A DNA stretch of 64,000 bases from Halapricum desulfuricans (GTDB lineage: Archaea > Halobacteriota > Halobacteria > Halobacteriales > Haloarculaceae): NCBI RefSeq assembly GCF_017094505.1, contig NZ_CP064787.1, positions 2,232,001-2,296,000 of the forward strand, read 5' to 3'. The stretch's first letter is position 1, and each line of letters opens with the position of its first letter. A program made the position numbers and the translations under genes. This document shows, in pieces, positions 1 to 64,000 of the stretch. Below the pieces are notes generated by a model that worked only from the letters and a program-made list of their open reading frames with translations, was not told where the DNA came from and ran no database searches.

Positions 1-1
1 A

Positions 2-553
2 GACTCCGACGCCCCCGATATCGGGGACGTCTTCGACCGGCTCGAGGAACTGGCCGAGACAGTTGACTCCGAAGCGGAGCGCGAACAGGTCGAGGCGGCG
101 ATGGCGGTCGCTTCGGAGGCGTCCCGGTCTGACACCGCGTTCGGACGCGTCATCTGGGGATTCGACCGCGCCGACGCAACGGAAGCGCTGCTCGGTGCGC
201 TGCTGTTCGGGATCCCGATGGCTGTCGAGGGTGGGACAGGCGAGATCGGCGCGTTCCTCGCGACTCGTCCGCTGGTGCTGGTGGGCACTGCCCTGTCCGC
301 GCTGGCGATCACAGTCGGCGTGTTGTACGTCGCGGAAATCCAGGACGTTCGTGTCAGGCGTCGGCTGTTCGGAATCGTTCCCATTCGACTCGCCGGCGTC
401 CTCGCGATCTCGTTTCTGCTTGCGGTCGTGTTGCTGACCGCGTGGGGGCGCGTCGACTGGGAGCGGCCGGCCGTCGCGCTCGCGAACGTCGTGGTCGCGT
501 TCGTCCCGATGTCGATCGGTGCGGCTCTCGGCGATATCCTCCCGGGAAGCTAG
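2..553 (+). CDS. DUF2391 family integral membrane protein (5' end outside window)
   Basis: The frame is open to the left edge, so the start is missing; 183 residues are visible. An acidic soluble stretch (about the first 50 residues) is followed by four hydrophobic segments, ending GAALGDILPG. The internal match FGIPMAVEGG followed by YVAEIQDVRV fits the haloarchaeal DUF2391 (TIGR02587) family of putative four-helix membrane proteins. The first internal ATG is at 101, but the upstream acidic segment also reads as coding. Function is unknown; nothing in the neighbourhood suggests one. Confidence 0.75.
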   Translation, partial: DSDAPDIGDVFDRLEELAETVDSEAEREQVEAAMAVASEASRSDTAFGRVIWGFDRADATEALLGALLFGIPMAVEGGTGEIGAFLATRPLVLVGTALSALAITVGVLYVAEIQDVRVRRRLFGIVPIRLAGVLAISFLLAVVLLTAWGRVDWERPAVALANVVVAFVPMSIGAALGDILPGS

Positions 554-667
554 TACGGAGCGAAGGCTCTTCCCCGGGGTCTCGATACACTGGACAACCG
601 GAGAAAACGGGTGTGAATCGGTGCGCTGTGAGCGCGCGGGAACGGCGCCTTCAGCGCGTGGAGGGCG

Positions 668-802
668 TCATTGCCATTCCGTATAGCCGCACTTCCCACA
701 GTGAAGCCGATCGCCGTGATCGGCCAGGAACGCGTCGCCGCACCGGGGGCACTGTTCGCGGTCGGTCGTCCCGTCGTCGCTGTAGAGCTCGTAGTGTGCC
801 AT
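668..802 (-). CDS. rps27ae: 30S ribosomal protein S27ae
   Basis: A 44-residue protein of the small ribosomal subunit. It starts [11 protein letters not shown] and holds one zinc ribbon, C18-x2-C21 and C35-x2-C38, typical of archaeal S27ae, which lacks the ubiquitin fused in eukaryotes. Its ATG (800-802) directly abuts the stop codon of S24e (803-805), so the two are translationally linked. The S24e-S27ae pair is conserved in archaea. Confidence 0.93.
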
Positions 803-1114
803 CTATGCCTCCTCCGCAGCGGTTTCCTCGCCGTCTGCGGCGATCTTGTTCCGCTCGAGCATGTGCTCCTGTTCGACCTCGAGGGCGGCCTCGGCGTCGT
901 CGTAGACCTTGGCGTAGCCGACGGTCTTTCGCATGCCGAACTTCGTGTCGAGCTTGTGGACGACGACCTCTTCGGCGTCCTTGTTCAGCTTGGCCGCGAG
1001 CGAGTCCCGGACCGACAGCCGCGAGGGCGTCGCGTCCTCGTGGGTCATCTCGAACCGGATATCCGTCCTGTGCAACATGGGGTTTTCCGTCTCTTCGATA
1101 ATGTCGACGTCCAT
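803..1114 (-). CDS. rps24e: 30S ribosomal protein S24e
   Basis: A 103-residue ribosomal protein. The start MDVDIIEETENPMLHRTDI at 1114 is chosen over an upstream in-frame ATG at 1192 because S24e proteins begin with this strand and the extra 26 residues look non-coding. The conserved stretch DTKFGMRKTVGYAKVYDD lies in the C-terminal half and the tail is acidic, usual for haloarchaea. First gene of a two-gene operon with S27ae. Confidence 0.93.
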   Translation of the reverse strand: MDVDIIEETENPMLHRTDIRFEMTHEDATPSRLSVRDSLAAKLNKDAEEVVVHKLDTKFGMRKTVGYAKVYDDAEAALEVEQEHMLERNKIAADGEETAAEEA

Positions 1115-1221
1115 AGTTCGTTGCTCGTATCTTCCCCCCGAAACGCCTAAAAGGATTTCGAACCGGCAGACGATCGACGCGCGCCCAAACACCCAAGTGT
1201 CATGGCAACGAATAACAACGT

Positions 1222-1494
1222 ATGCCGGGAGCCTGGATCTGGATCCTGGTGTACGTGCTGGCGTTCGCCCTGTTCCAGGTGCTGCTCTATCGCTATCTCC
1301 AGGGTCAGGAGCGCCCGCCGCTCGATCAGGCGACGCCGGACTACGGTGACACCGAACGAGCGCGCCCCCGGACTGCCGTCGCCGGCGTCGAGACCGACGA
1401 CGGGGAGATGATTCGCTGTCCTCGGTGTGGGGCCTACAACGAGCGCGACCCGGCCTACACCTACTGCAAGGAGTGCGTCCAGCGGCTGCAGTGA
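1222..1494 (+). CDS. Small membrane-anchored zinc-ribbon protein (DUF7577-like)
   Basis: A 90-residue protein: an N-terminal membrane helix (residues about 4-24), a variable acidic linker, then a C-terminal zinc ribbon with CPRCGAYN and CKECV cysteine pairs. The architecture (one helix plus cytoplasmic ribbon) is common among small haloarchaeal proteins of unknown function; DUF7577 is my best guess. Divergent from S24e and followed by the convergent threonine-synthase-like gene. Confidence 0.8.
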   Translation: MPGAWIWILVYVLAFALFQVLLYRYLQGQERPPLDQATPDYGDTERARPRTAVAGVETDDGEMIRCPRCGAYNERDPAYTYCKECVQRLQ

Positions 1495-1555
1495 CGAGGC
1501 CTCGCTTCGGCCGTCCGAGAGCCAGTACACGGCGAGTGGACGCGCCGATCCCCCC

Positions 1556-2743
1556 TCAGATTCCCTTGCTCATCAGGTGGCTCCGGAGCACGTCCGACTC
1601 CCGGTTTCCCGCCGCGGGGTTGACGAGCACGACCGTCTCGTCCTCGTCGAAGACGCCTCGCTCGGCCAGTTCGACCGCGCCGCTCGCGGCCGCCCCGCCG
1701 GCCGTTCCGACCTCGACGCCCGCCGTCTGGGCGACCTCGACGGCCGCCTCCAGGATCGACGAATCCGGCATCGAGAGGGCCGAGCCGCCGCTCTCGCGGA
1801 CGGCCTCGAGCACGGGTCGACTCGCCGGGGGGTCCGCGATTTCGAGCCCCCCGCAGATCGTATCGGGGTGTTCGACCGGTTCGTGTTCGGTTCGACCGTC
1901 CTCGAACGCCTCGGCGATCGGCCCACAGCCGTCCGGCTGGACGGCGTGGATCGCCGGGACGGCGTCGATCCAGCCCAGTTCGTCGAGCTCGCTGGCGGCC
2001 CGTGCCAGTCCGACGAGGCCGACGCCGCTCCCGGTCGGATGGACGACGTGATCGGGGCCGCCCCAGTCCAGCCGTTCGGCGATCTCGTAGAGAGTCGTCT
2101 TCGCGCCTTCCTGTCGGTAGGGCGTCTCGAACGCCGCGAGCGAGTACCACGACGTTCCGGATCTGGCGTCCTCGAACGCGGTGACGGCGTCGTCGAACCG
2201 CCCGCCGACGACGGACAGCTCGCCGCCGTGGACGTTGGTCATCGCCTTGGCGTCGAAGCCCGCTCGCGACGGGACGAACACCTCGGCGTCGAGGCCGGCG
2301 CGGGCGGCGTAAGCGCTTGCGGCCTGTGCGGCGTCCCCGGTCGAGGGCAGCGCGACCGTCGCCGCGCCGTGCTCTTTCGCGGCGGTCACCGCGAGTGCCA
2401 CACCGCGGTCGGCGATCGATCCCGTCGGGTTCGCGCCCTCGTCTTTGATCAGGACGCGCTCGACGCCCAGTCGCCGTGCCCAGCCGGGCGCGTCCACAAG
2501 CGGCGTCGTTCCCTCTCCCAACGTGACGAGCGTCTCCCGGGGGAACGGCAAGACGTCGGCGTAGCGGGCAAGTCCGTCGAAGGGCGGTCCCGTCAACGCC
2601 TCGCGGTCGAGATCGAGCGCCGAGCGGTCGTAGGCGACCTCGAGGACGCCGCCACAGTCGGGGCAGCGACGTGTGGTCTCGAGGTCGTGTATCGCCCCGC
2701 AGTCCGTACAGCGCAGGCCGCGGCAGGCCGCCGTCGTCTCCAT
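1556..2743 (-). CDS. Threonine-synthase-like PLP-fold protein lacking the catalytic lysine
   Basis: 395 residues with a threonine synthase layout: N-terminal zinc ribbon (C12, C15, C27, C30), then a fold-type II PLP domain with a phosphate loop HPTGSGVGLVGL. The usual PLP motif is NPTGSFKDRG; here it reads NPTGSIADRG (about residues 105-114), so the Schiff-base lysine is replaced by alanine (codon GCC). Either it is catalytically dead, regulatory or non-PLP, or another lysine serves. The ATG at 2743 starts at the ribbon; it is divergent from the FAD oxidoreductase at 2850. Confidence 0.8.
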   Translation of the reverse strand: METTAACRGLRCTDCGAIHDLETTRRCPDCGGVLEVAYDRSALDLDREALTGPPFDGLARYADVLPFPRETLVTLGEGTTPLVDAPGWARRLGVERVLIKDEGANPTGSIADRGVALAVTAAKEHGAATVALPSTGDAAQAASAYAARAGLDAEVFVPSRAGFDAKAMTNVHGGELSVVGGRFDDAVTAFEDARSGTSWYSLAAFETPYRQEGAKTTLYEIAERLDWGGPDHVVHPTGSGVGLVGLARAASELDELGWIDAVPAIHAVQPDGCGPIAEAFEDGRTEHEPVEHPDTICGGLEIADPPASRPVLEAVRESGGSALSMPDSSILEAAVEVAQTAGVEVGTAGGAAASGAVELAERGVFDEDETVVLVNPAAGNRESDVLRSHLMSKGI

Positions 2744-2849
2744 GTCCGCCTCTCGGGATGCCACCGACAAAGCCCTGTCCGTCCCCGATCGGGTGCCGCA
2801 GGGACAGTCCGTCGCAGTCGTTTTGTGCCCGCCGCCCGCAGATGAGGGC

Positions 2850-4112
2850 ATGACTGACGTCGCCGTGGCTGGCGGTGGACTGGCCGGGCTGGTCGCCGCG
2901 CGCCGCCTCGCAGACGACGGCCACGACGTGGTGCTGTTCGAGCGCGAAGAGACCGTCGGCGGTCGCGTGCGGACGACCCGCACCGAGGGGCTGACCCTCG
3001 ACCGGGGGTTTCAGGTGCTCTTTACGGCGTATCCCGCAGTCAAGCGGGAGCTGGATCTGGACGCGCTCGATCTCCGGTCGTTCACGCCCGGCGCGACGAT
3101 CGCGCGATCGGGCCACCGGTCGGTGCTGTCCGACCCGTTGCGCAACCCCCGCGACGGGCTGGAGACGCTGTTCAACCGCGAGGTCCGGACGGCCGACAAG
3201 CTCCGGACTTTCAGACTCCAGCGCGAACTCGCCCGGGCCGAGCCGGGGGAGCTCCTCGATCCGAACCGCCCGGCGACGACGATCCGCGAGTTCCTCGCCG
3301 ACCGCGGGTTCTCGAAGGCCTACGTCGAACGGTTCGCCGCGCCCTTCTACGGCGGGATCACGCTGGATCGGTCGCTCGCGACCGATTCGCGAGTGTTCGA
3401 GTACACGTTCAAGATGCTCTCGGAGGGGTCGATCGCGGTCCCGGCCGGCGGCATGGGCGAGATATCCCGACAGCTGGCCCGGCGAGCCGAGGCGGCCGGC
3501 GCACGGATCGAGACCGGTCGAGAGATCACGGCTGTCGACGGCGACGGCACGGTCGAACTCCCCGGAGAAGCGATCGAGGCGGACGCCGTCGTCGTCGCGA
3601 CCGACCCGCACACTGCCCGGGAGTTGACCGGCGTCGACTCGATTCCGACGGGTGCGAAAGGCTGTGTCACGCAGTACTACACGCTCGACAGCTATGCGGA
3701 GCTGGACACCGGAAAGAAGCTGCTGCTCAACGCCGCGGACGGGCGGCCGAACCAGATCGCGCCGCTGTCTGCCGTCGCGCCCGAGTACGCGCCGGAGGGG
3801 ACGCAACTGCTGAGCGCCACCTTCCTCGGCGAGCAGGACGCCAGCGACGAGCGACTGGCCGAGGAGACGCGCGAGGCGCTCGCCGCGTGGTACCCCGAGC
3901 GCGACCTCGGTGGAGTGGAACTGCGCCACACCGCTCGCATCGAGTTCGCGCAGTTCCCCCAGCCACCGGGCTTTCTGTCGTCGCTCCCCGATCCGGACGC
4001 CCCCGACGGGCCGGTCGTCCTCGCCGGCGACTACACGCGCTGGTGTTCGATCCAGGGCGCGCTCGAGAGCGGCCGGCGTGCGACGGACCTCGTCCGGGGG
4101 AGGCTGCGATGA
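2850..4112 (+). CDS. FAD-dependent amine-oxidase/phytoene-desaturase-like oxidoreductase
   Basis: 420 residues beginning with a dinucleotide-binding motif, VAVAGGGLAGLVAARRL, followed by the GGR signature (ETVGGRVRTTR) of the protoporphyrinogen oxidase/phytoene desaturase/amine oxidase superfamily. The C-terminal FAD-binding part is VVLAGDYTRWCSIQGALESG. Substrate cannot be read from sequence. The start at 2850 places the Rossmann motif at residue 3. Its stop overlaps the start of the next gene by 4 bases (ATGA), so the two are co-translated. Confidence 0.85.
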   Translation: MTDVAVAGGGLAGLVAARRLADDGHDVVLFEREETVGGRVRTTRTEGLTLDRGFQVLFTAYPAVKRELDLDALDLRSFTPGATIARSGHRSVLSDPLRNPRDGLETLFNREVRTADKLRTFRLQRELARAEPGELLDPNRPATTIREFLADRGFSKAYVERFAAPFYGGITLDRSLATDSRVFEYTFKMLSEGSIAVPAGGMGEISRQLARRAEAAGARIETGREITAVDGDGTVELPGEAIEADAVVVATDPHTARELTGVDSIPTGAKGCVTQYYTLDSYAELDTGKKLLLNAADGRPNQIAPLSAVAPEYAPEGTQLLSATFLGEQDASDERLAEETREALAAWYPERDLGGVELRHTARIEFAQFPQPPGFLSSLPDPDAPDGPVVLAGDYTRWCSIQGALESGRRATDLVRGRLR

Positions 4113-4681
4113 CCAGCGAGAAAGCGAAGATGCTCGCCGGCGAGCCCTACGATCCGATGGATCCGCAACTGCGGGCCGAACGCCGGGCCGCCCGTCAGCT
4201 GACGAGCCTGTTCAACGAGACTGATCCGACCGAGCGCGAGCGCCGACGGACACTGCTCGAGGCGCTGTTCGGATCGGGCGGCGAGACGGCCTTCGTCGAG
4301 CCGCCGTTTCACTGCGATTACGGCAGTCAGATCCACGTCGGCGAGGACTTCTTCGCGAACTTCGGCTGTGTCTTTCTGGACGTCTGTGAGATCCGATTCG
4401 GCGACCAGTGCATGCTCGGTCCCGGCGTGCACGTCTACACGGCAACCCATCCACTCGACGCGGCCGCTCGCACCAGCGGCACGGAGCTCGGTGACCCCGT
4501 AGAGGTCGGTGACCGCGCCTGGATCGGCGGGCAGGCCGTAATCAATCCGGGCGTGACGATCGGCGACGACGCCGTCGTGGCGGCAGGGGCGGTCGTCGTC
4601 GATGACGTGCCGGACGGCGTAGTCGTGGGCGGGAATCCGGCCCGCGTGATCCGGGAGATCGACGAGCAGCGAAGAAATTAA
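4109..4681 (+). CDS. maa: Maltose/galactoside O-acetyltransferase (hexapeptide-repeat)
   Basis: 190 residues. An N-terminal MAA segment (KMLAGEPYDPMDPQL) precedes a left-handed beta-helix of hexapeptide repeats; the active-site histidine is in TATHPLD (H114). These enzymes move acetyl from acetyl-CoA to a sugar. The ATG overlaps the upstream oxidoreductase stop (ATGA at 4109-4112), so the two form an operon; a shared small-molecule pathway is possible but unproven. Confidence 0.9.
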   Translation: MTSEKAKMLAGEPYDPMDPQLRAERRAARQLTSLFNETDPTERERRRTLLEALFGSGGETAFVEPPFHCDYGSQIHVGEDFFANFGCVFLDVCEIRFGDQCMLGPGVHVYTATHPLDAAARTSGTELGDPVEVGDRAWIGGQAVINPGVTIGDDAVVAAGAVVVDDVPDGVVVGGNPARVIREIDEQRRN

Positions 4682-4705
4682 TACATCCAGTACGCATCAG
4701 TACAT

Positions 4706-5065
4706 ATGCCGATCAGTGCCGACCGGTTCGACGAGATCGACGACGACAGTACCCCGACTCCGGGGACGAACGCTCACGAGATTCTCTCGTTTCTCGAAGC
4801 CAATGCCGATCAAGCGTTCACCCGAAGCGAGATCGCAGAATCGACCGGGGTCGCTGATGGGTCCGTGGGACCGACGCTCGTTCGCCTCCGCGAGGCCGGG
4901 CGGGTCGACCACCGGGGTCACTACTGGCGCGTCAGCGACCACGTTCGAAGCGTCACCGCTGCTACGGGCCATGCAGACGCGGTCGCAACAAGCCACGAAG
5001 ACGAACCGATAGCATACGACGAATGGCAGGACTACGCGGTCGATCCGCGTGAAGGTCGTGACTAG
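4706..5065 (+). CDS. Winged-helix protein, candidate antitoxin of the downstream PemK/MazF-like gene
   Basis: 119 residues with a winged-helix domain at about 25-78 (AHEILSFLEAN, then a recognition helix GSVGPTLVRLREAGRV and a wing ending GHYWRVSD) and an acidic tail. The tail overlaps the next gene by 17 bases in another frame. The order (DNA-binding protein then MazF-like protein, overlapping) is that of a type II toxin-antitoxin pair, where the acidic tail would bind the toxin. Role inferred from context. Confidence 0.7.
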   Translation: MPISADRFDEIDDDSTPTPGTNAHEILSFLEANADQAFTRSEIAESTGVADGSVGPTLVRLREAGRVDHRGHYWRVSDHVRSVTAATGHADAVATSHEDEPIAYDEWQDYAVDPREGRD

Positions 5066-5396
5066 TCGCTATCGACAAGGCGATGTCTTCTGGGCGCCGG
5101 ATCCCTTTCGAGAGGGGACGAACCCGCGACTCTGGTTGGTCCTTGCCACAGACAGCCTCCCGTTCCCGGACGAAGAATACCTCTGTGCTGCGCTCACGAC
5201 GAGCGACCTCCCGGCAAATCACGAAGTCGGAGACGACTGGATCGCAGGCCGCCATCCCGACAAAACGTCGTACTGTTCACCGTGGGTTGTCGGGACGGTC
5301 AAACACCGCGCGATCGCAAATCCGCAGGGGAAGATAACGACCGAGTTCACTGAGCACATGATCGATCGTTGTGAAGACTTCTTGCGCGGGACGTAG
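5049..5396 (+). CDS. PemK/MazF-like toxin-family protein
   Basis: 115 residues from a GTG at 5049. The start MKVVTSRYRQGDVFWAPDPF and the strand-rich order (GDV, then RLWLVLATD, then EYLCAALTTSD) match the PemK/MazF SH3-like fold of mRNA-cleaving toxins; an alternative is a non-toxic nucleic-acid-binding relative. It overlaps the upstream winged-helix gene by 17 bases, implying coupled translation. Confidence 0.65.
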   Translation: MKVVTSRYRQGDVFWAPDPFREGTNPRLWLVLATDSLPFPDEEYLCAALTTSDLPANHEVGDDWIAGRHPDKTSYCSPWVVGTVKHRAIANPQGKITTEFTEHMIDRCEDFLRGT

Positions 5397-5430
5397 CCCC
5401 GACCAGCAACAGCTCGTCGGATCGAGAACC

Positions 5431-6432
5431 CTATGCGATCCCGTCGGGCAGGTCGATCGGGACGGAGCCGTGGGTGTAGCCGTCGAGTCGGCCGTCGGGA
5501 CGGGCGCGGAAGACGACGGCCGGGCGATGGCCGACGTCCGGCCGGTTTCGGGCGATCTCGGCCCACTCCTCGTCGGTGAACGACGAACAGTCGACGAACA
5601 GCGTCACGCCGCCGCCGTGTTCCTGCAACTGTCCGGTGGTCTTGTTGGCGGCGGTCTGGCGGATCGCCGCGACGGCCGAATCGGCTGTCCGGTGGTCGGG
5701 CGGGACGGGACGGGTCACCTCGACCAGGGCGGTCTCGGTGTCTTCCCGATCGATCCGGAAGTCGATCGAGTGGCCCGTCGAGATCTCGATCTCCGGGGTG
5801 ACCTCGTAGCCCTGCTCGAACAGGAGCTTCGCGACGGTGAACTCGCTCATCGCCGCGGCCATCCGCGAGTGGTGAACGGATTCGGAAGTCCCCAGTTTCG
5901 AGGCCATCACGTACCGGTACTCGTCGAGTGCCCCCGTCTCGAGGAACTCCTCGTAGAAGGCAAGCGCGGTTTCGCGGTCGGCATCGGGAAAGCCCGCCGC
6001 GTGTTCGCGGAAGAACACCCGCGTGCTCTCGCGGCCGTCCTTCGAGAGGAAAACCGGCAGGAAAAACCACGCCAGTTTCGGGGCCGATTCGAGCCACGGG
6101 TCTTCCTCGTAGAGCTGGGCGAGCAACTCGCGCTGTGCCCACTCCGAGACCGGAGCCGGGGCCTCGTCGAAGGTCTCTTTGTCCGTTCCCCACAGCGTCT
6201 TCGGCGTCTCGGTGTTGCCGAGCCAGTAGCCGCCGTCGTCGTTCCAGCAGAACAGCGCCACGTCGCCGTTGTCCATCTCGAACCGCCGGGCGTCGTACCC
6301 GTCGGGCTGGCTGTACCACGGCGTCGACATCTCGGCTCCCAGATTCTGATCGAGCGCCCGATAGATCTCCGCGCGGACGCGCCCCTCTGTCCAGTGGGCT
6401 TTCGACCGGCGGAACCGAAGCGGTGTCGCCAC
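5431..6432 (-). CDS. DUF5784 family protein
   Basis: 333 acidic residues from a GTG at 6432. No signal peptide or membrane helix. The central part (around 210-260: FEQGYEVTPEIEISTG, then SIDFRID...ALVEVTRP) resembles the core of restriction-endonuclease-like folds (D then E-V), but this is a loose similarity. Belongs by appearance to the haloarchaeal family DUF5784 of unknown function. A TATA-like ACATATAC lies about 25 bases upstream, so the mRNA is probably leaderless. Confidence 0.75.
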   Translation of the reverse strand: MATPLRFRRSKAHWTEGRVRAEIYRALDQNLGAEMSTPWYSQPDGYDARRFEMDNGDVALFCWNDDGGYWLGNTETPKTLWGTDKETFDEAPAPVSEWAQRELLAQLYEEDPWLESAPKLAWFFLPVFLSKDGRESTRVFFREHAAGFPDADRETALAFYEEFLETGALDEYRYVMASKLGTSESVHHSRMAAAMSEFTVAKLLFEQGYEVTPEIEISTGHSIDFRIDREDTETALVEVTRPVPPDHRTADSAVAAIRQTAANKTTGQLQEHGGGVTLFVDCSSFTDEEWAEIARNRPDVGHRPAVVFRARPDGRLDGYTHGSVPIDLPDGIA

Positions 6433-6533
6433 GATAGCCGGTAGGCCACGGCACCGTATATGTGTTCCGCGAGACGGCCGAGGGGAGGAGTCCGGACGCT
6501 CAATGGCGGATTTTGCTCCAAAACACTTACGTA

Positions 6534-6547
6534 TTAGACGTATCTAA
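6534..6547. promoter_or_regulatory. Candidate metal-regulator (DtxR/MntR-type) operator
   Basis: The inverted repeat TTAGA-CGTA-TCTAA lies 41 bases before the start of the TMEM165/GDT1 gene. The TTAG...CTAA form resembles DtxR-superfamily (MntR/SirR/Idr) operators, and the downstream family transports manganese or calcium. Inference only. Confidence 0.4.
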
Positions 6548-6587
6548 ATCTCTCCAATGAGTTGCAGTCGAACGGGAGGGAGCTGAC

Positions 6588-7301
6588 GTGTCCGAGTTCC
6601 TGACAGTCGTGTTCGTCGCTGCGGCGGCGCAACTGGCGGTCCTGCCCGGTGAGAAGGTGCAGTTCATCATCGCGGGGCTCTCGACGCGGTATCACCCGCT
6701 GATCGTCGTGTCGGCCGCCGGAGCGGCCTTCGCCGGCTGGACGGCGCTGGAGATCCTCTTCGGCAACGCCCTGAAAGGGGCGCTTCCGGGGGTCTATCTG
6801 GACCTGTTCACCGCGATTCTGTTCGCGGTGTTTGCGGTCTTGCTCCTGCGGTCGGCCCCGGCGAGGCAGGCGCAGCCGACCGCGACCGACGGCGGCGCGT
6901 TCGGCACCGACGGGAAGCTGGATGTCGAGATATTCGGTCGCGAGGTCCCGAACGCGCTCGGGGGCTGGCTACCGATCTTCGCGATGATGACCGCCGGCGA
7001 GTTCGGCGACAAGACTCAGATAGTGACGATCGGACTGGCGACGCAGTACGGTGCACACCCCGGTATCTGGGTCGGCGAGATGCTCGCGATCATCCCTGTG
7101 AGCCTCGCGAACGCGTACTTCTTCCACACGTTCTCGCACAAGTTCGACGTCCGGAAGGCTCACTTCGTCGGCGCGGCGATCTTCGCGTTCTTCGCGGCCG
7201 ACACCGTGCTGGCGATCACGACCGGGTTCTCCGTCTGGGAAACGGTCGTGAACGCCGTCGGATCGACGCTGGCCGACGTGGGTCCCGCACTCGGACTGTG
7301 A
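6588..7301 (+). CDS. TMEM165/GDT1 family cation transporter
   Basis: 237 residues, six to seven predicted membrane helices in two halves. The second half carries the signature EFGDKTQ (around residue 143); the first-half counterpart is degenerate, PGEKVQF (around 20), where the usual motif is E-x-G-D-K-T. The family (UPF0016) moves Mn2+ or Ca2+. The GTG at 6588 follows a purine-rich GGGAGGGA. A possible metal-regulator operator lies just upstream. Confidence 0.85.
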   Translation: MSEFLTVVFVAAAAQLAVLPGEKVQFIIAGLSTRYHPLIVVSAAGAAFAGWTALEILFGNALKGALPGVYLDLFTAILFAVFAVLLLRSAPARQAQPTATDGGAFGTDGKLDVEIFGREVPNALGGWLPIFAMMTAGEFGDKTQIVTIGLATQYGAHPGIWVGEMLAIIPVSLANAYFFHTFSHKFDVRKAHFVGAAIFAFFAADTVLAITTGFSVWETVVNAVGSTLADVGPALGL

Positions 7302-7317
7302 CTGATCGCTTGTCGAA

Positions 7318-7611
7318 CTAGTTCAGCCGATCCGTCTCGACTGACACACCGGGCGGCGTGACGATCAGGAATCCACGGAAGTGGACGAGTTCGCCGCCCA
7401 TGTCCCGAACCTCGCGGGCGAACCCGGCCGCGCGCTCGTTGACGTCGCCCTCGACGGAGAGCACGAGGACCGCGTCGTCCTCGATCAACTCGACCCACTC
7501 CGCATCAGGCGTCGAGCCGTCGAGAATGTCCAGTACGATCCGGCTGTCGGTCTCCTCGCCCCCCTCGAGTTTGTCCTCGACGGCCTGCAGATCGAGATCG
7601 AACTCGGCCAT
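7318..7611 (-). CDS. DUF5779 family protein
   Basis: 97 residues starting MAEFDLDLQAVEDKLEGG. The sequence predicts a small alpha/beta domain: ILDGSTPDAEWVELI, then VLVLSVEGDVNERAAGFA. Looks like haloarchaeal family DUF5779; function unknown. The start at 7611 is preferred to an in-frame ATG at 7731, whose extra 40 residues are not haloarchaeal-like. Convergent with the transporter (16 bases apart). Confidence 0.7.
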   Translation of the reverse strand: MAEFDLDLQAVEDKLEGGEETDSRIVLDILDGSTPDAEWVELIEDDAVLVLSVEGDVNERAAGFAREVRDMGGELVHFRGFLIVTPPGVSVETDRLN

Positions 7612-7770
7612 ACCTCGACTCTCGACGGCCACCACCAAAAATGGTGCATATCGACTCCGAACCGGACGCCTGTCCACCTGTGGACCACTGTCGGCCACGA
7701 GAGATGACGAACGTCCACTGGTAGCTGACAATGACAGACCTAGAGGTACACCGATCCCGGGAGAACAACC

Positions 7771-7780
7771 TTTTTATATC
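7771..7780 (+). promoter_or_regulatory. Promoter (TATA box) of leuA
   Basis: TTTTTATATC is centred about 25 bases before the ATG at 7800. This is the usual archaeal TATA-to-start distance for a leaderless mRNA and argues that translation begins at 7800 or 7806. Confidence 0.6.
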
Positions 7781-7799
7781 GCGAGCGACCTTGATTCGG

Positions 7800-9033
7800 A
7801 TGCAAATGACCCAACACACTGAGGGCACGTCGGAGTCTCCGGCGGATCGAGTTCTTCCAGGGCACACTCGATAGCACCTCTGAAATCGACGAGGCACGAA
7901 TTTTCGACACGACGCTCCGCGACGGGGAGCAGTCGCCCGGTACGTCGTTCAGTTACGAAGACAAACGCGAGATAGCCGCGCTGCTCGACGAGATGGGGAC
8001 CCATGTCATCGAGGCCGGGTTCCCCGTCAACTCCGACGCGGAGTTCGAGGCGGTCCGAGACATCGCTGCCTCGACCTCGACGACCGTCTGTGGGCTGGCC
8101 CGCGTCGTCGAGGACGACGTCGAGGCGGCGCTCGAGTCGGGCGTCGAACTGGTCCACGTGTTCGTCTCGACCAGCGACGTCCAGTTGCAGGACAGCATGC
8201 ACGCCACCCGCGAGGACGCGCTGGAGCGGGCCGTCACGTCGGTCGAGCGCGTCAAAGAGGCGGGCGTCGAGGTCATGTTCTCGCCGATGGACGCGACCCG
8301 AACGGACGAGTCGTTCCTGATCGAGGTCGTCGAGGCCGTCTCCGAGGCGGGGACTGACTGGATCAACATCCCGGACACGACCGGCGTCGCGACGCCCGGC
8401 CGCTTCCAGCAGCTGGTCGCGACGGTCGTCGAGCACACGGACGCCCGCGTGGACGTCCACACCCACGACGACTTCGGGCTGGCGACGGCAAACGCCCTGT
8501 CGGGCTACGAGGCCGGAGCCGCCCAGTCGCAGGTGTCGGTCAACGGCATCGGCGAGCGGGCCGGTAACGCCGCCTACGAGGAAGTCGTGATGGCGCTTGA
8601 GAGCCTCTACGACGTCGACACCGGGATCGACACGACGAGGATCACCGAGCTGTCGCGGCTCATCGAGGAGAAGAGTTCGATCGCTATCCCCGGCAACAAG
8701 CCGGTCGTCGGCGGGAACGCCTTCGCCCACGAGAGCGGCATCCACGCCGCCGGCGTCATCGAGAACGCCGACACCTTCGAGCCGGGCGTGATGACCCCCG
8801 AGATGGTCGGGGCCGAACGCGAGCTGGTGCTGGGCAAACACACCGGCACCCACTCCGTTCGCGAGCGCCTGACTGAGGCCGGATACGACCCGACCGACGA
8901 GGAGGTCCGGCAGGTGACCCGGCGCGTCAAAGACTACGGCGCGGAGAAGCGACAGGTCACGCTAGACGTCCTCGAGCGGTTCGCCGACGAGGTCGGCGTC
9001 GATCGCACGCGACTCGAGGAGGTCACTGCGTGA
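7800..9033 (+). CDS. leuA: 2-isopropylmalate synthase LeuA-family, apparent frameshift near N-terminus
   Basis: Makes 2-isopropylmalate from 2-oxoisovalerate and acetyl-CoA (the related citramalate synthase cannot be excluded). The main frame runs from about 7810 to 9033 with DTTLRDGEQSPG, the metal-binding HTHDDFGLATAN and NGIGERAGN. It has no ATG, GTG or TTG before 7993, which would remove the catalytic N-terminus. The natural start at 7800/7806, right after a good TATA box, reads MTQHTEGTSESP in another frame and stops at 7872. Removing one base near 7840-7847 joins the frames into SESPRIEFFQGTLDST. So either a one-base error, a real frameshift, or unusual initiation. Confidence 0.85.
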
Positions 9034-9171
9034 CCATGTCGGCGACCGCGCTCGCAGCCTCCGGTCAGCAGCGGCTGCCGTACGCGAGGGCGTTACAGGA
9101 CGCGAACCGGCGACCGCCACGTTCGACACCTACAGGACGACGAGTTCCTCGCCAGCCACTCTCACGGAACC

Positions 9172-9178
9172 TTTATTA
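9172..9178 (+). promoter_or_regulatory. Promoter (TATA box) of the ilv leader/operon
   Basis: TTTATTA lies about 30 bases before the ATG of the 27-residue leader ORF at 9205, placing the transcription start at or next to that ATG. The ilv operon therefore seems to have its own promoter, separate from leuA. Confidence 0.5.
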
Positions 9179-9204
9179 CCCGGGACGGACAGAATCACGT
9201 ACTG

Positions 9205-9288
9205 ATGACACAGTCCGCTGGCACCCGGGGCCGCCCCGCCACCAGCGGCACGCTCGTCCTTCGCAGCGGTATTGTAGGGGCCCGTTAG
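9205..9288 (+). CDS. Candidate 27-residue leader peptide of the ilv-leu operon
   Basis: The short ORF starts MTQSAGTRG and ends TLVLRSGIVGAR. Residues 17-19 and 23-24 are Leu-Val-Leu and Ile-Val, the end products of the operon. Its last codons lie inside a hairpin (9274-9298), and a second copy of the 5' arm lies within the ORF at 9227-9232. The start fits a leaderless mRNA from the TATA at 9172. A role in attenuation is inferred; the ORF itself could be chance. Confidence 0.5.
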   Translation: MTQSAGTRGRPATSGTLVLRSGIVGAR

Positions 9289-9298
9289 GCCCCACTAC
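9274..9298 (+). promoter_or_regulatory. Candidate attenuator hairpin upstream of ilvB
   Basis: GGGGCC (9277-9282) pairs with GGCCCC (9288-9293), extended by GTA/TAC across a two-base bulge. The same GGCCCC can instead pair with GGGGCC at 9227-9232, so two structures exclude each other. A short T-run (ATTTTC at 9304-9309) follows. The leader stop codon (9286-9288) sits in the loop. Confidence 0.45.
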
Positions 9299-9388
9299 AC
9301 CACATTTTCGTCCCGGTCGGTATCGCTCTCGAACACCAGCCAAGCAACCAGCAATGCAGACACAACACCCAACACACAGTGATCGATC

Positions 9389-11152
9389 ATGAGTGAACGC
9401 GCATCGATTCCCAAACGAGACCCGGAAGAAGCTCCTGAGCGGGAGAACGGCATCGAAGCGGTCGAGTCCGGTTCGGAAGCGATCATCGCCGCGCTCGAAC
9501 AGGCGGGCGTCGAGCACGCCTTCGGCGTGCAGGGCGGCGCGATCATGCCCGTCTACGACGCCCTCTACGATTCCTCGATCCATCACATCACCATGGCTCA
9601 CGAGCAGGGCGCGGCACACGCCGCCGACGCGTACGGGCTGGTGACCGGCGAGCCGGGGCTGGCGATGGCGACCTCCGGGCCCGGTGCGACAAACCTCATC
9701 ACCGGGCTGGCCGACGCGGCGATGGACTCGGACCCGATGATCGCGCTGACCGGCCAGGTCGCGACGGACTTCGTCGGCAACGACGCCTTCCAGGAGACCG
9801 ACACCACCGGCATCACGCTGCCCGTCACCAAGGCCAACTACTTCGCCGACCACTCGGACACGGTCGGCGACGACGTCAGCGAGGCGTTCGCGCTGGCCCG
9901 CGAGGGCCGGCAGGGCCCGACGCTGGTCGACCTCCCGAAGGACATCACGAAAGGCGAAACCGACCAGTGGCCAAAGCCCCCGGAGACGCCCGAGACCCAC
10001 GACGAACCGAGCGAGGCCGACGAGTCGGCAGTCGAGGCCGCCGCGGCGACGCTCTCGGCGGCCGACCGACCCGTGATTCTCGCCGGCGGCGGCGTCGTGA
10101 AAAGCGAGGCCAGCGACGAGCTCCGGGCGTTCGCCCGCGAGTACGAGATTCCCGTCATCACGACGATGCCCGGACTTGGCACGTTCCCCGAGACCGACGA
10201 CCTGTCGCTGGGGATGGCCGGGATGCACGGGACCGGTGCGGCCAACATGGCCGTCACGAACTGTGACGTGCTGCTGGGCGTCGGCACCCGGTTCGACGAC
10301 CGGTTGACCGGGGGCGTCGACACGTTCGCGCCCGACGCGTCCGTGATTCACGTCGACATTGATCCGGCCGAAATTTCCAAGAACATCGAAGCCGACCACC
10401 CGCTGATCGGCGACGCGACGCGCGTGCTCGAACAGTTCGACGAGGCGATGGACACTGCGCCGGACGCCGATCAGTGGCGCGAGCAGTGTCAGACCTGGAC
10501 CGAGGAGTACCCGCTTGACTACGAAACCCCCGACGACGAGCCACTCAAACCCCAGTACGTCGTCGAGACGTTCGACGAACTGGCCGACGACGACGCGATC
10601 GTCACGACTGGCGTCGGGCAACACCAGATGTGGGCCGCCCAGTTCTGGACCTACGAGTACCCGCGGACGTGGGTCTCCAGCAACGGGCTGGGGACGATGG
10701 GCTACGGCGTCCCCTCTGCCATCGGCGCGAAGATCGGCGCGCCGGACACGGAGGTCGTCGCCTTCGACGGGGACGGATCCTTCCTGATGACGATACAGGA
10801 GCTGTCGGTCGCAGTCCGAGAGAACCTCGATATCACCTACGTCGTCCTGAACAACGAGGCGATCGGGATGGTCCGCCAGTGGCAGGACGGCTTCTACGAG
10901 GGCCGGCGGATGGCCTCCGAATACCCCTGGGTGCCGGAGTTCGACAAGCTCGCGGAAGCGTTCGGCGCCCGCGGGTTCCGGCTGGAGGAGCCCGAGGACG
11001 TCGAGGAGACGATCCAGGCCGCCCGCGAGTACGACGGGCCGGCCGTGATCGACGCGATCATCGACCCCGCCGAGAACGTCTTCCCGATGGTCCCATCCGG
11101 TGGCGACAACGGACTGTTCGCTCTGAACGAGCAGCACCTGGAGATGATCTGA
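9389..11152 (+). CDS. ilvB: Acetolactate synthase, large (catalytic) subunit
   Basis: 587 residues. Condenses two pyruvates, or pyruvate with 2-oxobutyrate, using thiamine diphosphate: first common step of valine, leucine and isoleucine synthesis. Three TPP-enzyme domains are visible: the N-terminal Pyr domain with the catalytic glutamate in AHEQGAAHAADAYG, a central FAD-type domain, and a C-terminal domain with GDGSFLMTIQEL followed by NNEAIGMV. First structural gene of ilvBNC-leuCD; ilvN starts one base after its stop. Confidence 0.96.
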   Translation: MSERASIPKRDPEEAPERENGIEAVESGSEAIIAALEQAGVEHAFGVQGGAIMPVYDALYDSSIHHITMAHEQGAAHAADAYGLVTGEPGLAMATSGPGATNLITGLADAAMDSDPMIALTGQVATDFVGNDAFQETDTTGITLPVTKANYFADHSDTVGDDVSEAFALAREGRQGPTLVDLPKDITKGETDQWPKPPETPETHDEPSEADESAVEAAAATLSAADRPVILAGGGVVKSEASDELRAFAREYEIPVITTMPGLGTFPETDDLSLGMAGMHGTGAANMAVTNCDVLLGVGTRFDDRLTGGVDTFAPDASVIHVDIDPAEISKNIEADHPLIGDATRVLEQFDEAMDTAPDADQWREQCQTWTEEYPLDYETPDDEPLKPQYVVETFDELADDDAIVTTGVGQHQMWAAQFWTYEYPRTWVSSNGLGTMGYGVPSAIGAKIGAPDTEVVAFDGDGSFLMTIQELSVAVRENLDITYVVLNNEAIGMVRQWQDGFYEGRRMASEYPWVPEFDKLAEAFGARGFRLEEPEDVEETIQAAREYDGPAVIDAIIDPAENVFPMVPSGGDNGLFALNEQHLEMI

Positions 11153-11153
11153 G

Positions 11154-11768
11154 ATGCCCGGAGAAATGCCCGGTCCGGCCCCGGACGAGCGGATGCGTCC
11201 GAGCGGTCGGCGCAACACGCAAGGTATTCGTATCGATCCGGAAGCGGAGGCGACCCACGAGCCGCGGATGGCCGTGCTGTCGGCGCTGGTCAAACACGAG
11301 CCCGGCGTCCTCTCGGAGGTCTCGAGCCTGTTCAGCCGCCGGCAGTTCAACATCGAGAGCCTCACGGTCGGGCCGACGCAGGACGGTGACACGGCCCGGA
11401 TGACGATCGTCATCGAGGAACCCGAGCCGGGTGTCCAGCAGGCCAAAAAGCAACTCCGCAAGCTCATCCCCGTCATCGACGTCGAGGAACTGGAGTCGGC
11501 GGCCATGCGCCGTGAGCTGGCGCTGATCAAGGTCGCCGGCGACAAGCCCGACGACGTGCAGGCGGTCGCAGAGATGTACGGCGGTGACGCCGTCGACGCC
11601 TCGAAAGACGCCGTGACCGTCGAGATCACCGGTAGCAAGCAGAAGATCGACGCCGCTATCGAGGCGTTCGAACAGTTCGACGTGCTCGAGATCGTCCGCA
11701 CCGGCGCGGCCGCCCTCGAGCGCGGTTCGAAGACGATGGACTCGACGACAATGGAAAGCGATAACTGA
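11154..11768 (+). CDS. ilvN: Acetolactate synthase, small (regulatory) subunit
   Basis: 204 residues. Two regulatory ACT-like domains; the first begins at about residue 37 (RMAVLSALVKHEPGVLSEV, then NIESLTVG). It binds valine for feedback control of IlvB in this family. A haloarchaeal N-terminal extension of about 35 residues precedes the ACT domain. The start follows the ilvB stop by one base, so translation is coupled. Confidence 0.95.
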   Translation: MPGEMPGPAPDERMRPSGRRNTQGIRIDPEAEATHEPRMAVLSALVKHEPGVLSEVSSLFSRRQFNIESLTVGPTQDGDTARMTIVIEEPEPGVQQAKKQLRKLIPVIDVEELESAAMRRELALIKVAGDKPDDVQAVAEMYGGDAVDASKDAVTVEITGSKQKIDAAIEAFEQFDVLEIVRTGAAALERGSKTMDSTTMESDN

Positions 11769-11789
11769 GCGATCCCCGACCAGTTAGCT

Positions 11790-12803
11790 ATGGTAGACGA
11801 ATTTAGCACGGACGTATACTACGACGACGACGCGGACGAATCGGTACTGGACGACCAGACCGTCGCGGTGCTGGGCTACGGAAGCCAGGGCCACGCCCAC
11901 GCGCAGAACCTCGCCGACAGCGGGGTCGACGTGGTCGTCGGCGTTCGCGAGGACTCGCCCTCTCGCGAGGAGGCGAAAGCCGACGGCATCACGGTTGCGA
12001 CCCAGCCCGAAGCCGCAGCTCGAGGCGACATCGTGGTCATGCTGGTCCCCGACACGGTCCAGCCTGACGTCTACGAGAACGCGGTCGAACCCAATCTGGA
12101 AGAGGGCGACACGCTGCAGTTCGCCCACGGGTTCAACATCCACTACGGACAGATCGAACCCCCCGAGGGCGTCGACGTGACGATGGTCGCGCCCAAGTCA
12201 CCCGGCCACCTCGTCCGGCGGACCTACAAGCGCGGCGAAGGAACGCCCGGGCTGGTCGCGGTCTCTCAGGACGCCACCGGGGCGGCCAAAGACGAGGCGC
12301 TGGCCTACGCGAAGGCCATCGGCTGCACGCGAGCGGGCGTCATCGAGACGACCTTCCAGGAGGAGACCGAGACCGACCTGTTCGGCGAGCAGGCCGTCCT
12401 CTGTGGCGGCGTGACCGAGATGATGAAGGTCGGTTACGAGACGCTGGTCGATGCCGGTTACAGCCCCGAGATGGCCTACTTCGAGGTCATGAACGAAATG
12501 AAACTCATCGTCGATCTCATCTACGAAGGCGGGCTGATGGAGATGTGGGACTCGGTCTCCGATACGGCCGAATACGGCGGTCTGACTCGCGGGGAGTACG
12601 TCATCGACGAGTCGGCCCGCGAGGGAATGGAACAGATCCTGCAGGAGGTTCAGGACGGCGAGTTCGCCAAGGAGTGGATCTCCGAGAACCAGACGAACCG
12701 ACCCAGCTACAAGCAACTCCGGGAGGCCGAGCAGAACCACGACATCGAGGACGTTGGCGGTCGCCTGCGCGAGCTGTTCGACTGGGACGAGAGCGCGGAC
12801 TAA
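11790..12803 (+). CDS. ilvC: Ketol-acid reductoisomerase
   Basis: 337 residues of the class I (short) enzyme: NADPH Rossmann motif [13 protein letters not shown] (about 29-41) and a C-terminal knotted helical domain ([14 protein letters not shown], then [11 protein letters not shown]). Converts acetolactate to 2,3-dihydroxyisovalerate with Mg2+. Third gene of the operon, 21 bases after ilvN. Confidence 0.96.
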
Positions 12804-12844
12804 GAGCGGACGATGAACACGAAGACAACACACGGAGACGGACA

Positions 12845-14311
12845 ATGAGTGACGGAACGCTGTACGACAAGGTATGGGACAGACACAAGGTAACTGAACT
12901 GCCGAACGGACAGGACCAGCTGTTCATCGGGCTCCACCTCGTTCACGAGGTCACCAGCCCGCAGGCGTTCGGCATGCTCCGGGAGCGCGATCTGGACGTC
13001 GCCTATCCCGAGCGGACCTTCGCGACGACCGATCACATCGCGCCCACGACCGAGGAGAAGCGCAAGCGACCGCTCGAGGACGAGCAGGCCGAGAAGATGC
13101 TGGACGCGCTGGACACGAACACGGCCGAGAACGGGATCACGTTCTTCGACTTCGAGTCCGGCAGACAGGGCATTACCCACGTCGTCGCGCCGGAGCTGGG
13201 CCTGACCCAGCCGGGGATGACCGTCGCCTGCGGCGACAGTCACACGGCGACTCACGGTGCCTTCGGCTCGATCGGCGTCGGCGTCGGCACCTCCCAGATC
13301 CGGGACATCCTCTCGACGGGCTGTATCGCGGCCGAGAAACAGGACGTCCGCCGGATCGAAGTCGAGGGGAGCCTCGGCGAGGGCGTCTACGCGAAGGACA
13401 TCATCCTGAAGATCATCCAGCAGCTGGGCGTCGACGGCGGCGTCGGTCACGTCTACGAGTACGGCGGTCCCGCGATCGAAAACCTGGGCATGGAGGGCCG
13501 GCTGGCGGTCTGTAACATGTCCATCGAGGGCGGTGCTCGCGCCGGGTACGTCAACCCCGACGAGACCACCTACGAGTATCTGGAGGGCCGGGAGTACGTC
13601 CCCGAGGGCGAGGCGTTCGAGGAACTGAAAGAGTACTGGGAGTCGATCGCGAGCGACGCGGACGCCGAGTACGACGACGTGGTCACGATCGACGTCGACG
13701 ACATGGACCCGATGGTTACGTGGGGCATCAACCCCGGACAGGTCGTCGAGGTCTCCGAACCGGTCCCCGCGCCCGAAGACTTCGAGACAGAGACCGACCG
13801 GGAGGCCGCCCAGAAGGCGCTGGATCACATGGATCTCGAGCCCGGCCAGTCGATGCTGGGCTACGACATCGACGTCGCGTTCCTCGGCACCTGTACGAAC
13901 GGGCGGGTGAGCGACTTCCGGCGCGCCGCCGAGATCCTCGAGGGCCACACGGTCGACGAGGACGTTCGCGCGCTGGCGGTTCCCGGTTCCGAGACCGTCC
14001 GCCGGCAGTGCGAGGCCGAGGGAATCGACGAGACGTTCATCGAGGCCGGCTTCCAGTGGCGGCGCGCCGGCTGTTCGATGTGTCTGGCGATGAACGAGGA
14101 CTCCCTGGAGGGCGACGAGGCGGCCGCCTCGTCGTCGAACCGGAACTTCATCGGCCGACAGGGCAGCAAGGACGGCCGGACCGTCCTGATGAGTCCCGTG
14201 ATGGTCGCCGCCGCGGCCGTCGAGGGTGAAGTGACCGACGTTCGCCGGTTCTACGGTGACGATCAGGCCGATGCACTGACTGCTGACGACGTCTCGGAGG
14301 TGGCTGACTGA
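12845..14311 (+). CDS. leuC: 3-isopropylmalate dehydratase, large subunit
   Basis: 488 residues of the aconitase family. Iron-sulfur ligands are visible in GTCTNGR and AGCSMCLAMN. Works with LeuD to isomerise 2- to 3-isopropylmalate. The start MSDGTLYDKVWDRHKV at 12845 is the family start; upstream in-frame sequence is shadow of ilvC. The stop overlaps leuD's ATG by one base (TGATG). Confidence 0.95.
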   Translation: MSDGTLYDKVWDRHKVTELPNGQDQLFIGLHLVHEVTSPQAFGMLRERDLDVAYPERTFATTDHIAPTTEEKRKRPLEDEQAEKMLDALDTNTAENGITFFDFESGRQGITHVVAPELGLTQPGMTVACGDSHTATHGAFGSIGVGVGTSQIRDILSTGCIAAEKQDVRRIEVEGSLGEGVYAKDIILKIIQQLGVDGGVGHVYEYGGPAIENLGMEGRLAVCNMSIEGGARAGYVNPDETTYEYLEGREYVPEGEAFEELKEYWESIASDADAEYDDVVTIDVDDMDPMVTWGINPGQVVEVSEPVPAPEDFETETDREAAQKALDHMDLEPGQSMLGYDIDVAFLGTCTNGRVSDFRRAAEILEGHTVDEDVRALAVPGSETVRRQCEAEGIDETFIEAGFQWRRAGCSMCLAMNEDSLEGDEAAASSSNRNFIGRQGSKDGRTVLMSPVMVAAAAVEGEVTDVRRFYGDDQADALTADDVSEVAD

Positions 14312-14916
14312 TGGTCGACAAACCCCAGCACATCACGGACGTATCGGGCTCGGGCGTGCCGATCTACGGCGACGACATCGACACCGACCAGATCCTGCCG
14401 GCGCGGTTCATGAAAGAGGTCACCTTCGAGAACATGGCCGATTACCTCTTCTATGACGCGCGCCGCGACGAGGACGGCGGATTCAACGATCACTCGCTCA
14501 ACCGGTTCGAGGGGGCGAACGTCGCCGTCGTCAACAAGAACTTCGGGATGGGATCCTCGCGCGAACACGCCCCGCAAGCGATGATGCGGTGGGGCATCGA
14601 CGGGATCGTCGGCGAGTCCTACGCCGAGATCTTCCGCGACAACTGCAAGTCACTGGGGATCCCCGCAGCGACCGCGGACCACGAGACCGTCACCGAACTC
14701 CAGACGTGGATCGAGGACAATCCCGACGGCGACATCGAGATCGACGTCGAGACGGAGACGGTCACCTATGGAGACACGACTGTCGACGTCGAGATCGACG
14801 GCGCGATGCAGGAGGCGCTCGTCGAGGGCATCTGGGACACGACCTCGCTGATGTACTCCAACATGAGCAAGGTCGAGGAGACCGTCGCGGACCTGCCCTA
14901 CGTCGAGTCCGAGTAG
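14311..14916 (+). CDS. leuD: 3-isopropylmalate dehydratase, small subunit
   Basis: 201 residues forming the swivel domain, with GDDIDTDQILPARF and NFGMGSSREHAP. Partner of LeuC. Last gene of the operon; leuB, often next in haloarchaea, does not follow. The next gene is convergent and starts its 3' end 7 bases downstream. Confidence 0.95.
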   Translation: MVDKPQHITDVSGSGVPIYGDDIDTDQILPARFMKEVTFENMADYLFYDARRDEDGGFNDHSLNRFEGANVAVVNKNFGMGSSREHAPQAMMRWGIDGIVGESYAEIFRDNCKSLGIPAATADHETVTELQTWIEDNPDGDIEIDVETETVTYGDTTVDVEIDGAMQEALVEGIWDTTSLMYSNMSKVEETVADLPYVESE

Positions 14917-14922
14917 CGCCCG

Positions 14923-15543
14923 TCAATCAGCACTGGCACTCGCGGAAGCGTACTTTCCTGACGAGAGGTCGAACGCCTCGCCGTCGAAGGTGGCGACGAC
15001 TTCACAGAGATTCGAGAAGAGCGCTCGCAGTTCGGCCCCGGAGGTAGTACTATCGAGGTAGTACGCGCCCAGTGCCTCCGCGCGACGGGCCCGCTCGCTC
15101 ATCAGGTGCAGGAACTTGAACAGCGGTTCTCGTTCGACGAACTGTAGCAGCGCCGAGATCGAGTGCAGGCAGACGCCGACCCGTTCGTCGTTCCCCTGCA
15201 GCAGGTCGTCCATCGCCGTCCCCAGCGCCGTCAGATCTTCCGGATCGGCGACTGTCGTCACTGACGACGGGCGGTCGCCGGCGGTACTGGCGCTCGTCGA
15301 CCGGGCAAGCGTCTCGACGTCGACGTACTCGACAGGCGGTACCCGTCGAGGCAACTGACGCAGCTGTCGGTCCCACTCCGCCGGCGTGTGTTCGACAGTG
15401 ACGACCCCGATCCGATCGAGATCCGCTTCGAGCAACAGTCGGGTACAGGCGAGCATCCCCGTGTCGTCGACGTTCGAGGCATCGACCAGAACGTTCGACG
15501 GCGTCTGCAAAGGCCGCTCCGAGAGTCCGCTCATCGTGGGCAC
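14923..15543 (-). CDS. RecA/KaiC-like fold protein without Walker motif (DUF7504-like)
   Basis: 206 residues (an inner ATG at 15534 is equally good). The order of strands and helices (NVLVDASNVDD..., RIGVVTVEHT, ERVGVCLHSISALLQF) resembles degenerate RecA/KaiC-like domains that haloarchaea place beside CHAT proteases and small membrane proteins; no P-loop is seen. I assign it to the DUF7504-like group from memory. Divergent from the DUF7503-like gene across an AT-rich 200-base gap. Confidence 0.6.
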   Translation of the reverse strand: MPTMSGLSERPLQTPSNVLVDASNVDDTGMLACTRLLLEADLDRIGVVTVEHTPAEWDRQLRQLPRRVPPVEYVDVETLARSTSASTAGDRPSSVTTVADPEDLTALGTAMDDLLQGNDERVGVCLHSISALLQFVEREPLFKFLHLMSERARRAEALGAYYLDSTTSGAELRALFSNLCEVVATFDGEAFDLSSGKYASASASAD

Positions 15544-15663
15544 CTCTGTCCACCCGGGCTCATGTTACAGAAACAGATACCCTGCAATCTCAAGAGTGTT
15601 ATGCCGATACGCGCGAGATGACAACGGAGTATCCTGTCAGGGCCTGTATCCGGGCTCGATTCG

Positions 15664-15715
15664 CAGCCATTATATCGCAAATATACTATAATAATTATTT
15701 AGAAAAATTCAATTC
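15664..15715. promoter_or_regulatory. AT-rich divergent promoter region
   Basis: This stretch is about 80% A+T in an otherwise GC-rich region and carries several TATA-like elements (ATATACTATAATAATTATTTAG). It lies about 30 bases before the small membrane protein at 15743 and upstream of the RecA-like gene on the other strand. Confidence 0.5.
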
Positions 15716-15742
15716 AACGGGCGTCGAAGCCGTTCACGGACA

Positions 15743-15883
15743 ATGAGTCAAAGTGCGTCCTCGGTACGAAACTTCGTGGAAGAGCACCCCAAATGGATCG
15801 GCGTCCTGTTCTGGATGGCCGTGCTGCTGACCCAGGCCGGGACAGCTGCTGGCGTACATGCCAGTACGACAGCCGGCCCATGA
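15743..15883 (+). CDS. 46-residue membrane protein (DUF7503-like)
   Basis: Starts MSQSASSVRNFVEEHPKWIG, then one hydrophobic helix (GVLFWMAVLLTQAG, about 20-36) and a short Thr/Ala-rich tail ending TTAGP. The pattern (acidic HP-x-WIGV head, helix, small-residue tail) fits the haloarchaeal DUF7503 group, as I recall it. Its stop is 1 base from the convergent CHAT gene stop. Third-position GC is high, supporting real coding. Confidence 0.65.
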   Translation: MSQSASSVRNFVEEHPKWIGVLFWMAVLLTQAGTAAGVHASTTAGP

Positions 15884-15884
15884 T

Positions 15885-18032
15885 TCATTTGAACGGATAA
15901 TCTTCGCTCCAATATATTGATCCACTGACTTCTACAGGGAACCCATGATCCATAAAAAACTCCGCTCTATCTTCAGTTAGTAAATGCGGTTCGGACTCAT
16001 TACCCGATAGATAGCGTTTTACTGTCGTTCCTAACTTTGGTGTTACCATCGAGCCGATTCCATAGTTCTTCGATGGGTAAAATTGGAGACTCACAGACAT
16101 CCCTTCATCTGTGTAATCTACCTTCGCTAAATACGGGGATCCAGCTTGGCTCTCTACAATTTGTGCATTCCCATCGCCGACAATCAAGTAATGATTTCCG
16201 ACTATGCTCTTTCGCTCCAATAATTCTAGAGCTGAGAAGAGAGAAAAGCCACCATCAAGCAAATGAGCCAACATCTTCCCGAGATCCGTCGCTGTCTTGT
16301 TCAACAGGTCCGCGACAGTTACAATCCCGCCGATCGATCCCTTTTCGGCGAGCGCTCGGCCCTGTTCGTAGGACTTGCACGCGTTCAACAGGAACGCGCT
16401 GACGTTCACTTCCTCCAGCGTTCGGGCGTCGAGCCAGCCGTCACTGCACCGGATCCCTTCCTCGTCGACGTGGCCGATATAGTGGAAGAAATCGGCGTCG
16501 GTCGCCAGCACGTCTTCCATCTCGTCGGTCGTGAGCTCGTGTCGGATCGTGATGTCGAAATCGAGCCACTCTCGAGTCCCGTAAATCTCGGAGACGACGT
16601 TCTCGTCGGCCATCTCTTCTTCGTTGGAGACGACGATGACACTCGTTCGCGTGTCTTCCGAAGGCTGATATCGAAGCCGACGCATGAACGCTTCGGTGGT
16701 GAGCTTGCTGGCCCGGATCGGGACCCCGTCGCCAACGTACGCCTGTTCGATGCTGTCGGATTCCGGCGGTCGAAACACGTGCTCTTCGAACGGCCCGCTG
16801 GAACCAGACTGTGACGCCCGCGTCGAACGGATCAGCGTCGAGCGCGAGCTCTCTGAGCTCGGGCCGAAGAAGTCCTCAACCGTCGCTAGCCCGTCGTGAA
16901 CCGAACGCGACTCGATATCCGTTTCTGTTTGGGTCCTGATCTTGGCAAGATCGTTCGCCAAGAAGGGCAAGGTTTCGGCGTGCTCCGGTTTCGGAACGAC
17001 GTCGGCGGTGAGTTTCCACCGCGGGACGGCGTCCTCGATGTCCTCGAATGGGATCGACAGGTAGGTCCGGACCTGTGCTGCGGTCGGCTGGTCGTACAGC
17101 GCCTCGAAGTCAAGGTCGACAGCGTCTTCGACGACGTTTCGCTCATGTAAGTCGACCGTGTAGTACCCCTCAGTTCGGGTGACACAGTCCATGAGAAAGA
17201 CCTGTTCGAGCACCCGGGCGACGGTCGACTCGAAACCGCCGTCGGCAGTCAACGAGAATGTCTCTCCGTCTGCGTGTAACTGCGGCCGATCGCCCGGGAC
17301 GACTGTCGCGCCTAAGTAGTAGGCCAGTGATGTGATCGGATAGATGTAGTCTCGTTCCGGCGGAACTTCGATCCGAATACCAGTGTCAGGAACGTCGAGT
17401 ACGTCCGGGATATCGAGTTCCTCTCCGCGTTCGAGCAGTGGCGGGTGCCCTCGCAGCGTCGGGAACGATCGTTCAGAGGAAGTGGTTTTCAGCGCCGATC
17501 CGAACGCCGAGATCGCGGCCATCAAGTCCTCTGGATCATCCGTCGTCGTGATCGTCGCTGCCGGCTGTTCGTGCAGGGACCGGACACCGATCGACACACA
17601 GTCAGTCTCACCGAAGTCCAGCCGTATTCGGTCTTCTCCGGCGCTGACCCGTACACCACCCTCGACCGCAATGTAGAGTTTCATCTGGGCGGACGAAACT
17701 TCTAAATTGTACTTCCCCGGTGGAACTGCTATCGACTCTTCGTCAGTGCTTTGCGCGATCAGTTCACCGTCCATGTCCCGGACCCAAATGTCGACGAGGT
17801 ACGGCGTCTCGATTTCGGTCGTGCAGACGGATACGGCAGTGTCGACGGGGAAATAGAACTCGTCGGGGTTACCCGGCGTCGGTTCGACCGGAGCAGGCGT
17901 CAACAGCGTGAACTGCGAACCCTCAATCGGGTCGACGATGCGGACGCCGTCGAACAGCGGATGTGGCTGCACCTGCGGGTGCGTGCCGTCCGCCCCTGTC
18001 TGTCCGCCGTGTTCCGACCAGTTCGTAGTCAC
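15885..18032 (-). CDS. CHAT-domain (caspase-like) protease
   Basis: 715 residues from a GTG at 18032 preceded by GGGGAG; an in-frame ATG at 18134 would add 34 residues overlapping the upstream small ORF. The catalytic dyad is visible: FHYIGHV (H521) and LLNACKSYEQG (C552), with the CHAT block GGIVTVADLLNK after it. The N-terminal 450 residues are not recognised and probably sense or dock a partner. CHAT proteases cleave proteins in programmed-death and defence settings. The last ~125 codons (15885-16260) are clearly more AT-rich than the rest. Confidence 0.8.
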   Translation of the reverse strand: MTTNWSEHGGQTGADGTHPQVQPHPLFDGVRIVDPIEGSQFTLLTPAPVEPTPGNPDEFYFPVDTAVSVCTTEIETPYLVDIWVRDMDGELIAQSTDEESIAVPPGKYNLEVSSAQMKLYIAVEGGVRVSAGEDRIRLDFGETDCVSIGVRSLHEQPAATITTTDDPEDLMAAISAFGSALKTTSSERSFPTLRGHPPLLERGEELDIPDVLDVPDTGIRIEVPPERDYIYPITSLAYYLGATVVPGDRPQLHADGETFSLTADGGFESTVARVLEQVFLMDCVTRTEGYYTVDLHERNVVEDAVDLDFEALYDQPTAAQVRTYLSIPFEDIEDAVPRWKLTADVVPKPEHAETLPFLANDLAKIRTQTETDIESRSVHDGLATVEDFFGPSSESSRSTLIRSTRASQSGSSGPFEEHVFRPPESDSIEQAYVGDGVPIRASKLTTEAFMRRLRYQPSEDTRTSVIVVSNEEEMADENVVSEIYGTREWLDFDITIRHELTTDEMEDVLATDADFFHYIGHVDEEGIRCSDGWLDARTLEEVNVSAFLLNACKSYEQGRALAEKGSIGGIVTVADLLNKTATDLGKMLAHLLDGGFSLFSALELLERKSIVGNHYLIVGDGNAQIVESQAGSPYLAKVDYTDEGMSVSLQFYPSKNYGIGSMVTPKLGTTVKRYLSGNESEPHLLTEDRAEFFMDHGFPVEVSGSIYWSEDYPFK

Positions 18033-18048
18033 GATCGTCGCTCCCCTG

Positions 18049-18234
18049 TCATCCGCTCGCTGATTCCGTCTGTCTGTCGGTCCCGGCGATCTGCTCCCGA
18101 TAGCGCTCGTCGCTGCGTCCCATCGAGAGTACACGACTCACCGTCTCGCGGCGGATTCCATCGCACGTTTTGTACGTACGTGTGCGAATCAAAAACGCTG
18201 CCGGTGCCCACTCTATTGTCTGTTCATCAGACAC
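18049..18234 (-). CDS. 61-residue ORF upstream of the CHAT gene
   Basis: Starts MSDEQTIEWAPAAFL and ends 16 bases before the CHAT GTG. Contains a possible helix pair (GIRRETVSRVLS). Codon use is plausible but not strongly haloarchaeal. Listed because it lies in the position of a co-transcribed partner; it may be non-coding. Its start is next to the repeat at 18243. Confidence 0.35.
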   Translation of the reverse strand: MSDEQTIEWAPAAFLIRTRTYKTCDGIRRETVSRVLSMGRSDERYREQIAGTDRQTESASG

Positions 18235-18242
18235 AAACCTTG

Positions 18243-18324
18243 ATAGTGATTACTGTACCGATTTACCGGCACGACCGCATCACTTCGTGCGGTCGACCCG
18301 GAACGGACTTACAGAGATCACTCT
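18243..18324. repeat. MITE-like palindromic element, family 1, copy A
   Basis: 82 bp. Terminal inverted repeats AGTGATTACTGTA / TACAGAGATCACT (11 of 13 positions pair) enclose a central CGACCGCA/TGCGGTCG hairpin. Matches copies at 32823 and 41041 (inverted) and a degenerate one at 46580. Confidence 0.7.
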
Positions 18325-18350
18325 GAGACACTGCCGCCCCAATCAGACCC

Positions 18351-18999
18351 ATGCATACGGACAGCGACTCCTCGCATCAGAACCAGCCGCTAGAGACTGC
18401 CGGAACACCGCCCGAGGACGCCACGGCGGTGATGATTCCCCTTCACGGTCGAGGGGCGACAGCTCGATGTATCCTCCAGTTGCCCGATCAGTTCGACGTC
18501 GAGGGGTCGCGTATCTTGCCCCGCAGGCCGCCGGCAACACCTGGTATCCCGATCCGTTCACTGCGCCCGTCGAGCCCAACGAACCCGGGCGCACCTCCGC
18601 GCTGCGCGCGATCGACGACGCGACCGCCACGGCCGAAGCGGCCGGCGTAGCAAGGGATCGAATCGTGGTCCACGGTTTCTCAGAGGAGGCGTGTCTGGCC
18701 AGCGAATCCGTCGCCCGGAACCCTGATCGATACGGCGGACTCGTTGCACTGGGCGGTAGGCTCATCGGGGAATCGATCGCTCCCGACGAGTACGAGGGCG
18801 ATCTCGAGGGGACTCCGGTCTTCATAGGTGTAGCGATGGCGATCCCTACATCCCTGCTGAACGCGCCGACGAGCCTGCGGGCGTTTTCGAACGGCTCGGC
18901 GGGGACGTGACGAAGCGACTGTACGAGAGAATGGGTCACGGCATCAACGGCGACGAAATACAGTTCGTGTCCGAGTTGCTTGCCGGTCTCACCGACTGA
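18351..18999 (+). pseudogene. Phospholipase/carboxylesterase-family pseudogene
   Basis: The alpha/beta hydrolase is spread over three frames: 18351 to ~18506, ~18507 to ~18829, ~18830 to 18999. Each joint fits a single deleted base (a G in GAGGGG at 18501-18506; a T in GGTGT near 18829). The nucleophile elbow is GFSEEA instead of G-x-S-x-G, a further sign of decay. The C-terminal RLYERMGHGINGDEI and LLAGLTD are intact in the third frame. Haloarchaeal intact relatives are about 215 residues. Confidence 0.8.
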
Positions 19000-19002
19000 C
19001 AG

Positions 19003-20754
19003 TTACTCGTCGCGGGCGCCGACTGCGTCGCGATAGAGGACGGCGCGTTCGGCGTCGAGCGTGACGACAGTTCCGTCCTCGATGTCGTCAGGGACGTCGG
19101 CTTCGCCGATCATCGGGAGGTCCAGTTCGCGCGCCATGACGGCGGCGTGACTGCCGGTCACATCGCTCTCACTGCTGACGATGCCGCGGACGTGCTCGGC
19201 GTCACCGGTCAGTTCACCGCCGGATTCCTCGGAGATCACCGCGATCGCTCCTTCGGGCACAGTCGAGAGGTCGCCGTCCTCGACGCGGTGGAGTTCGCCC
19301 GTGACGAGTCCGCTGACGACGGCGGTCCCGGAGACGATGGTTTCGGCCGCGACGTGGATCTTCAGCATGTTCGAGGTTCCGATCCCGTCGAGCTCGGTCA
19401 TCATCCCCGACACGACGATGAGCGTATCACCGCTTCGCGCGATATCGGTTTCGAGCGCCGACTGGACTGAGTTCTGAATGATGGCGTCGGCCCCCTCAGT
19501 AGTGTAGGGGGTGGCGGTGGGGTGGATACCCCAGGAGAGGGCGAGTCGCCGCCGGACGCGATCGTTGGGCGTCGAGGCGATGATGGGGACGCCGGGGCGG
19601 AACTTGGCCATCTTCAGCGCGGAGTGGCCCGACTCGCTGGCGGCGACGATCGCGGAGGCGTCGACGTCCTCGGCGAGGAAGCGCGCGGCGTGGGCCAGCG
19701 CGTCGGCGCGAGTGTCCTCTGCGTCCGGGACGCGCTGGCCGCGGACGTTCTCGTACTCCTCGCTGTGTTCGACCTCTTCGACGATGCTGGCCATGGTGTC
19801 GACGACGCGTGCGGGGTGGTTGCCGATGGCGGTTTCGCCGGAGAGCATGACCGCGTCGGTGCCGTCCAGGACGGCGTTGGCGACGTCTGAGGCTTCGGCG
19901 CGGGTTGGGCGGCGGGCCTCGACCATCGAGTCGAGCATCTCAGTGGCGGTGATGACGGGCACGCCCGCCTCGTTGCACTTGCGAATGATCCGCTTTTGAT
20001 AGAGCGGAACGACTTCCAGCGGCAGTTCGACGCCGAGGTCGCCGCGGGCGACCATGACTCCGTAGGCTTCCTCGATGATGCTGTCGAGGTTCTGGACGGC
20101 GCCGGCGCGTTCGATTTTGGCGACGATGGGGATGTCGGCGCCGAACTCCTCGAGGGTGTCGGCGATTTCGCGGATGTCGGCGCCGTCCCGGACGAACGAG
20201 GCGGCGACCAGATCGACTTCCTCCTCGGCGGCGACTTTCAGTTCCTGGCGGTCTTTTTCCGTGACGGTCGGCAGGCCGAGTTCCACGCCGGGGATGTTGA
20301 CGCCCTTGCGGGCCTGCAGTTTCCCGCCGTTTTCGACGCGGGCGTAGACGTCCGAGCCGTCGACGTCCTCGACGGTGGTTTCGATGCGGCCGTCATCGAG
20401 CAACACGCGGTCGCCCTCCTCGACGGCCGAAATGTCCAGCGAGAGCCCGACCGCCTCGGCAGTGGCGTCGTCGCCCTGGTAAAACCGGATTCGGGAGTCG
20501 GCTGCCAGGTGAACCGGCTCGTCGATGTCAGCGGTGCGGATCTCCGGGCCGGGGATGTCGTGCATGACCGCGACGGGGTGGTCGACCTGCTTGTCGACCT
20601 CCCGAACCCGGGCGATGGTCTCTCGCCGTTCCTCGGGCGAGCCGTGGCTGGCGTTGAGTCTGGCGACCGACATGCCGGCCTCCGCGAGGCCGGTGATCCC
20701 CTCCAGCGAATCCGAGGCCGGACCGAGCGTACAGACGATCTTGGCGTTACGCAT
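19003..20754 (-). CDS. pyk: Pyruvate kinase with C-terminal PEP-utilising mobile domain
   Basis: 583 residues; start MRNAKIVCTLGPAS at 20754. Core signatures: IPGPEIRT, KIERAGAVQNLD, MVARGDLGVELP, ATEMLDSM. Residues about 470-583 form an extra PEP-enzyme mobile domain (SHAAVMARELDLP), as in Geobacillus-type kinases. Makes pyruvate and ATP from PEP. The upstream 258 bases hold its promoter and nothing else I recognise. Confidence 0.95.
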   Translation of the reverse strand: MRNAKIVCTLGPASDSLEGITGLAEAGMSVARLNASHGSPEERRETIARVREVDKQVDHPVAVMHDIPGPEIRTADIDEPVHLAADSRIRFYQGDDATAEAVGLSLDISAVEEGDRVLLDDGRIETTVEDVDGSDVYARVENGGKLQARKGVNIPGVELGLPTVTEKDRQELKVAAEEEVDLVAASFVRDGADIREIADTLEEFGADIPIVAKIERAGAVQNLDSIIEEAYGVMVARGDLGVELPLEVVPLYQKRIIRKCNEAGVPVITATEMLDSMVEARRPTRAEASDVANAVLDGTDAVMLSGETAIGNHPARVVDTMASIVEEVEHSEEYENVRGQRVPDAEDTRADALAHAARFLAEDVDASAIVAASESGHSALKMAKFRPGVPIIASTPNDRVRRRLALSWGIHPTATPYTTEGADAIIQNSVQSALETDIARSGDTLIVVSGMMTELDGIGTSNMLKIHVAAETIVSGTAVVSGLVTGELHRVEDGDLSTVPEGAIAVISEESGGELTGDAEHVRGIVSSESDVTGSHAAVMARELDLPMIGEADVPDDIEDGTVVTLDAERAVLYRDAVGARDE

Positions 20755-21012
20755 CGCTGTTCCCCTCCAGGGCTGTCGAAAAGTCGGTGTCGTGTCCGTT
20801 ACGCATATCTCGAAACTGGACTCTCGGGGAATATCAAGCTTGTTAGAACGCTCTTGGTCTGAGGCAAGTGACCGTCTCGCACGGTTCCGGCAATCGATGC
20901 CGATATCGTGTCGGTAGTCACACGTTCCCGGAACAAGCCACCCGTTTTCATCACCGCCGACCGCGGCGCTGGTCAACAGTGCGTGACCCCCGCGAAAGCG
21001 GCAGACGAATCG

Positions 21013-21369
21013 ATGATTCGACTTCTGCTGTCCGACGCCAGCAGGAATCGCCTCACCGGCGAGCGCGGGTTCGGAACGACGCTCGTGATCGTCGGTGAGT
21101 CCGCTCTCGTGTCGATTCTGTTGCTTCCGCTGACGGCCGTCGGACTCGGTCTCGTCGTCCAGCAGGTCCCCGCAGACCCGGAGGCGGCCATCGACGCGAT
21201 GGAACGGATGCAAAACGGGACGACGCCGGTGTCGTTCGTCGTCGGGCTCACCAGAGGGCCCTGGGAGGCAGCGATCCAGGCTGCCGGAATCGCTACAGTC
21301 CACGAGATCCCGCTCGGGAAAGCCGCGCTCGTGACGTTCGGACTCGGCGTGATCGGGCTCTTGCTCTGA
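21013..21369 (+). CDS. Hypothetical two-helix membrane protein
   Basis: 118 residues from the ATG at 21013 (an upstream ATG at 20908 is less likely). Helices at about 19-43 and 95-117, with an amphipathic loop between. No family recognised. Lies between pyk and dcd; 55 bases to dcd. Confidence 0.5.
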   Translation: MIRLLLSDASRNRLTGERGFGTTLVIVGESALVSILLLPLTAVGLGLVVQQVPADPEAAIDAMERMQNGTTPVSFVVGLTRGPWEAAIQAAGIATVHEIPLGKAALVTFGLGVIGLLL

Positions 21370-21424
21370 GGGAGTACCGATGGCTTCCGGGACGCTTTAG
21401 ACGCCAGGGGTTCGGAGTACGCGT

Positions 21425-23449
21425 ATGATCCTCTCGGACGCGGACATTCTACGACGGCTGGAGAAGGGCGATCTGGTGATCGAGCCACTCGACGATCCGG
21501 ACATCCAGATCCAGCCCGCCAGCGTCGATCTCCGCCTGGGACGGGAGTTCCTGGAGTTTCAGCGAACGAACATCCCCAGTATTCATCCGAACAGCGAGCA
21601 GGAGGTCGAGGAGTACGTCGAGGAAACGGTCGTCGAAGAGGCAGAAGAGTTCATTCTCCATCCCGGCGATTTCGTGCTCGGCACGACACACGAGCGCGTC
21701 GAGATCCCGGACGATTTGATCGCCCACGTCGAGGGACGGTCGTCGCTGGGCCGGTTGGCGATCGTGGTCCACGCCTCACTCCCGTACGACGAGGAAGTGT
21801 TCCTGTGGACACCAGCGGATGGATTCGGGTTTTACGAGATAGGTGACGTCGTTGAAAACGAGCGCCCAGCGCGAGCTGTGGCATTCGATCCGAAGACGCT
21901 GCGGGTCAGTACGCACCGTGTTACCGATTACATTACGAACCCAACACAACGGATCTACCGAGTGACGCTCGACTCGGGACGACAGGTTCACGTCACGAAA
22001 GATCACAACCTGTTCACACTCGATAGAGACGGTGGCGTCACCCGTATCCCCAGTGAGGACGCTGAGGGAGCGCAGGTCATGGTCCCGAAGCAACTCCCTG
22101 GATCGCCGACCGAGCATCGTTCGATCGACGTTCTCGATCACGTCGAGCCGACGGAAACGACGTTATATGCCACAGACGGGTTCGGATTTGTCGATTCCGC
22201 GGGAATGGCACAGGGTTCGGAACGACATTACGATGCCAACGGAAGCGCGCCGATGGAAGCGGTACCGAAGATCACAATGCCAGACGATGTTGAAGTCGCG
22301 TTCCGACAGAGCGACTATCGTCTCCCGCGTGAACTCCCGCTGACCCGCGAATTCGGTTGGATGCTCGGGTTCTATATCGCGGAAGGGTCGGCTCGACGAA
22401 AGCAGATTCAGGTGGCAAACACCGAACGCCAGTATCTAAACCGATTCAGAGAGTTCTTCGCACAGTACGACGCGTCGATCTCGATTCGGCAAACGGATAA
22501 TCTCACTCGACTTACTGTCTGTTCGGCGCTCTGGTCTGCGGTTGTTCGTAGTCTTGCAGGGGCTGGCAGCGAGAAAACGATCCCCGAGTCGGCATTTGGT
22601 TGGCCCCGTGACACCCTCGAAGGGCTGCTTGAAGGGTTGCTCGATGGAGATGGGTGCCGTCGCGACGAGCGTGATACTTTCTACACTGCCAACGAGGAGC
22701 TGGCGAACAAGGTCATGTATCTCGCGGCTCGCCTTGGGAAGGTCGGCTCTCTCTACAGCAGGGAACGGAAACAATATATCGAGATGAGCGATGTCGAATG
22801 GGAGGGGGAAATGTGGAGCGTCGACGTGAGTGGTGAACGGCACAAACGGAGTCAGTACGTACCCGTCCCGAGTGACTATTTACGCGAGCTTCGGAAGAGA
22901 GCTGGACTCACGATGGACGAAGCAGCAGATCTGATGGGTTATTCGTCGAAGTCCAGCATTTCCAACGTCGAGAACGAGGAGTACGATACCATCAAGCGCG
23001 ATACGCTCCGTCGGTTCTGTGACGCGTACGGTGGAACTGGCGTCGAGACGACGCGATTGGATCAGATACTCGATGGTGGTGTTCGGTTCGAGGAAGTCGT
23101 ATCCGTAGAAGAGACAGAACGTGTCGAACCGACGTATGACCTCGAGGTCCAGCCCAACGGCGAGGCTATCGAGAACTTCCTTGGCGGGCGTGGCGGCGTA
23201 TTCCTCTCGAACACGGCCGGACTCTGCGACCCGGGATACAACGGCCAGATCACCCTCGAGCTGTCAAATCTCGGGACCGCTCCGGTGGCACTCTCGCCCG
23301 GGATGCGGATCTCGCAGCTGACGTTCACCGAGCTAAAATCGCCGGCCGAGCGACCATATGGCGAGGAGCGCGGATCGAAATATCAGGATCAGGAAGGGCC
23401 ACAGGCGTCGAAGATACAGGGCGATCGGGAGTTCGGAGGCGACCAATGA
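21425..23449 (+). CDS. dcd: dCTP deaminase interrupted by an intein
   Basis: 674 residues before splicing. Exteins 1-117 and 597-674 give a 195-residue Dcd: N-part [20 protein letters not shown] and [15 protein letters not shown]-part [17 protein letters not shown]. Dcd deaminates dCTP to dUTP. The intein splits the conserved [12 protein letters not shown] active-site stretch, so activity requires splicing. The last codons (EFGGDQ-stop) are repeated five times just downstream. Confidence 0.93.
21776..23212 (+). mobile_element. Dcd intein with LAGLIDADG endonuclease and XRE HTH
   Basis: 479 residues (118-596). Block [11 protein letters not shown] begins with Ser1; block B has T191-x2-H194 ([10 protein letters not shown]); LAGLIDADG motifs are LGFYIAEGS (314-322) and [10 protein letters not shown] (401-410). 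An XRE/Cro-type HTH at about 484-520 ([20 protein letters not shown]) sits between the endonuclease and the C-terminal block. It ends FLSN, with Ser in place of the usual penultimate His, and the +1 extein residue is Thr. Confidence 0.9.
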
Positions 23450-23759
23450 GCGGGCGCGAGCACTGCGAGCGACCGAGAGTCTCGCCGAGAAACGACGTGG
23501 AGTTCGGAGGCGACCAATGAGCCGAGTCTCGTCTCGCGGAGATGTCGCCGAGAAGCGACGTGGAGTTCGGAGGCGACCAATGAGCCGAGTCTCGTCTCGC
23601 GGAGATGTCGCCGAGAAGCGACGTGGAGTTCGGAGGCGACCAATGAGCGGGCGCGAGCACTGCGAGCGACCGAGAGTCTCGTCGAGAAACGACGTGGAGT
23701 TCGGAGGCGACCAATGAGCGGGCGCGAGCACTGCGAGCGGCCGATCAGCAGAGGTGACC
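23428..23759. repeat. Tandem repeat of the dcd 3' end (five units)
   Basis: Units start at 23428, 23499, 23562, 23625 and 23696, with lengths 71, 63, 63, 71 bp and a partial fifth. Every unit begins GGAGTTCGGAGGCGACCAAT and so repeats the final codons and stop of dcd. Units 2 and 3 are near-identical to each other, as are 1 and 4. There are no unique spacers, so it is not CRISPR. Confidence 0.9.
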
Positions 23760-23763
23760 AGTA

Positions 23764-24660
23764 GTGCGGTTCATCGAAGAAGTCGTCGTCGAGGAGTTCC
23801 TCCCGACGTTCCGATCGCTGCTGGCGGAGGCGCTGCGCGAGCGCGGGCTGACCCAGAGCGAGGTCGCCGACCTGCTGGGGATCAGCCAGAGCGCCGTCTC
23901 GAAGTACGTCCACGGCGAGGTTGCGCGCAACGAGCGACTGCTCGAGGACGACCGGCTGTCGGAACTCGTCGAGCAGCTGGCCGACGGGCTGGCCGCCGGC
24001 GAGATGACGTCCGTCCAGGCGCTGGTCGAGGCAGAAGTGTTCGTCCGGCGACTCGAGCGCGGGGACCTGCTGGCGAAACTGCACGAGGAGTCGTTCCCGC
24101 CGCTGGCCGACTACGAGGACGAGTTCGACATCCACGACCCCGACAGCCAGCTCCGGCAGACCGAACGCGTACGCTCGTCGCTGCGGCGCGGCCTGCGCGT
24201 CCTCGAGAACACGAGCGGGTTCGCGGGGTTGATCCCGGCAGTGGGATCGAATCTCGTGGAGTGTCTGCCGGACGCCGAGGGGATCGACGACGTGGCCGCC
24301 GTGCCGGGCCGGATCCTCGACCTGAAGGGGCGGGCGCACGTCCCCGGCGAACCGGAGTTCGGCGTGAGCGAGCACGTCGCCGGCGTGTTACTCGCCGCCA
24401 GGACGGCCGGAAACGACGCCCGGGCGGCGCTGAACGTCAGGTACGACCCGGAGACGATCGAACGACTCGAAGCGCAAGGGCTGACGACCGCACAGTTCGA
24501 CGTCGAAAGCGAAACCGGGGCGGCGATCAGGGACGCGCTGGCCGAGACCCCCGACGCGGACGTGCTCTATCAGACCGGCGGGTTCGGCGTCGAGCCGGTC
24601 GTGTACGTCCTCGGCCCGGACGCGCCGACCGTCGCCGGAGTCGTCCGGGATCTCGTCTGA
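23764..24660 (+). CDS. thiR: Thiamine-responsive regulator: HTH + ThiN domain
   Basis: 298 residues from a GTG at 23764. N-terminal XRE HTH (about 24-50: LTQSEVADLLGISQSAVSKYV) and C-terminal ThiN domain (about 120-298, thiamine-phosphate-synthase-like: NTSGFAGLIPAVGSNL, PGRILDLKGRAHVPGEPEFG). The archaeal ThiR family represses thiamine genes when thiamine phosphate is bound. Overlaps no gene; stop meets the methyltransferase start by 1 base gap. Confidence 0.9.
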   Translation: MRFIEEVVVEEFLPTFRSLLAEALRERGLTQSEVADLLGISQSAVSKYVHGEVARNERLLEDDRLSELVEQLADGLAAGEMTSVQALVEAEVFVRRLERGDLLAKLHEESFPPLADYEDEFDIHDPDSQLRQTERVRSSLRRGLRVLENTSGFAGLIPAVGSNLVECLPDAEGIDDVAAVPGRILDLKGRAHVPGEPEFGVSEHVAGVLLAARTAGNDARAALNVRYDPETIERLEAQGLTTAQFDVESETGAAIRDALAETPDADVLYQTGGFGVEPVVYVLGPDAPTVAGVVRDLV

Positions 24661-24661
24661 G

Positions 24662-25330
24662 ATGGGCAGCGACGACGCGACCCGTGTCGCCGACTTCTAC
24701 GAGAGACTGGCCGAGTGGTACGATCCCCTCGCGACCGCGCCGGTGGTCCGTGGCTGGCGGGCGATGGCGGCGGACGAACTGGCGCTGTCGCCCGGCGATA
24801 CCGTCGTCGAGATGGGGTGTGGGACGGGCGCGAACCTCCCGTACCTGCGCGAGCGCGTCGGCCGCGAGGGACGCGTCGTCGGAGTCGACCTCACGCCGGG
24901 GATGCTCGAGCAGACCAGACGTCGCATCGAGCGCGCCGGCTGGCAAAACGTCTCGGCCTGTCGCGGCGACGCGGCCCGGCCGCCGGTCTCGGAAGCCGAC
25001 GCCGTGCTCGGGTCGTTCGTTGTCGGACTGTTCGACGAGCCCGCGACGGTCGTCGACCGATGGATCGATGTACTCCGACCGGGCGGTCGAATCGCGATCC
25101 TGGAAGCGACTCGAAGCGATCGTACGGTTGCCGCCCCGCTGAACCTCGCGTTCCGGCTGTTTCTGCGGTTCTCCTCGCCGGGCGGCTGGACGCGATGGCG
25201 CTCGCCGGCCGCGGAACTCGATCGAAAAGTCACCGCGGCACAGGAAGTCGTCGCAACGCGGACCGTCGAGCGGCGGTATCGAACCGCCGGATGCGGACTC
25301 GTTTCGGCCACGTCCGGCCGATCGGAGTGA
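24662..25330 (+). CDS. Class I SAM-dependent methyltransferase
   Basis: 222 residues. SAM motif VVEMGCGTGANLPYL at about 47-61, acidic strand VVGVDLTPGML, and PP-type loop RPGGRIAILE. Resembles UbiE/menaquinone-type or phospholipid methyltransferases; the substrate is not readable. Starts 2 bases after thiR, so it is in the same operon. Confidence 0.85.
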   Translation: MGSDDATRVADFYERLAEWYDPLATAPVVRGWRAMAADELALSPGDTVVEMGCGTGANLPYLRERVGREGRVVGVDLTPGMLEQTRRRIERAGWQNVSACRGDAARPPVSEADAVLGSFVVGLFDEPATVVDRWIDVLRPGGRIAILEATRSDRTVAAPLNLAFRLFLRFSSPGGWTRWRSPAAELDRKVTAAQEVVATRTVERRYRTAGCGLVSATSGRSE

Positions 25331-25358
25331 CACTCCCGGTTCCGGTCGCGCTTCGGAA

Positions 25359-26513
25359 CTAGCGGGGTTGCTGACTGTAGATCAGGTCGCGCTGGATGTC
25401 GTTTGCTCCCTCGTAGATGACCGGGATCCGGACGTCCCGGTAGACGCGGGCGATCCGGCGGTCGGTCAACACGGAGCGGCCGCCGTGGAGCTTCATCCCC
25501 TGCTCGGCACAGTCGGCCGCGACATCCGTCGATTTGGTCTTTGCGAGCGCGGCCCAGAAGCCGGCGTCGTCGCTCGCTGCGACCTTGCTCGCGGCCCGCC
25601 AGGTCAGCGCGCGAGCGGCCTCGAACTCCAGACGCATCTCCGCGAGCGTGTGCTGGACCGCCTGAAAGTCGGCGACGTCCCGGCCGAACGCCGCCCGGTC
25701 GTGGACGAAGTCGTTGGCCTCCTCGATAGCGGCCGCCGCCAGCCCCAGGCCGTGACCGCCGACGATCACCCGACCGTGGTTGAAAAACTCCGCCAGGATG
25801 AAAAAGCCCGCACCCTCCGGCCCGATCAGGTTCCCCTCGGGGATCCGGCAGTCGTCGAACTCGATGTGGGCCTGTTTGCTCGCCCGAAAGCCCATCTTCT
25901 CGGGGATGTGCTCGGCGTCGTAGCCGTCGGCGTCGGTCGGGACGACGAACAGCGAGTAGTTGCCGTAGCGGTTGTCCGGGTCGTCGCCGGTCTTGGCGTA
26001 GACGGTCACCCAGTCGGCCTCGACGCCGTTGCCGATCCAGTACTTCTCGCCGTTCAGCACCCACTCGTCGCCGTCCTGCTCGGCGGTGGTCGTCATCCCC
26101 GCGAGGTCGCTCCCGGTCTCGGGCTCCGAGACTGCCAGTCCGGTGAGTTGCTCGTTTTCCGCGACTGGCCTGAGATATTCCTCCTTCTGGGCCTCGGTGC
26201 CGTGATCGGCCAGGATCTCCGCGCCGAAACTCGCCAGCTGGAGCGTCAGCGCGATCCCCGCGTCGGCGCGATAGAACTCCTCGGCGATCGCCAGTACCTG
26301 CTCTAAGTCGAAGCCGCGTCCCCCGTACTCTTCGGGAACGTCCTGGGCGACGAGTCCGGCCTCTATCCCCGCCTCGAGAACCTCCCAGGGGTACTCCCCG
26401 CGTCGGTAATACTCCTCGGCGTTCGGGGCGATGTGTTCCGCGGCGAATTCCCGCGCCTCCTGTTTGACCTCACGTGCGTGCTCCGGGACGATCCCGTCGT
26501 CGAGTAACGCCAT
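25359..26513 (-). CDS. Acyl-CoA dehydrogenase
   Basis: 384 residues. FAD-dependent alpha,beta-oxidation of an acyl-CoA. Visible: LAVSEPETGSDLAGM (substrate/FAD binding) and the C-terminal IYEGANDIQRDLIY with the usual catalytic-glutamate position. Chain length cannot be told. Single gene on the minus strand, convergent with the methyltransferase. Confidence 0.92.
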   Translation of the reverse strand: MALLDDGIVPEHAREVKQEAREFAAEHIAPNAEEYYRRGEYPWEVLEAGIEAGLVAQDVPEEYGGRGFDLEQVLAIAEEFYRADAGIALTLQLASFGAEILADHGTEAQKEEYLRPVAENEQLTGLAVSEPETGSDLAGMTTTAEQDGDEWVLNGEKYWIGNGVEADWVTVYAKTGDDPDNRYGNYSLFVVPTDADGYDAEHIPEKMGFRASKQAHIEFDDCRIPEGNLIGPEGAGFFILAEFFNHGRVIVGGHGLGLAAAAIEEANDFVHDRAAFGRDVADFQAVQHTLAEMRLEFEAARALTWRAASKVAASDDAGFWAALAKTKSTDVAADCAEQGMKLHGGRSVLTDRRIARVYRDVRIPVIYEGANDIQRDLIYSQQPR

Positions 26514-26613
26514 GATCTATCGTGTTGTTTCGGGCCGATAAATACGCGATGGAACCGGAAGAAACGCCGGGGGAGTTTGCAGGACGGAGCCACGATCTTG
26601 CGAGGTGTCAGTT

Positions 26614-27216
26614 CTAGACTTCGATTTCCTGCATCAGGTCGACCAGTTCCTCAAGTTGCGGGAACGTGTAGACGGTGACGTCGATGTCGGAGTCGAGCGC
26701 GTGGATGTGTGAGTCGAACATCAGCGCCATCTCCGAGCCGCGGCCGCCGACGAGCCGGTCGACCATGCCGCTGCCCGGCCCGTAGGTGAACGTCGGCGTG
26801 CCCATGTCGATGGTCGTCTCGAGGACGTTCGCCCACCCGTCGATGAACCCCGAGGTCATGATATTGCCGATCTCTTCGATGGCCGACCGTTCCATGTCGG
26901 TGAATCCGTTCTGTTCGGGATCGGCCCCGCCCATGTCGCCGAGCATACCCTGAGCGAGGGTCTTGGCGTTGGTGTAATCGAGCAGAAAGAGGACGTGTCC
27001 GTGCGGCGGTTCCTGGAGTTCGATCGAGATGCCGATCAGCTTCTCGTCGCCGACGTGAGTCTTGATGTCGGGGATGTCGATGAAGTTGATCTTGGTGATC
27101 TCCATCTCGGTCTCCATCCCCGTCATCTGACTGAGGTGGTCGGCGACGGTGTTGCCCCCTTCCTTGGCCATCTTGTTGAACAACGCGAGCTTCCGGATAT
27201 CGAGCATCAGACTCAT
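26614..27216 (-). CDS. cheC: CheC-family CheY-P phosphatase
   Basis: 200 residues from the ATG at 27216 (an in-frame ATG at 27252 adds 12). The phosphatase motif S-x3-E-x2-N is present once, SAIEEIGN, followed by a proline in TPTFTYG. CheC family members dephosphorylate CheY-P and adapt chemotaxis. Not next to other chemotaxis genes here. CheX/FliY relatives are less likely by length. Confidence 0.88.
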   Translation of the reverse strand: MSLMLDIRKLALFNKMAKEGGNTVADHLSQMTGMETEMEITKINFIDIPDIKTHVGDEKLIGISIELQEPPHGHVLFLLDYTNAKTLAQGMLGDMGGADPEQNGFTDMERSAIEEIGNIMTSGFIDGWANVLETTIDMGTPTFTYGPGSGMVDRLVGGRGSEMALMFDSHIHALDSDIDVTVYTFPQLEELVDLMQEIEV

Positions 27217-27320
27217 GGTGACGATTGAATTACCCGCCTGTTTCGACCGCATCCCTATAAGTCATAGTCCCGTGATTTTCGCTGCCGAGAATCGGCCCGG
27301 CTGCTATTAGCCACGCGTTT

Positions 27321-27986
27321 TCATTCGATCCGGCGGCTCACCGCGACGCCTTCTCCCACAGGCAGTAGCGTCGTCTGGAAGTCGGGATCGGCCCGGACGG
27401 CCGCCAGGTAGTCGGCGATCCCCTCGGTCGGGCCGGTCGCGTCGACGGACTCGCCCTCGAGCAGGCGTCGGACGTCCTCGTGGTCGATCGTGCTCCCGGC
27501 GACAGCGTTGTCCGCGACCACGACCCCTCCGGGGGCGACCTTTCCGCGGACGCTCTCGAAGGCCTCCCGGTAGCGGTGTTTCTCGTTGTCGATCAACACG
27601 ACGTCGAAGGGCCCGTCGTACGACTCGATCGTCTCGATTGCGTCGCCCAACTCGAAGTGTGCACCCGCCCCGAAGTCACCGCGGTCGAGGTACTCGCGTG
27701 CCAGTTCGAGCTCGTCCTCGTCGATCTCGGTGAGGACGATCTCGCCGTCGTCGGGAAGCGCCCGGCGGAACCAGTAGGCGGAGTAGCCGTACCCCGACCC
27801 GAACTCGAAGACCCGTTCGGCCCCGACCATACGCGCGAGTAGTTCGAGCCACCCGCCGACGGCGGGACCGACCGTCGGAAAGCCCTCGCGGTCGGCATAG
27901 TCGTCCATCTCGGCGAGTACCTCGTCGCCGTCCGGGCCGACGACGCGTGCGAACTGTTCGATGCTATCGGGGATCGGATTGGACAT
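27321..27986 (-). CDS. O-methyltransferase (catechol-type, class I SAM)
   Basis: 221 residues. SAM-binding FEFGSGYGYSAYWFRRALP, acidic strand IVLTEIDEDEL, then FDVVLIDNEKHRYREAFE and GGVVVADNAV, all in the order of caffeoyl-CoA/catechol O-methyltransferases. Substrate unknown. A hairpin terminator candidate lies between this divergent pair (28091). Confidence 0.88.
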   Translation of the reverse strand: MSNPIPDSIEQFARVVGPDGDEVLAEMDDYADREGFPTVGPAVGGWLELLARMVGAERVFEFGSGYGYSAYWFRRALPDDGEIVLTEIDEDELELAREYLDRGDFGAGAHFELGDAIETIESYDGPFDVVLIDNEKHRYREAFESVRGKVAPGGVVVADNAVAGSTIDHEDVRRLLEGESVDATGPTEGIADYLAAVRADPDFQTTLLPVGEGVAVSRRIE

Positions 27987-28090
27987 GTGGTGACTGATGG
28001 GGGTCGGACTGAAAACGTTGCTCTCTTTGACAGAGATACTTGTTCCGTTGCACGGACGGGGCAGAATATGGACTCGTCGGGTGGAAGGTG

Positions 28091-28120
28091 ATCCCGCCGG
28101 TCAGTTCTAGGCGGGATTTT
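28091..28120 (+). terminator. Hairpin followed by TTT between divergent genes
   Basis: ATCCCGCC (28091-28098) pairs perfectly with GGCGGGAT (28110-28117) around an 11-base loop and is followed by TTT. It lies in the gap between two divergent genes, so it may also be a promoter-proximal structure. Confidence 0.4.
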
Positions 28121-28191
28121 CCCCTTCAGTACAACGAGCGGGCAACCTGCGCCGCGCAAGGCAAAAGCCACTGGGGCTCGGACACCGACCA

Positions 28192-28797
28192 ATGGCTGTC
28201 CTGACAGCGCTCCGCCAGGGAGTCCGATCGCACACGCTCGGGGTCGCCGCGGTGATCACGGCAGTCGGCTACGCCCTCGTGATGAACGCCTTCGAGGGGT
28301 TCGTCCCGCTGTTTCCCTCGATCGGCGAACCGACCGTCCGACTGCTCAGCGACGTCATCGTGGTCATCAACGCCGCGACCCTGACCGCGCTGCTCGCGGG
28401 CGTCTACTACATCCGCCAGCGCCGGATCGAGCGCCACCGGACCGCGATGGTGACGGCCGTCGCTCTGGAACTGGGGTTTCTGGTGCTTTACCTCTGGAAA
28501 GTCGGGGGCGGTGGCGAGCTGTACATCCAGGCGAGCGGCCTGTTCCGGACGTCGTATCTGCTGATTCTCGCCGTCCACCTGATCTGCTCGGCGCTTTCGG
28601 TCCCGCTCGTGATCTACGCCGTCCTGCTGGGACTGACCCGCACGCCGACGGAACTCGCGGACACCGCACACGCACGCGTCGGCCGCGTCGCCGTCGGGGT
28701 CTGGTCGATCAGCCTCGCGCTCGGGATCGTCACCAGCGCCATGCTTCGGATCGCCGGCTCGGAACTGGAGACGGTCGGGGCGATCGTGCTGGTGTGA
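28192..28797 (+). CDS. DUF420 membrane protein (CtaM-like)
   Basis: 201 residues, five to six membrane helices. The conserved RRIERHRTAM and histidines in VHLICSALSVPLVIY fit DUF420, a family linked to haem-copper oxidase assembly (CtaM/YozB). No oxidase gene is in the window. Starts MAVLTALRQGVRSH. Confidence 0.8.
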   Translation: MAVLTALRQGVRSHTLGVAAVITAVGYALVMNAFEGFVPLFPSIGEPTVRLLSDVIVVINAATLTALLAGVYYIRQRRIERHRTAMVTAVALELGFLVLYLWKVGGGGELYIQASGLFRTSYLLILAVHLICSALSVPLVIYAVLLGLTRTPTELADTAHARVGRVAVGVWSISLALGIVTSAMLRIAGSELETVGAIVLV

Positions 28798-28804
28798 CTG
28801 CCGG

Positions 28805-30079
28805 TCACGCCAGCTCGAGGCTCAGGTGCTCGACCGGCGGGCCGTCGGTCTCGAGCCCGTACCGCGGGGCGGCCAGCGCGACGAGCACGTCCGTCAGGAA
28901 CGACTCCTCGTCGAGCACGGCCGTCACGTCCGACCGGCCGGGCAACTCCGTCGAGCGGAACAGCTCTCGGATCTCCGGGATCGAGGCGACGCCCTTCTCG
29001 TCGAGGTCCGCGACCACGTTCTGGACGGCGAGCCAGGTCCGGACGGTCGTGACGAGGTACTCCCGGGCGCGGCCCTCGGGGTTGGGGACGTCGACGATCG
29101 TCGAGAGGTAGCTGGCCGCGCTGCTGTCGGCGATATCGACGTCGTCTTCCAGCCACTCAAGCACTTCCTCGCGGGTCGCGTCGGCGTCGAGTTCCTCGAC
29201 GGCTCGCTCGCAGATGTCGGCCTCCTCGTCGGCAATCTCGTGGAAGACGTTGCCGACGACGACGGCGTCCGCACCGGCATCGAGGACCGCCTGTGCGTTC
29301 TCGCGGCTGTCGAGGCCGCCGCCGTACCACAGCCGCGACCACCGGCGACCGTCGTCGACGGCTTCGAGGATCGACTCGGCTTGCTCGCCGCCGAACGTCC
29401 CCGAGTACTCGAGATAGATGAGCTCGCTCCCGAGGTGGCGCTCGGCGGCCATCGCGCGCTGTTTGGCCGTCCGCGGATCGAGCAGGTCGGCCTCGGTGAC
29501 GTTGCTCTCGCGGGCGGCCGCGCTGTCCGGGTTCATGATGATGTACGCCTCGAAGACCGCCTCTTTGAGCAGCCAGGACGTCGCGAACGCTGCGAGCCGA
29601 TCCTCGATGGTCTCGCCGGGCGAGATGGGAAGCTTCTCGGCGATCATCTCCGGCGCGAGGTCGGACTCGATGTACTCGACGCCCGACCCCAACTGGCCGA
29701 TCAGCGCCTCGACGTCGCCGTTGAGCACCTCGGGGATGGCCAGAAACTCCGCCTTCGAGTGGGTGTCGGTCGTGACCTGTTTGGGACCGCTCGGCTCCTG
29801 GAAGGCCGGAACCGGCCGGTCGGCGACGAGTTCGAGCGTCTCCTCGGTGTTCTGACCGGTCACGTCCCGCGAGCCGCCGACCTCCAGCGCGCTCGTGTGC
29901 TGGAGATACAGCGGGAACAACAGCGGTACCTTCTTTTCGTCCTCCGGATCGATCTTGGTGATGTGCGTCCACGAGTTCGGGACCGGGTTCGTGTCCACGT
30001 CCAGCAGCGATCGACCGGCGATCCGTGCGAGCGTCGAGTACCGCTCGACGCCCCGTGCGATGTTTTCGAGCCCCGTCAT
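28805..30079 (-). CDS. GGGP synthase (PcrB)-like TIM-barrel protein with C-terminal extension
   Basis: 424 residues. N-terminal part: HITKIDPEDEKK, then YLEYSGTFGG and LWYGGGLDSRENAQAVLDAGADAVVVGN match the geranylgeranylglyceryl phosphate synthase/PcrB family, which makes the first ether bond of archaeal lipids. Known members are about 230-250 residues; here the last ~110-150 form an extra acidic helical extension. May be a paralog rather than the main GGGPS. Confidence 0.75.
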   Translation of the reverse strand: MTGLENIARGVERYSTLARIAGRSLLDVDTNPVPNSWTHITKIDPEDEKKVPLLFPLYLQHTSALEVGGSRDVTGQNTEETLELVADRPVPAFQEPSGPKQVTTDTHSKAEFLAIPEVLNGDVEALIGQLGSGVEYIESDLAPEMIAEKLPISPGETIEDRLAAFATSWLLKEAVFEAYIIMNPDSAAARESNVTEADLLDPRTAKQRAMAAERHLGSELIYLEYSGTFGGEQAESILEAVDDGRRWSRLWYGGGLDSRENAQAVLDAGADAVVVGNVFHEIADEEADICERAVEELDADATREEVLEWLEDDVDIADSSAASYLSTIVDVPNPEGRAREYLVTTVRTWLAVQNVVADLDEKGVASIPEIRELFRSTELPGRSDVTAVLDEESFLTDVLVALAAPRYGLETDGPPVEHLSLELA

Positions 30080-30140
30080 TACCCGTTCCGTGGGCGCGTT
30101 AGTATAAAAGCCTGGTAGAATGTCTTTCGTCCGCTCGGGG

Positions 30141-31343
30141 CTAGTCCGTTCCCGGAAGGACGTGTGGGTTGCCGGACAGGTAGATGTACTCGGTCGCGAT
30201 GCCGGTCAGCGGCGACTCGGTCTCGGCAGCGTAGGTTCGCGCGAGGTCGAGATACTGCTCGGTCAGGTCCCGAACGCGGCGGGCCGCCTCGCGGTCGCCC
30301 TCGGCCAGCAGATACTCGGCGGTGACGGGCGTGAGCTGTCCGTCTTCCACGTCGGCCCCGTAGTCGTCGACGTCGTCGAGCCAGATCTGGGCGGCGACGA
30401 TCGACAGCACGATCGAGCGCTTGAACGCCGTCTCGACCGGCAGCCCAGCGGCGCGGTACATCTCGATCATCGCGTCGTAGATCACGCCGACCCGGGCGTA
30501 CTGGGTCCAGAGGTACGGCAGGTCGCGTTCCTCGCCGGTGAACACGTCGGTGTCGGCGTCGAACGGGGCGTCGCGGTACTCCGCCTCAATGGTCGTGCGG
30601 GCGTCGCCGTCCCCATCGCGGGCGCGCTCGTAGAGGTCACGGAAGTGTGGGTCACGGTCCTGATGTGCTTCCGAGAGCTCGACTGCCCACTCGTAGCTCT
30701 CGGTGAGTTCGTCCGGGAGGGCTTCGAGGCGGTCCTCCAGATCGGTCTGCAGAGTCTTCTGGGCGACCCGCGCGACTCTCGCTCGCTCCTCGCGGTCGAC
30801 CGCAAGCGAGACCTCGAAGTCCTCGTATTCGGCGTCGTTGACGGCGTCGCGCATGTCGCCGTCGAGCAGCGCCCCGATCACGACCCGGGTGAGATACTCC
30901 GCTCGGTCGACCAGTTCCCGGGGGTCGTCGGAACTTCCCTCCCACTCGTCCGGGTCCGCCGGTGCGCGGTACGCCTCGCTCCCGACTGCGTCGTCGACGC
31001 GACTGGCCCACGTGCTTTCGGCGACCGGATCGAAGCCGTCGGCGCGGCGCTGTGCGCGCCGGTAGAGATACCCCAGCGTCAGCTCGGCCGGCAACAGCAG
31101 CTTGGTGTCGTACTCGAAGGTGACCGACTCGACATCGAACTCCCTGGCGAGCGCCGACTCGACGCTCGTGAACACGTCTTCGACCATCGCCTCAGTCCGG
31201 TCGTCGACGGTCGATTTCAGCCGGAGGCTCGCGAGGTCGAACTGTCCGGTGTGGCCGTAGTAGCTGAAAACGGCCCGCACGGCCGTCGGGAGCGTCGAAC
31301 GGCGGGCCAGCCAGCCGGCAGTCGCACGAAGTGGTCCTGTCAT
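30141..31343 (-). CDS. Conserved haloarchaeal protein, unrecognised
   Basis: 400 residues; start MTGPLRATAGWLARRS at 31343. Mostly helical and acidic, with weak hydrophobic helices in the C-terminal third (AFKRSIVLSIVAAQIWLDDV). No motif recognised. It has strong haloarchaeal codon use, so the call as a gene is firm even though function is unknown. Divergent from the membrane protein at 31423. Confidence 0.75.
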   Translation of the reverse strand: MTGPLRATAGWLARRSTLPTAVRAVFSYYGHTGQFDLASLRLKSTVDDRTEAMVEDVFTSVESALAREFDVESVTFEYDTKLLLPAELTLGYLYRRAQRRADGFDPVAESTWASRVDDAVGSEAYRAPADPDEWEGSSDDPRELVDRAEYLTRVVIGALLDGDMRDAVNDAEYEDFEVSLAVDREERARVARVAQKTLQTDLEDRLEALPDELTESYEWAVELSEAHQDRDPHFRDLYERARDGDGDARTTIEAEYRDAPFDADTDVFTGEERDLPYLWTQYARVGVIYDAMIEMYRAAGLPVETAFKRSIVLSIVAAQIWLDDVDDYGADVEDGQLTPVTAEYLLAEGDREAARRVRDLTEQYLDLARTYAAETESPLTGIATEYIYLSGNPHVLPGTD

Positions 31344-31422
31344 AGGTGAGTGATCGGTGCAGTTGCAGATTCTCCACCCGGCCGGATAAAGACGCTTGTC
31401 CTTTCGTCCAGTACACCTAGAC

Positions 31423-32751
31423 ATGGACCAGCTGAGCGCGTTGCTCGCGAGCCGGGAGCGCGACGTGATCGTCGGCTGGGTCGCCGTCGCCGTGCTCGCG
31501 CTGACGGCCGTCGAGACGCTTCTCGACGGGGCGTTCAACTGGACGTTCATCGCGCTCGTCGTCGCGGTGGTGGTCTTGACCCCTGCCATCGCTCTCCGCG
31601 ACCGACGGGCGATGCCGCCCTGGGAACTGATCGCGCTCGTGCTCGCGCCGATCCTCTGGCAGGCGTTGCTGGGCCACTCCTTCCGAACGGAAATCCCGGC
31701 GTACCTGGCCGTGGCTGCGCTCGCGCTGCTCGCCATCACCGAACTGCACCAGTTCACGTCGGCCCGGATGAACCGCTCGTTCGCGGTCGTGCTGGTCGTG
31801 CTGACGACGCTCGCGGTCGCCGGCGTCTGGAACGTCCTCCAGTGGACCTCGGACGTGCTCTTCGAGACGACGTTCGTACTCGACGGGCGCAGCCAGGACG
31901 CGATCAACGCCGACGTAATGGTGGAGTTCGTCTCCGCCGGCTGTGGCGGGATCGGCGCTGGCGTACTCTTCGACCTGTTCGTCCGCTCGCGGGACGACGA
32001 CCAGTCCGATCGAACGTACGTCCCGCCGGAACCGGAAGGTGATCCGAGGGCCGGAGACGACCTCGCGTCCGGCACACGTAACGCGTCTGAGTCGCGGCGG
32101 TTGCGCGATCGGCTTTCGATCAGCCCGCGTCGACAGCGCCAGGCCAGCCGCGCGATGCAGGTGCTGCTCGTCGTGATCCTGCTTGGAGGGCTGTACGCGC
32201 GCGATTTGGCAGTGATCGTCAACGCGGCAGTCATGCTCGCGATCACGTTCGTCCCGGCAATTTTGCGCCACGAATACGACTTCGCGATGGACGCCGGACT
32301 GGTCCTCTGGATCACCGCCGCAGTGTCCCTGCACGCGCTGGGCTCGACCGGACTCTACGCTCGGATCCCGCTGTTCGATCGCTTCACGCACGCGCTGTCG
32401 GCGACGGTCGTCGCCGCCGGCGGCTACGCCGTCTTCCGGGCGGTCCACGTCCACGTCGAGCGCGTCCATGTCCCCCCGAAGCTGATGGGCGCGTTCATCC
32501 TGTTGTTCGTGTTCGCCGCCGGCGTCATCTGGGAGATTCTCGAGTTCACACTCGATCAGGGCGCCGCCGCGCTGGGGGTTCAGGCCGTGCTCATCCAGTA
32601 CGGGATCGACGACACGATCGGCGATCTGCTGTTCAACGCACTCGGCGCGATCGTCGTCACGGTCTGGGGGACGGGCTATCTGACCGACCTTTCGGAGTCG
32701 GTCGCGGACCGGGTCGTGGCGTGGTTCGAAACGGACGGTCAGCCGGAGTGA
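31423..32751 (+). CDS. Polytopic membrane protein, unrecognised
   Basis: 442 residues; start MDQLSALLASRERD at 31423. About ten helices in two halves separated by a basic/acidic loop near 210-245. The second half (RFTHALSATVVAAGGYAVFRA, then GVIWEILEFTLDQ, then DTIGDLLFNALGAIV) has the H and E-W/E pattern of DUF2238 (YjdF-like) membrane proteins; assignment tentative. Confidence 0.7.
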   Translation: MDQLSALLASRERDVIVGWVAVAVLALTAVETLLDGAFNWTFIALVVAVVVLTPAIALRDRRAMPPWELIALVLAPILWQALLGHSFRTEIPAYLAVAALALLAITELHQFTSARMNRSFAVVLVVLTTLAVAGVWNVLQWTSDVLFETTFVLDGRSQDAINADVMVEFVSAGCGGIGAGVLFDLFVRSRDDDQSDRTYVPPEPEGDPRAGDDLASGTRNASESRRLRDRLSISPRRQRQASRAMQVLLVVILLGGLYARDLAVIVNAAVMLAITFVPAILRHEYDFAMDAGLVLWITAAVSLHALGSTGLYARIPLFDRFTHALSATVVAAGGYAVFRAVHVHVERVHVPPKLMGAFILLFVFAAGVIWEILEFTLDQGAAALGVQAVLIQYGIDDTIGDLLFNALGAIVVTVWGTGYLTDLSESVADRVVAWFETDGQPE

Positions 32752-32822
32752 TATTGTTCCGTGGCATCACTGGTATCCCCTTTCGGGACGAAACCGACTG
32801 ACCCCTCGGAGTGTGGCGGGTC

Positions 32823-32885
32823 ATAGTGGTTGCTATACCGATTTACCGATGTGACCGCACGGAACAGACGTCCAGCAACCACTAT
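32823..32885. repeat. MITE-like palindromic element, family 1, copy B (internally deleted)
   Basis: 63 bp. Perfect 12-bp ends ATAGTGGTTGCT / AGCAACCACTAT. Interior CCGATTTACCGATGTGACC matches copies A and C but about 20 bases of the central hairpin are missing. Confidence 0.8.
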
Positions 32886-32935
32886 CAGGGGCGTCCCGTA
32901 CGCGTGCGTCGTGTCTAACGAGGCGAGCAGCTCCT

Positions 32936-33034
32936 GACGACTTCGATCCCGACTTCGAGATCGACCCCGACGACAGACTGCTGGTCGCCGGCAGTGACGA
33001 CGCGCTCGACGCGTTCGAGACGGCGATGCCGTGA
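32936..33034 (+). pseudogene. C-terminal remnant of a TrkA-C-domain protein
   Basis: 32 residues, DDFDPDFEIDPDDRLLVAGS followed by DDALDAFE, match the end of haloarchaeal TrkA-C regulatory domains. No start, no N-terminal domain. The rest of the 413-base gap (32752-33164) holds only repeat B and this scrap. Confidence 0.4.
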
Positions 33035-33164
33035 TGATGCCGGCTGGCTCGAGACGACAGGACGTGATGTCATCGACTGAATCGAGACGGCAACCGGCCG
33101 AATCCGGTCTGCGAATGGTGTCAATCCGGAATTGACTTACAGCGACCGGACCGAACAGCCGCGT

Positions 33165-33314
33165 ATGACCGACTCAGATGCCGCCGTCGAGCAATTCCTC
33201 GACGCCGTCGACGCCGCGTTCGAGGAGTACGACCAGGGATACGCCGACGCCGACGCGACGCTGCGGGTCGTCCGTACGCACGTCGAGGACCTTCGGGACG
33301 ACGTCGACCACTGA
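33165..33314 (+). CDS. 49-residue acidic helical protein
   Basis: Starts MTDSDAAVEQFLDAVDAAF and ends DLRDDVDH; almost all helix. Codon use is haloarchaeal. Not recognised; a small cytosolic protein of unknown function. Confidence 0.5.
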   Translation: MTDSDAAVEQFLDAVDAAFEEYDQGYADADATLRVVRTHVEDLRDDVDH

Positions 33315-33393
33315 CCGTGCCCGTCGACGACGGTCTCCGGGACGCCGTCGGCCACTGAACCGCCGCGTGTGCCCCGTCGTGGCGGCCACGGCG

Positions 33394-34584
33394 TCACGGA
33401 TTCAACCAGGCGGTCCAGCCGTCAAAGGTCGACGTCTCGGACCCGCGCGCTCCCCGGCGGCCGTAGAGCACCACGCCGTCGTCGAGTGCCGCGAGTCCGT
33501 TCACCAGGACCTCGCCGTCGTCCTTCGAATCCGGATAGTACCCGGCCCAGCGCATCGACCCGTCCGGTTCGGTCGCGGCCAGCCAGACCCGATCACCGGT
33601 GTGGCCGACGAGGACCGGTCCGCCCGCGTCGACGACCCACCCGACGGAGAGGTTCTCCGGTCCGTCGCTGTCGTTTGGATCGAACACGCGTGTCCACTCG
33701 ATTCCCCCGTCCGGCCCCAGCGACAGGAGCACGAGGTGATTGTCGCCCTGTCCGAAGTGTACCGTCCGAGCGACCCCGTACGTCCCGGTCGAACCGGAGG
33801 CGATAGACGCCACGCTGTAAGACTCGTCGTCGAACGTCACCGTTCGCTGCCAGGCTTCGGTCCCGTCGCCACCGTATCTGACGACCCATATCTCGTCGTT
33901 CTTGTCGCCGCCGGCCAGGACACCGTCACCGACGGGTGTGGCCGCACCGAACCGGTAGTCAGCCTCCGCTTTCCCGACGCTTCGCTCCCAGAGGATGATG
34001 CCATCGAGATCGAACCGGCGACAGACCGCCGTCGAGTTCGAGTCGTCCCCACCCCTGTGCACTCCAGCGGTTAGCAGCGAGTCGCCGTCGACAGTGACCG
34101 TTGAGTACGTGAGCCCGCTGTCGGCGTCGACTTCGAAGTCGGTCCCGGAGACGCCCCGGAGCCACGAGGTCCACGATTCCCGCCACCACCCTTCGACGAT
34201 CGTCGCCTCGCCGACCCGTTCGACGGACCGTACGTCGTTCGACGGGAGCGATTCGAGCGTCCGATCGGACACTCGCTCGCCCCTCGGACTGATCGTCACG
34301 AGTTGAGGTGCTTCGAGATCGCCGTCCGATCGCCCGTACAGCAGCGCCGTCAGTCCGGTCGGCCGCTCGGCGACGTCGACGACTCCCTGCTCTCGCTCCG
34401 ATTCGCCGGTCCACTCGCGTTCGAACTGTGGTGGGGCGGGGGCGTTGTCCGGGACGGCCGCAAAACCCAGCGGTTCGGGCGCGCCGGAGGGCGACGCCGT
34501 CCCGTCGCCGGGACTGCCGAGACAGCCGGCCAGGAGTCCGCCCCCGGCAACTGTAAGGAACGTTCGTCTGGAGGGCGTTTGCAT
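33394..34584 (-). CDS. Tat-exported lipoprotein, beta-propeller-like
   Basis: 396 residues from the ATG at 34584 (a second ATG at 34590). Twin-arginine SRRTFLTVAGG and lipobox LLAGC near residue 20: Tat export then lipid anchoring outside the membrane. The rest shows repeated blades (LLTAGVHRGGDD, VLAGGDKNDEIWVVRYGG, VWLAATEPDGSMRWAG) as in PQQ-like propellers. Paralog of the next gene upstream; likely duplicated. Confidence 0.85.
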   Translation of the reverse strand: MQTPSRRTFLTVAGGGLLAGCLGSPGDGTASPSGAPEPLGFAAVPDNAPAPPQFEREWTGESEREQGVVDVAERPTGLTALLYGRSDGDLEAPQLVTISPRGERVSDRTLESLPSNDVRSVERVGEATIVEGWWRESWTSWLRGVSGTDFEVDADSGLTYSTVTVDGDSLLTAGVHRGGDDSNSTAVCRRFDLDGIILWERSVGKAEADYRFGAATPVGDGVLAGGDKNDEIWVVRYGGDGTEAWQRTVTFDDESYSVASIASGSTGTYGVARTVHFGQGDNHLVLLSLGPDGGIEWTRVFDPNDSDGPENLSVGWVVDAGGPVLVGHTGDRVWLAATEPDGSMRWAGYYPDSKDDGEVLVNGLAALDDGVVLYGRRGARGSETSTFDGWTAWLNP

Positions 34585-34634
34585 GCACATTAGTGTAAAC
34601 GACGGAAAATAAATTTTGGGCCTATACGGGGCAG

Positions 34635-35837
34635 TTACGGTTCGAACCAGGCGAGCCAGGGCGTCTCCTCCTGATGGGTGCCGGTGCTACCGTACAGCGA
34701 GAGTCGCCCGTCGGCCGTCGCGAGTCCGAGCGACCTAATGATCCGATCCCCGCGGGATTCGGGGTAGTAACCGGCCCATCGCATCGTTCCGTCCGGCTCG
34801 GTCGCGGCCAGCCAGACCCGATCACTGGTGGTGCCGACGAGGACCGGTCCGCCGGCGTCGACGATCCCATGACCGTACAGCTCCATCGGCCCCTCGGTGT
34901 ACTCCTCGAAGTTCGGATCGAAGACGCGCGCCCATTCGACGGATCCCTCTCCACCGAGCGAGAGTAACAGCAGGTGGTTGTTTCCCGTCGCGAACTGGTT
35001 CGTCTGGGCTACTGCGTACGTCCCTGTCTGCCCGGCAGCGAGGTGTTCGACGATGTAGGCCTCCTCGCCGTGGGAGATCGTTCGTCGCCAGGATTCCTCG
35101 CCGTCGGCGTAGGAGACGAGCCACACGTCTCCGGCGTTCAATCCGCCTGCCAGCACGCCTTCGTGGGTGGTCGTGACCGACCAGAATTGCGTGTCGGGCC
35201 CCGTATCCTCGACGGTCTGCTCCCACGTGATCGATCCGTCAGGGCCGATTCGGTGACAGATCGCACCCAGCTCTTCCGAATTGCCCTCGAGCGTCCCCGC
35301 TCCGAGGAGTGAGTCACCGTCGACGGTTACAGCGGCGTAGACGGTTCGCCAGTCGGTATCGAACGCGAACTCGGAGTCAACACCACGGAACCACGACGCT
35401 TCCCGGTCGTCCTGCTCTCGTTGTCCGCTCACGACGAGTCGCTCTCCAAGCTGTTCCAGATGCCAGACCCTGTTCGACGGGACCGCGTCCAGCGTCCGGG
35501 AACCGACCACCTCTCCGTTCGGCGAGAATTCCCTCAGTTCGGGCGTCTCGTAGCCGTCCTGCGAACGGCCGTACACGAGCGTCGTCCATCCACTCTGCCG
35601 GTCGACGACGTCGACAATCCCTCGGGCAACATCCGATTCGTAGACCTGCTCTCCATCGAACGAGGGCGGGTCGGCCACGTCGTCGGGGACGGCCTCGAAC
35701 CCCAGCGGATCGGGACCCGCGAAAGGATACTCCGTCTCTGAGTCGCCCGGTGCTCGTCGACCTGGTGCGGCCAGACATCCCGCGGAGAGGACGCCGCCGG
35801 CCGCCGCGACGAACGCGCGACGCGAGGACCGTGTCAT
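34635..35837 (-). CDS. Tat-exported lipoprotein, paralog of the neighbour
   Basis: 400 residues from the ATG at 35837 (earlier ATG at 35855). Twin-arginine SSRRAFVAAAGG and lipobox LSAGC. Blades match the adjacent gene closely (DRVWLAATEPDGTMRWAGYY, VVDAGGPVLVG-type), so the pair arose by tandem duplication. Same predicted location, outer face of the cytoplasmic membrane. Binding partner unknown. Confidence 0.85.
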   Translation of the reverse strand: MTRSSRRAFVAAAGGVLSAGCLAAPGRRAPGDSETEYPFAGPDPLGFEAVPDDVADPPSFDGEQVYESDVARGIVDVVDRQSGWTTLVYGRSQDGYETPELREFSPNGEVVGSRTLDAVPSNRVWHLEQLGERLVVSGQREQDDREASWFRGVDSEFAFDTDWRTVYAAVTVDGDSLLGAGTLEGNSEELGAICHRIGPDGSITWEQTVEDTGPDTQFWSVTTTHEGVLAGGLNAGDVWLVSYADGEESWRRTISHGEEAYIVEHLAAGQTGTYAVAQTNQFATGNNHLLLLSLGGEGSVEWARVFDPNFEEYTEGPMELYGHGIVDAGGPVLVGTTSDRVWLAATEPDGTMRWAGYYPESRGDRIIRSLGLATADGRLSLYGSTGTHQEETPWLAWFEP

Positions 35838-35974
35838 GGTATGGTATTTGCCCACATACTACTAAGTATCTGCGACGGTCCCGTGTCTGCGATCGGTTTC
35901 GTACCCGCGACCATCTCTCGACTGGCCTTCCGGAAACACGCCTCTTAAACAGTCTCGACGGTTAAGACGGTCCA

Positions 35975-37021
35975 ATGAGCCAAGAACGGACCGAAGGCGA
36001 TCTCCGCAATACCGGCCTCTCTCTCAAGCACGACCGCGAGTGGGACTACGAACTCGATCGGATTATTTCCGAAGTCAACGAGCGCGATGCCACCTCCGTC
36101 GGGTTGCAGTTCCCCGAGGGGCTCAAACGGCGCGGTCCCGCCGTCGTCGACGACCTCCGGTCGGAGCTTCCAGACGACGTGAACGTGTTGCTGTCGGGCG
36201 AACACTGTTACGGTGCCTGTGACCTGGACACCGATCTCATGCGCCGGACGGACGTGTTCGTCCACTTCGGTCACTCCCCGATGAAACAGTCCGAGAAGAT
36301 CATCTACGTCCCGCTGTTCTCGAACGTGGACGTCTTCCCCATCATGGAACGGGCCTTCGAGGAGAGGCTCGCCCCGCCCGAGGAAGACGACGACGTCGGG
36401 CTCGTGACGACCGCTCAGCACATGAACAAGTTCGACGAGATGCGCGAGTGGCTCGAAGAGCGGGGATACACGGTCCACACGCGCCGGGGCGACGAGCGGC
36501 TGACCCACGAGGGGCAGGTCCTGGGCTGTAACTACGCCAGCGCGGACGTCGACGCCGACCAGATCCTCTATGTCGGCGGCGGGAAGTTCCACCCGCTGGG
36601 ACTGGCGATGGAACACCCCAAGAAGACGGTCGTCATCGCCGACCCGGTGAACAACGTCCTCGATCTGGCAGACTCCGAGAAGTTCATGAAACAGCGCTAC
36701 GCCGCCGTCCACAAGGCGATGGACGCCGAGACGTGGGGCGTCATCTTCTCGACGAAGATCGGGCAGGGCCGCTGGGAGACGGCACGGGAAATCGTCGAGA
36801 GCAACGACGACGCCTACATGATCACGATGGACGAGGTCACGCCCGACCGACTGACGAACTTCGGGCTCGACGCCTACGTCAACACCGCCTGTCCGCGGAT
36901 CACGACCGATGACGGCCCGCAGTTCAAACAGCCGATCCTCACCCCCCAGGAGTACCGGATCGCGGTCGGCGAGCAATCCCTCGAAGACCTGGAGTTCGAC
37001 ACGTTCCACGGCACCTGGTAA
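35975..37021 (+). CDS. dph2: Diphthamide biosynthesis enzyme Dph2
   Basis: 348 residues. Radical enzyme that moves the aminocarboxypropyl group of SAM to a histidine of aEF-2, using an atypical [4Fe-4S] cluster. Three conserved cysteines are visible: C78 (GEHCYGACD), C185 (GCNYAS) and C306 (NTACPR). Single gene. Confidence 0.93.
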   Translation: MSQERTEGDLRNTGLSLKHDREWDYELDRIISEVNERDATSVGLQFPEGLKRRGPAVVDDLRSELPDDVNVLLSGEHCYGACDLDTDLMRRTDVFVHFGHSPMKQSEKIIYVPLFSNVDVFPIMERAFEERLAPPEEDDDVGLVTTAQHMNKFDEMREWLEERGYTVHTRRGDERLTHEGQVLGCNYASADVDADQILYVGGGKFHPLGLAMEHPKKTVVIADPVNNVLDLADSEKFMKQRYAAVHKAMDAETWGVIFSTKIGQGRWETAREIVESNDDAYMITMDEVTPDRLTNFGLDAYVNTACPRITTDDGPQFKQPILTPQEYRIAVGEQSLEDLEFDTFHGTW

Positions 37022-37275
37022 TACTGTCGGCGATACCGGCGGCACCGGGAATCCGGGAGTTCTTGCCCTGAAAGGTCCGGACAAGCAGGTTGACCCGGGG
37101 GGCAACCGCGGCCACCCAGACGGTCAAGCTCGCGAGCGTGAGGGTCATCGACAGGAAGCCGAAACCCAGCCTAACGCGTAGGCGAGAGCCGCCGCGACGT
37201 TCTCCTCGAGACCCGTGCTCGTGACGTGATCTGGTTCGGAGGTCGCCTCGGGCCGGACAGCCGGTGTTGAATCTA
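37022..37275 (-). pseudogene. DUF4870 membrane protein remnant
   Basis: Two pieces in different frames: GLEENVAAALAYALGWVSA (near 37165-37225) and, after a frame change and a large internal loss, RTFQGKNSRIPGAAGIADS (37022-37085), preceded by a hydrophobic segment. Both match the two ends of haloarchaeal DUF4870 proteins. The stop is lost into dph2. Confidence 0.55.
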
Positions 37276-37281
37276 TGCGTC

Positions 37282-38259
37282 TCACTCCCACCTCGCGCGG
37301 ATCTCGTTGTGCTCCAGCAGGACCGCAATGTCATCCAGCGTGACGTCAGAGTGCACAACATAGGGGAGCCAGCCGGTCGCGGTCGCGGTGGGGACAAGGA
37401 CAGTCTGCCAATCGTAGTAGCCCTGCTCCTGGGTGAAATCGACCATATACGCACTCTCGCCCTCTTCGGGCGGGTCACCGACGATTTCGAAATCCCGATC
37501 TGATAAGTAATTAAACAGAAGGTCCTTGCGTTCGAGCTGGATTCCTGCGGCCAACACGTCGATGTGATCGTGATTCGGCGGAGCTACGTCGACATTTGCC
37601 GTCGAGTTCTCCGCAGCCACCGTCAAAATGAGCCACTGGCTCGACCCCGGCGGAGTCGGTCGTATCGAATATTCTCCCTCGTACGGGTTACCCGCACCCC
37701 CGTACTCGTAGATAGTTACATCGAGAGTGTCTTGTAACGAGGGTTGCATGGAGACGTCGAGTCCATCGTAATACGAGATCGCTTCACCGAGGGAGGCCTG
37801 TGGCGGTGTGACCGCGAGTTCCCATTCGGTGAGGATGTCGGAGAACTGATCCACATCAGCGACGGCGAAGGTGATGTCACCGGTGGCCGGCGGGATGATG
37901 TCGAAGGTCTTCGTCTCCGACTGACCGGCCGGGATGTCCCAGACGACGTTCGTTCCCTGGACGCGCGTCCAGCCGGGATCTACGTTTGTTTCCCACCAGA
38001 TTTCAGAACTCGTCTGGATCGGTTCGTTTCCGGCTTCCATCGTGACGTCCAGGGAGTAATCGACACCCCATTCGAGTGCTGCCGTGGACGGTTCGACAGT
38101 GACGGAGAACTCTCCTTCCCCCGCAGTGTCGGTGCCGTCACTGGTTTCTCGAGTGGTCCCGGTCTCCGTTGTCTGTACATCGGAATCGTTCGAGCCGCAA
38201 CCGGCGAGAAACGTTAGCCCAGCTACTGCTCCGGTCGCGACGAAGGTTCTGCGTCTCAT
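37282..38259 (-). CDS. Secreted lipoprotein, unrecognised
   Basis: 325 residues. Starts MRRRTFVATGAVAGLTFLAG then C, giving a twin-arginine-type N-region and a lipobox (FLAGC), a Thr/Ser/Asp-rich linker to about residue 50, and beta-rich domains (Ig-like: VTVEPSTAALEWGVDYSLDV). Probably an extracellular lipoprotein. No family recognised. Confidence 0.75.
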   Translation of the reverse strand: MRRRTFVATGAVAGLTFLAGCGSNDSDVQTTETGTTRETSDGTDTAGEGEFSVTVEPSTAALEWGVDYSLDVTMEAGNEPIQTSSEIWWETNVDPGWTRVQGTNVVWDIPAGQSETKTFDIIPPATGDITFAVADVDQFSDILTEWELAVTPPQASLGEAISYYDGLDVSMQPSLQDTLDVTIYEYGGAGNPYEGEYSIRPTPPGSSQWLILTVAAENSTANVDVAPPNHDHIDVLAAGIQLERKDLLFNYLSDRDFEIVGDPPEEGESAYMVDFTQEQGYYDWQTVLVPTATATGWLPYVVHSDVTLDDIAVLLEHNEIRARWE

Positions 38260-38581
38260 ACATACATACTATGATTTATCAGAGAATAGTTATGTAGTAG
38301 CTACCCGCAGGACACCATGGAGAACGGTAATCTTACCACTAATCCCACAAGTGGGAGGAGTCGCGGCGCAGGATACACCGTCTGTATCGGTCACAGTGGT
38401 ATTGATGGTATATATTCCGTTACGTGAGGCGATACGAACTCACACGCCGGTCCCTACTAGGAGAGTTGCTACCGTCGGCGGTGTCGCTCTGGGATGGTCC
38501 GTCCCGGTAAGTGCTGTGATTCCCGACAGAGATTACCACCAGACATACAACAGATCTTTCAATGCACGCAGTGTATTGCCG
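38260..38581. other. Intergenic, no gene seen
   Basis: 322 bases with lower GC than the surroundings. I saw only short open frames without haloarchaeal codon bias, and no repeat or RNA. It holds the promoters of the divergent genes. Confidence 0.5.
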
Positions 38582-39232
38582 ATGATGGTCACGAAGAGCG
38601 CGCTCGCCCAGCAGCTGGGCGTCGTCGCCGGGTTCGACGACCCGCGAGCGCCCTTAGAGCAGTATCGCACGCCGCCGGAAGTCGCGGCCAGCCTGATCCA
38701 CACGGCGGACCTGCAGGGCGACATCGAGGACCGGACGGTGATCGACCTCGGCTGTGGCACGGGCATGCTCGCGCTGGCGGCCGCGTTGCGCGGGCCACGG
38801 CGAGTCGTCGGGCTGGACCTCGATCCGGCCCCATTGGCGACCGCTCGGGACAACGAACGCCGCGTCGGGACGACCAGCGCCGTCGAGTGGATCCGTGCCG
38901 ACGCCACGCGTCCGCCGCTGTCGATCGACGACGCGACCGTCGTGATGAACCCGCCCTTCGGCGCACAGGCGGGCAACGAGCACGCCGACCGCGCGTTTCT
39001 GGAGACGACTGCCGGGATCGCCGCCGTCTCCTATTCGATCCACAACGCGGGCAGCCGCGAGTTCGTCGAGTCGTTCGCCGCGGACAACGGCGGGGAAGTC
39101 ACCCACGCGTTCGCGGTCGAACTCGACCTCCCCCGGCAGTTCGAGTTCCACGAGGCAGAGCGCGAGACGATCGACGCTGAGGCGTTCCGGATCGAGTGGA
39201 CGTCGTCCGAGAACCGCTCCAGACAGGACTAG
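38582..39232 (+). CDS. METTL5-like N6-adenine methyltransferase
   Basis: 216 residues. SAM loop VIDLGCGTGMLALAAAL (about 55-71), acidic VVGLDLDPAPL, and catalytic NPPFGAQ (about 122-128), the signature of METTL5-type rRNA m6A methyltransferases. Likely acts on 16S rRNA. Start MMVTKSALAQQLG. Overlaps the convergent rhomboid gene by 4 bases (CTAG). Confidence 0.88.
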   Translation: MMVTKSALAQQLGVVAGFDDPRAPLEQYRTPPEVAASLIHTADLQGDIEDRTVIDLGCGTGMLALAAALRGPRRVVGLDLDPAPLATARDNERRVGTTSAVEWIRADATRPPLSIDDATVVMNPPFGAQAGNEHADRAFLETTAGIAAVSYSIHNAGSREFVESFAADNGGEVTHAFAVELDLPRQFEFHEAERETIDAEAFRIEWTSSENRSRQD

Positions 39233-40965
39233 TCCCGTCGCGTCGGCGGCACCTTCTTGTTCGCGACACGGACGCGCGTGCCGTCGTAACTGGCGTAGAG
39301 GTCGTTCCCGTCGCGCTCGAACTGGATGTCCCCGACGGTCGTGTTCGCACCCGACTCGGGCAGGCCGCCGATGCCGACCGTTTCGTTGTCGGTGTTCACG
39401 ACGACCTCGAAGTCCGTCCCGACCGACCGCAGCGTCATCGATCGGTTCGCGATCGTCGCCTCGGCGGTCGCCGGGCCGGAGGCGAACGCCAGCCTGGCCG
39501 GGCCGTCCGGCGGGTGCAACCGCACGCGGTAGGCCTCGTCGCCGCCGACGACCGACCAGCCCGTGCGCGTGACGCCGACCGTCTCGCGCCAGCCGACGCC
39601 GCCGACGGTGACTCGCACGTACCCACTGGACGCCAGACGTGATTTCGAGGCCGCGAGCTGCCAGACGTTTCGCCGCTCGCTGTAGACGATCACGCCGCTT
39701 GAGTCGACTGAGGTCACCTGCTGGAGGCCCGGGACGTCGACGACCGAGTACAGCTGGTTGGTGACGTTCTCGGCGTAGCCGACCTGATAGTCCTCGACCT
39801 CCACGGGATCGTTCGGCAGTTCGGTCGGTTCGACCGTCTGGAGGTGCGTTACGACGCCGACGAGCGAGAGCGTGAGGACGATCGTCACGAGCAGGGCGGC
39901 GGCGGTCTGCCCGCGAGACGGGGCCTCATCGACGAGTCGTGCCGGGAGCCGCGAGGGCCACGGGAGCGAGGGCCGAGACGGCCGGGTCGCTGCGACGACG
40001 ACGGCCCCCGCAAGCAGGAAGACGAACGCGACCCCGACGCCACGAAAGAGCGCGTACCGGCCGTTGCCCAGCGGCAGGTACGCAAGCCACAGTTGCTGGA
40101 CGACCCCGAACAGCACGGCAGCGAACCAGATCCAGGCCGCTCGCGGGCGCTCGTTTCGTCGTCGCCACAGCGCGACCCCGAGCAACACGCCAACCAGAAA
40201 GCCGAGGAGGTGGCCGGTCACGGCGATGTCTGCGAACCAGACGTCGACGTACCCGACCCGCGGCGAGTAGGTCGCTACCGGGCTCGTGAAGGCGTCATAG
40301 AGCGCACGCACCACGTCGGTCAACAGCAGACCGACGACCGTCGTCAGCGGTCGCACGACGAGCGCGAACCCGGCCAGCGCGTAGACGACGCCCGAGAACC
40401 CGATGACCGGACCCGGCACGAACGCCGAGGTGACGATCCCGACGAGTGCGACCGCGCCCACGAACAGCAGGGGCCGGACGTATGGACTTGCTCGGGACGC
40501 GTAATCGACCTGAGCGCCACGTTTCGTGGGGAAGTGGCTGTATCCGTACTCGGCTATCGAGCCGAACACGGCGAGTGCGACGAGATTGCCGAGCAGGTGC
40601 GAGAAACTCCCGTGGCTGAACGACGCCGTGAGCACGCCCAGCGGGTACTCGTAGGACCAGGCCACGAACGCGTAGGTGACCGGCTGGCGCGGGTCGAAGA
40701 TGTCCCCGCTGTAGGCCCCCTGAACGAACAGGAAGACGACGAGCAGGAACAGCATCATCAGGACGGTTCCCCATGGGACGCCCAGCAGCAGTCGGGAGCG
40801 AAGCCGGTTCGTCCGCGCCCGAACCGGACCGGCCAGTCGGTAGCAGACCAGCGTCGAGAGGGCAGCGACCGCGACCAGCAGGAGTTGCGTCGGCCACGGC
40901 GGCGCGTCCAGCACGGCGTCGATCCCTCCCTGCAGGACCGCCGCCTCACTCAGCCATCCGAACAT
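39229..40965 (-). CDS. Rhomboid-family intramembrane serine protease
   Basis: 578 residues from the ATG at 40965. The rhomboid core has six helices with HGSFSHLLGN, catalytic S191 in GFSGVVYAL and H252 in TGHLLGFLVG. Unusually long C-terminal region (from about 370) has a further helix and an extracellular beta domain. Cleaves within membrane helices. Single gene. Confidence 0.9.
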   Translation of the reverse strand: MFGWLSEAAVLQGGIDAVLDAPPWPTQLLLVAVAALSTLVCYRLAGPVRARTNRLRSRLLLGVPWGTVLMMLFLLVVFLFVQGAYSGDIFDPRQPVTYAFVAWSYEYPLGVLTASFSHGSFSHLLGNLVALAVFGSIAEYGYSHFPTKRGAQVDYASRASPYVRPLLFVGAVALVGIVTSAFVPGPVIGFSGVVYALAGFALVVRPLTTVVGLLLTDVVRALYDAFTSPVATYSPRVGYVDVWFADIAVTGHLLGFLVGVLLGVALWRRRNERPRAAWIWFAAVLFGVVQQLWLAYLPLGNGRYALFRGVGVAFVFLLAGAVVVAATRPSRPSLPWPSRLPARLVDEAPSRGQTAAALLVTIVLTLSLVGVVTHLQTVEPTELPNDPVEVEDYQVGYAENVTNQLYSVVDVPGLQQVTSVDSSGVIVYSERRNVWQLAASKSRLASSGYVRVTVGGVGWRETVGVTRTGWSVVGGDEAYRVRLHPPDGPARLAFASGPATAEATIANRSMTLRSVGTDFEVVVNTDNETVGIGGLPESGANTTVGDIQFERDGNDLYASYDGTRVRVANKKVPPTRRD

Positions 40966-41040
40966 GCCCGGAAGATGGGTATCCGATCCGTTTATATCCC
41001 CTGTGTCGGCACGCCGAGCGAGGGGACGACCGACGCCCCC

Positions 41041-41122
41041 ATAGTGGTTGCTGTACGTCCGTTCCGGGTCAACCGCACGACTGCGTGCGGTCACACCGAT
41101 AAATCGTTACAGCAACCACTAT
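41041..41122. repeat. MITE-like palindromic element, family 1, copy C (inverted)
   Basis: 82 bp with perfect 15-bp ends ATAGTGGTTGCTGTA / TACAGCAACCACTAT and a central ACCGCAC/GTGCGGT hairpin. In reverse it aligns with copies A and B. Its right end touches the DoxX stop codon (41122-41124). Confidence 0.85.
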
Positions 41123-41541
41123 CAGAACAGCCCGACGCCGACCGCGTAGGGCCACTCGACGCCGCCGAGCGCCAGAAACGCCAGCGTGCCGCCCAGAAGC
41201 GCGGTGTTCTTCAGAAAGCTCGTCATCTCGCTCTGCTGTTGCTCCTCGGGGACCGCCCAGAAGTCGTGCATCGTCGGGGTCGCCACGAGCAGGAAGACGG
41301 CGATCGCACCGGCGGCGACCACGGGGAACGCGCCGAGTGCGATCCCGATTCCGCCGGCGATCAACTGGACGCCGGTCGCCGGAACGAGCAATGCCGCCGC
41401 CGGGATTCCTTTGGCCTGGCTGTAGGCGATCATCCCGTCCGGATCGAGCAGGTGATTGACTCCGGTGAACGCCAGTACGAGGCCGAAAAGGACACGCGCC
41501 AGCAGGAACGCCTCGCCGGCACCGGCCGCTTCGAAGACCAT
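41122..41541 (-). CDS. DoxX-family membrane protein
   Basis: 139 residues, four helices, start MVFEAAGAGEAFLLARVLFG at 41541. GVNHLLDPDGMIAYSQAKGI fits DoxX, a family tied to redox and sulfur chemistry at the membrane. Divergent from the HxlR regulator, which probably controls it. Confidence 0.85.
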   Translation of the reverse strand: MVFEAAGAGEAFLLARVLFGLVLAFTGVNHLLDPDGMIAYSQAKGIPAAALLVPATGVQLIAGGIGIALGAFPVVAAGAIAVFLLVATPTMHDFWAVPEEQQQSEMTSFLKNTALLGGTLAFLALGGVEWPYAVGVGLF

Positions 41542-41625
41542 CAGGCCCTCCCCCCGGCTGGCGGTTGTTCCGTGTTCGATACGACTCGCAGTCGGTTCGA
41601 TAGAGCGACTTTCACGACAATACCT

Positions 41626-41674
41626 GGTTAGTAACCGAACCCATTTATCGATTCGCGGACATAGACGTAACCAG
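41626..41674. promoter_or_regulatory. Candidate HxlR operator sites between doxX and hxlR
   Basis: GGTTA-G-TAACC at 41626-41636 is an 11-base palindrome, and the same half-site returns as GTAACCAG at 41667-41674 (pairing with CTGGTTA at 41624-41630). Both lie in the 142-base divergent gap. Confidence 0.4.
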
Positions 41675-41683
41675 ATAGCGCCG

Positions 41684-42025
41684 ATGTCATCGGAACTCAC
41701 TACCACGGACGAACAGGCCGGCCCGTGTCCGGTCGTCAGAACGATCGAACAGATCGGTTCGGAGTGGCGACTGGTCGTCCTCCACGAACTGCAGAACGGC
41801 GAGCGCCGGTTCAACGAACTCAAGCGGGCGACGGACGCGAGCGCGCGGACCCTCTCGCGGGTGCTCGACGACCTGCAAGAACAGGGATTCGTCACGCGAC
41901 GGCTCGAAGAGGACGCGCCCGTCGCCTCGTATTACCGGCTGACGGAGAAAGGCGAGTCGCTGTGTCCTGTGTTCGACGCCATCGAGTCGTGGGGCGAGGA
42001 GTGGCTCGCGGAGGCCGACGCGTGA
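41684..42025 (+). CDS. HxlR-family winged-helix regulator
   Basis: 113 residues from 41684. The classic HxlR order: CPVVRTIEQIGSEWRLVVLH, FNELKRATDASARTLSRVL, YRLTEKGESL. Cys at residue about 15 may be redox-sensing, as in HypR-like members. Divergent from doxX; presumably its regulator. Confidence 0.92.
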   Translation: MSSELTTTDEQAGPCPVVRTIEQIGSEWRLVVLHELQNGERRFNELKRATDASARTLSRVLDDLQEQGFVTRRLEEDAPVASYYRLTEKGESLCPVFDAIESWGEEWLAEADA

Positions 42026-42069
42026 CCGCGGCGGAGGTTTTTCAACGCTCGGGACCGTGAACCCGTCTG

Positions 42070-42396
42070 ATGGGAGTACGGCCACCTGCGAACGACGGTC
42101 TGGACGAACCGGAATCGGTCGAGTTCGGAATCGCCGCGCTCGACGGGACGCTCTCGGAGGCGAACTTCTCGTTCCCGGTCGACCGTGAGACTGTCGTCTC
42201 GGAACTGGGCCACCGGCAAGTCCCGTACGATGCGGCGGGTCGCACAGTCAAGTTCGCGAAAGCCCTCGAAGAGGTCGATCGCGACCGCTTCGAGACGAAA
42301 CAGGAGCTGCTCGACGAGCTCTATCCCGTCTTCGAAGACCACCGAAATTCGCCGAAGGGACTGCTCAGTCAGTTGCGGTCGCTCGTTCCGTTCTGA
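42070..42396 (+). CDS. DUF5789 family protein
   Basis: 108 residues. Start MGVRPPANDGLDEPESVEFG and tail SPKGLLSQLRSLVPF; soluble, alpha/beta. Matches the haloarchaeal DUF5789 pattern (YPVFEDHRNSPKGLL). Its 3' end overlaps the convergent aglJ by 28 bases. Confidence 0.75.
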   Translation: MGVRPPANDGLDEPESVEFGIAALDGTLSEANFSFPVDRETVVSELGHRQVPYDAAGRTVKFAKALEEVDRDRFETKQELLDELYPVFEDHRNSPKGLLSQLRSLVPF

Positions 42397-43361
42397 CCCG
42401 TATCGGTCTCCCCGGCGTCGTCCCCCTCGATCGCGGTGTGACGGCCCTCGCTGGCTACCCGTTCGATGAAGTGGCGCTGTTCTCGGTGGAGTGTCACGAT
42501 CAGATCCGACAGCACGCCGAAGATCAGCAGCTGCACGCCGAAGATGATCGCGAGCGTCGCGAGGATAGCAATGACCTCGTGTGAGACGTTCCGAGTGAAC
42601 CACTCGACTGCGACGTAGACTCCGAGGGCGAACCCGGCGAGCATCGACAGGCCGCCGATGCTCCCGAAATAGAACAGCGGGTTGTTCGTCTTCGCCATGC
42701 GATAGAGCGTCAGCAGGATGATCGCGCCGTCACGGAAGGGATTGAGGTTCGTGTCGGCCGCGTCCGGGCGGGACTGGTAGGTTATCGGGACGACCTCCGT
42801 CGGGACGCCGTGTTTGACACACTCGACGGCCATCTCGGTCTCGATCCCGAACCCGTCGGCCGTCAGCGCAAATCGCCGAACAGAGTCGGTGGTAAACGCC
42901 CGATAGCCGCTGAGGATGTCGGCGAAGTCCCGGCCGTGGACGAACCGGAACGCCGAGTTGATCAGCCGGTTGCCGACCCTGTTGAGACGGGACATCGCAC
43001 CCGGTCGCATGTCCGCGAACCGGTCTCCGATGACGTGTTCGGCATCGCCGTCCAGAAGGGGCTCGAGCATCGCCGGTGCGTCCTCCGGGCGGTAGGTGGC
43101 GTCCCCGTCGACGAGCAGCACGTACGGCTGCTCGATCAGTGCGATCGCCTCCCTGACCGCCTGTCCCTTGCCCGAACCAGTCTGCTGGCGAACCTCGGCC
43201 CCGTGTTCGCGAGCGACTTCGCGGGTCCCGTCGGACGAGCCGCCGTCCATCACGAGGACGTGTTCGAACCCCTGTTCGCGGAACCCGTCGACGACGTCGC
43301 CGATAGCCGCCGCTTCGTTGTACGTCGGCACCAGCACGCAGACGTCGCTCCACTCGCCCAT
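42369..43361 (-). CDS. aglJ: Dolichol-phosphate glycosyltransferase AglJ (S-layer N-glycosylation)
   Basis: 330 residues from the ATG at 43361. GT2 domain: VLVPTYNEAAAIGDVV, VMDGGSSDGTREVA, acceptor/donor loop LLVDGDATYRPED, then two C-terminal membrane helices. AglJ adds the first sugar of the haloarchaeal N-glycan to dolichol phosphate. Closest alternatives are other GT2 polyprenyl-phosphate enzymes. Confidence 0.85.
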   Translation of the reverse strand: MGEWSDVCVLVPTYNEAAAIGDVVDGFREQGFEHVLVMDGGSSDGTREVAREHGAEVRQQTGSGKGQAVREAIALIEQPYVLLVDGDATYRPEDAPAMLEPLLDGDAEHVIGDRFADMRPGAMSRLNRVGNRLINSAFRFVHGRDFADILSGYRAFTTDSVRRFALTADGFGIETEMAVECVKHGVPTEVVPITYQSRPDAADTNLNPFRDGAIILLTLYRMAKTNNPLFYFGSIGGLSMLAGFALGVYVAVEWFTRNVSHEVIAILATLAIIFGVQLLIFGVLSDLIVTLHREQRHFIERVASEGRHTAIEGDDAGETDTGQNGTSDRN

Positions 43362-43442
43362 CACTCTACTGTCCGTGCAGGCGTGCAAAAAGGTGTGTGG
43401 TCTCGGCGGGCGGATCGAACAGTCCTGACGAGCCTCACTCGA

Positions 43443-44786
43443 TCACTCCGCCCGCGGGAAGTTGTCGATCGTCTCGCTCTCGAAGCCGTCCCGGTCGAAC
43501 TCGTAGTCGGCGTCGAGAAACTCCACGAGCTGGTCCGTGTCTTTCATCGCGTTCTGCAGACACGTCGAGGCCCCCGGCGAGGGCGTGATGTTGAAGATGA
43601 TCCCGTGGCCGTTGATCTTGGCCTCGCCCATGTCAAGCGACTTCGCGCTGGTGTCGACGATCTGTGGGCGGATACCGCCGTAGCCTTTCGCGCGCTCGAT
43701 GTCGTCGGCCTCGACGGTCGGGACGACCTTCTGGACGTGCGGCAGGAACGCCTCCTTGCCGACCTTCGGAACGTCGTAGAAGAGGTTCTTGAGCACGAAC
43801 GGGAACAGCACCCGGTCGGCGAGGATGTTCGCGTAGCTCAGAAACGCCGCCGGGCTGAACCCGAACACGTCGAGGAAGTCTGGGACCGTCGAGAGCCGGC
43901 CCCGCTCCAGCGCGGGGACGAACTTCGCCGTCGGACCGAACCGGGTGATCCCCTGATCGTGGACATCGGCGTCGCCGTGGACCGCGGCGAACGGCAGACG
44001 CTTCATCTGGAGGGTGTACACCTTGCCGTTCAGCAGGCCCTCCTCGGCGAGGAAGAAGCTCCCGGCGACCGGGAGCAGGGCCATGTCTTCCCCGTAGCCC
44101 ATCTCTTTGGCGATCTGCAGGCTGTGCGATCCGGCCGCGACGACCGTGGCCTCGGAACTGTAGGTCCCGTCGTCGGTCTCGACGGTGAACCCGTCCATCG
44201 TCGGGTCGATGTCGGTCACTTTCGTCCCGGTGTAGACGTCGACGCCGTCTTCCTCTTGGGCCTGTTCGACGAACGACTTCGATATCGCGCCGTAATCGAC
44301 AGTGTAGCCGTCGGGCGTGTGCAAGGCGAGCAGGTCGGTCCCCGGCTCGCGCCCCTCGACGACCTTCGGCTCGAGTTCGGCGATGCGCTCGCGGCCGATC
44401 GCCTCGAGCTTCGGGTACAGGTCGCCGAACCCCTCTTGCTCGTATCGGTACTGGAGCTTTTCGACCTCGTCGTCGCCGACCGCGAGCACCATCTTCGAGC
44501 GCTTGCTATGCATCTCTCCGTCGGGGTCGTGGTTCTCGAGATAACCCGCGACCATCTCGGCCCCGCGCTTGACCGATTCGGCCTTCTCCAAGGTGTAGTT
44601 CGTCTCGATGTCCCCGAAGTGCAGCGTCTGGGAGTTGTTCGTGACGTGGGAGTTGATCGCCGCGATCTCGTCCTCTTTCTCTATGAGCGCGACGCGCTCG
44701 ACGTCCGTGAACTTCGCGATCGTATACAGCAGCGACGCGCCGCTGATGCCCCCGCCGACGACGATGATATCGTATTTCTGGTCCAT
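43443..44786 (-). CDS. Malate:quinone-oxidoreductase-like FAD enzyme
   Basis: 447 residues from the ATG at 44786. FAD motif DIIVVGGGISGASLLYTIAK; NNSQTLHFGDIETNYTLEKA and the C-terminal TPSPGASTCLQNA are MQO-like. An FAD-dependent malate or 2-hydroxyacid dehydrogenase feeding quinone is likely. L-2-hydroxyglutarate oxidase is less likely. Confidence 0.8.
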   Translation of the reverse strand: MDQKYDIIVVGGGISGASLLYTIAKFTDVERVALIEKEDEIAAINSHVTNNSQTLHFGDIETNYTLEKAESVKRGAEMVAGYLENHDPDGEMHSKRSKMVLAVGDDEVEKLQYRYEQEGFGDLYPKLEAIGRERIAELEPKVVEGREPGTDLLALHTPDGYTVDYGAISKSFVEQAQEEDGVDVYTGTKVTDIDPTMDGFTVETDDGTYSSEATVVAAGSHSLQIAKEMGYGEDMALLPVAGSFFLAEEGLLNGKVYTLQMKRLPFAAVHGDADVHDQGITRFGPTAKFVPALERGRLSTVPDFLDVFGFSPAAFLSYANILADRVLFPFVLKNLFYDVPKVGKEAFLPHVQKVVPTVEADDIERAKGYGGIRPQIVDTSAKSLDMGEAKINGHGIIFNITPSPGASTCLQNAMKDTDQLVEFLDADYEFDRDGFESETIDNFPRAE

Positions 44787-44937
44787 GGTATCATCCGAGT
44801 TGACTCGGTACGCGTTCTTCGTTACCACAGGCGGGCCGAGCACACTAAATCGCTACTATCTTTCGGGTACGATATGATTACTACGGATAATCCACCTGTA
44901 CTCGACGGTCGTCGAACTGCTCTCGCAGGTCGGCCTG

Positions 44938-45017
44938 ATACTGGTGGCGATACCGTTTCGAGTTGATCCGGCACGACTGGGTGTCGAATATCGTTCCGAA
45001 CGTATAGCCGCCAGTAT
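44938..45017. repeat. MITE-like palindromic element, family 2, copy E
   Basis: 80 bp with ends ATACTGGTGGCGATAC / GTATAGCCGCCAGTAT (14 of 16 pair). The inverted copy aligns with copy F at 46932 (shared interior GTGCCGGATCA). It lies 171 bases before hmgA, in the 401-base gap 44787-45187; the rest of the gap holds no gene. Confidence 0.75.
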
Positions 45018-45157
45018 GAGGCGGATTCCCGTGTCGATGTGACGATTCGAGTCTGATACCGGATCGTCGACCCGGAACAGACGGACAACGGGCAGATGAC
45101 GGGTCCGCCCAAGAGTTCGGTCCACCGGCACACAGACGACCATCGCCGAAAGCAACG

Positions 45158-45165
45158 TTTAGGGT
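45158..45165 (+). promoter_or_regulatory. Possible TATA-like element of hmgA
   Basis: TTTAGGGT lies about 27 bases before the hmgA ATG at 45188, the distance expected for a leaderless transcript. Confidence 0.35.
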
Positions 45166-45187
45166 CGCGGGACCGTCATCTGTTGGC

Positions 45188-46399
45188 ATGCCAAGCGCAG
45201 CAGACCTCGCCGAGCGCGTCAGGGAGGGAGACCTCCGGCTGTACGAACTCGAAGACCACGCCGACGCGGACACCGCCGCCGCGGCCCGCCGACAACTGCT
45301 GGCCGAGGAAGTCGGAGCCGACCTGGAGACGGTCGGCGACTACTCGTTCCCGGCAGAGCGCGCCGACCCGAACATCGAGAACATGGTCGGCGCGGCCCAG
45401 ATCCCGATGGGCGTGGCGGGCCCGCTCCCGATCGAGGGGTCGGCCGCCGACGACGACTTCTACGTCCCGCTCGCGACGACGGAAGGCGCACTCGTCGCCA
45501 GCGTCAACCGCGGGATGGGGGCCATCCGCGAGGCCGGCGGCGCGAAGGCCGAAGTGCTGAAATACGGGATCACTCGCGCCCCCGTCTTCTCGGTGTCGGA
45601 CGTCACCGAAGCCGCCGAGGTCGTCGAGTGGGTCGAAGACAACGAGGACCTGATCGCCGAGGTCGCCGAGGAGACCGACCCGCACATCGCGTTCAACGAG
45701 GTGACGCCGTACGTCGTCGGCGACAACGTCTTCCTCCGGTTCGACTTCGACACTGGCGACGCCATGGGTATGAACATGGTGACCATCGCCAGTCGGGCTG
45801 TCGCCGAGACGGTCGAGGCGGAGACGCCGGCCTCGCTGGTCGCGGTCTCGGGCAACCTCTGTACTGACAAGAAGCCCGCGGCGATCAACGCCGTCGAGGG
45901 GCGGGGCTACACCGTCGCGGCCGACGTGTTCCTGCCCAGTGGGGTCGTCGAGGACCGCTTCGGGACGACCGCCGAGGCCATCGCCGAGGTCAACACCCGC
46001 AAGAACCTCGTGGGCAGCGCCAAGGCCGCCAGTCTCGGGTTCAACGCCCACGTTGCTAATATCGTCGGAGCGGCCTTCCTCGCGCTCGGACAGGACGAGG
46101 CCCACGTCGTCGACGGGTCGAACGCGATCACGAGCGTCGAGGCCCGCGAAGACGGCCTGTACGCCTCCGTGACCTTCTCCTCGCTGCCGGTCGGGACCGT
46201 CGGCGGTGGGACCGGCCTGCCGACCCAGTCGGAAGCGCTTGAGGTGCTCGGGCTCGCCGGCGGTGGCGACCCTATCGGGACGAACGGCGACGCGCTCGCG
46301 GAGGTCATCGCCGCGGCCGGACTCGCCGGCGAACTCTCGCTTCTGGGCGCGCTCGCGGGCCGACACCTCGCCAGTGCCCACGAGGAACACGGTCGGTGA
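45188..46399 (+). CDS. hmgA: HMG-CoA reductase
   Basis: 403 residues, class I. Makes mevalonate for isoprenoid ether lipids using two NADPH. Signatures: ENMVGAAQIPMGVAGPL, DAMGMNMV and GTVGGGTGLPTQ; the catalytic histidine is in the C-terminal tail (GRHLASAHEE). Mutation or overexpression of this gene gives mevinolin resistance in haloarchaea. Confidence 0.96.
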   Translation: MPSAADLAERVREGDLRLYELEDHADADTAAAARRQLLAEEVGADLETVGDYSFPAERADPNIENMVGAAQIPMGVAGPLPIEGSAADDDFYVPLATTEGALVASVNRGMGAIREAGGAKAEVLKYGITRAPVFSVSDVTEAAEVVEWVEDNEDLIAEVAEETDPHIAFNEVTPYVVGDNVFLRFDFDTGDAMGMNMVTIASRAVAETVEAETPASLVAVSGNLCTDKKPAAINAVEGRGYTVAADVFLPSGVVEDRFGTTAEAIAEVNTRKNLVGSAKAASLGFNAHVANIVGAAFLALGQDEAHVVDGSNAITSVEAREDGLYASVTFSSLPVGTVGGGTGLPTQSEALEVLGLAGGGDPIGTNGDALAEVIAAAGLAGELSLLGALAGRHLASAHEEHGR

Positions 46400-46444
46400 A
46401 CCGCTCCGTCAGGAGACGACCCCTCGCCGACTGAGGTCCCGACC

Positions 46445-46573
46445 ATGACCCACGACACGCCCGGCGATACCGGCGACGACTTGCGGTGGTGTGAGCGGTG
46501 CCAGCTCGCGGTCGAGCCGGTCGAGGGTGACTCGGGCCCTGAGTGTCCCGCTTGCGGAGCCAAACTCGACTGA
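46445..46573 (+). CDS. 42-residue CPxCG zinc-finger micro-protein
   Basis: Starts MTHDTPGDTGDDLRWCERCQ with a second pair, CPACGAKL. Four cysteines in the C-x2-C...C-x2-C pattern form one treble-clef-like zinc finger. Such micro-proteins are numerous in Haloferax and related genera. Sits 45 bases after hmgA, same strand. Confidence 0.65.
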   Translation: MTHDTPGDTGDDLRWCERCQLAVEPVEGDSGPECPACGAKLD

Positions 46574-46579
46574 CATCAC

Positions 46580-46642
46580 ATCGTGTCCGTTATCCCGATG
46601 CCGGGTGCAACCGCCCGGAACAGACGTATAGCGACCGCTGTG
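46580..46642. repeat. MITE-like element, family 1, copy D (degenerate)
   Basis: Interior CCGATG...CCGCCCGGAACAGACGT aligns with copy B (GGAACAGACGT identical), but the terminal repeats are worn. Confidence 0.45.
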
Positions 46643-46828
46643 GGCCACTCTCAAGGGCTTGTGGCCGTATACGAAATTGTGGCGGGAACGCTCGTATACG
46701 GCGCGCTCGCGGTCGCGTTGTTCGCCGAGACGGCCGAAATACTCGCGCTGGCGGTGAGCGTCGCCCGGCCGGAACGGCGGGTCTGGCGGCCGGGCGCTCT
46801 AGACGGTCACTGGCTGTTTTACAGAAAG

Positions 46829-46850
46829 TCCACGACTTCAGTCGTGTGGA
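46829..46850 (+). repeat. Terminal-hairpin remnant of an IS200/IS605-type element
   Basis: TCCACGAC-TTCA-GTCGTGTGGA forms a hairpin typical of IS200/IS605-family ends in haloarchaea. No transposase is linked to it, so it is a relic. The 645-base region 46574-47218 holds this, two MITE copies and the IS left end; an open frame from 46583 across it is not convincing. Confidence 0.4.
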
Positions 46851-46931
46851 GGACGTCAATGATCGTTCGTTCCTGCCAGATCAAAACGGTCCCGACGTTC
46901 GCCCGCCTTGCACCATGCTCTCGCCGAGCTT

Positions 46932-47011
46932 ATACTGGTGGCTATACGTTCGTAAAGGTATCTGGTACGACGGCGTGCCGGATCAGTTCGAAATGGTATA
47001 GCCACCAGTAT
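46932..47011. repeat. MITE-like palindromic element, family 2, copy F
   Basis: 80 bp with perfect 16-bp ends ATACTGGTGGCTATAC / GTATAGCCACCAGTAT. Inverse orientation to copy E. Confidence 0.85.
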
Positions 47012-47032
47012 TAGCTGAATGCAGGCGCTAAG

Positions 47033-47077
47033 CCCCCGTCCTCAAGGAGCGACCAACGGGAGCGAGTAGGGCGGGGA
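47033..47077 (+). ncRNA. omegaRNA-scaffold-like hairpin, left copy
   Basis: CCCCGTCC pairs with GGGCGGGG (one G-U) around a loop TCAAGGAGCGACCAACGGGA. 34 of 43 positions match the right-end hairpin. It lies upstream of tnpB, where no guide scaffold is expected, and may be the right end of a lost neighbouring element. Confidence 0.5.
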
Positions 47078-47087
47078 TACAGCGTCC

Positions 47088-47136
47088 CCAGAAATCTTCG
47101 ATTTCTGGTGTGCGAACGAATCGCGGCGCGATTCGT
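47088..47136 (+). repeat. Two short palindromes near the IS left end
   Basis: CCAGAAAT/ATTTCTGG (47088-47108) and ACGAATCGC-GGC-GCGATTCGT (47116-47136). The second shares its AATCGC-N3-GCGATT core with the two palindromes inside tnpB at 48507 and 48536. Confidence 0.6.
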
Positions 47137-47218
47137 CCACGCCGTCTTCGTCTTTTTGCACCTTCCTGTTGCTGGCCCACAGGCCCACCGTTCCGATACA
47201 CTTACACACATAACGCGC

Positions 47219-47350
47219 ATGGTACACACCGTAGAACGGAAGAACATCACAATCCGTGAAGATCAAGCCGAGTGGATCGAGGAGAACCACTTGAACCTCT
47301 CCTCATTCGTTTAAGAGAAACTGGATGAACTTATTGAACAACGTGAGTGA
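47219..47350 (+). pseudogene. Small helical (ribbon-helix-helix-like) gene of the IS, with premature stop
   Basis: MVHTVERKNITIREDQAEWI then NLNLSSFV, a TAA at 47312, and in frame EKLDELIEQRE to a TGA at 47348-47350. One base (CAA to TAA) explains the break. Full-length relatives accompany tnpB in many haloarchaeal IS1341 elements. A 31-residue product may still be made. Confidence 0.6.
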
Positions 47351-47356
47351 TCACTG

Positions 47357-48676
47357 ATGCACTACGCCTACAGATTCCGGCTCAAGCCAACCGCCAAACA
47401 GCGTGAGCTGTTGGATTACCATAGAGATACCTGTAGGCAACTCTACAACCACGCTCTCAGGGAGTTTAATAAGATTCCAGAGTCCGATGGAACGCTCAAT
47501 CAACGGGTGCGACAAGTCCGCGATCAACTCACCGACCTCAAAGACTGGTGGGACGAGTTGAACGACCTGTACTCAACGGTTGCACAGGCCGCAGTCATGC
47601 GGATCGAGGACAGTATCAAAGCCCTCTCTGAACTGAAAGAGAAGGGCTACAACGTCGGCAGTCTCAACTGGAAGGCACCCAGAGACTTCCGCAGTTTCAC
47701 CTACGTCCAGTCCGGCTTCGAGTTCGACAAGCAGAACGGCCAGACTGTGCTCTCACTCTCGAAACTCGCGGATATCCCCATTGAGTGCCACCGAGACATC
47801 CCAGATGGTGAAACTATCAAAGAAGTCACGCTCAAGAAAGAACCGACTGGTGAGTGGTACGCCTCTTTCGCCGTCGACGACAAGGAGGAACCGTCCAAAC
47901 CGTCGCTGGCGGAGATTGACGCCGATGAGATGGTCGGCATTGACGTGGGCATTCTGAAGTATGCCCACGATACAGACGGCACAGCAGTTGGTTCACTCGA
48001 CCTCGCGGACGAACGCGACAGGCTTGAACGAGAGCAACGGAAGCTCTCGCGCAAAGAGCATGGGTCGAACAACTGGGAGAAGCAACGTCGGCGTGTTGCA
48101 GAACGCCACCAGCAAATCAAGCGCAAGCGGCGTGACTTCCTCCACAAACTCTCGAACTACTACGCTCGGGAGTACAACCTGGTGGCGGTCGAAGACCTCG
48201 ACGTGAAAGGGATGCTGGAATCGCCGGGCAACAGCCGCAACACCGCGTCTGCGGCGTGGGACACCTTCACCGATCTACTCGAATACAAGTGTAAGCGCGA
48301 AGGCACGCACTTCGTGGCGGTTGACCCAGAAGACACGACCAAGGAATGTGCGTCATGTGGCGTCAAAACAGACAAGCCGCTGTGGGTGCGTGAGCACTCC
48401 TGTCCGGCCTGTCGGTTCGAGGCGGACAGAGACGCAAACGCGGCGTGGAACGTTCTTTCTCGCGGACTCACCGACATAGGAGTGGGTCACTCCGAATTAA
48501 CGTCCTCAGAATCGCCGTGCGATTCTGATGGGCTGCGAAAATCGCTGAGCGATTTTCGAACGCCTGTGGAGACTGCGCTCCCTACGGGAACTGCGGTCGT
48601 TCCTGCAAAGCGCGTCTTGGAAGCAGGAAGCCCCTGCCTCAAGGAGTCGCCAACGGCGGCGAGTAGGCAGGGGTAG
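47357..48676 (+). CDS. tnpB: TnpB RNA-guided nuclease (IS1341-type)
   Basis: 439 residues. Intact RuvC triad: D196 (GIDVG), E279 (AVED), D357/D359 (EADRDANAAWN); zinc finger C331-x2-C334 and C349-x2-C352. TnpB cuts DNA guided by the omegaRNA from its own 3' end and keeps the element at its site. The C-terminal tail is encoded by the structured right end. Confidence 0.95.
   Translation: MHYAYRFRLKPTAKQRELLDYHRDTCRQLYNHALREFNKIPESDGTLNQRVRQVRDQLTDLKDWWDELNDLYSTVAQAAVMRIEDSIKALSELKEKGYNVGSLNWKAPRDFRSFTYVQSGFEFDKQNGQTVLSLSKLADIPIECHRDIPDGETIKEVTLKKEPTGEWYASFAVDDKEEPSKPSLAEIDADEMVGIDVGILKYAHDTDGTAVGSLDLADERDRLEREQRKLSRKEHGSNNWEKQRRRVAERHQQIKRKRRDFLHKLSNYYAREYNLVAVEDLDVKGMLESPGNSRNTASAAWDTFTDLLEYKCKREGTHFVAVDPEDTTKECASCGVKTDKPLWVREHSCPACRFEADRDANAAWNVLSRGLTDIGVGHSELTSSESPCDSDGLRKSLSDFRTPVETALPTGTAVVPAKRVLEAGSPCLKESPTAASRQG
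48507..48558 (+). repeat. Two short palindromes within the tnpB 3' region
   Basis: CAGAATCGC-CGT-GCGATTCTG (48507-48527) and CGAAAATCGC-TGA-GCGATTTTCG (48536-48558). Both have 3-base loops and the shared AATCGC/GCGATT core also found at 47116. Confidence 0.7.
48631..48673 (+). ncRNA. omegaRNA 3' scaffold hairpin, right end
   Basis: CCCCTGCC pairs perfectly with GGCAGGGG. Stem bases differ from the left copy in a compensating way. In TnpB systems the guide is read from the flanking DNA, which here begins CGCGTGCGTGAACAGCAG within the flagella-cluster gene. Confidence 0.6.
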
Positions 48677-48677
48677 T

Positions 48678-48923
48678 TCACGCGTGCGTGAACAGCAGTA
48701 ACTGCTCGTCTGTGCGGACGAGACAGAACGGTCCGGGGGGAGACTGGAAAGTGTGTCGGGCCTTCTCGGAGACGAACAGTTTCTCGAAGGGCGACCCACA
48801 GACCGGGCAGTCGTAGCCGGCCCGGTTTTCCAGATGCATCGTCTCTCGAGTCTCCTTGCGGAGTTTGAACCCCTCCCGGTACTCGTGGACGTCGAACCCG
48901 TCCGCCACGTCCAGTTCCGACAT
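48678..48923 (-). CDS. DUF7385 family / flagella cluster protein
   Basis: 81 residues. MSELDVADGFDVHEYREGFK and a zinc-pair-like DCPVCGSPFEKLF fit haloarchaeal flagella (archaella) cluster proteins, as I recall them. Its stop codon (TGA, 48678-48680 on the minus strand) is formed by the last bases of the insertion sequence, so its natural C-terminus may have been changed. Confidence 0.75.
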   Translation of the reverse strand: MSELDVADGFDVHEYREGFKLRKETRETMHLENRAGYDCPVCGSPFEKLFVSEKARHTFQSPPGPFCLVRTDEQLLLFTHA

Positions 48924-49062
48924 GTCCGGCGGTACGCGGTGGGGGTGGTTATAGGCTGTGCAGGCTCGTCGTCGACAGTTGCTACTGGATCCGTTTCCGG
49001 ACGACAGGCACCCGACGCACTCCGGGGGCAGTATTAAGTAGCGACTGGCGGTAAGAACAGGT

Positions 49063-49248
49063 ATGAGTCACGCGTCGAGTTCGGACATGGACGTCGGCCT
49101 CGCGATGCTGTTCGGGGCACTCGCGATCGCCGGGACCGCAGTGATGTATCTGGCCGTCGATACTCAGGTGCTGGCGGCGACCGGATTCGCGGTCGCAGTC
49201 ACCGCTGGCGCGCTCGCGGTCGGCGCGCTCCACGTCTACGGCGCGTAG
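49063..49248 (+). CDS. DUF7525-like small membrane protein
   Basis: 61 residues with two helices (LAMLFGALAIAGTAVMYLAV and AATGFAVAVTAGALAVGALH). A TATA-like TATTAAG lies about 30 bases before the ATG. Haloarchaea-specific; role unknown. Confidence 0.7.
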   Translation: MSHASSSDMDVGLAMLFGALAIAGTAVMYLAVDTQVLAATGFAVAVTAGALAVGALHVYGA

Positions 49249-49284
49249 CAAACGGTTTTTATCCTGCAAGACGTATCTGCGTGC

Positions 49285-49509
49285 ATGGGCGAGTTCAGCG
49301 AGGAAGAACAGCGGATTCTGGAGTACGTCCGCGAACGCGCCGCGGGAGGCGAGGCCTACCTCCGGGCGAAACAGATCGCTGAAGGGATCGGGCTCTCGGC
49401 GAAGCAGGTCGGCGTCCGCCTGCCGAAACTCGCCGAGAAGGCCGACGAGGTCGACATCGAGAAATGGGGACGCGCCCGCTCGACGACCTGGCGGGTCACT
49501 CGCGGATAG
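49285..49509 (+). CDS. DUF7123-like winged-helix protein
   Basis: 74 residues: FSEEEQRILEYVRERAAGG, then KQIAEGIGLSAKQVGVRLPK and a wing RARSTTWRV. A single small helix-turn-helix, probably DNA-binding. Promoter GGTTTTTATC at about 49254-49263 gives a leaderless start. Confidence 0.75.
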   Translation: MGEFSEEEQRILEYVRERAAGGEAYLRAKQIAEGIGLSAKQVGVRLPKLAEKADEVDIEKWGRARSTTWRVTRG

Positions 49510-49577
49510 TCGGCCCGTCGCCGCTCAACGTCCCCGAGGAAGCGTCCTTTTTTGCTTCCACGGCTCGTACGGCGAGT

Positions 49578-50012
49578 ATGACGATTCGGGTCGAGCGGGA
49601 AGTGGCCGTGCCGGTGCCGCCCGAGCGAGTCTGGGAGTACATCGTCGAGCCCGAAAACCGGGCCCGACCCATCAGCGTAGTCACGGATTTCGAACTCGAC
49701 GACGAGACGGGTCGAAAAGCGACCTGGCACATCAGGCTCCCGATCCCGCTGATCGACCGGACGATCGCCGTCGAGACGGAGGACGTCACGCGCGACCCCC
49801 CGAAATACGTCAAGTTCACCGGCCGGTCGAAAGTGATGCGCGTCGTCGGCGAGCACGAACTGGAGCCGACCGAAACGGGAACGCGCCTGACCAACCGCTT
49901 CACCGTCGAGGGGCGCGTCCCGGGCGTCGAGCGCTTCTTCAAGCGCAACCTCGAAGCGGAGTTCGACAACATCGAAGACGCCCTGTTCGAGGACCTCGGA
50001 CTCCGGCACTAG
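49578..50012 (+). CDS. SRPBCC-family ligand-binding protein
   Basis: 144 residues from the ATG at 49578. VEREVAVPVPPERVWEYI at the start and the long C-terminal helix (RFFKRNLEAEFDNIEDAL) form a START/Bet v1-like hydrophobic pocket. Ligand unknown. Confidence 0.85.
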   Translation: MTIRVEREVAVPVPPERVWEYIVEPENRARPISVVTDFELDDETGRKATWHIRLPIPLIDRTIAVETEDVTRDPPKYVKFTGRSKVMRVVGEHELEPTETGTRLTNRFTVEGRVPGVERFFKRNLEAEFDNIEDALFEDLGLRH

Positions 50013-50091
50013 ATCGTCTCGATTCGGCACCGTCCCGGACCCATCGATTCGGACGCCGACACGCCGGTCGAGACACGGAACTTTATAACTC

Positions 50092-50098
50092 TCCAATC
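50092..50098 (+). promoter_or_regulatory. TATA box of a candidate small RNA
   Basis: TTTATAA lies 19 bases before a long hairpin (50111-50146) that has no gene assigned. The 255-base gap 50013-50267 otherwise looks empty. Confidence 0.4.
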
Positions 50099-50110
50099 CG
50101 TACCGAGCCG

Positions 50111-50146
50111 GTGCCGGTGCGACGCTTTTCTCGTCGATACCGGCAC
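50111..50146 (+). ncRNA. Candidate small RNA hairpin
   Basis: GTGCCGGT pairs perfectly with ACCGGCAC, with an inner CGACG/CGTCG stem and a T-rich loop CTTTTCT. Preceded by a clear TATA box. Could instead be part of a decayed coding frame. Confidence 0.35.
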
Positions 50147-50267
50147 TGACGGCGACCCGCCTCGCTGCTCGGCCACACCGCTCGCCCCGGCCGTCCGGAC
50201 GGCCATCTCCCACCTCGTCCGCCCTCTCGTCTTCGGTGCGTTTGCTGCACGCTCGTCGGCCGCAGTC

Positions 50268-52331
50268 TCACGAGCTATCGGTCCGTCCCGGAGCGAGGCC
50301 GTACGGTTCGCCGCGCAGGCGGCTCTCGACCAGCAGGACGTACGTCGCCTGACTCCACTGGAGGTTCGAGTTCCAGTCGACCGTGCCGTCGCTCGCGACC
50401 CGCTCGGGGAGCAGGTTCGCCGTGGTCGTCCACTCGCCTGCGTGCTCGCGGACGTGTGTCGCTATCGCGTCCGGATCGAGGCCGCTCTGCCAGCGGACCA
50501 CGTCGGCGTAGGCCTCACACAGGGGCCAGCCGCCGTCGTCCGGTCGGCCGGTCGGCGTGTATCGATCGCCAGGGTAGCGACCGATGCAAGGCGTCTCCTC
50601 GGCCACCCACGCCGGGTCCTCGGTCAGTTCGACCGTCGAGCGCATCGTGTCGGCGTCCGCGGCCACGACATTCCACGGCCAGTAGGCCATGAACGCGGCC
50701 GCGTCGGGCCGGGCGTCGGGTGCAGGGTCGCCACCGTGTTCCGGTTTATCGGCAGTCACGAAGTGGTCTCCGTAGGGCGTCCCCGTCCGGTAGCAGTACG
50801 TCTCGAAGTTGTCCGCCCACACGTCGGCCCGCTTGCGACACCGGACTGCGAACTCGTCCTCGCCACGGGCCTCGGCCAGCTCGGCCATACATCGCAGGCC
50901 CGCGATCGCGGCCGCCGATCCCTCCGTGGAGTGGCCCCACGTCTCCTCCCAGGGGTCCTGATGAGCGTCGGGAAACCCCCAGCCGTTGTCCCACTCCAGC
51001 AGGAACTCCGCAGCGCGGCGGGACATATCGTAGTGTGCGTCGAGGACGCCGTCGTCGCCGGTTTCCCGCCAGGTCAGCCAGTGGGCGTAGATCGGCCCGC
51101 CGACCTGATCGAGCTGGAGAGCGGTCCAGTGGGGCGAGCCGTCCGTATAGTAGTTCTGCCACCAGGTGCCGTGACGTTCGATCCCGCGGTCGTCGACCAC
51201 GTCACCGGTGATCTGGACGTCATCCAGCCACGCGACGGCGTCCCGGGCTTCCCGGTCAGCGCCGGCCGCAAGCAGCGCCTGGATCATGATCACCTGATCG
51301 CGCGGCCAGATGAACCGGTAGGTCATGTTCTTGGGCTTGAACGCGCCGGCGACCATCCCGCCGGAGCTGTCGCGAGCGGCCCGAATCGCCGTCAACGACC
51401 GCTCGTAGCGATCGTCGACCGCGTCCTCGCCGGTCGGTGCGGTTGTGACGCCCGCGTGCCAGGATTCCCAGGCGTCGACGAAGGCCGCGCGATCGGTCTC
51501 GTACCCGGCGTCGAGAGCCGCGACTGCGTGATGGATGGCCGACTCGGCGTCGTGAGCGAAGCCGATGGCGGTCGTCCACTCGACCCGCTCGACGTCCTCG
51601 ACAAACAGGCCGAAACCGCCGTCCAGATCGCCCGCGCCCGCCGTGGAATTGGTGAGCCAGCCGTTGTTGTCCTCGTAGATCTCCGCCCAGGCGCTGCGCT
51701 GGCGGCCGGTCGACTCGCCGGCGTGGCCGATCCGGTAGCCGTCGAAGCGCCGCTTTCCGTCGTGTTCCTGAACGATCGCCAGAAAGCGGTCGTCGTCGTC
51801 GGCCACGATCACGTCGTGGTCGGGGGTACACCGCGCCTGCGCCTCGTGGACGGCGTTTGGATCCTCGTGACTGTGACCGTTGATCCCGAAGTTGAGCAGC
51901 GTGTACAGCGTCCGGTCGCCGGCCTCCTCGAAGGCGGCCTCGCTGTGGATCGTCATCGAGCAGCGATCGACGCTCTCGACGACCCGCTGGGAGAGAGTCG
52001 CACTCATCCCATCGGCGAAGACGAACTCGTTGTCGAGGTGGATCTCGGGGACGCGGCTGGACGCCCAGTCGACGTCGCTCGCGACGGCGTCGTCGCGGTT
52101 GTCCAGCGTCTGCTCGCGCTCGGGGTCCCACAGCAGCGTGTGGTAGTCGTAGAACAGTTCGACGTCGGAGCGGAACGCGGACGTCTCCTCGATGATCGCC
52201 CCCTCGGCGTCGACCCGGGGGTTCGCGGCGTAGCAATTGGCCGACACCAGCACGTCCTGACCGTCACCCGCCGGTGTGCTCGCGATCGCGTCCTTGTCGC
52301 TGGGCACCTGGAAGTCGATCGGGGGCTCCAT
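50268..52331 (-). CDS. Glycoside hydrolase family 15 (glucoamylase-type)
   Basis: 687 residues from the ATG at 52331. An N-terminal super-beta-sandwich precedes the (alpha/alpha)6 barrel; YRFIWPRDQVIMIQALL, HWTALQLDQVGGPIYAHW and DPWEETWGHSTEGSAAAIAG are barrel motifs, with catalytic glutamates expected in the last and in the C-terminal LQWSQATYVLLVE. Releases glucose from alpha-glucans or trehalose; no signal peptide, so probably intracellular. Confidence 0.9.
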   Translation of the reverse strand: MEPPIDFQVPSDKDAIASTPAGDGQDVLVSANCYAANPRVDAEGAIIEETSAFRSDVELFYDYHTLLWDPEREQTLDNRDDAVASDVDWASSRVPEIHLDNEFVFADGMSATLSQRVVESVDRCSMTIHSEAAFEEAGDRTLYTLLNFGINGHSHEDPNAVHEAQARCTPDHDVIVADDDDRFLAIVQEHDGKRRFDGYRIGHAGESTGRQRSAWAEIYEDNNGWLTNSTAGAGDLDGGFGLFVEDVERVEWTTAIGFAHDAESAIHHAVAALDAGYETDRAAFVDAWESWHAGVTTAPTGEDAVDDRYERSLTAIRAARDSSGGMVAGAFKPKNMTYRFIWPRDQVIMIQALLAAGADREARDAVAWLDDVQITGDVVDDRGIERHGTWWQNYYTDGSPHWTALQLDQVGGPIYAHWLTWRETGDDGVLDAHYDMSRRAAEFLLEWDNGWGFPDAHQDPWEETWGHSTEGSAAAIAGLRCMAELAEARGEDEFAVRCRKRADVWADNFETYCYRTGTPYGDHFVTADKPEHGGDPAPDARPDAAAFMAYWPWNVVAADADTMRSTVELTEDPAWVAEETPCIGRYPGDRYTPTGRPDDGGWPLCEAYADVVRWQSGLDPDAIATHVREHAGEWTTTANLLPERVASDGTVDWNSNLQWSQATYVLLVESRLRGEPYGLAPGRTDSS

Positions 52332-52473
52332 GTGTACGTATACCACGAAAGGACAGGTCAAATAGCTGTGGCCGGCGTGCGTCTCGCCTGCCCGAGCACG
52401 AACCTGTGACACGCGAGGCCTTGATCGCCTCTCCCGGACATACCGAGGTCCCGATCACTCCCCGAGGCACCGT

Positions 52474-54564
52474 TCACCTTTCGAGTGCGTTCTCAAAGTG
52501 CGCGGCCGTGACCGATATTTCGTCGGCGTACTCGTTGGCCTCCTCGGGTGCGTGAGCGAGCACGATGTCGTCGATCGCGGCGATCGTGGCCCTTCGGACC
52601 AGCGCCTCGATCTCCGCGCCGGAGTACCCCTCCGTCCTGGTCACCAGCTCGTCGAGGTCGACGTCCTCGCCGAGGGGCTTGTCTCGCGTGTGGACGTCGA
52701 GTATCTTCCGCCGGGCGTCCGCGTCGGGCAGCGGGACCTCGATGTGCTCCTCGAGCCGTCCGGGCCGCAACAGCGCGTCGTCGATCGCGGCCTTGCGGTT
52801 GGTCGCGGCGACGACGACGAGGTTCGGGTTCTCGGCGACGCCGTCCAGTTCCGTCAGCAACTGCGAGACGACGCGCTCGGTCACCTCGTTAGATTCGCCG
52901 CGCCGGCCCGCGATGGCGTCGATCTCGTCGAGGAAGACGATCGTCGGTGCGGTCTGACGGGCGCGGTCGAAGACTTCCCGAACGGACTCCTCGGACTCGC
53001 CGACGTACCGGTCCAGGAGTTCGGGACCGTTGACGTGGATGAAGTTGACGCCGCTCTCGCCGGCCAGCGCCCGCGCGAGCAACGTCTTCCCGGTCCCCGG
53101 CGGCCCGTGCAGCAGGACGCCGCTGGGCGGGTCGGTATCGGTCGCCTCGAACAGCGGCCCGTACAGCAGCGGCCACTCGACGGCCCGCTCGAGCGTCGCC
53201 TTGGCGTCGTCCAGTCCGCCGACATCGTCGAAGTCGACGCTCGGCGATTCGGCGACGTACTCCCGCATCGCGGAGGGGTCGACCGACGCCAGCGCCGATT
53301 CGAAGTCCTCGCGACCGACCGTCGGCCGTTCCTGATCGCGTCGCAGCGCGTGCATCGCGGCCTCGGTCGTCAGGCTCTCGACGTCGGCACCGACGAACCC
53401 GTGGGTCCGCTCTGCCAGCCGGTCGAGGTCCACGTCGTCGGCCAGCGGCATCCCGCGGGTGTGCACGTCCAGGATCTCCCGGCGGCCTTTGACTCCAGGG
53501 ACGCCGATCTCGATCTCCCGGTCGAAGCGGCCCCCGCGTCGGAGCGCGGGATCGACGGCGTCCACGCGGTTGGTCGCGCCGATCACCACGACGCGCCCGC
53601 GGTCCTCCAGCCCGTCCATCAGCGTCAGCAGCTGGGCGACCACGCGGTTCTCCATGTCGCTGTCGTCGTCTCGCGCGCCGGCGATCGAATCGACCTCGTC
53701 GATGAACAGGATGGCCGGCGCGTTCTCGGTCGCCCGGTCGAAGGCCTCGCGCAACCGTTCCTCGCTCTCGCCCTTGTACTTCGAGACGATCTCGGGGCCG
53801 GAGATGACGTCGAAGTAGGCGTCGACCTCGTTTGCGACCGCGCGGGCGATCAGCGTCTTGCCGGTCCCCGGCGGCCCGTACAGCAAGACGCCGCTCGGCG
53901 GGGAGATAGAGAGTCGCTGGAAGATTTCAGGTCTCGACAGCGGGAGTTCGATCATCTCCCGAACCTTCTCTAGTTCGTCGTCCAGCCCCCCGATGTCCTC
54001 GTAGGTCGTCGATGCGGTTTCGGTGCCCTCAGTGGGTTCGTCGGTCGCCTCGCTGTCGCTCGTGGCGTCGTCTGTCCCTCGTGGGGCGACCGTGACCCCC
54101 GTCGCGTCCTCGACACGGACCGAACCCCCGGGATCGGTGTCGAGCACCTCGAACCCGCCGACCCCCTCGACGTGGAACTGCTCGCCCTGCCGTAGCGGCC
54201 GGTCGAGCATCCCGTCTTTGACCAGCGGGGCGACCGACTCACTGCTGAACTCCCCGAGGCCCTCGGTGGGTCGCACCGTGATCGATCGGGCACGGGACAC
54301 CGTCGCCGGACGGACCCGGACGGTGTCGCCGATCGTCACGCCCGCGTTCGCCCGGGTATCGGCGTCGATCTGCAGGGCGTCGTCGTCACCGTTGCCGGGC
54401 CAGACTTTCGCGACCGTCTGGCGGTCTCCCTCGATGACGATCGAGTCGCCGCTCAACACGCCCAGCCGGCTGCGAGCGCGTTCGGGAAGGCGTGCGATGC
54501 CACGGCCCGCGTCGCGCTTCCGTGCGCCCGCAACTGTCAGCTCCACCCCGTCGCCGCCTGTCAT
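52474..54564 (-). CDS. Cdc48/p97-like AAA ATPase (two AAA domains)
   Basis: 696 residues from the ATG at 54564. N-domain (1-165) with the Cdc48 double-psi barrel, then D1 (Walker A GPPGTGKT at 230-237, Walker [10 protein letters not shown]) and D2 (Walker A at 487-494, Walker [10 protein letters not shown]). Unfolds proteins for the proteasome. The acidic linker at 163-186 ([13 protein letters not shown]) is poorly conserved. Confidence 0.93.
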
Positions 54565-54744
54565 GCCCGCAGGTTGGGAGGCCACGGGCTTGAGGGTTTC
54601 ACTTGATGTGAAAGAGAGTGTCGGTGCCGGTCGATCTCGAGGGGAGATGAACCGATCTAGCGGGTCATATCTGCGAGTAATGTAAGATATCGAACCGATC
54701 AGAACGAAATAGATAATCTTACTTCGGAGGCGAGTAAACACGGT

Positions 54745-54918
54745 AGGTGTGCCGGAACGTCTCGTCGGGTCCGGTGGAGTGCGGGCGTGGGCAGACGCCC
54801 CGGAAGGGCGCGCTCACGCCAGTGCACCCGGACCCGACGCCGGTGCCGGACGACGTGCACCGGCCGGTCCCCGAGCGGACCGCCGGACGACGGCAAGCGA
54901 CAAACGGAGGCAACACAG
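54745..54918 (+). other. Strongly structured region upstream of eno
   Basis: Three hairpins in a row: CGTCGGGTCC/GGACCCGACG (54763-54839, with inner GGCGTGGGC/GCTCACGCC and GCCC-CGGAA-GGGC), CCGGTGC/GCACCGG, and CGGTCC/GGACCG. Third-position GC is also high in one frame from a GTG at 54747, so a small protein cannot be ruled out. The whole gap (54565-54918) has no recognised gene. Confidence 0.45.
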
Positions 54919-56118
54919 ATGACACTCATCACGGACATCACGCTCCGACGGATACTGGACTCGCGAGGTAACGCCACGGTCGAAGCCGAAGTCACCACCG
55001 AGAGCGGTGGGTTCGGTCGCGGTGCCGCCCCGAGCGGTGCGAGCACGGGCGAACACGAAGCACTCGAACTACCCGCCGAGGAAGCCATCGAGAAGGCCGA
55101 AGCCGAGGCCGTCCCCGCTCTCGTGGGCGAGGTCGACGCGACCGACCAGCGCGCAATCGACGACACGCTCCACGAGGTAGACGGAACTGACGACTTCTCG
55201 GGCATCGGCGCGAACAGCGCGGTCGCGATCAGCATGGCCGCCGCCAAGGCCGGCGCCGACGAACTCGGACTCCCGCTGTATCAGCACCTGGGCGGGACCT
55301 TCCGGGGCGATCAGTTCCCGACGCCGCTGGGTAACGTCGTCGGCGGCGGCGAGCACGCCGAGGAAGCCACCAACATCCAGGAGTTCCTTTCGGCGCCGGT
55401 GGGCGCGCCGAGCGTCACGGAGGCGGTCTTCGCCAACGCGCAGGTCCACGCTCGCATCGGCGAGCTCCTCGAGGAGCGCGGCGTCCCCGCGAACAAGGGC
55501 GACGAGGGTGCCTGGGCGCCGCCGATCGGCGACGACGAGGCCTTCGAGATCGTCGATCAGGCCACCACCGAGGTCGGCGACGAACTCGGCTTCGAGATCT
55601 CGTTCGGCCTGGACATGGCCGCCGCCGAGATGTACGACGGCGACGAATACGTCTACGAGGGCGAAGACAACCGCTCGACGGCCGAACAGATCGACTACGT
55701 CGCCGAGATGGTCGAGGAGTACGACATGGCCTACGTCGAGGACCCGCTGGACGAGAACGACTTCGAGGCCTTCGCCGAGCTGACCGACCGCGTCGGCGAC
55801 CGGACGCTCATCTGTGGCGACGACCTCTACGTCACTAACGTCGAGCGCCTCCAGGAAGGCATCGAGGAGGGCTCCTCGAACGCCATTCTCATCAAGCCCA
55901 ACCAGATCGGCACGCTCTCCGATGCGGTCGACGCCATCGAACTCGGGGCGGACAACGGTATCGTGTCGGCGGTCTCCCACCGCTCGGGCGAGACCGAGGA
56001 CACGACCATCGCTCACCTCGCCGTGGGCGCGGCCGCCCCCTACATCAAGACCGGCACCGTCGCCGGCGAACGCACCGCCAAACTGAACGAACTCATCCGC
56101 ATCGAAGAGCAGGCGTAG
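54919..56118 (+). CDS. eno: Enolase
   Basis: 399 residues. Converts 2-phosphoglycerate to PEP. Signatures: [28 protein letters not shown], catalytic-site [18 protein letters not shown]. The start [18 protein letters not shown] at 54919 follows GGAGG. It stands alone here, away from the ribosomal protein cluster that hosts eno in many haloarchaea. Confidence 0.95.
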
Positions 56119-56144
56119 ACGGCCCCGAGTCAGACTACCGATCG

Positions 56145-56150
56145 TTTTTT
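56145..56150 (+). terminator. T-run terminator after eno
   Basis: TTTTTT begins 26 bases after the eno stop codon. Archaeal transcription ends at such T-runs without a needed hairpin. Confidence 0.5.
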
Positions 56151-56242
56151 CGAGGGGCGTGCGCGCTACAGCATGAGACACGGGGAGTGAGTGTTGCTAG
56201 TCACTGCATGCGTTCGGTACCGATCGGCCGTCTCGGCAGATT

Positions 56243-56323
56243 ATACTGCCGGCCATGACGTTTCGCACGTATTTCGCCACTCCGGCGCGGCGAAAGTCTT
56301 CACGAACGTATAGCCGGCGGTAT
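56243..56323. repeat. MITE-like palindromic element, family 2, copy G (divergent)
   Basis: 81 bp with ends ATACTGCCGGCCATGACGTT / AACGTATAGCCGGCGGTAT and an inner TTTCGCC/GGCGAAA hairpin. Ends match family 2; the interior differs. The rest of the gap 56119-56420 is empty. Confidence 0.6.
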
Positions 56324-56420
56324 CAAGAACGCCGACGGTCAGGTTGTCCACGCCACGGCGAGTCGTACTGGTAAGTCGGCACGACGGTCAGTATGACGCT
56401 GAGAGAAAATACCGGTCCGA

Positions 56421-57632
56421 CTATTGCTGAAGTCGCTCGACGACGAGTTCGTCGAGGTCCTCACGGAGCTCGTCGACGGCGATCTCCTCCATGACGGGCA
56501 CGAAGAAGCCTTCGACGAGCAGGTCCGTGGCCCGCTCCTCGCCGATTCCGCGAGAGGTCATGTAGAACAGGTCCTCCGCGTCGACCTGTCCGACCGTCGC
56601 GGAGTGGCTGGCTTCGGTGTCGTGGTTGTTGATGATGAGCTTGGGCGAGGCGTCGGCCTCGGACTCGTCGCTCAGCATCAGCGTGTTCTCGCGCTGGTAG
56701 GAGGAGGTGTCCCACGCCTCGGTGCCGACGTCCTGGACGCCCTCGTAGACCGAGCGGGCCTCGTCGTCGAGGACGCCGCGGGTGACCAGATCGGCGACAG
56801 TGTGTTCGCCCTCGTGCCAGACTCGGCTGGCCAGATCGAAGTGCTGGTCGTTGTGGCCGAAGAACGCGCCGACGATCTTCGACTCGCTGGAGTCACCGAT
56901 CAGGCGCGTCTCGACGCTTGTCTTGGTCAGTCGAGAGCCGATGTTGCCCTCGATCCAGTTGACCGTCGCGTAGGTGTCGGCGTGGCCGCGCTTGACCGAG
57001 AAGTTGTACGTCTCCTCGGAGAGGTTCTGTAGCGCGCCGTACTGGACGTGGGCGTTCTCCGCGGCGTCGACTTCGACGATCCCGGAGTAGTACTGCTTGT
57101 CGTCAGTCTCAGTGCCGGTCGTCTGGCGTTCGAGGATCGTCACCGACGACGATTCCTCGGCGACGACCAGCGTGTAGTTGAACAGCGACTGACTGTTCAT
57201 CCGCGTCCGGACCTTCACGTCTTCCGCGTCGACGCCCTCCGGAACGTAGATGACCGTGCCGGCGCTGAACAGTGCCGTCGAGAGCGCGGTGAGGTAGTCC
57301 CGCTGGGGGTCGACGACGCTGCCGAACCGGTCCTCGATCAGGTCGCCGTGCTCGGAGAGGGCCTCCGACCACGAAAGCACGTCGACGCCTTCGGCCTCGA
57401 CGCGGTCTTTCTCCTGGGCGCGGTCGAGGGGATCGACGATCCGCTCGTACTCCAGCGCGTCGAGGTTCGTCCAGTCACGGCCCGGCGTCCGGATGACGCT
57501 GGGCATCTCCAGTTCGTCGAGCGCCGCCAGAGCGTCCAGCCGCGTCTCCAGCAGCCACTCGGGTTCGTCCAGATCGTCGCTGATCGTCCGTACCTGTTCC
57601 TCTGTAAGGTTTGCGTGTACCTGCGTACTCAT
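56421..57632 (-). CDS. sufD: Fe-S cluster assembly protein SufD
   Basis: 403 residues; forms the SufBC2D scaffold on which [4Fe-4S] clusters are built. C-terminal beta-helix motifs: LIINNHDTEASHSATVGQVD and FYMTSRGIG. Third gene of the sufCBD operon, 17 bases after sufB. Confidence 0.92.
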   Translation of the reverse strand: MSTQVHANLTEEQVRTISDDLDEPEWLLETRLDALAALDELEMPSVIRTPGRDWTNLDALEYERIVDPLDRAQEKDRVEAEGVDVLSWSEALSEHGDLIEDRFGSVVDPQRDYLTALSTALFSAGTVIYVPEGVDAEDVKVRTRMNSQSLFNYTLVVAEESSSVTILERQTTGTETDDKQYYSGIVEVDAAENAHVQYGALQNLSEETYNFSVKRGHADTYATVNWIEGNIGSRLTKTSVETRLIGDSSESKIVGAFFGHNDQHFDLASRVWHEGEHTVADLVTRGVLDDEARSVYEGVQDVGTEAWDTSSYQRENTLMLSDESEADASPKLIINNHDTEASHSATVGQVDAEDLFYMTSRGIGEERATDLLVEGFFVPVMEEIAVDELREDLDELVVERLQQ

Positions 57633-57649
57633 GTGATATGCACCGGGGA

Positions 57650-59074
57650 TTACCCGAGCGAACCCTCCATCTCCAGTTCGATGAGACGGTTCAGTTCGAC
57701 CGCGTATTCGATGGGCAGTTCCTCGGTGATCGGCTCGATGAAGCCGGCGACGATCATCTGCTTTGCGTCGTCGTCGTCCAGTCCCCGCGACTGGAGGTAG
57801 AAGACGTCCTCGTCGCCGATCTTGCCGACCGTCGCCTCGTGGGCGACGTCGACTTTGCTCTCCTGGATCTCCATGTACGGCATCGTGTCGCTGGTCGACT
57901 CGTTGTCGAACATCAGCGCGTCACACTCGACGTTCGTCTTCGAGTTCTCTGCGCCGTCGGAGATGTGGACCAGTCCGCGGTAGTTGGTGCGGCCGCCGTC
58001 CTTGCTGATGGACTTGGACTCGATGGTGGAAGAGGTGTTGGGCGCGTTGTGATAGACCTTCGCCCCGGTGTCGATGTTCTGACCCTCGCCGGCGAAGGCG
58101 ATGGTGATGTGGTTGTCCGTCGCGCCCGGGCCCTTGAGGATCGTCGCCGGGTACAGCATCGTCGCCTTCGAACCCATCGACCCGGAGACCCACTCCATCG
58201 TGCCGTCGGCCTCGACGATGGCGCGCTTGGTGTTGAGGTTGTAGGTGTTTTTCGACCAGTTCTGGACCGTCGAGTACTGGACGTGGGCGTTCTCGCCGAC
58301 GAACACCTCGACGCCGCCGCTGTGGAGGTTGAACTCGGCGTACTGGGGGGCCGAGCAGCCCTCGATGTAGTGGACTTCCGCGTTGTCCTCGGCAATGATG
58401 AGCGTGTGCTCGAACTGACCCATCCCCTCGGAGTTCATCCGGAAGTACGCCTGGACGGGCATCTCGACGGTCGTGTCCTCGGGCACGTAGACGAAGCTCC
58501 CGCCGGACCAGACCGCGCCGTGCAGCGCGGCGAACTTGTTGTCACTCGGAGGGACGACCTTCGTCATGAAGTGCTCGCGGACGAGCTCGGGATGCTCCCG
58601 GACGGCCTTGTCCATGTCCATGAAGATGACGCCTTTCTCCTCCCAGCGCTCCTGCATGTTCTGGTAGACGATCTCCGATTCGTACTGGGCGCCGACGCCG
58701 GAGAGGGCGTTCTTCTCGGCCTCGGGAATGCCCAGCTTGTCGAAGGTGTCCTTGATCTCTTCGGGGAGGTCCTCCCAGGATTCGGCCCCGCCGCGAGTCT
58801 CGATGTCGGGCCGGATGTAGGGAACGATCTGGTCGATGTCCACCTCCGAGAGGTCCGGCTGGCCGGGCCAGTCGGTCGGCATCGGCATCTGCTTGAACTG
58901 TTCGAGGGCTCGAAGGCGGCGTTCGAGCATCCACTCGGGCTCGTCTTTGTCCTCCGAGATGACCCGAACGGTCTCCTCGGTGAGGCCCTTTCCGGTCTCG
59001 AAGGCGGACTTTTCCTCCTTCTTGAACTCGAATCGAGCCTCGGTGTCGGTGTCTTTGAGGTCTTCTGAACTCAT
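57650..59074 (-). CDS. sufB: Fe-S cluster assembly protein SufB
   Basis: 474 residues; the scaffold subunit. SMGSKATMLYPATILKG and the C-terminal HEATVGKIGDEDVFYLQSRG match SufB, with conserved Cys in EGCSAPQYAEFNLHSG. Fifty bases after sufC. Confidence 0.94.
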   Translation of the reverse strand: MSSEDLKDTDTEARFEFKKEEKSAFETGKGLTEETVRVISEDKDEPEWMLERRLRALEQFKQMPMPTDWPGQPDLSEVDIDQIVPYIRPDIETRGGAESWEDLPEEIKDTFDKLGIPEAEKNALSGVGAQYESEIVYQNMQERWEEKGVIFMDMDKAVREHPELVREHFMTKVVPPSDNKFAALHGAVWSGGSFVYVPEDTTVEMPVQAYFRMNSEGMGQFEHTLIIAEDNAEVHYIEGCSAPQYAEFNLHSGGVEVFVGENAHVQYSTVQNWSKNTYNLNTKRAIVEADGTMEWVSGSMGSKATMLYPATILKGPGATDNHITIAFAGEGQNIDTGAKVYHNAPNTSSTIESKSISKDGGRTNYRGLVHISDGAENSKTNVECDALMFDNESTSDTMPYMEIQESKVDVAHEATVGKIGDEDVFYLQSRGLDDDDAKQMIVAGFIEPITEELPIEYAVELNRLIELEMEGSLG

Positions 59075-59124
59075 GTGTGTTAGTTTGTCTCCTTACGGTA
59101 AGTCGTTTCTCTAGCCTGTTGTGA

Positions 59125-60033
59125 TTACGCGGCGCTGTAGACTTCCTCGCGAACCCAGTCGTAGCCCTTGTCTTCGAGCTTCTCGGCCAGTTCGGGACCG
59201 CCGCTCATCGCGATCTCGCCGTCGAGCATCACGTGGACGTGGTCGGGCTCGACGTAGTCGAGGATACGCTGGTAGTGGGTGATCTGCAGGATGCCGGCCC
59301 CCTGCTCGTCGCGGAGGGCGTTGATGCCTTTCGAGACGTCCTGCAGGCGGTCGATGTCGAGCCCGGAGTCGATCTCGTCGAGCACCGCGATCGACGGCTC
59401 CAGCACCGCGGCCTGCAGCACCTCGTTTTGCTTTTTCTCCCCGCCGGAGAAGCCGGCGTTGAGATAGCGGTCGGCGAACTTCTCGTCCATGTCCAGCTGC
59501 TCCATCTTCTCCTGGAGGATCTGCTGGAACTCCGCGACGCCGACCTCGCCGTCGTCGGCCGGGCCTTCCATCGGCGAGGTCTCGTAGCCGGCGTCTTCTT
59601 CGTCGTCGGCTTCCTCGTCGTCCTCGAACAGCTCCTCGCGCTCTTCGAGTTTGGCGTTGAGCGCCGTCCGGAGGAAGTTGACCATCGTCACGCCTTCGAT
59701 CTCCGCGGGGTACTGGAATCCGAGGAAGACGCCGAGCGCGGCGCGCTCGTTGGGCTCCAGATCGAGCAGCTCCCAGGTCCGCATGTCCTCGGGAATCTCG
59801 AAGTCCTCGCCGAACTCGTCCTCGTCGAGGTGGATCAGCACTTCGCCTTCGGTCACCTCGTAGGCGGGGTGGCCGGCGATGATCTTCGCCGTCGTGGACT
59901 TCCCGCTGCCGTTCGGTCCCATCAGTGCGTGGATATCGCCCGATTCGACTTCGAGATCGACCCCTTCCAGGATCGTCTCGCCGCCGTCTTCCGCGACTTC
60001 TGCGTGGAGGTTCGAAATCTCGAGTACTGCCAT
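59125..60033 (-). CDS. sufC: Fe-S cluster assembly ATPase SufC
   Basis: 302 residues, ABC-type ATPase: Walker A GPNGSGKST, signature FSGGEKKQNE, Walker B IAVLDEIDSGLD. Longer than bacterial SufC (~250), because an acidic insertion (about 130-165, LFEDDEEADDEEDAG then TSPMEGPADDGEV) interrupts the helical domain. First gene of sufC-sufB-sufD. Confidence 0.94.
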   Translation of the reverse strand: MAVLEISNLHAEVAEDGGETILEGVDLEVESGDIHALMGPNGSGKSTTAKIIAGHPAYEVTEGEVLIHLDEDEFGEDFEIPEDMRTWELLDLEPNERAALGVFLGFQYPAEIEGVTMVNFLRTALNAKLEEREELFEDDEEADDEEDAGYETSPMEGPADDGEVGVAEFQQILQEKMEQLDMDEKFADRYLNAGFSGGEKKQNEVLQAAVLEPSIAVLDEIDSGLDIDRLQDVSKGINALRDEQGAGILQITHYQRILDYVEPDHVHVMLDGEIAMSGGPELAEKLEDKGYDWVREEVYSAA

Positions 60034-60159
60034 GGTCTAGGTCAACCGAAAATGAGGTCGTCGGCCCCATAACCCTTTCGCATTCTTGGGGAATCAGTTT
60101 CCGTAACCGAAAAATTTGTTTTGCGTCTCGCAATCCGGTGGGGCGGTCGCGCCGCAGGA

Positions 60160-63100
60160 TCACATGAACTGGCCGAGTCCAGTCTGTTCCTGGCCGCTCT
60201 TGACCTCCTCCCAGGAGATCCCAAGCGCCTCGATCACGCGAGAGATCGGGCCCTTGAGCGTCTTGTCGAGCATCTTCTCCCAGTCGATCTGGAACTCCTC
60301 GGGCAGTTGCTCGGCGTACTCGAAACAGATCACGTCCGGGTCACGTTTGAATTCACCGTACAGCGGGTCCTCGGCTGGATCGAGGCCCATCTCCTGTTCG
60401 ACGCGCTCGAAGAAGTCCGGGTGGACCTTCTCGAGGTACAGTCGCTTTGGTTTGCTCCCGCGCTGGAAGTTCGTCCCCAGCAGGAGGTTGGCGTATTTCG
60501 CGCCGCGCACCTGCGCGGTGTCGGTATCGTAGTTGTCGAGTCGCTTGCCGATCCCGCCCGGGATCGCGACTTCTTCGGGGTCGACGTTACCGGACAGGAA
60601 GTCCTCGATGACGCCGTTGAGATAATCGGCCACCCCGTCGATGTCGCCCTCCTTGACGATCATCTCGATGACCTCCAGTTGAACTTCCTTGGTGATCTCG
60701 GCGATGTCCGAGCGCTGGTACTCGAAGCCAGTGATGTCAACGTCGTCGACCGCTTTGCCCTCCTTCCAGACGATGTGGCCGGCGTAGCGTTTCTTTTTGC
60801 CGGCCTGGAAAAAGCGCCGGTAGAGCTTCTCGAACTCGATCTGGAACCGGTGCTCCTCGGCGTTCAACTGCTCGCGGGCGAACTCGTCGTAAGACGCGTT
60901 GATCGCCTCCTCGATGTCGAAACTCCGCTCGATCGCGTCTTCGACTGAAGTGTCGCTGCCCAAACTTATCATGACGGAGTCGGTATCTCCATAAGCAACT
61001 TGATATGATAGGTCTTCGACAGCATCTTCAGTGTGGTCGATGACTGACCGGCCGGTGGCCGTCACGGCGGCGGCGTTGTCCTTGTCGTACAGACGGAAGC
61101 GGTCCCACCCCGAAACGCCGTACAATGACTGCCCGACCCACTGGAATTTGCCGTTTCGGCCTGCGAGGACGGTATGATTATCCTGGACAGTGACGCTGTA
61201 CACACCGTTTTCTGCCTCGCTACGCGTGCCGCTTCGGTGCATCCGGAGCGTGTTCTTCGAATCTTCGGCCGCGTGGATGCGATAGACGCCGCTGTCTTCG
61301 CTGTAACTCGCAGTGAGGCCGAGATGAGCACACAACCGGAGTACGTCGTCCCGAAGTTGCTCGCTCGCTGTACTGTATCGCCAGGAATTGACCTGCCAGT
61401 CACCGTCGCCAGCGATGAGCGTCTCGAGGAAGCGACGCTTCTGGTCGCGACTCGCCTCGAACACGAACTCCGGGATCCGCTTGCTGTAACTATCTTCGCC
61501 AGCGATGTCCTCTAGGAGATCGCCGAGGAGCCGTGACGTGAACTGATACCCGTTCTCGCCAGCGTAGTAGTCAAAGCCCATCCGATCGAGTAGTTCCCCA
61601 ATCGCCGCGTGAGTGTCTCGGCCTCCGTCGTCTCCCCCGTCAGCGATCGCCTGTGCGTCCTGTGCAATCGAGACCGTCGTTGCGGAGCCACGGAATTTAT
61701 CGCCGAACTGCTTGTCTTCGGACGTGTCGACTGACCCTTCAGTAATATACCACGCAAGCAGTTCGAGGAAGTCATCGCCGTCGTACTGACGCGGAATCCA
61801 CTTGCGGTTGGCCGCCGTGTGGACGTAGAACGTCGAACACGCATCCGCAAGGTACGCACGGTGTTCTTCGAACTCGTCGGCGTCGAAGACGTATCCGGTT
61901 GTCTCCTCATCGGCCTTTTGGACCTTGTCCGGATAGTAGCCGATCTCGGCGGCCAGCGTGTGCCCGTGCACGTCGTTGTCCGCCCAGACCTCGTACTCGC
62001 CGTCGTAGAGCTCCGTGAGATCGACGGTCTCGATCCGCTCGCCTGCTGGTCCCGTCCAGTCGTGGGGTAACTGGTAGTTCGTCGCCCGATCGAGCTCTCC
62101 GGCTTCGACGAAGCGGTAGTCGTCCTCGTCCCACGAGATCCCGTTCGTCTCTGCCTTCCGGACGAGCATCCGGTGGTTCGGCGTGACGCTGAAATCCATC
62201 TTGTCGGTCTCGATGTCGACCAGTTCACCGTCGTAATCGGGGTATGCCCACGTCTCGGTGACGGGCTTGACCTCCATCCGTAGCGTGTCCGGATCGATAG
62301 AGTACACGTCGTCGCCCACGTCAAGCTCCCGGATGTTCCGAACGCCGTCTGGGGTCACCACCTCTGTGTCCGGCGTGAAGCAATTCATAACTACCTTCAC
62401 ACTTCCTTGTTGGCGGTCGTACTGTTCGTACTCTGGAGTGCCTGGCTCGTGGCTATTCCGGAGTTCTTTCTTTTCTTCACGTTCTGATAGGAGTTCGGTG
62501 ACCATCTCGCGAACGATCCCGTCGGGCTCCTTTCGGAAGTGCTGGCCGTTGGGCGCGACAAACGTATCGCCGTCGTAGGAGTCGGGATCGACTTTCGTCT
62601 CCGGCGATGCGTTAATTGTCACCATGCACATCGGGTAGAGGCTCTTCAGGTCCAGTACCGAGACCATCTCCCTGACCCCGGTGATCGGGTCGAAGACCGC
62701 GCCGCCCTCGAACTCCTCGCCGGACTCGACGGTTCCCTTCGAGGGCAGGGCGAACCGACCGTGTGCCTTGTGGAGGACGTACATGTCGACGGCGTCGCCG
62801 GGCGTGGGGGCGTCTTCGAGTCGGCACCCGACGAACGAGGCGATCTCCTCGAAGAAAGCGATGATGTCCTGCTTGCGGTCCAGTTCCACACAGAGTTCGA
62901 CGTCCCGGAGGTTGTACTCCAGCAGTCGCTCAGGGTCGTCTTCCCAGAGGTCGCCGATGTCACCGGTGTAGGTTTCCTTGCCAGCGCCGAGTTCCTCCTG
63001 GCCGACGTCTTCCAGTCGATAGGACTCCAGTTCCGTGAACTGGGTGCGCTTGTACGCCCGCAGGAGATCGAAGACCACCCGGCCCTTGATGTCCGGGCCC

Positions 63101-64000
63101 TGCCAGTCGCTCTGCCAGACCTCGTTCACCCGCGAGAGGCGGTTGTAGTCCAGATCGCGGTCGGTCGTCGGATCGAGGACCTCCAGTCGGTCGATGAGAT
63201 ACGGCGCGTCGAAGTCGGCGAAGTTCCAGCCCGTCAGGATGTCCGGGTCGGTTTCACGAACGTAGGAGACGAACGCCTCCAGCATCGCCGGTTCCGCCTC
63301 GAAGACCCGAATGTCGGCGTCGAGGCCGTCGTCCTCCAGCGGCTCGTAGCCGTCGAGCCGGTCCGGCACTTCGACACCTTCGCCGGCGTCGTACAGCCAG
63401 AGGACGTATTCGTCGCGATAGGAGTCGTGGCTGGCGATCGCGATGATCGGCTCCTCGCCGTCTTCGGGGAACCCCGAGCGGTCGTCGACCTCGATGTCGA
63501 ACGTCGATATACGCGGTTCGGCGTCGACGTCGACGGCCTCGATCTCGTCGTGCGGGACGCGGATCCGGCGCTCGCCGTCGTCGGTGCGACGGTCGGGCAC
63601 ACGGACGCCGCTCGTGATGTCCTTGTCGACCAGCAGGCGGTCGGGAAAGAGGATGTCCGCCTCGTAGTGGTCGAACTCGTCGCGGATCTGCCCGACGTCT
63701 CTGGGCGTCTGTCCGAAGATCTTCGTCAGGTCCTCGCCCCGGATCGACTCGTAGCCGGTCTCCCAGCCGGTGATCCGGTCGCGGGATCGCAACTCGTCGA
63801 AATCCAGATTCGCGGTCGGCGCATAGAAGTACGGCCGGAACTCGTAGACCTCGACGTGGATCAGTTCCCGCTGTGGCGTCCGGCCGAACACGTGGACGAC
63901 CGGATACTCGTCGTCGCCGGAGCCCTCGACCGTGTAATCGACCTGCGTCACCGAGAACTCGACGGCCCCCTCGGCGTCGGGGTACCTGAACTCCTCGGCT
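60160..64000 (-). CDS. polB: B-family DNA polymerase with intein (5' end outside window)
   Basis: 1263 residues from a GTG at 63951, but the frame stays open upstream (FRYPDAEGAVEFS) to the edge, so the true start lies outside. Exonuclease motifs FDIEVDD, NFADFDAPYL, YNLRDVEL; polymerase motifs DLKSLYPM, MN/SLYG (split by the intein) and YGDTDSV. Extein about 845 residues visible. Replicative polymerase. Confidence 0.95.
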   Translation of the reverse strand, partial: AEEFRYPDAEGAVEFSVTQVDYTVEGSGDDEYPVVHVFGRTPQRELIHVEVYEFRPYFYAPTANLDFDELRSRDRITGWETGYESIRGEDLTKIFGQTPRDVGQIRDEFDHYEADILFPDRLLVDKDITSGVRVPDRRTDDGERRIRVPHDEIEAVDVDAEPRISTFDIEVDDRSGFPEDGEEPIIAIASHDSYRDEYVLWLYDAGEGVEVPDRLDGYEPLEDDGLDADIRVFEAEPAMLEAFVSYVRETDPDILTGWNFADFDAPYLIDRLEVLDPTTDRDLDYNRLSRVNEVWQSDWQGPDIKGRVVFDLLRAYKRTQFTELESYRLEDVGQEELGAGKETYTGDIGDLWEDDPERLLEYNLRDVELCVELDRKQDIIAFFEEIASFVGCRLEDAPTPGDAVDMYVLHKAHGRFALPSKGTVESGEEFEGGAVFDPITGVREMVSVLDLKSLYPMCMVTINASPETKVDPDSYDGDTFVAPNGQHFRKEPDGIVREMVTELLSEREEKKELRNSHEPGTPEYEQYDRQQGSVKVVMNCFTPDTEVVTPDGVRNIRELDVGDDVYSIDPDTLRMEVKPVTETWAYPDYDGELVDIETDKMDFSVTPNHRMLVRKAETNGISWDEDDYRFVEAGELDRATNYQLPHDWTGPAGERIETVDLTELYDGEYEVWADNDVHGHTLAAEIGYYPDKVQKADEETTGYVFDADEFEEHRAYLADACSTFYVHTAANRKWIPRQYDGDDFLELLAWYITEGSVDTSEDKQFGDKFRGSATTVSIAQDAQAIADGGDDGGRDTHAAIGELLDRMGFDYYAGENGYQFTSRLLGDLLEDIAGEDSYSKRIPEFVFEASRDQKRRFLETLIAGDGDWQVNSWRYSTASEQLRDDVLRLCAHLGLTASYSEDSGVYRIHAAEDSKNTLRMHRSGTRSEAENGVYSVTVQDNHTVLAGRNGKFQWVGQSLYGVSGWDRFRLYDKDNAAAVTATGRSVIDHTEDAVEDLSYQVAYGDTDSVMISLGSDTSVEDAIERSFDIEEAINASYDEFAREQLNAEEHRFQIEFEKLYRRFFQAGKKKRYAGHIVWKEGKAVDDVDITGFEYQRSDIAEITKEVQLEVIEMIVKEGDIDGVADYLNGVIEDFLSGNVDPEEVAIPGGIGKRLDNYDTDTAQVRGAKYANLLLGTNFQRGSKPKRLYLEKVHPDFFERVEQEMGLDPAEDPLYGEFKRDPDVICFEYAEQLPEEFQIDWEKMLDKTLKGPISRVIEALGISWEEVKSGQEQTGLGQFM
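61129..62382 (-). mobile_element. PolB intein (LAGLIDADG)
   Basis: 418 residues (524-941). Cys1 in CFTPDTEVVTPDG; block B T590-x2-H593; LAGLIDADG motifs LLAWYITEG and LETLIAGDG. It ends QWVGQ before Ser of SLYGV, so the terminal residue is Gln, preceded by Gly, instead of the usual His-Asn. Inserted in polymerase motif B, so splicing is essential. Confidence 0.92.

Follow-up and report, generated by a model that had tools for sequence, protein, structure and literature searches.

Haloarchaea carry a conserved genetic module whose three parts were established by sequence comparison: a CHAT/separase-like cysteine protease, a convergently encoded DUF7503 micropeptide and, in many loci, a RecA/KaiC-like DUF7504 protein. 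We interpret the module as a proteolytic signalling unit with R-S cleavage and DUF7503 input, a reading that we hold tentatively, at somewhat less than an even chance. It is preferred because of the near-core spread of the protease, the exclusive convergence of DUF7503 with CHAT genes, the invariant catalytic dyad, a confident clan-CD structure model, a linker motif far above shuffled expectation, the loop Arg of DUF7504, and the purifying selection, fixed C-terminus and conserved promoter element of DUF7503.

The module was examined in a 64,000-nucleotide stretch of the Halapricum desulfuricans genome (hereafter the window). Between leuD and pyruvate kinase, the genes follow in the order DUF7504 (14923–15543, minus strand, 206 aa), DUF7503 (15743–15883, plus strand, 46 aa) and protease (15885–18032, minus strand, 715 aa from a GTG start at 18032), so that ilvC-leuC-leuD flank the module on one side and pyruvate kinase on the other. 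A sequence-only reading of this DNA had described CHAT-type, 46-aa one-helix and RecA/KaiC-like reading frames, and all three were found at these positions. Its observation that the stop codons of DUF7503 (15881–15883, plus) and the protease (15885–15887, minus) lie 1 base apart was confirmed, and the two genes are therefore convergent. That reading had also placed a 61-aa ORF (18049–18234, minus strand) in the module. In the nearest relative, G109, this ORF was 55% identical as protein and 82% identical as DNA, and it was hardly detectable in the next relative. Because its protein identity trails its DNA identity and it is hardly found beyond G109, it is probably not a gene and we place it outside the module. 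A lack of co-occurrence elsewhere would have counted against that reading; the protease, DUF7503 and DUF7504 do co-occur in other genomes, which gives strong support for a linked module of these three genes. Positions 18170–18910 of the window hold a phospholipase/carboxylesterase remnant split between frames (partial PF02230 match), probably a pseudogene, and a dCTP deaminase gene at 21425–23449 contains an intein carrying LAGLIDADG-like and HTH domains.

The protease comprises an N-terminal beta domain, an alpha/beta region, a disordered linker, a catalytic domain and a C-terminal beta domain. Its reading frame can also be entered at an upstream GTG (18134), giving 749 aa; the start at 18032 is backed by relatives, as G109 has a stop codon just upstream and the GTG is kept in both G109 and G262. 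An AlphaFold2 model built with 66 homologues reached a mean pLDDT of 88.5 and a pTM of 0.90. Its best solved-structure neighbours in Foldseek were gingipain RgpB and separases (E 2e-6 to 9e-4), with procaspase-3 as a weaker match, and a search of solved structures by sequence alone returned no match. As modelled, the fold is of the CHAT/separase/gingipain type, caspase-like and belonging to clan CD. The Pfam CHAT family PF12770 was not matched by the window protein; 17 of the 66 homologues matched it at E values up to 0.1 (best 3.7e-5). The catalytic His lies in the motif HYIGH (16470–16472, minus; H521 of 715 or H555 of 749) and the catalytic Cys in LLNAC (16377–16379, minus; C552 of 715 or C586 of 749). 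The sequence-only reading had called the H521/C552 dyad intact, with numbering that is correct from the GTG at 18032, and had named free variation of these residues as evidence against its proposal. Such variation was not seen: among the non-gap rows of 149 aligned homologue rows, His was present in 146/146 and Cys in 146/147, the dyad thus being invariant apart from one Ser.

A protease homologue was detected in 268 of 293 Halobacteriales genomes, with copy numbers as lower bounds, since scoring was limited to the three top candidates in each genome. DUF7503 was detected in 249 of the 293, and in a phylum-wide sample all DUF7503 matches listed fell inside Halobacteriales. Across 61 neighbourhoods, picked partly via protease and partly via DUF7503 matches, every DUF7503 gene (62/62) was convergent with a CHAT gene, mostly with gaps of −17 to ~100 nt. 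When loci were selected by one partner only, DUF7503 was present in 30/30 protease-selected loci and the protease in 30/30 DUF7503-selected loci, both sets being the best matches of each search. Protease patterns alone fetched 80 named loci (from Natrinema, Haloarcula, Haloferax, Halorussus, Halococcus and others); 74 carried DUF7503, convergent in every case, and one of the six loci without it was interrupted by a contig end. DUF7504 is a looser, though frequent, third member of the module: it occurred within ~4 kb in 21 of the 80 named loci and in the vicinity of 28 of the 30 protease loci from the closest relatives, either upstream or downstream.

Extra copies were found on plasmids and in large genomes. 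Protease homologues occurred on 25 plasmid records (Halorussus, Haladaptatus, Natronococcus and others), where the usual annotation is hypothetical protein, and specialised paralogues could exist among the plasmid copies. Most of the additional DUF7503 genes in four multi-copy genomes had their own protease, and eight had none within 1.5 kb. Five DUF7503-like ORFs of G180, probably Halospeciosus flavus (L171, L174, L177, L179 and L182), had no protease within 1.5 kb; they are embedded in a dispersed repeat with a length of at least ~250–400 bp and retain the Gly-Pro end. Tandem DUF7503 pairs behind a single protease gene were observed at L158/L162 (G056) and L207.

The 46-aa ORF matched the DUF7503 profile (PF24335) with 61 bits against a cut-off of 27 (E 7.8e-17). 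DUF7503 proteins consist of an n-region with a basic residue at its end, an h-region of 11–12 residues, an SQAGxAA c-region and a tail of 7–10 residues. In the window, the hydrophobic core IGVLFWMAVLL (15797–15829, plus) occupies conserved columns of a signal-peptide-like leader, and the variable tail GVHASTTAGP (15851–15880, plus) closes with the near-invariant Gly-Pro. This C-terminus was present in 187 of 195 distinct DUF7503 sequences, and because all four codons of each residue are used there, the constraint acts on the protein. In close pairs, pN/pS was 0.08–0.24 in the leader and 0.21–0.38 in the tail; it fell to 0 at Gly-Pro, where pN was about 0 and pS 0.43–0.66. These features mark DUF7503 as truly coding and under purifying selection. 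It also has its own conserved promoter-like element, an AT-rich sequence upstream of the gene (15693–15714, plus; consensus AATATTTAGATAAATTTATTTC) that starts 42–50 nt 5' of the DUF7503 ATG in 55 of 62 loci and had a mean score of 18.0 versus 9.3–9.8 in shuffles.

Several of these features would also suit a secreted signalling-peptide precursor. Signal peptidase would cut DUF7503 after A-X-A and free a Gly-Pro peptide of 7–10 residues, to which the CHAT protein would respond in the cytosol by Rap-Phr-like logic. The n/h/c anatomy agrees with this, as do A or V at −3 and 90% Ala at −1 of the predicted cleavage site, and the leader is conserved while the tail is variable (entropy 2.5–3.4 bits) up to its fixed end. 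Tail pN was also several-fold higher than leader pN, and the tails of paralogous pairs within one genome differ. However, an uncleaved membrane anchor would explain the hydrophobic stretch just as well, selection on the tail is purifying (pN/pS 0.2–0.6) rather than diversifying, and neither an import system nor a peptide-binding domain was identified. We consider the secreted precursor possible, if rather unlikely. The sequence-only reading had suggested that the module may be membrane-linked, and the single hydrophobic stretch of DUF7503 makes such a link plausible, but a cleaved secreted peptide fits equally well.

Directly before the catalytic domain of the protease lies its disordered, hypervariable linker (16803–16886, minus; model residues 360–387, pLDDT <50), which varies in length and sequence across homologues. 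The pattern [FLIVMYTAD][TVILA]R[SGA] was present in 128 of 144 distinct linkers, compared with 25 on average and at most 38 across 300 shuffles; as the linkers come from related proteins, this comparison reflects conservation over a variable background and not independent origins. The preferred form is [FL]-[VT]-R-S-[AT]-[ST], with the consensus core [FL][VT]-R-S-[AT]. In the window the motif reads LIRSTRAS, and its Arg (16827–16829, minus) marks what we infer to be a candidate self-processing site. Off-motif linkers, such as FMRSAS and FTRHS, were seen among L117, L118, L241, L253 and L262; no Arg motif of this kind occurs in the two Halococcus linkers, L253 and L262, and the L253 locus is also without DUF7503. 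Gingipain R and separases are Arg-specific. The linker motif and these fold neighbours suggest a putative Arg specificity of the haloarchaeal protease.

A different account makes DUF7503 a mere membrane anchor or chaperone for its partner, and the protease a housekeeping enzyme that might explain the caspase-like activity seen in Haloferax volcanii, for which no gene was known (PMC3615174). The tight DUF7503–protease linkage agrees with this; a DUF7503 match is present in H. volcanii, and the protease occurs in nine Haloferax species. A guessed location of the H. volcanii gene near HVO_2688 was looked up and gave no confirmation. However, the H. volcanii activity prefers substrates with Asp at P1, and extracts left trypsin and papain substrates uncut (PMC3615174), in conflict with the Arg motif. 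The protease is a candidate for this activity by family, though not a well-fitting one, as the Asp preference argues against it. Anchoring alone would also leave the fixed Gly-Pro end unexplained, and we regard this account as improbable.

The sequence-only reading had suggested a possible cell-death or defence system, a role that is not supported here. In one such system, infection would trigger the protease and DUF7503 would damage the membrane. CHAT proteases occur in the defence systems Borvo and type III-E CRISPR (PMC10952713), membranes could be a target of a peptide with a single helix, and extra copies sit on plasmids and in large genomes, but we find this role hard to credit given the near-core spread (268/293), the metabolic neighbours in the window, the absence of any PADLOC match to a known defence system among 66 homologues, the search of viral contigs, which found no protease relatives, and the fixed Gly-Pro end and conserved promoter element, both unexpected for a simple pore peptide.

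The third protein matched the DUF7504 profile (PF24336) with 80 bits against a cut-off of 27 (E 3.8e-22). Its model (pLDDT 86.7) had PH0250, FlaH and KaiC as Foldseek neighbours, indicating a RecA/KaiC fold, and the Walker A motif GxxxxGK[ST] was absent from the window protein and its aligned relatives, in agreement with the earlier description of a RecA/KaiC-like protein lacking a P-loop. At one loop position, R81 in the window (LARSTSAS; 15301–15303, minus), Arg was invariant in CHAT-adjacent DUF7504 proteins (73/73), with Ser as the next residue in 54 and S, G, A or N in 69; this is a candidate cleavage site. The R-S-[ATV] signature common to the protease linker and DUF7504 suggests that one factor recognises both, the simplest candidate being the protease. 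The same Arg loop feature was present in 16 of 21 non-adjacent close paralogues. We rejected the idea that the R-S motif is kept solely in CHAT genomes, as non-adjacent best-match DUF7504 proteins showed no difference between genomes with (2/20) and without (2/18) CHAT; a 30-locus comparison, in a set that mixes subfamilies, gave 6 versus 8. Because genomes without the protease gave no contrast, we treat the link between protease and DUF7504 as hypothetical, and the shared motif may instead reflect DUF7504 subfamily history. DUF7504 also cannot be the sole target, since it is adjacent in just 21 of the 80 named loci.

In the proteolytic signalling unit that we favour, the protease would be cytosolic and restrained until a signal arrives. 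It would then cleave itself behind the linker Arg, at [FL][VT]-R-S-[AT] in the disordered stretch, and would cleave adjacent DUF7504 at the matching invariant R-S loop, altering the signalling state of that protein. DUF7503, whether membrane-bound or set free from the membrane, would be a candidate regulatory input, acting as activator, inhibitor or anchor. A precedent among CHAT proteases is Csx29, which cuts the neighbour-encoded regulator Csx30 inside a flexible loop (PMC10028731). That the module forms an archaeal cell-to-cell circuit, in which each CHAT protease has a secreted Gly-Pro micropeptide as its own partner and cleaves a KaiC-like sensor at the motif of the protease's activation site, is a long shot.

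In Pfam, DUF7503 and DUF7504 are listed only as families of unknown function. The sequence-only reading had supposed the system to be undescribed, and the open-access literature searched, with few subscription papers, contained no description and did not name DUF7503, DUF7504 or a haloarchaeal CHAT protein; a description elsewhere is possible. What is new here, at the level of sequence, is the [FL][VT]-R-S-[AT] linker motif together with the invariant loop Arg of protease-adjacent DUF7504. Regulated proteolysis in archaea would gain a concrete genetic entry point from a caspase-like protease that is near-core in haloarchaea and has a dedicated micropeptide partner. The proposed reading also names the exact residues at which cleavage is predicted, and a tractable model organism is at hand for testing them.

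Among known systems, separases and gingipain R resemble the protease in fold and His-Cys dyad, and the linker motif suggests a similar Arg specificity, but identity is only ~10–15%, the N-terminal regions differ, and the protease is archaeal and found without a cohesin or secretion context. Csx29 (TPR-CHAT) with Csx30 offers the same combination of a CHAT protease and a neighbour-encoded substrate, a candidate one here, with its site in a flexible loop (PMC10028731). That type III-E system (Craspase) is CRISPR-linked, whereas the present module is near-core, has DUF7503 and DUF7504 as partners and shows no Cas7-11, TPR, Csx30 or sigma factor at this locus. The anti-phage system Borvo resembles the module in having a CHAT-type domain (PMC10952713), but none of the 66 homologues matched PADLOC, and the protease studied here is near-core and has a micropeptide partner. 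DUF7504 is similar in fold to KaiC, FlaH and other RecA-like proteins, but has the R-S loop instead of Walker A. In Rap-Phr systems, a small signal-peptide-like gene with a variable C-terminus is paired with the 3' end of a gene for a cytosolic protein. The DUF7503–protease pair is similar in having a small variable-tail gene at the 3' end of a cytosolic-protein gene, a likeness known here from precursor anatomy; Rap-Phr genes, however, are co-directional with a TPR receptor, whereas DUF7503 is convergent with the protease.
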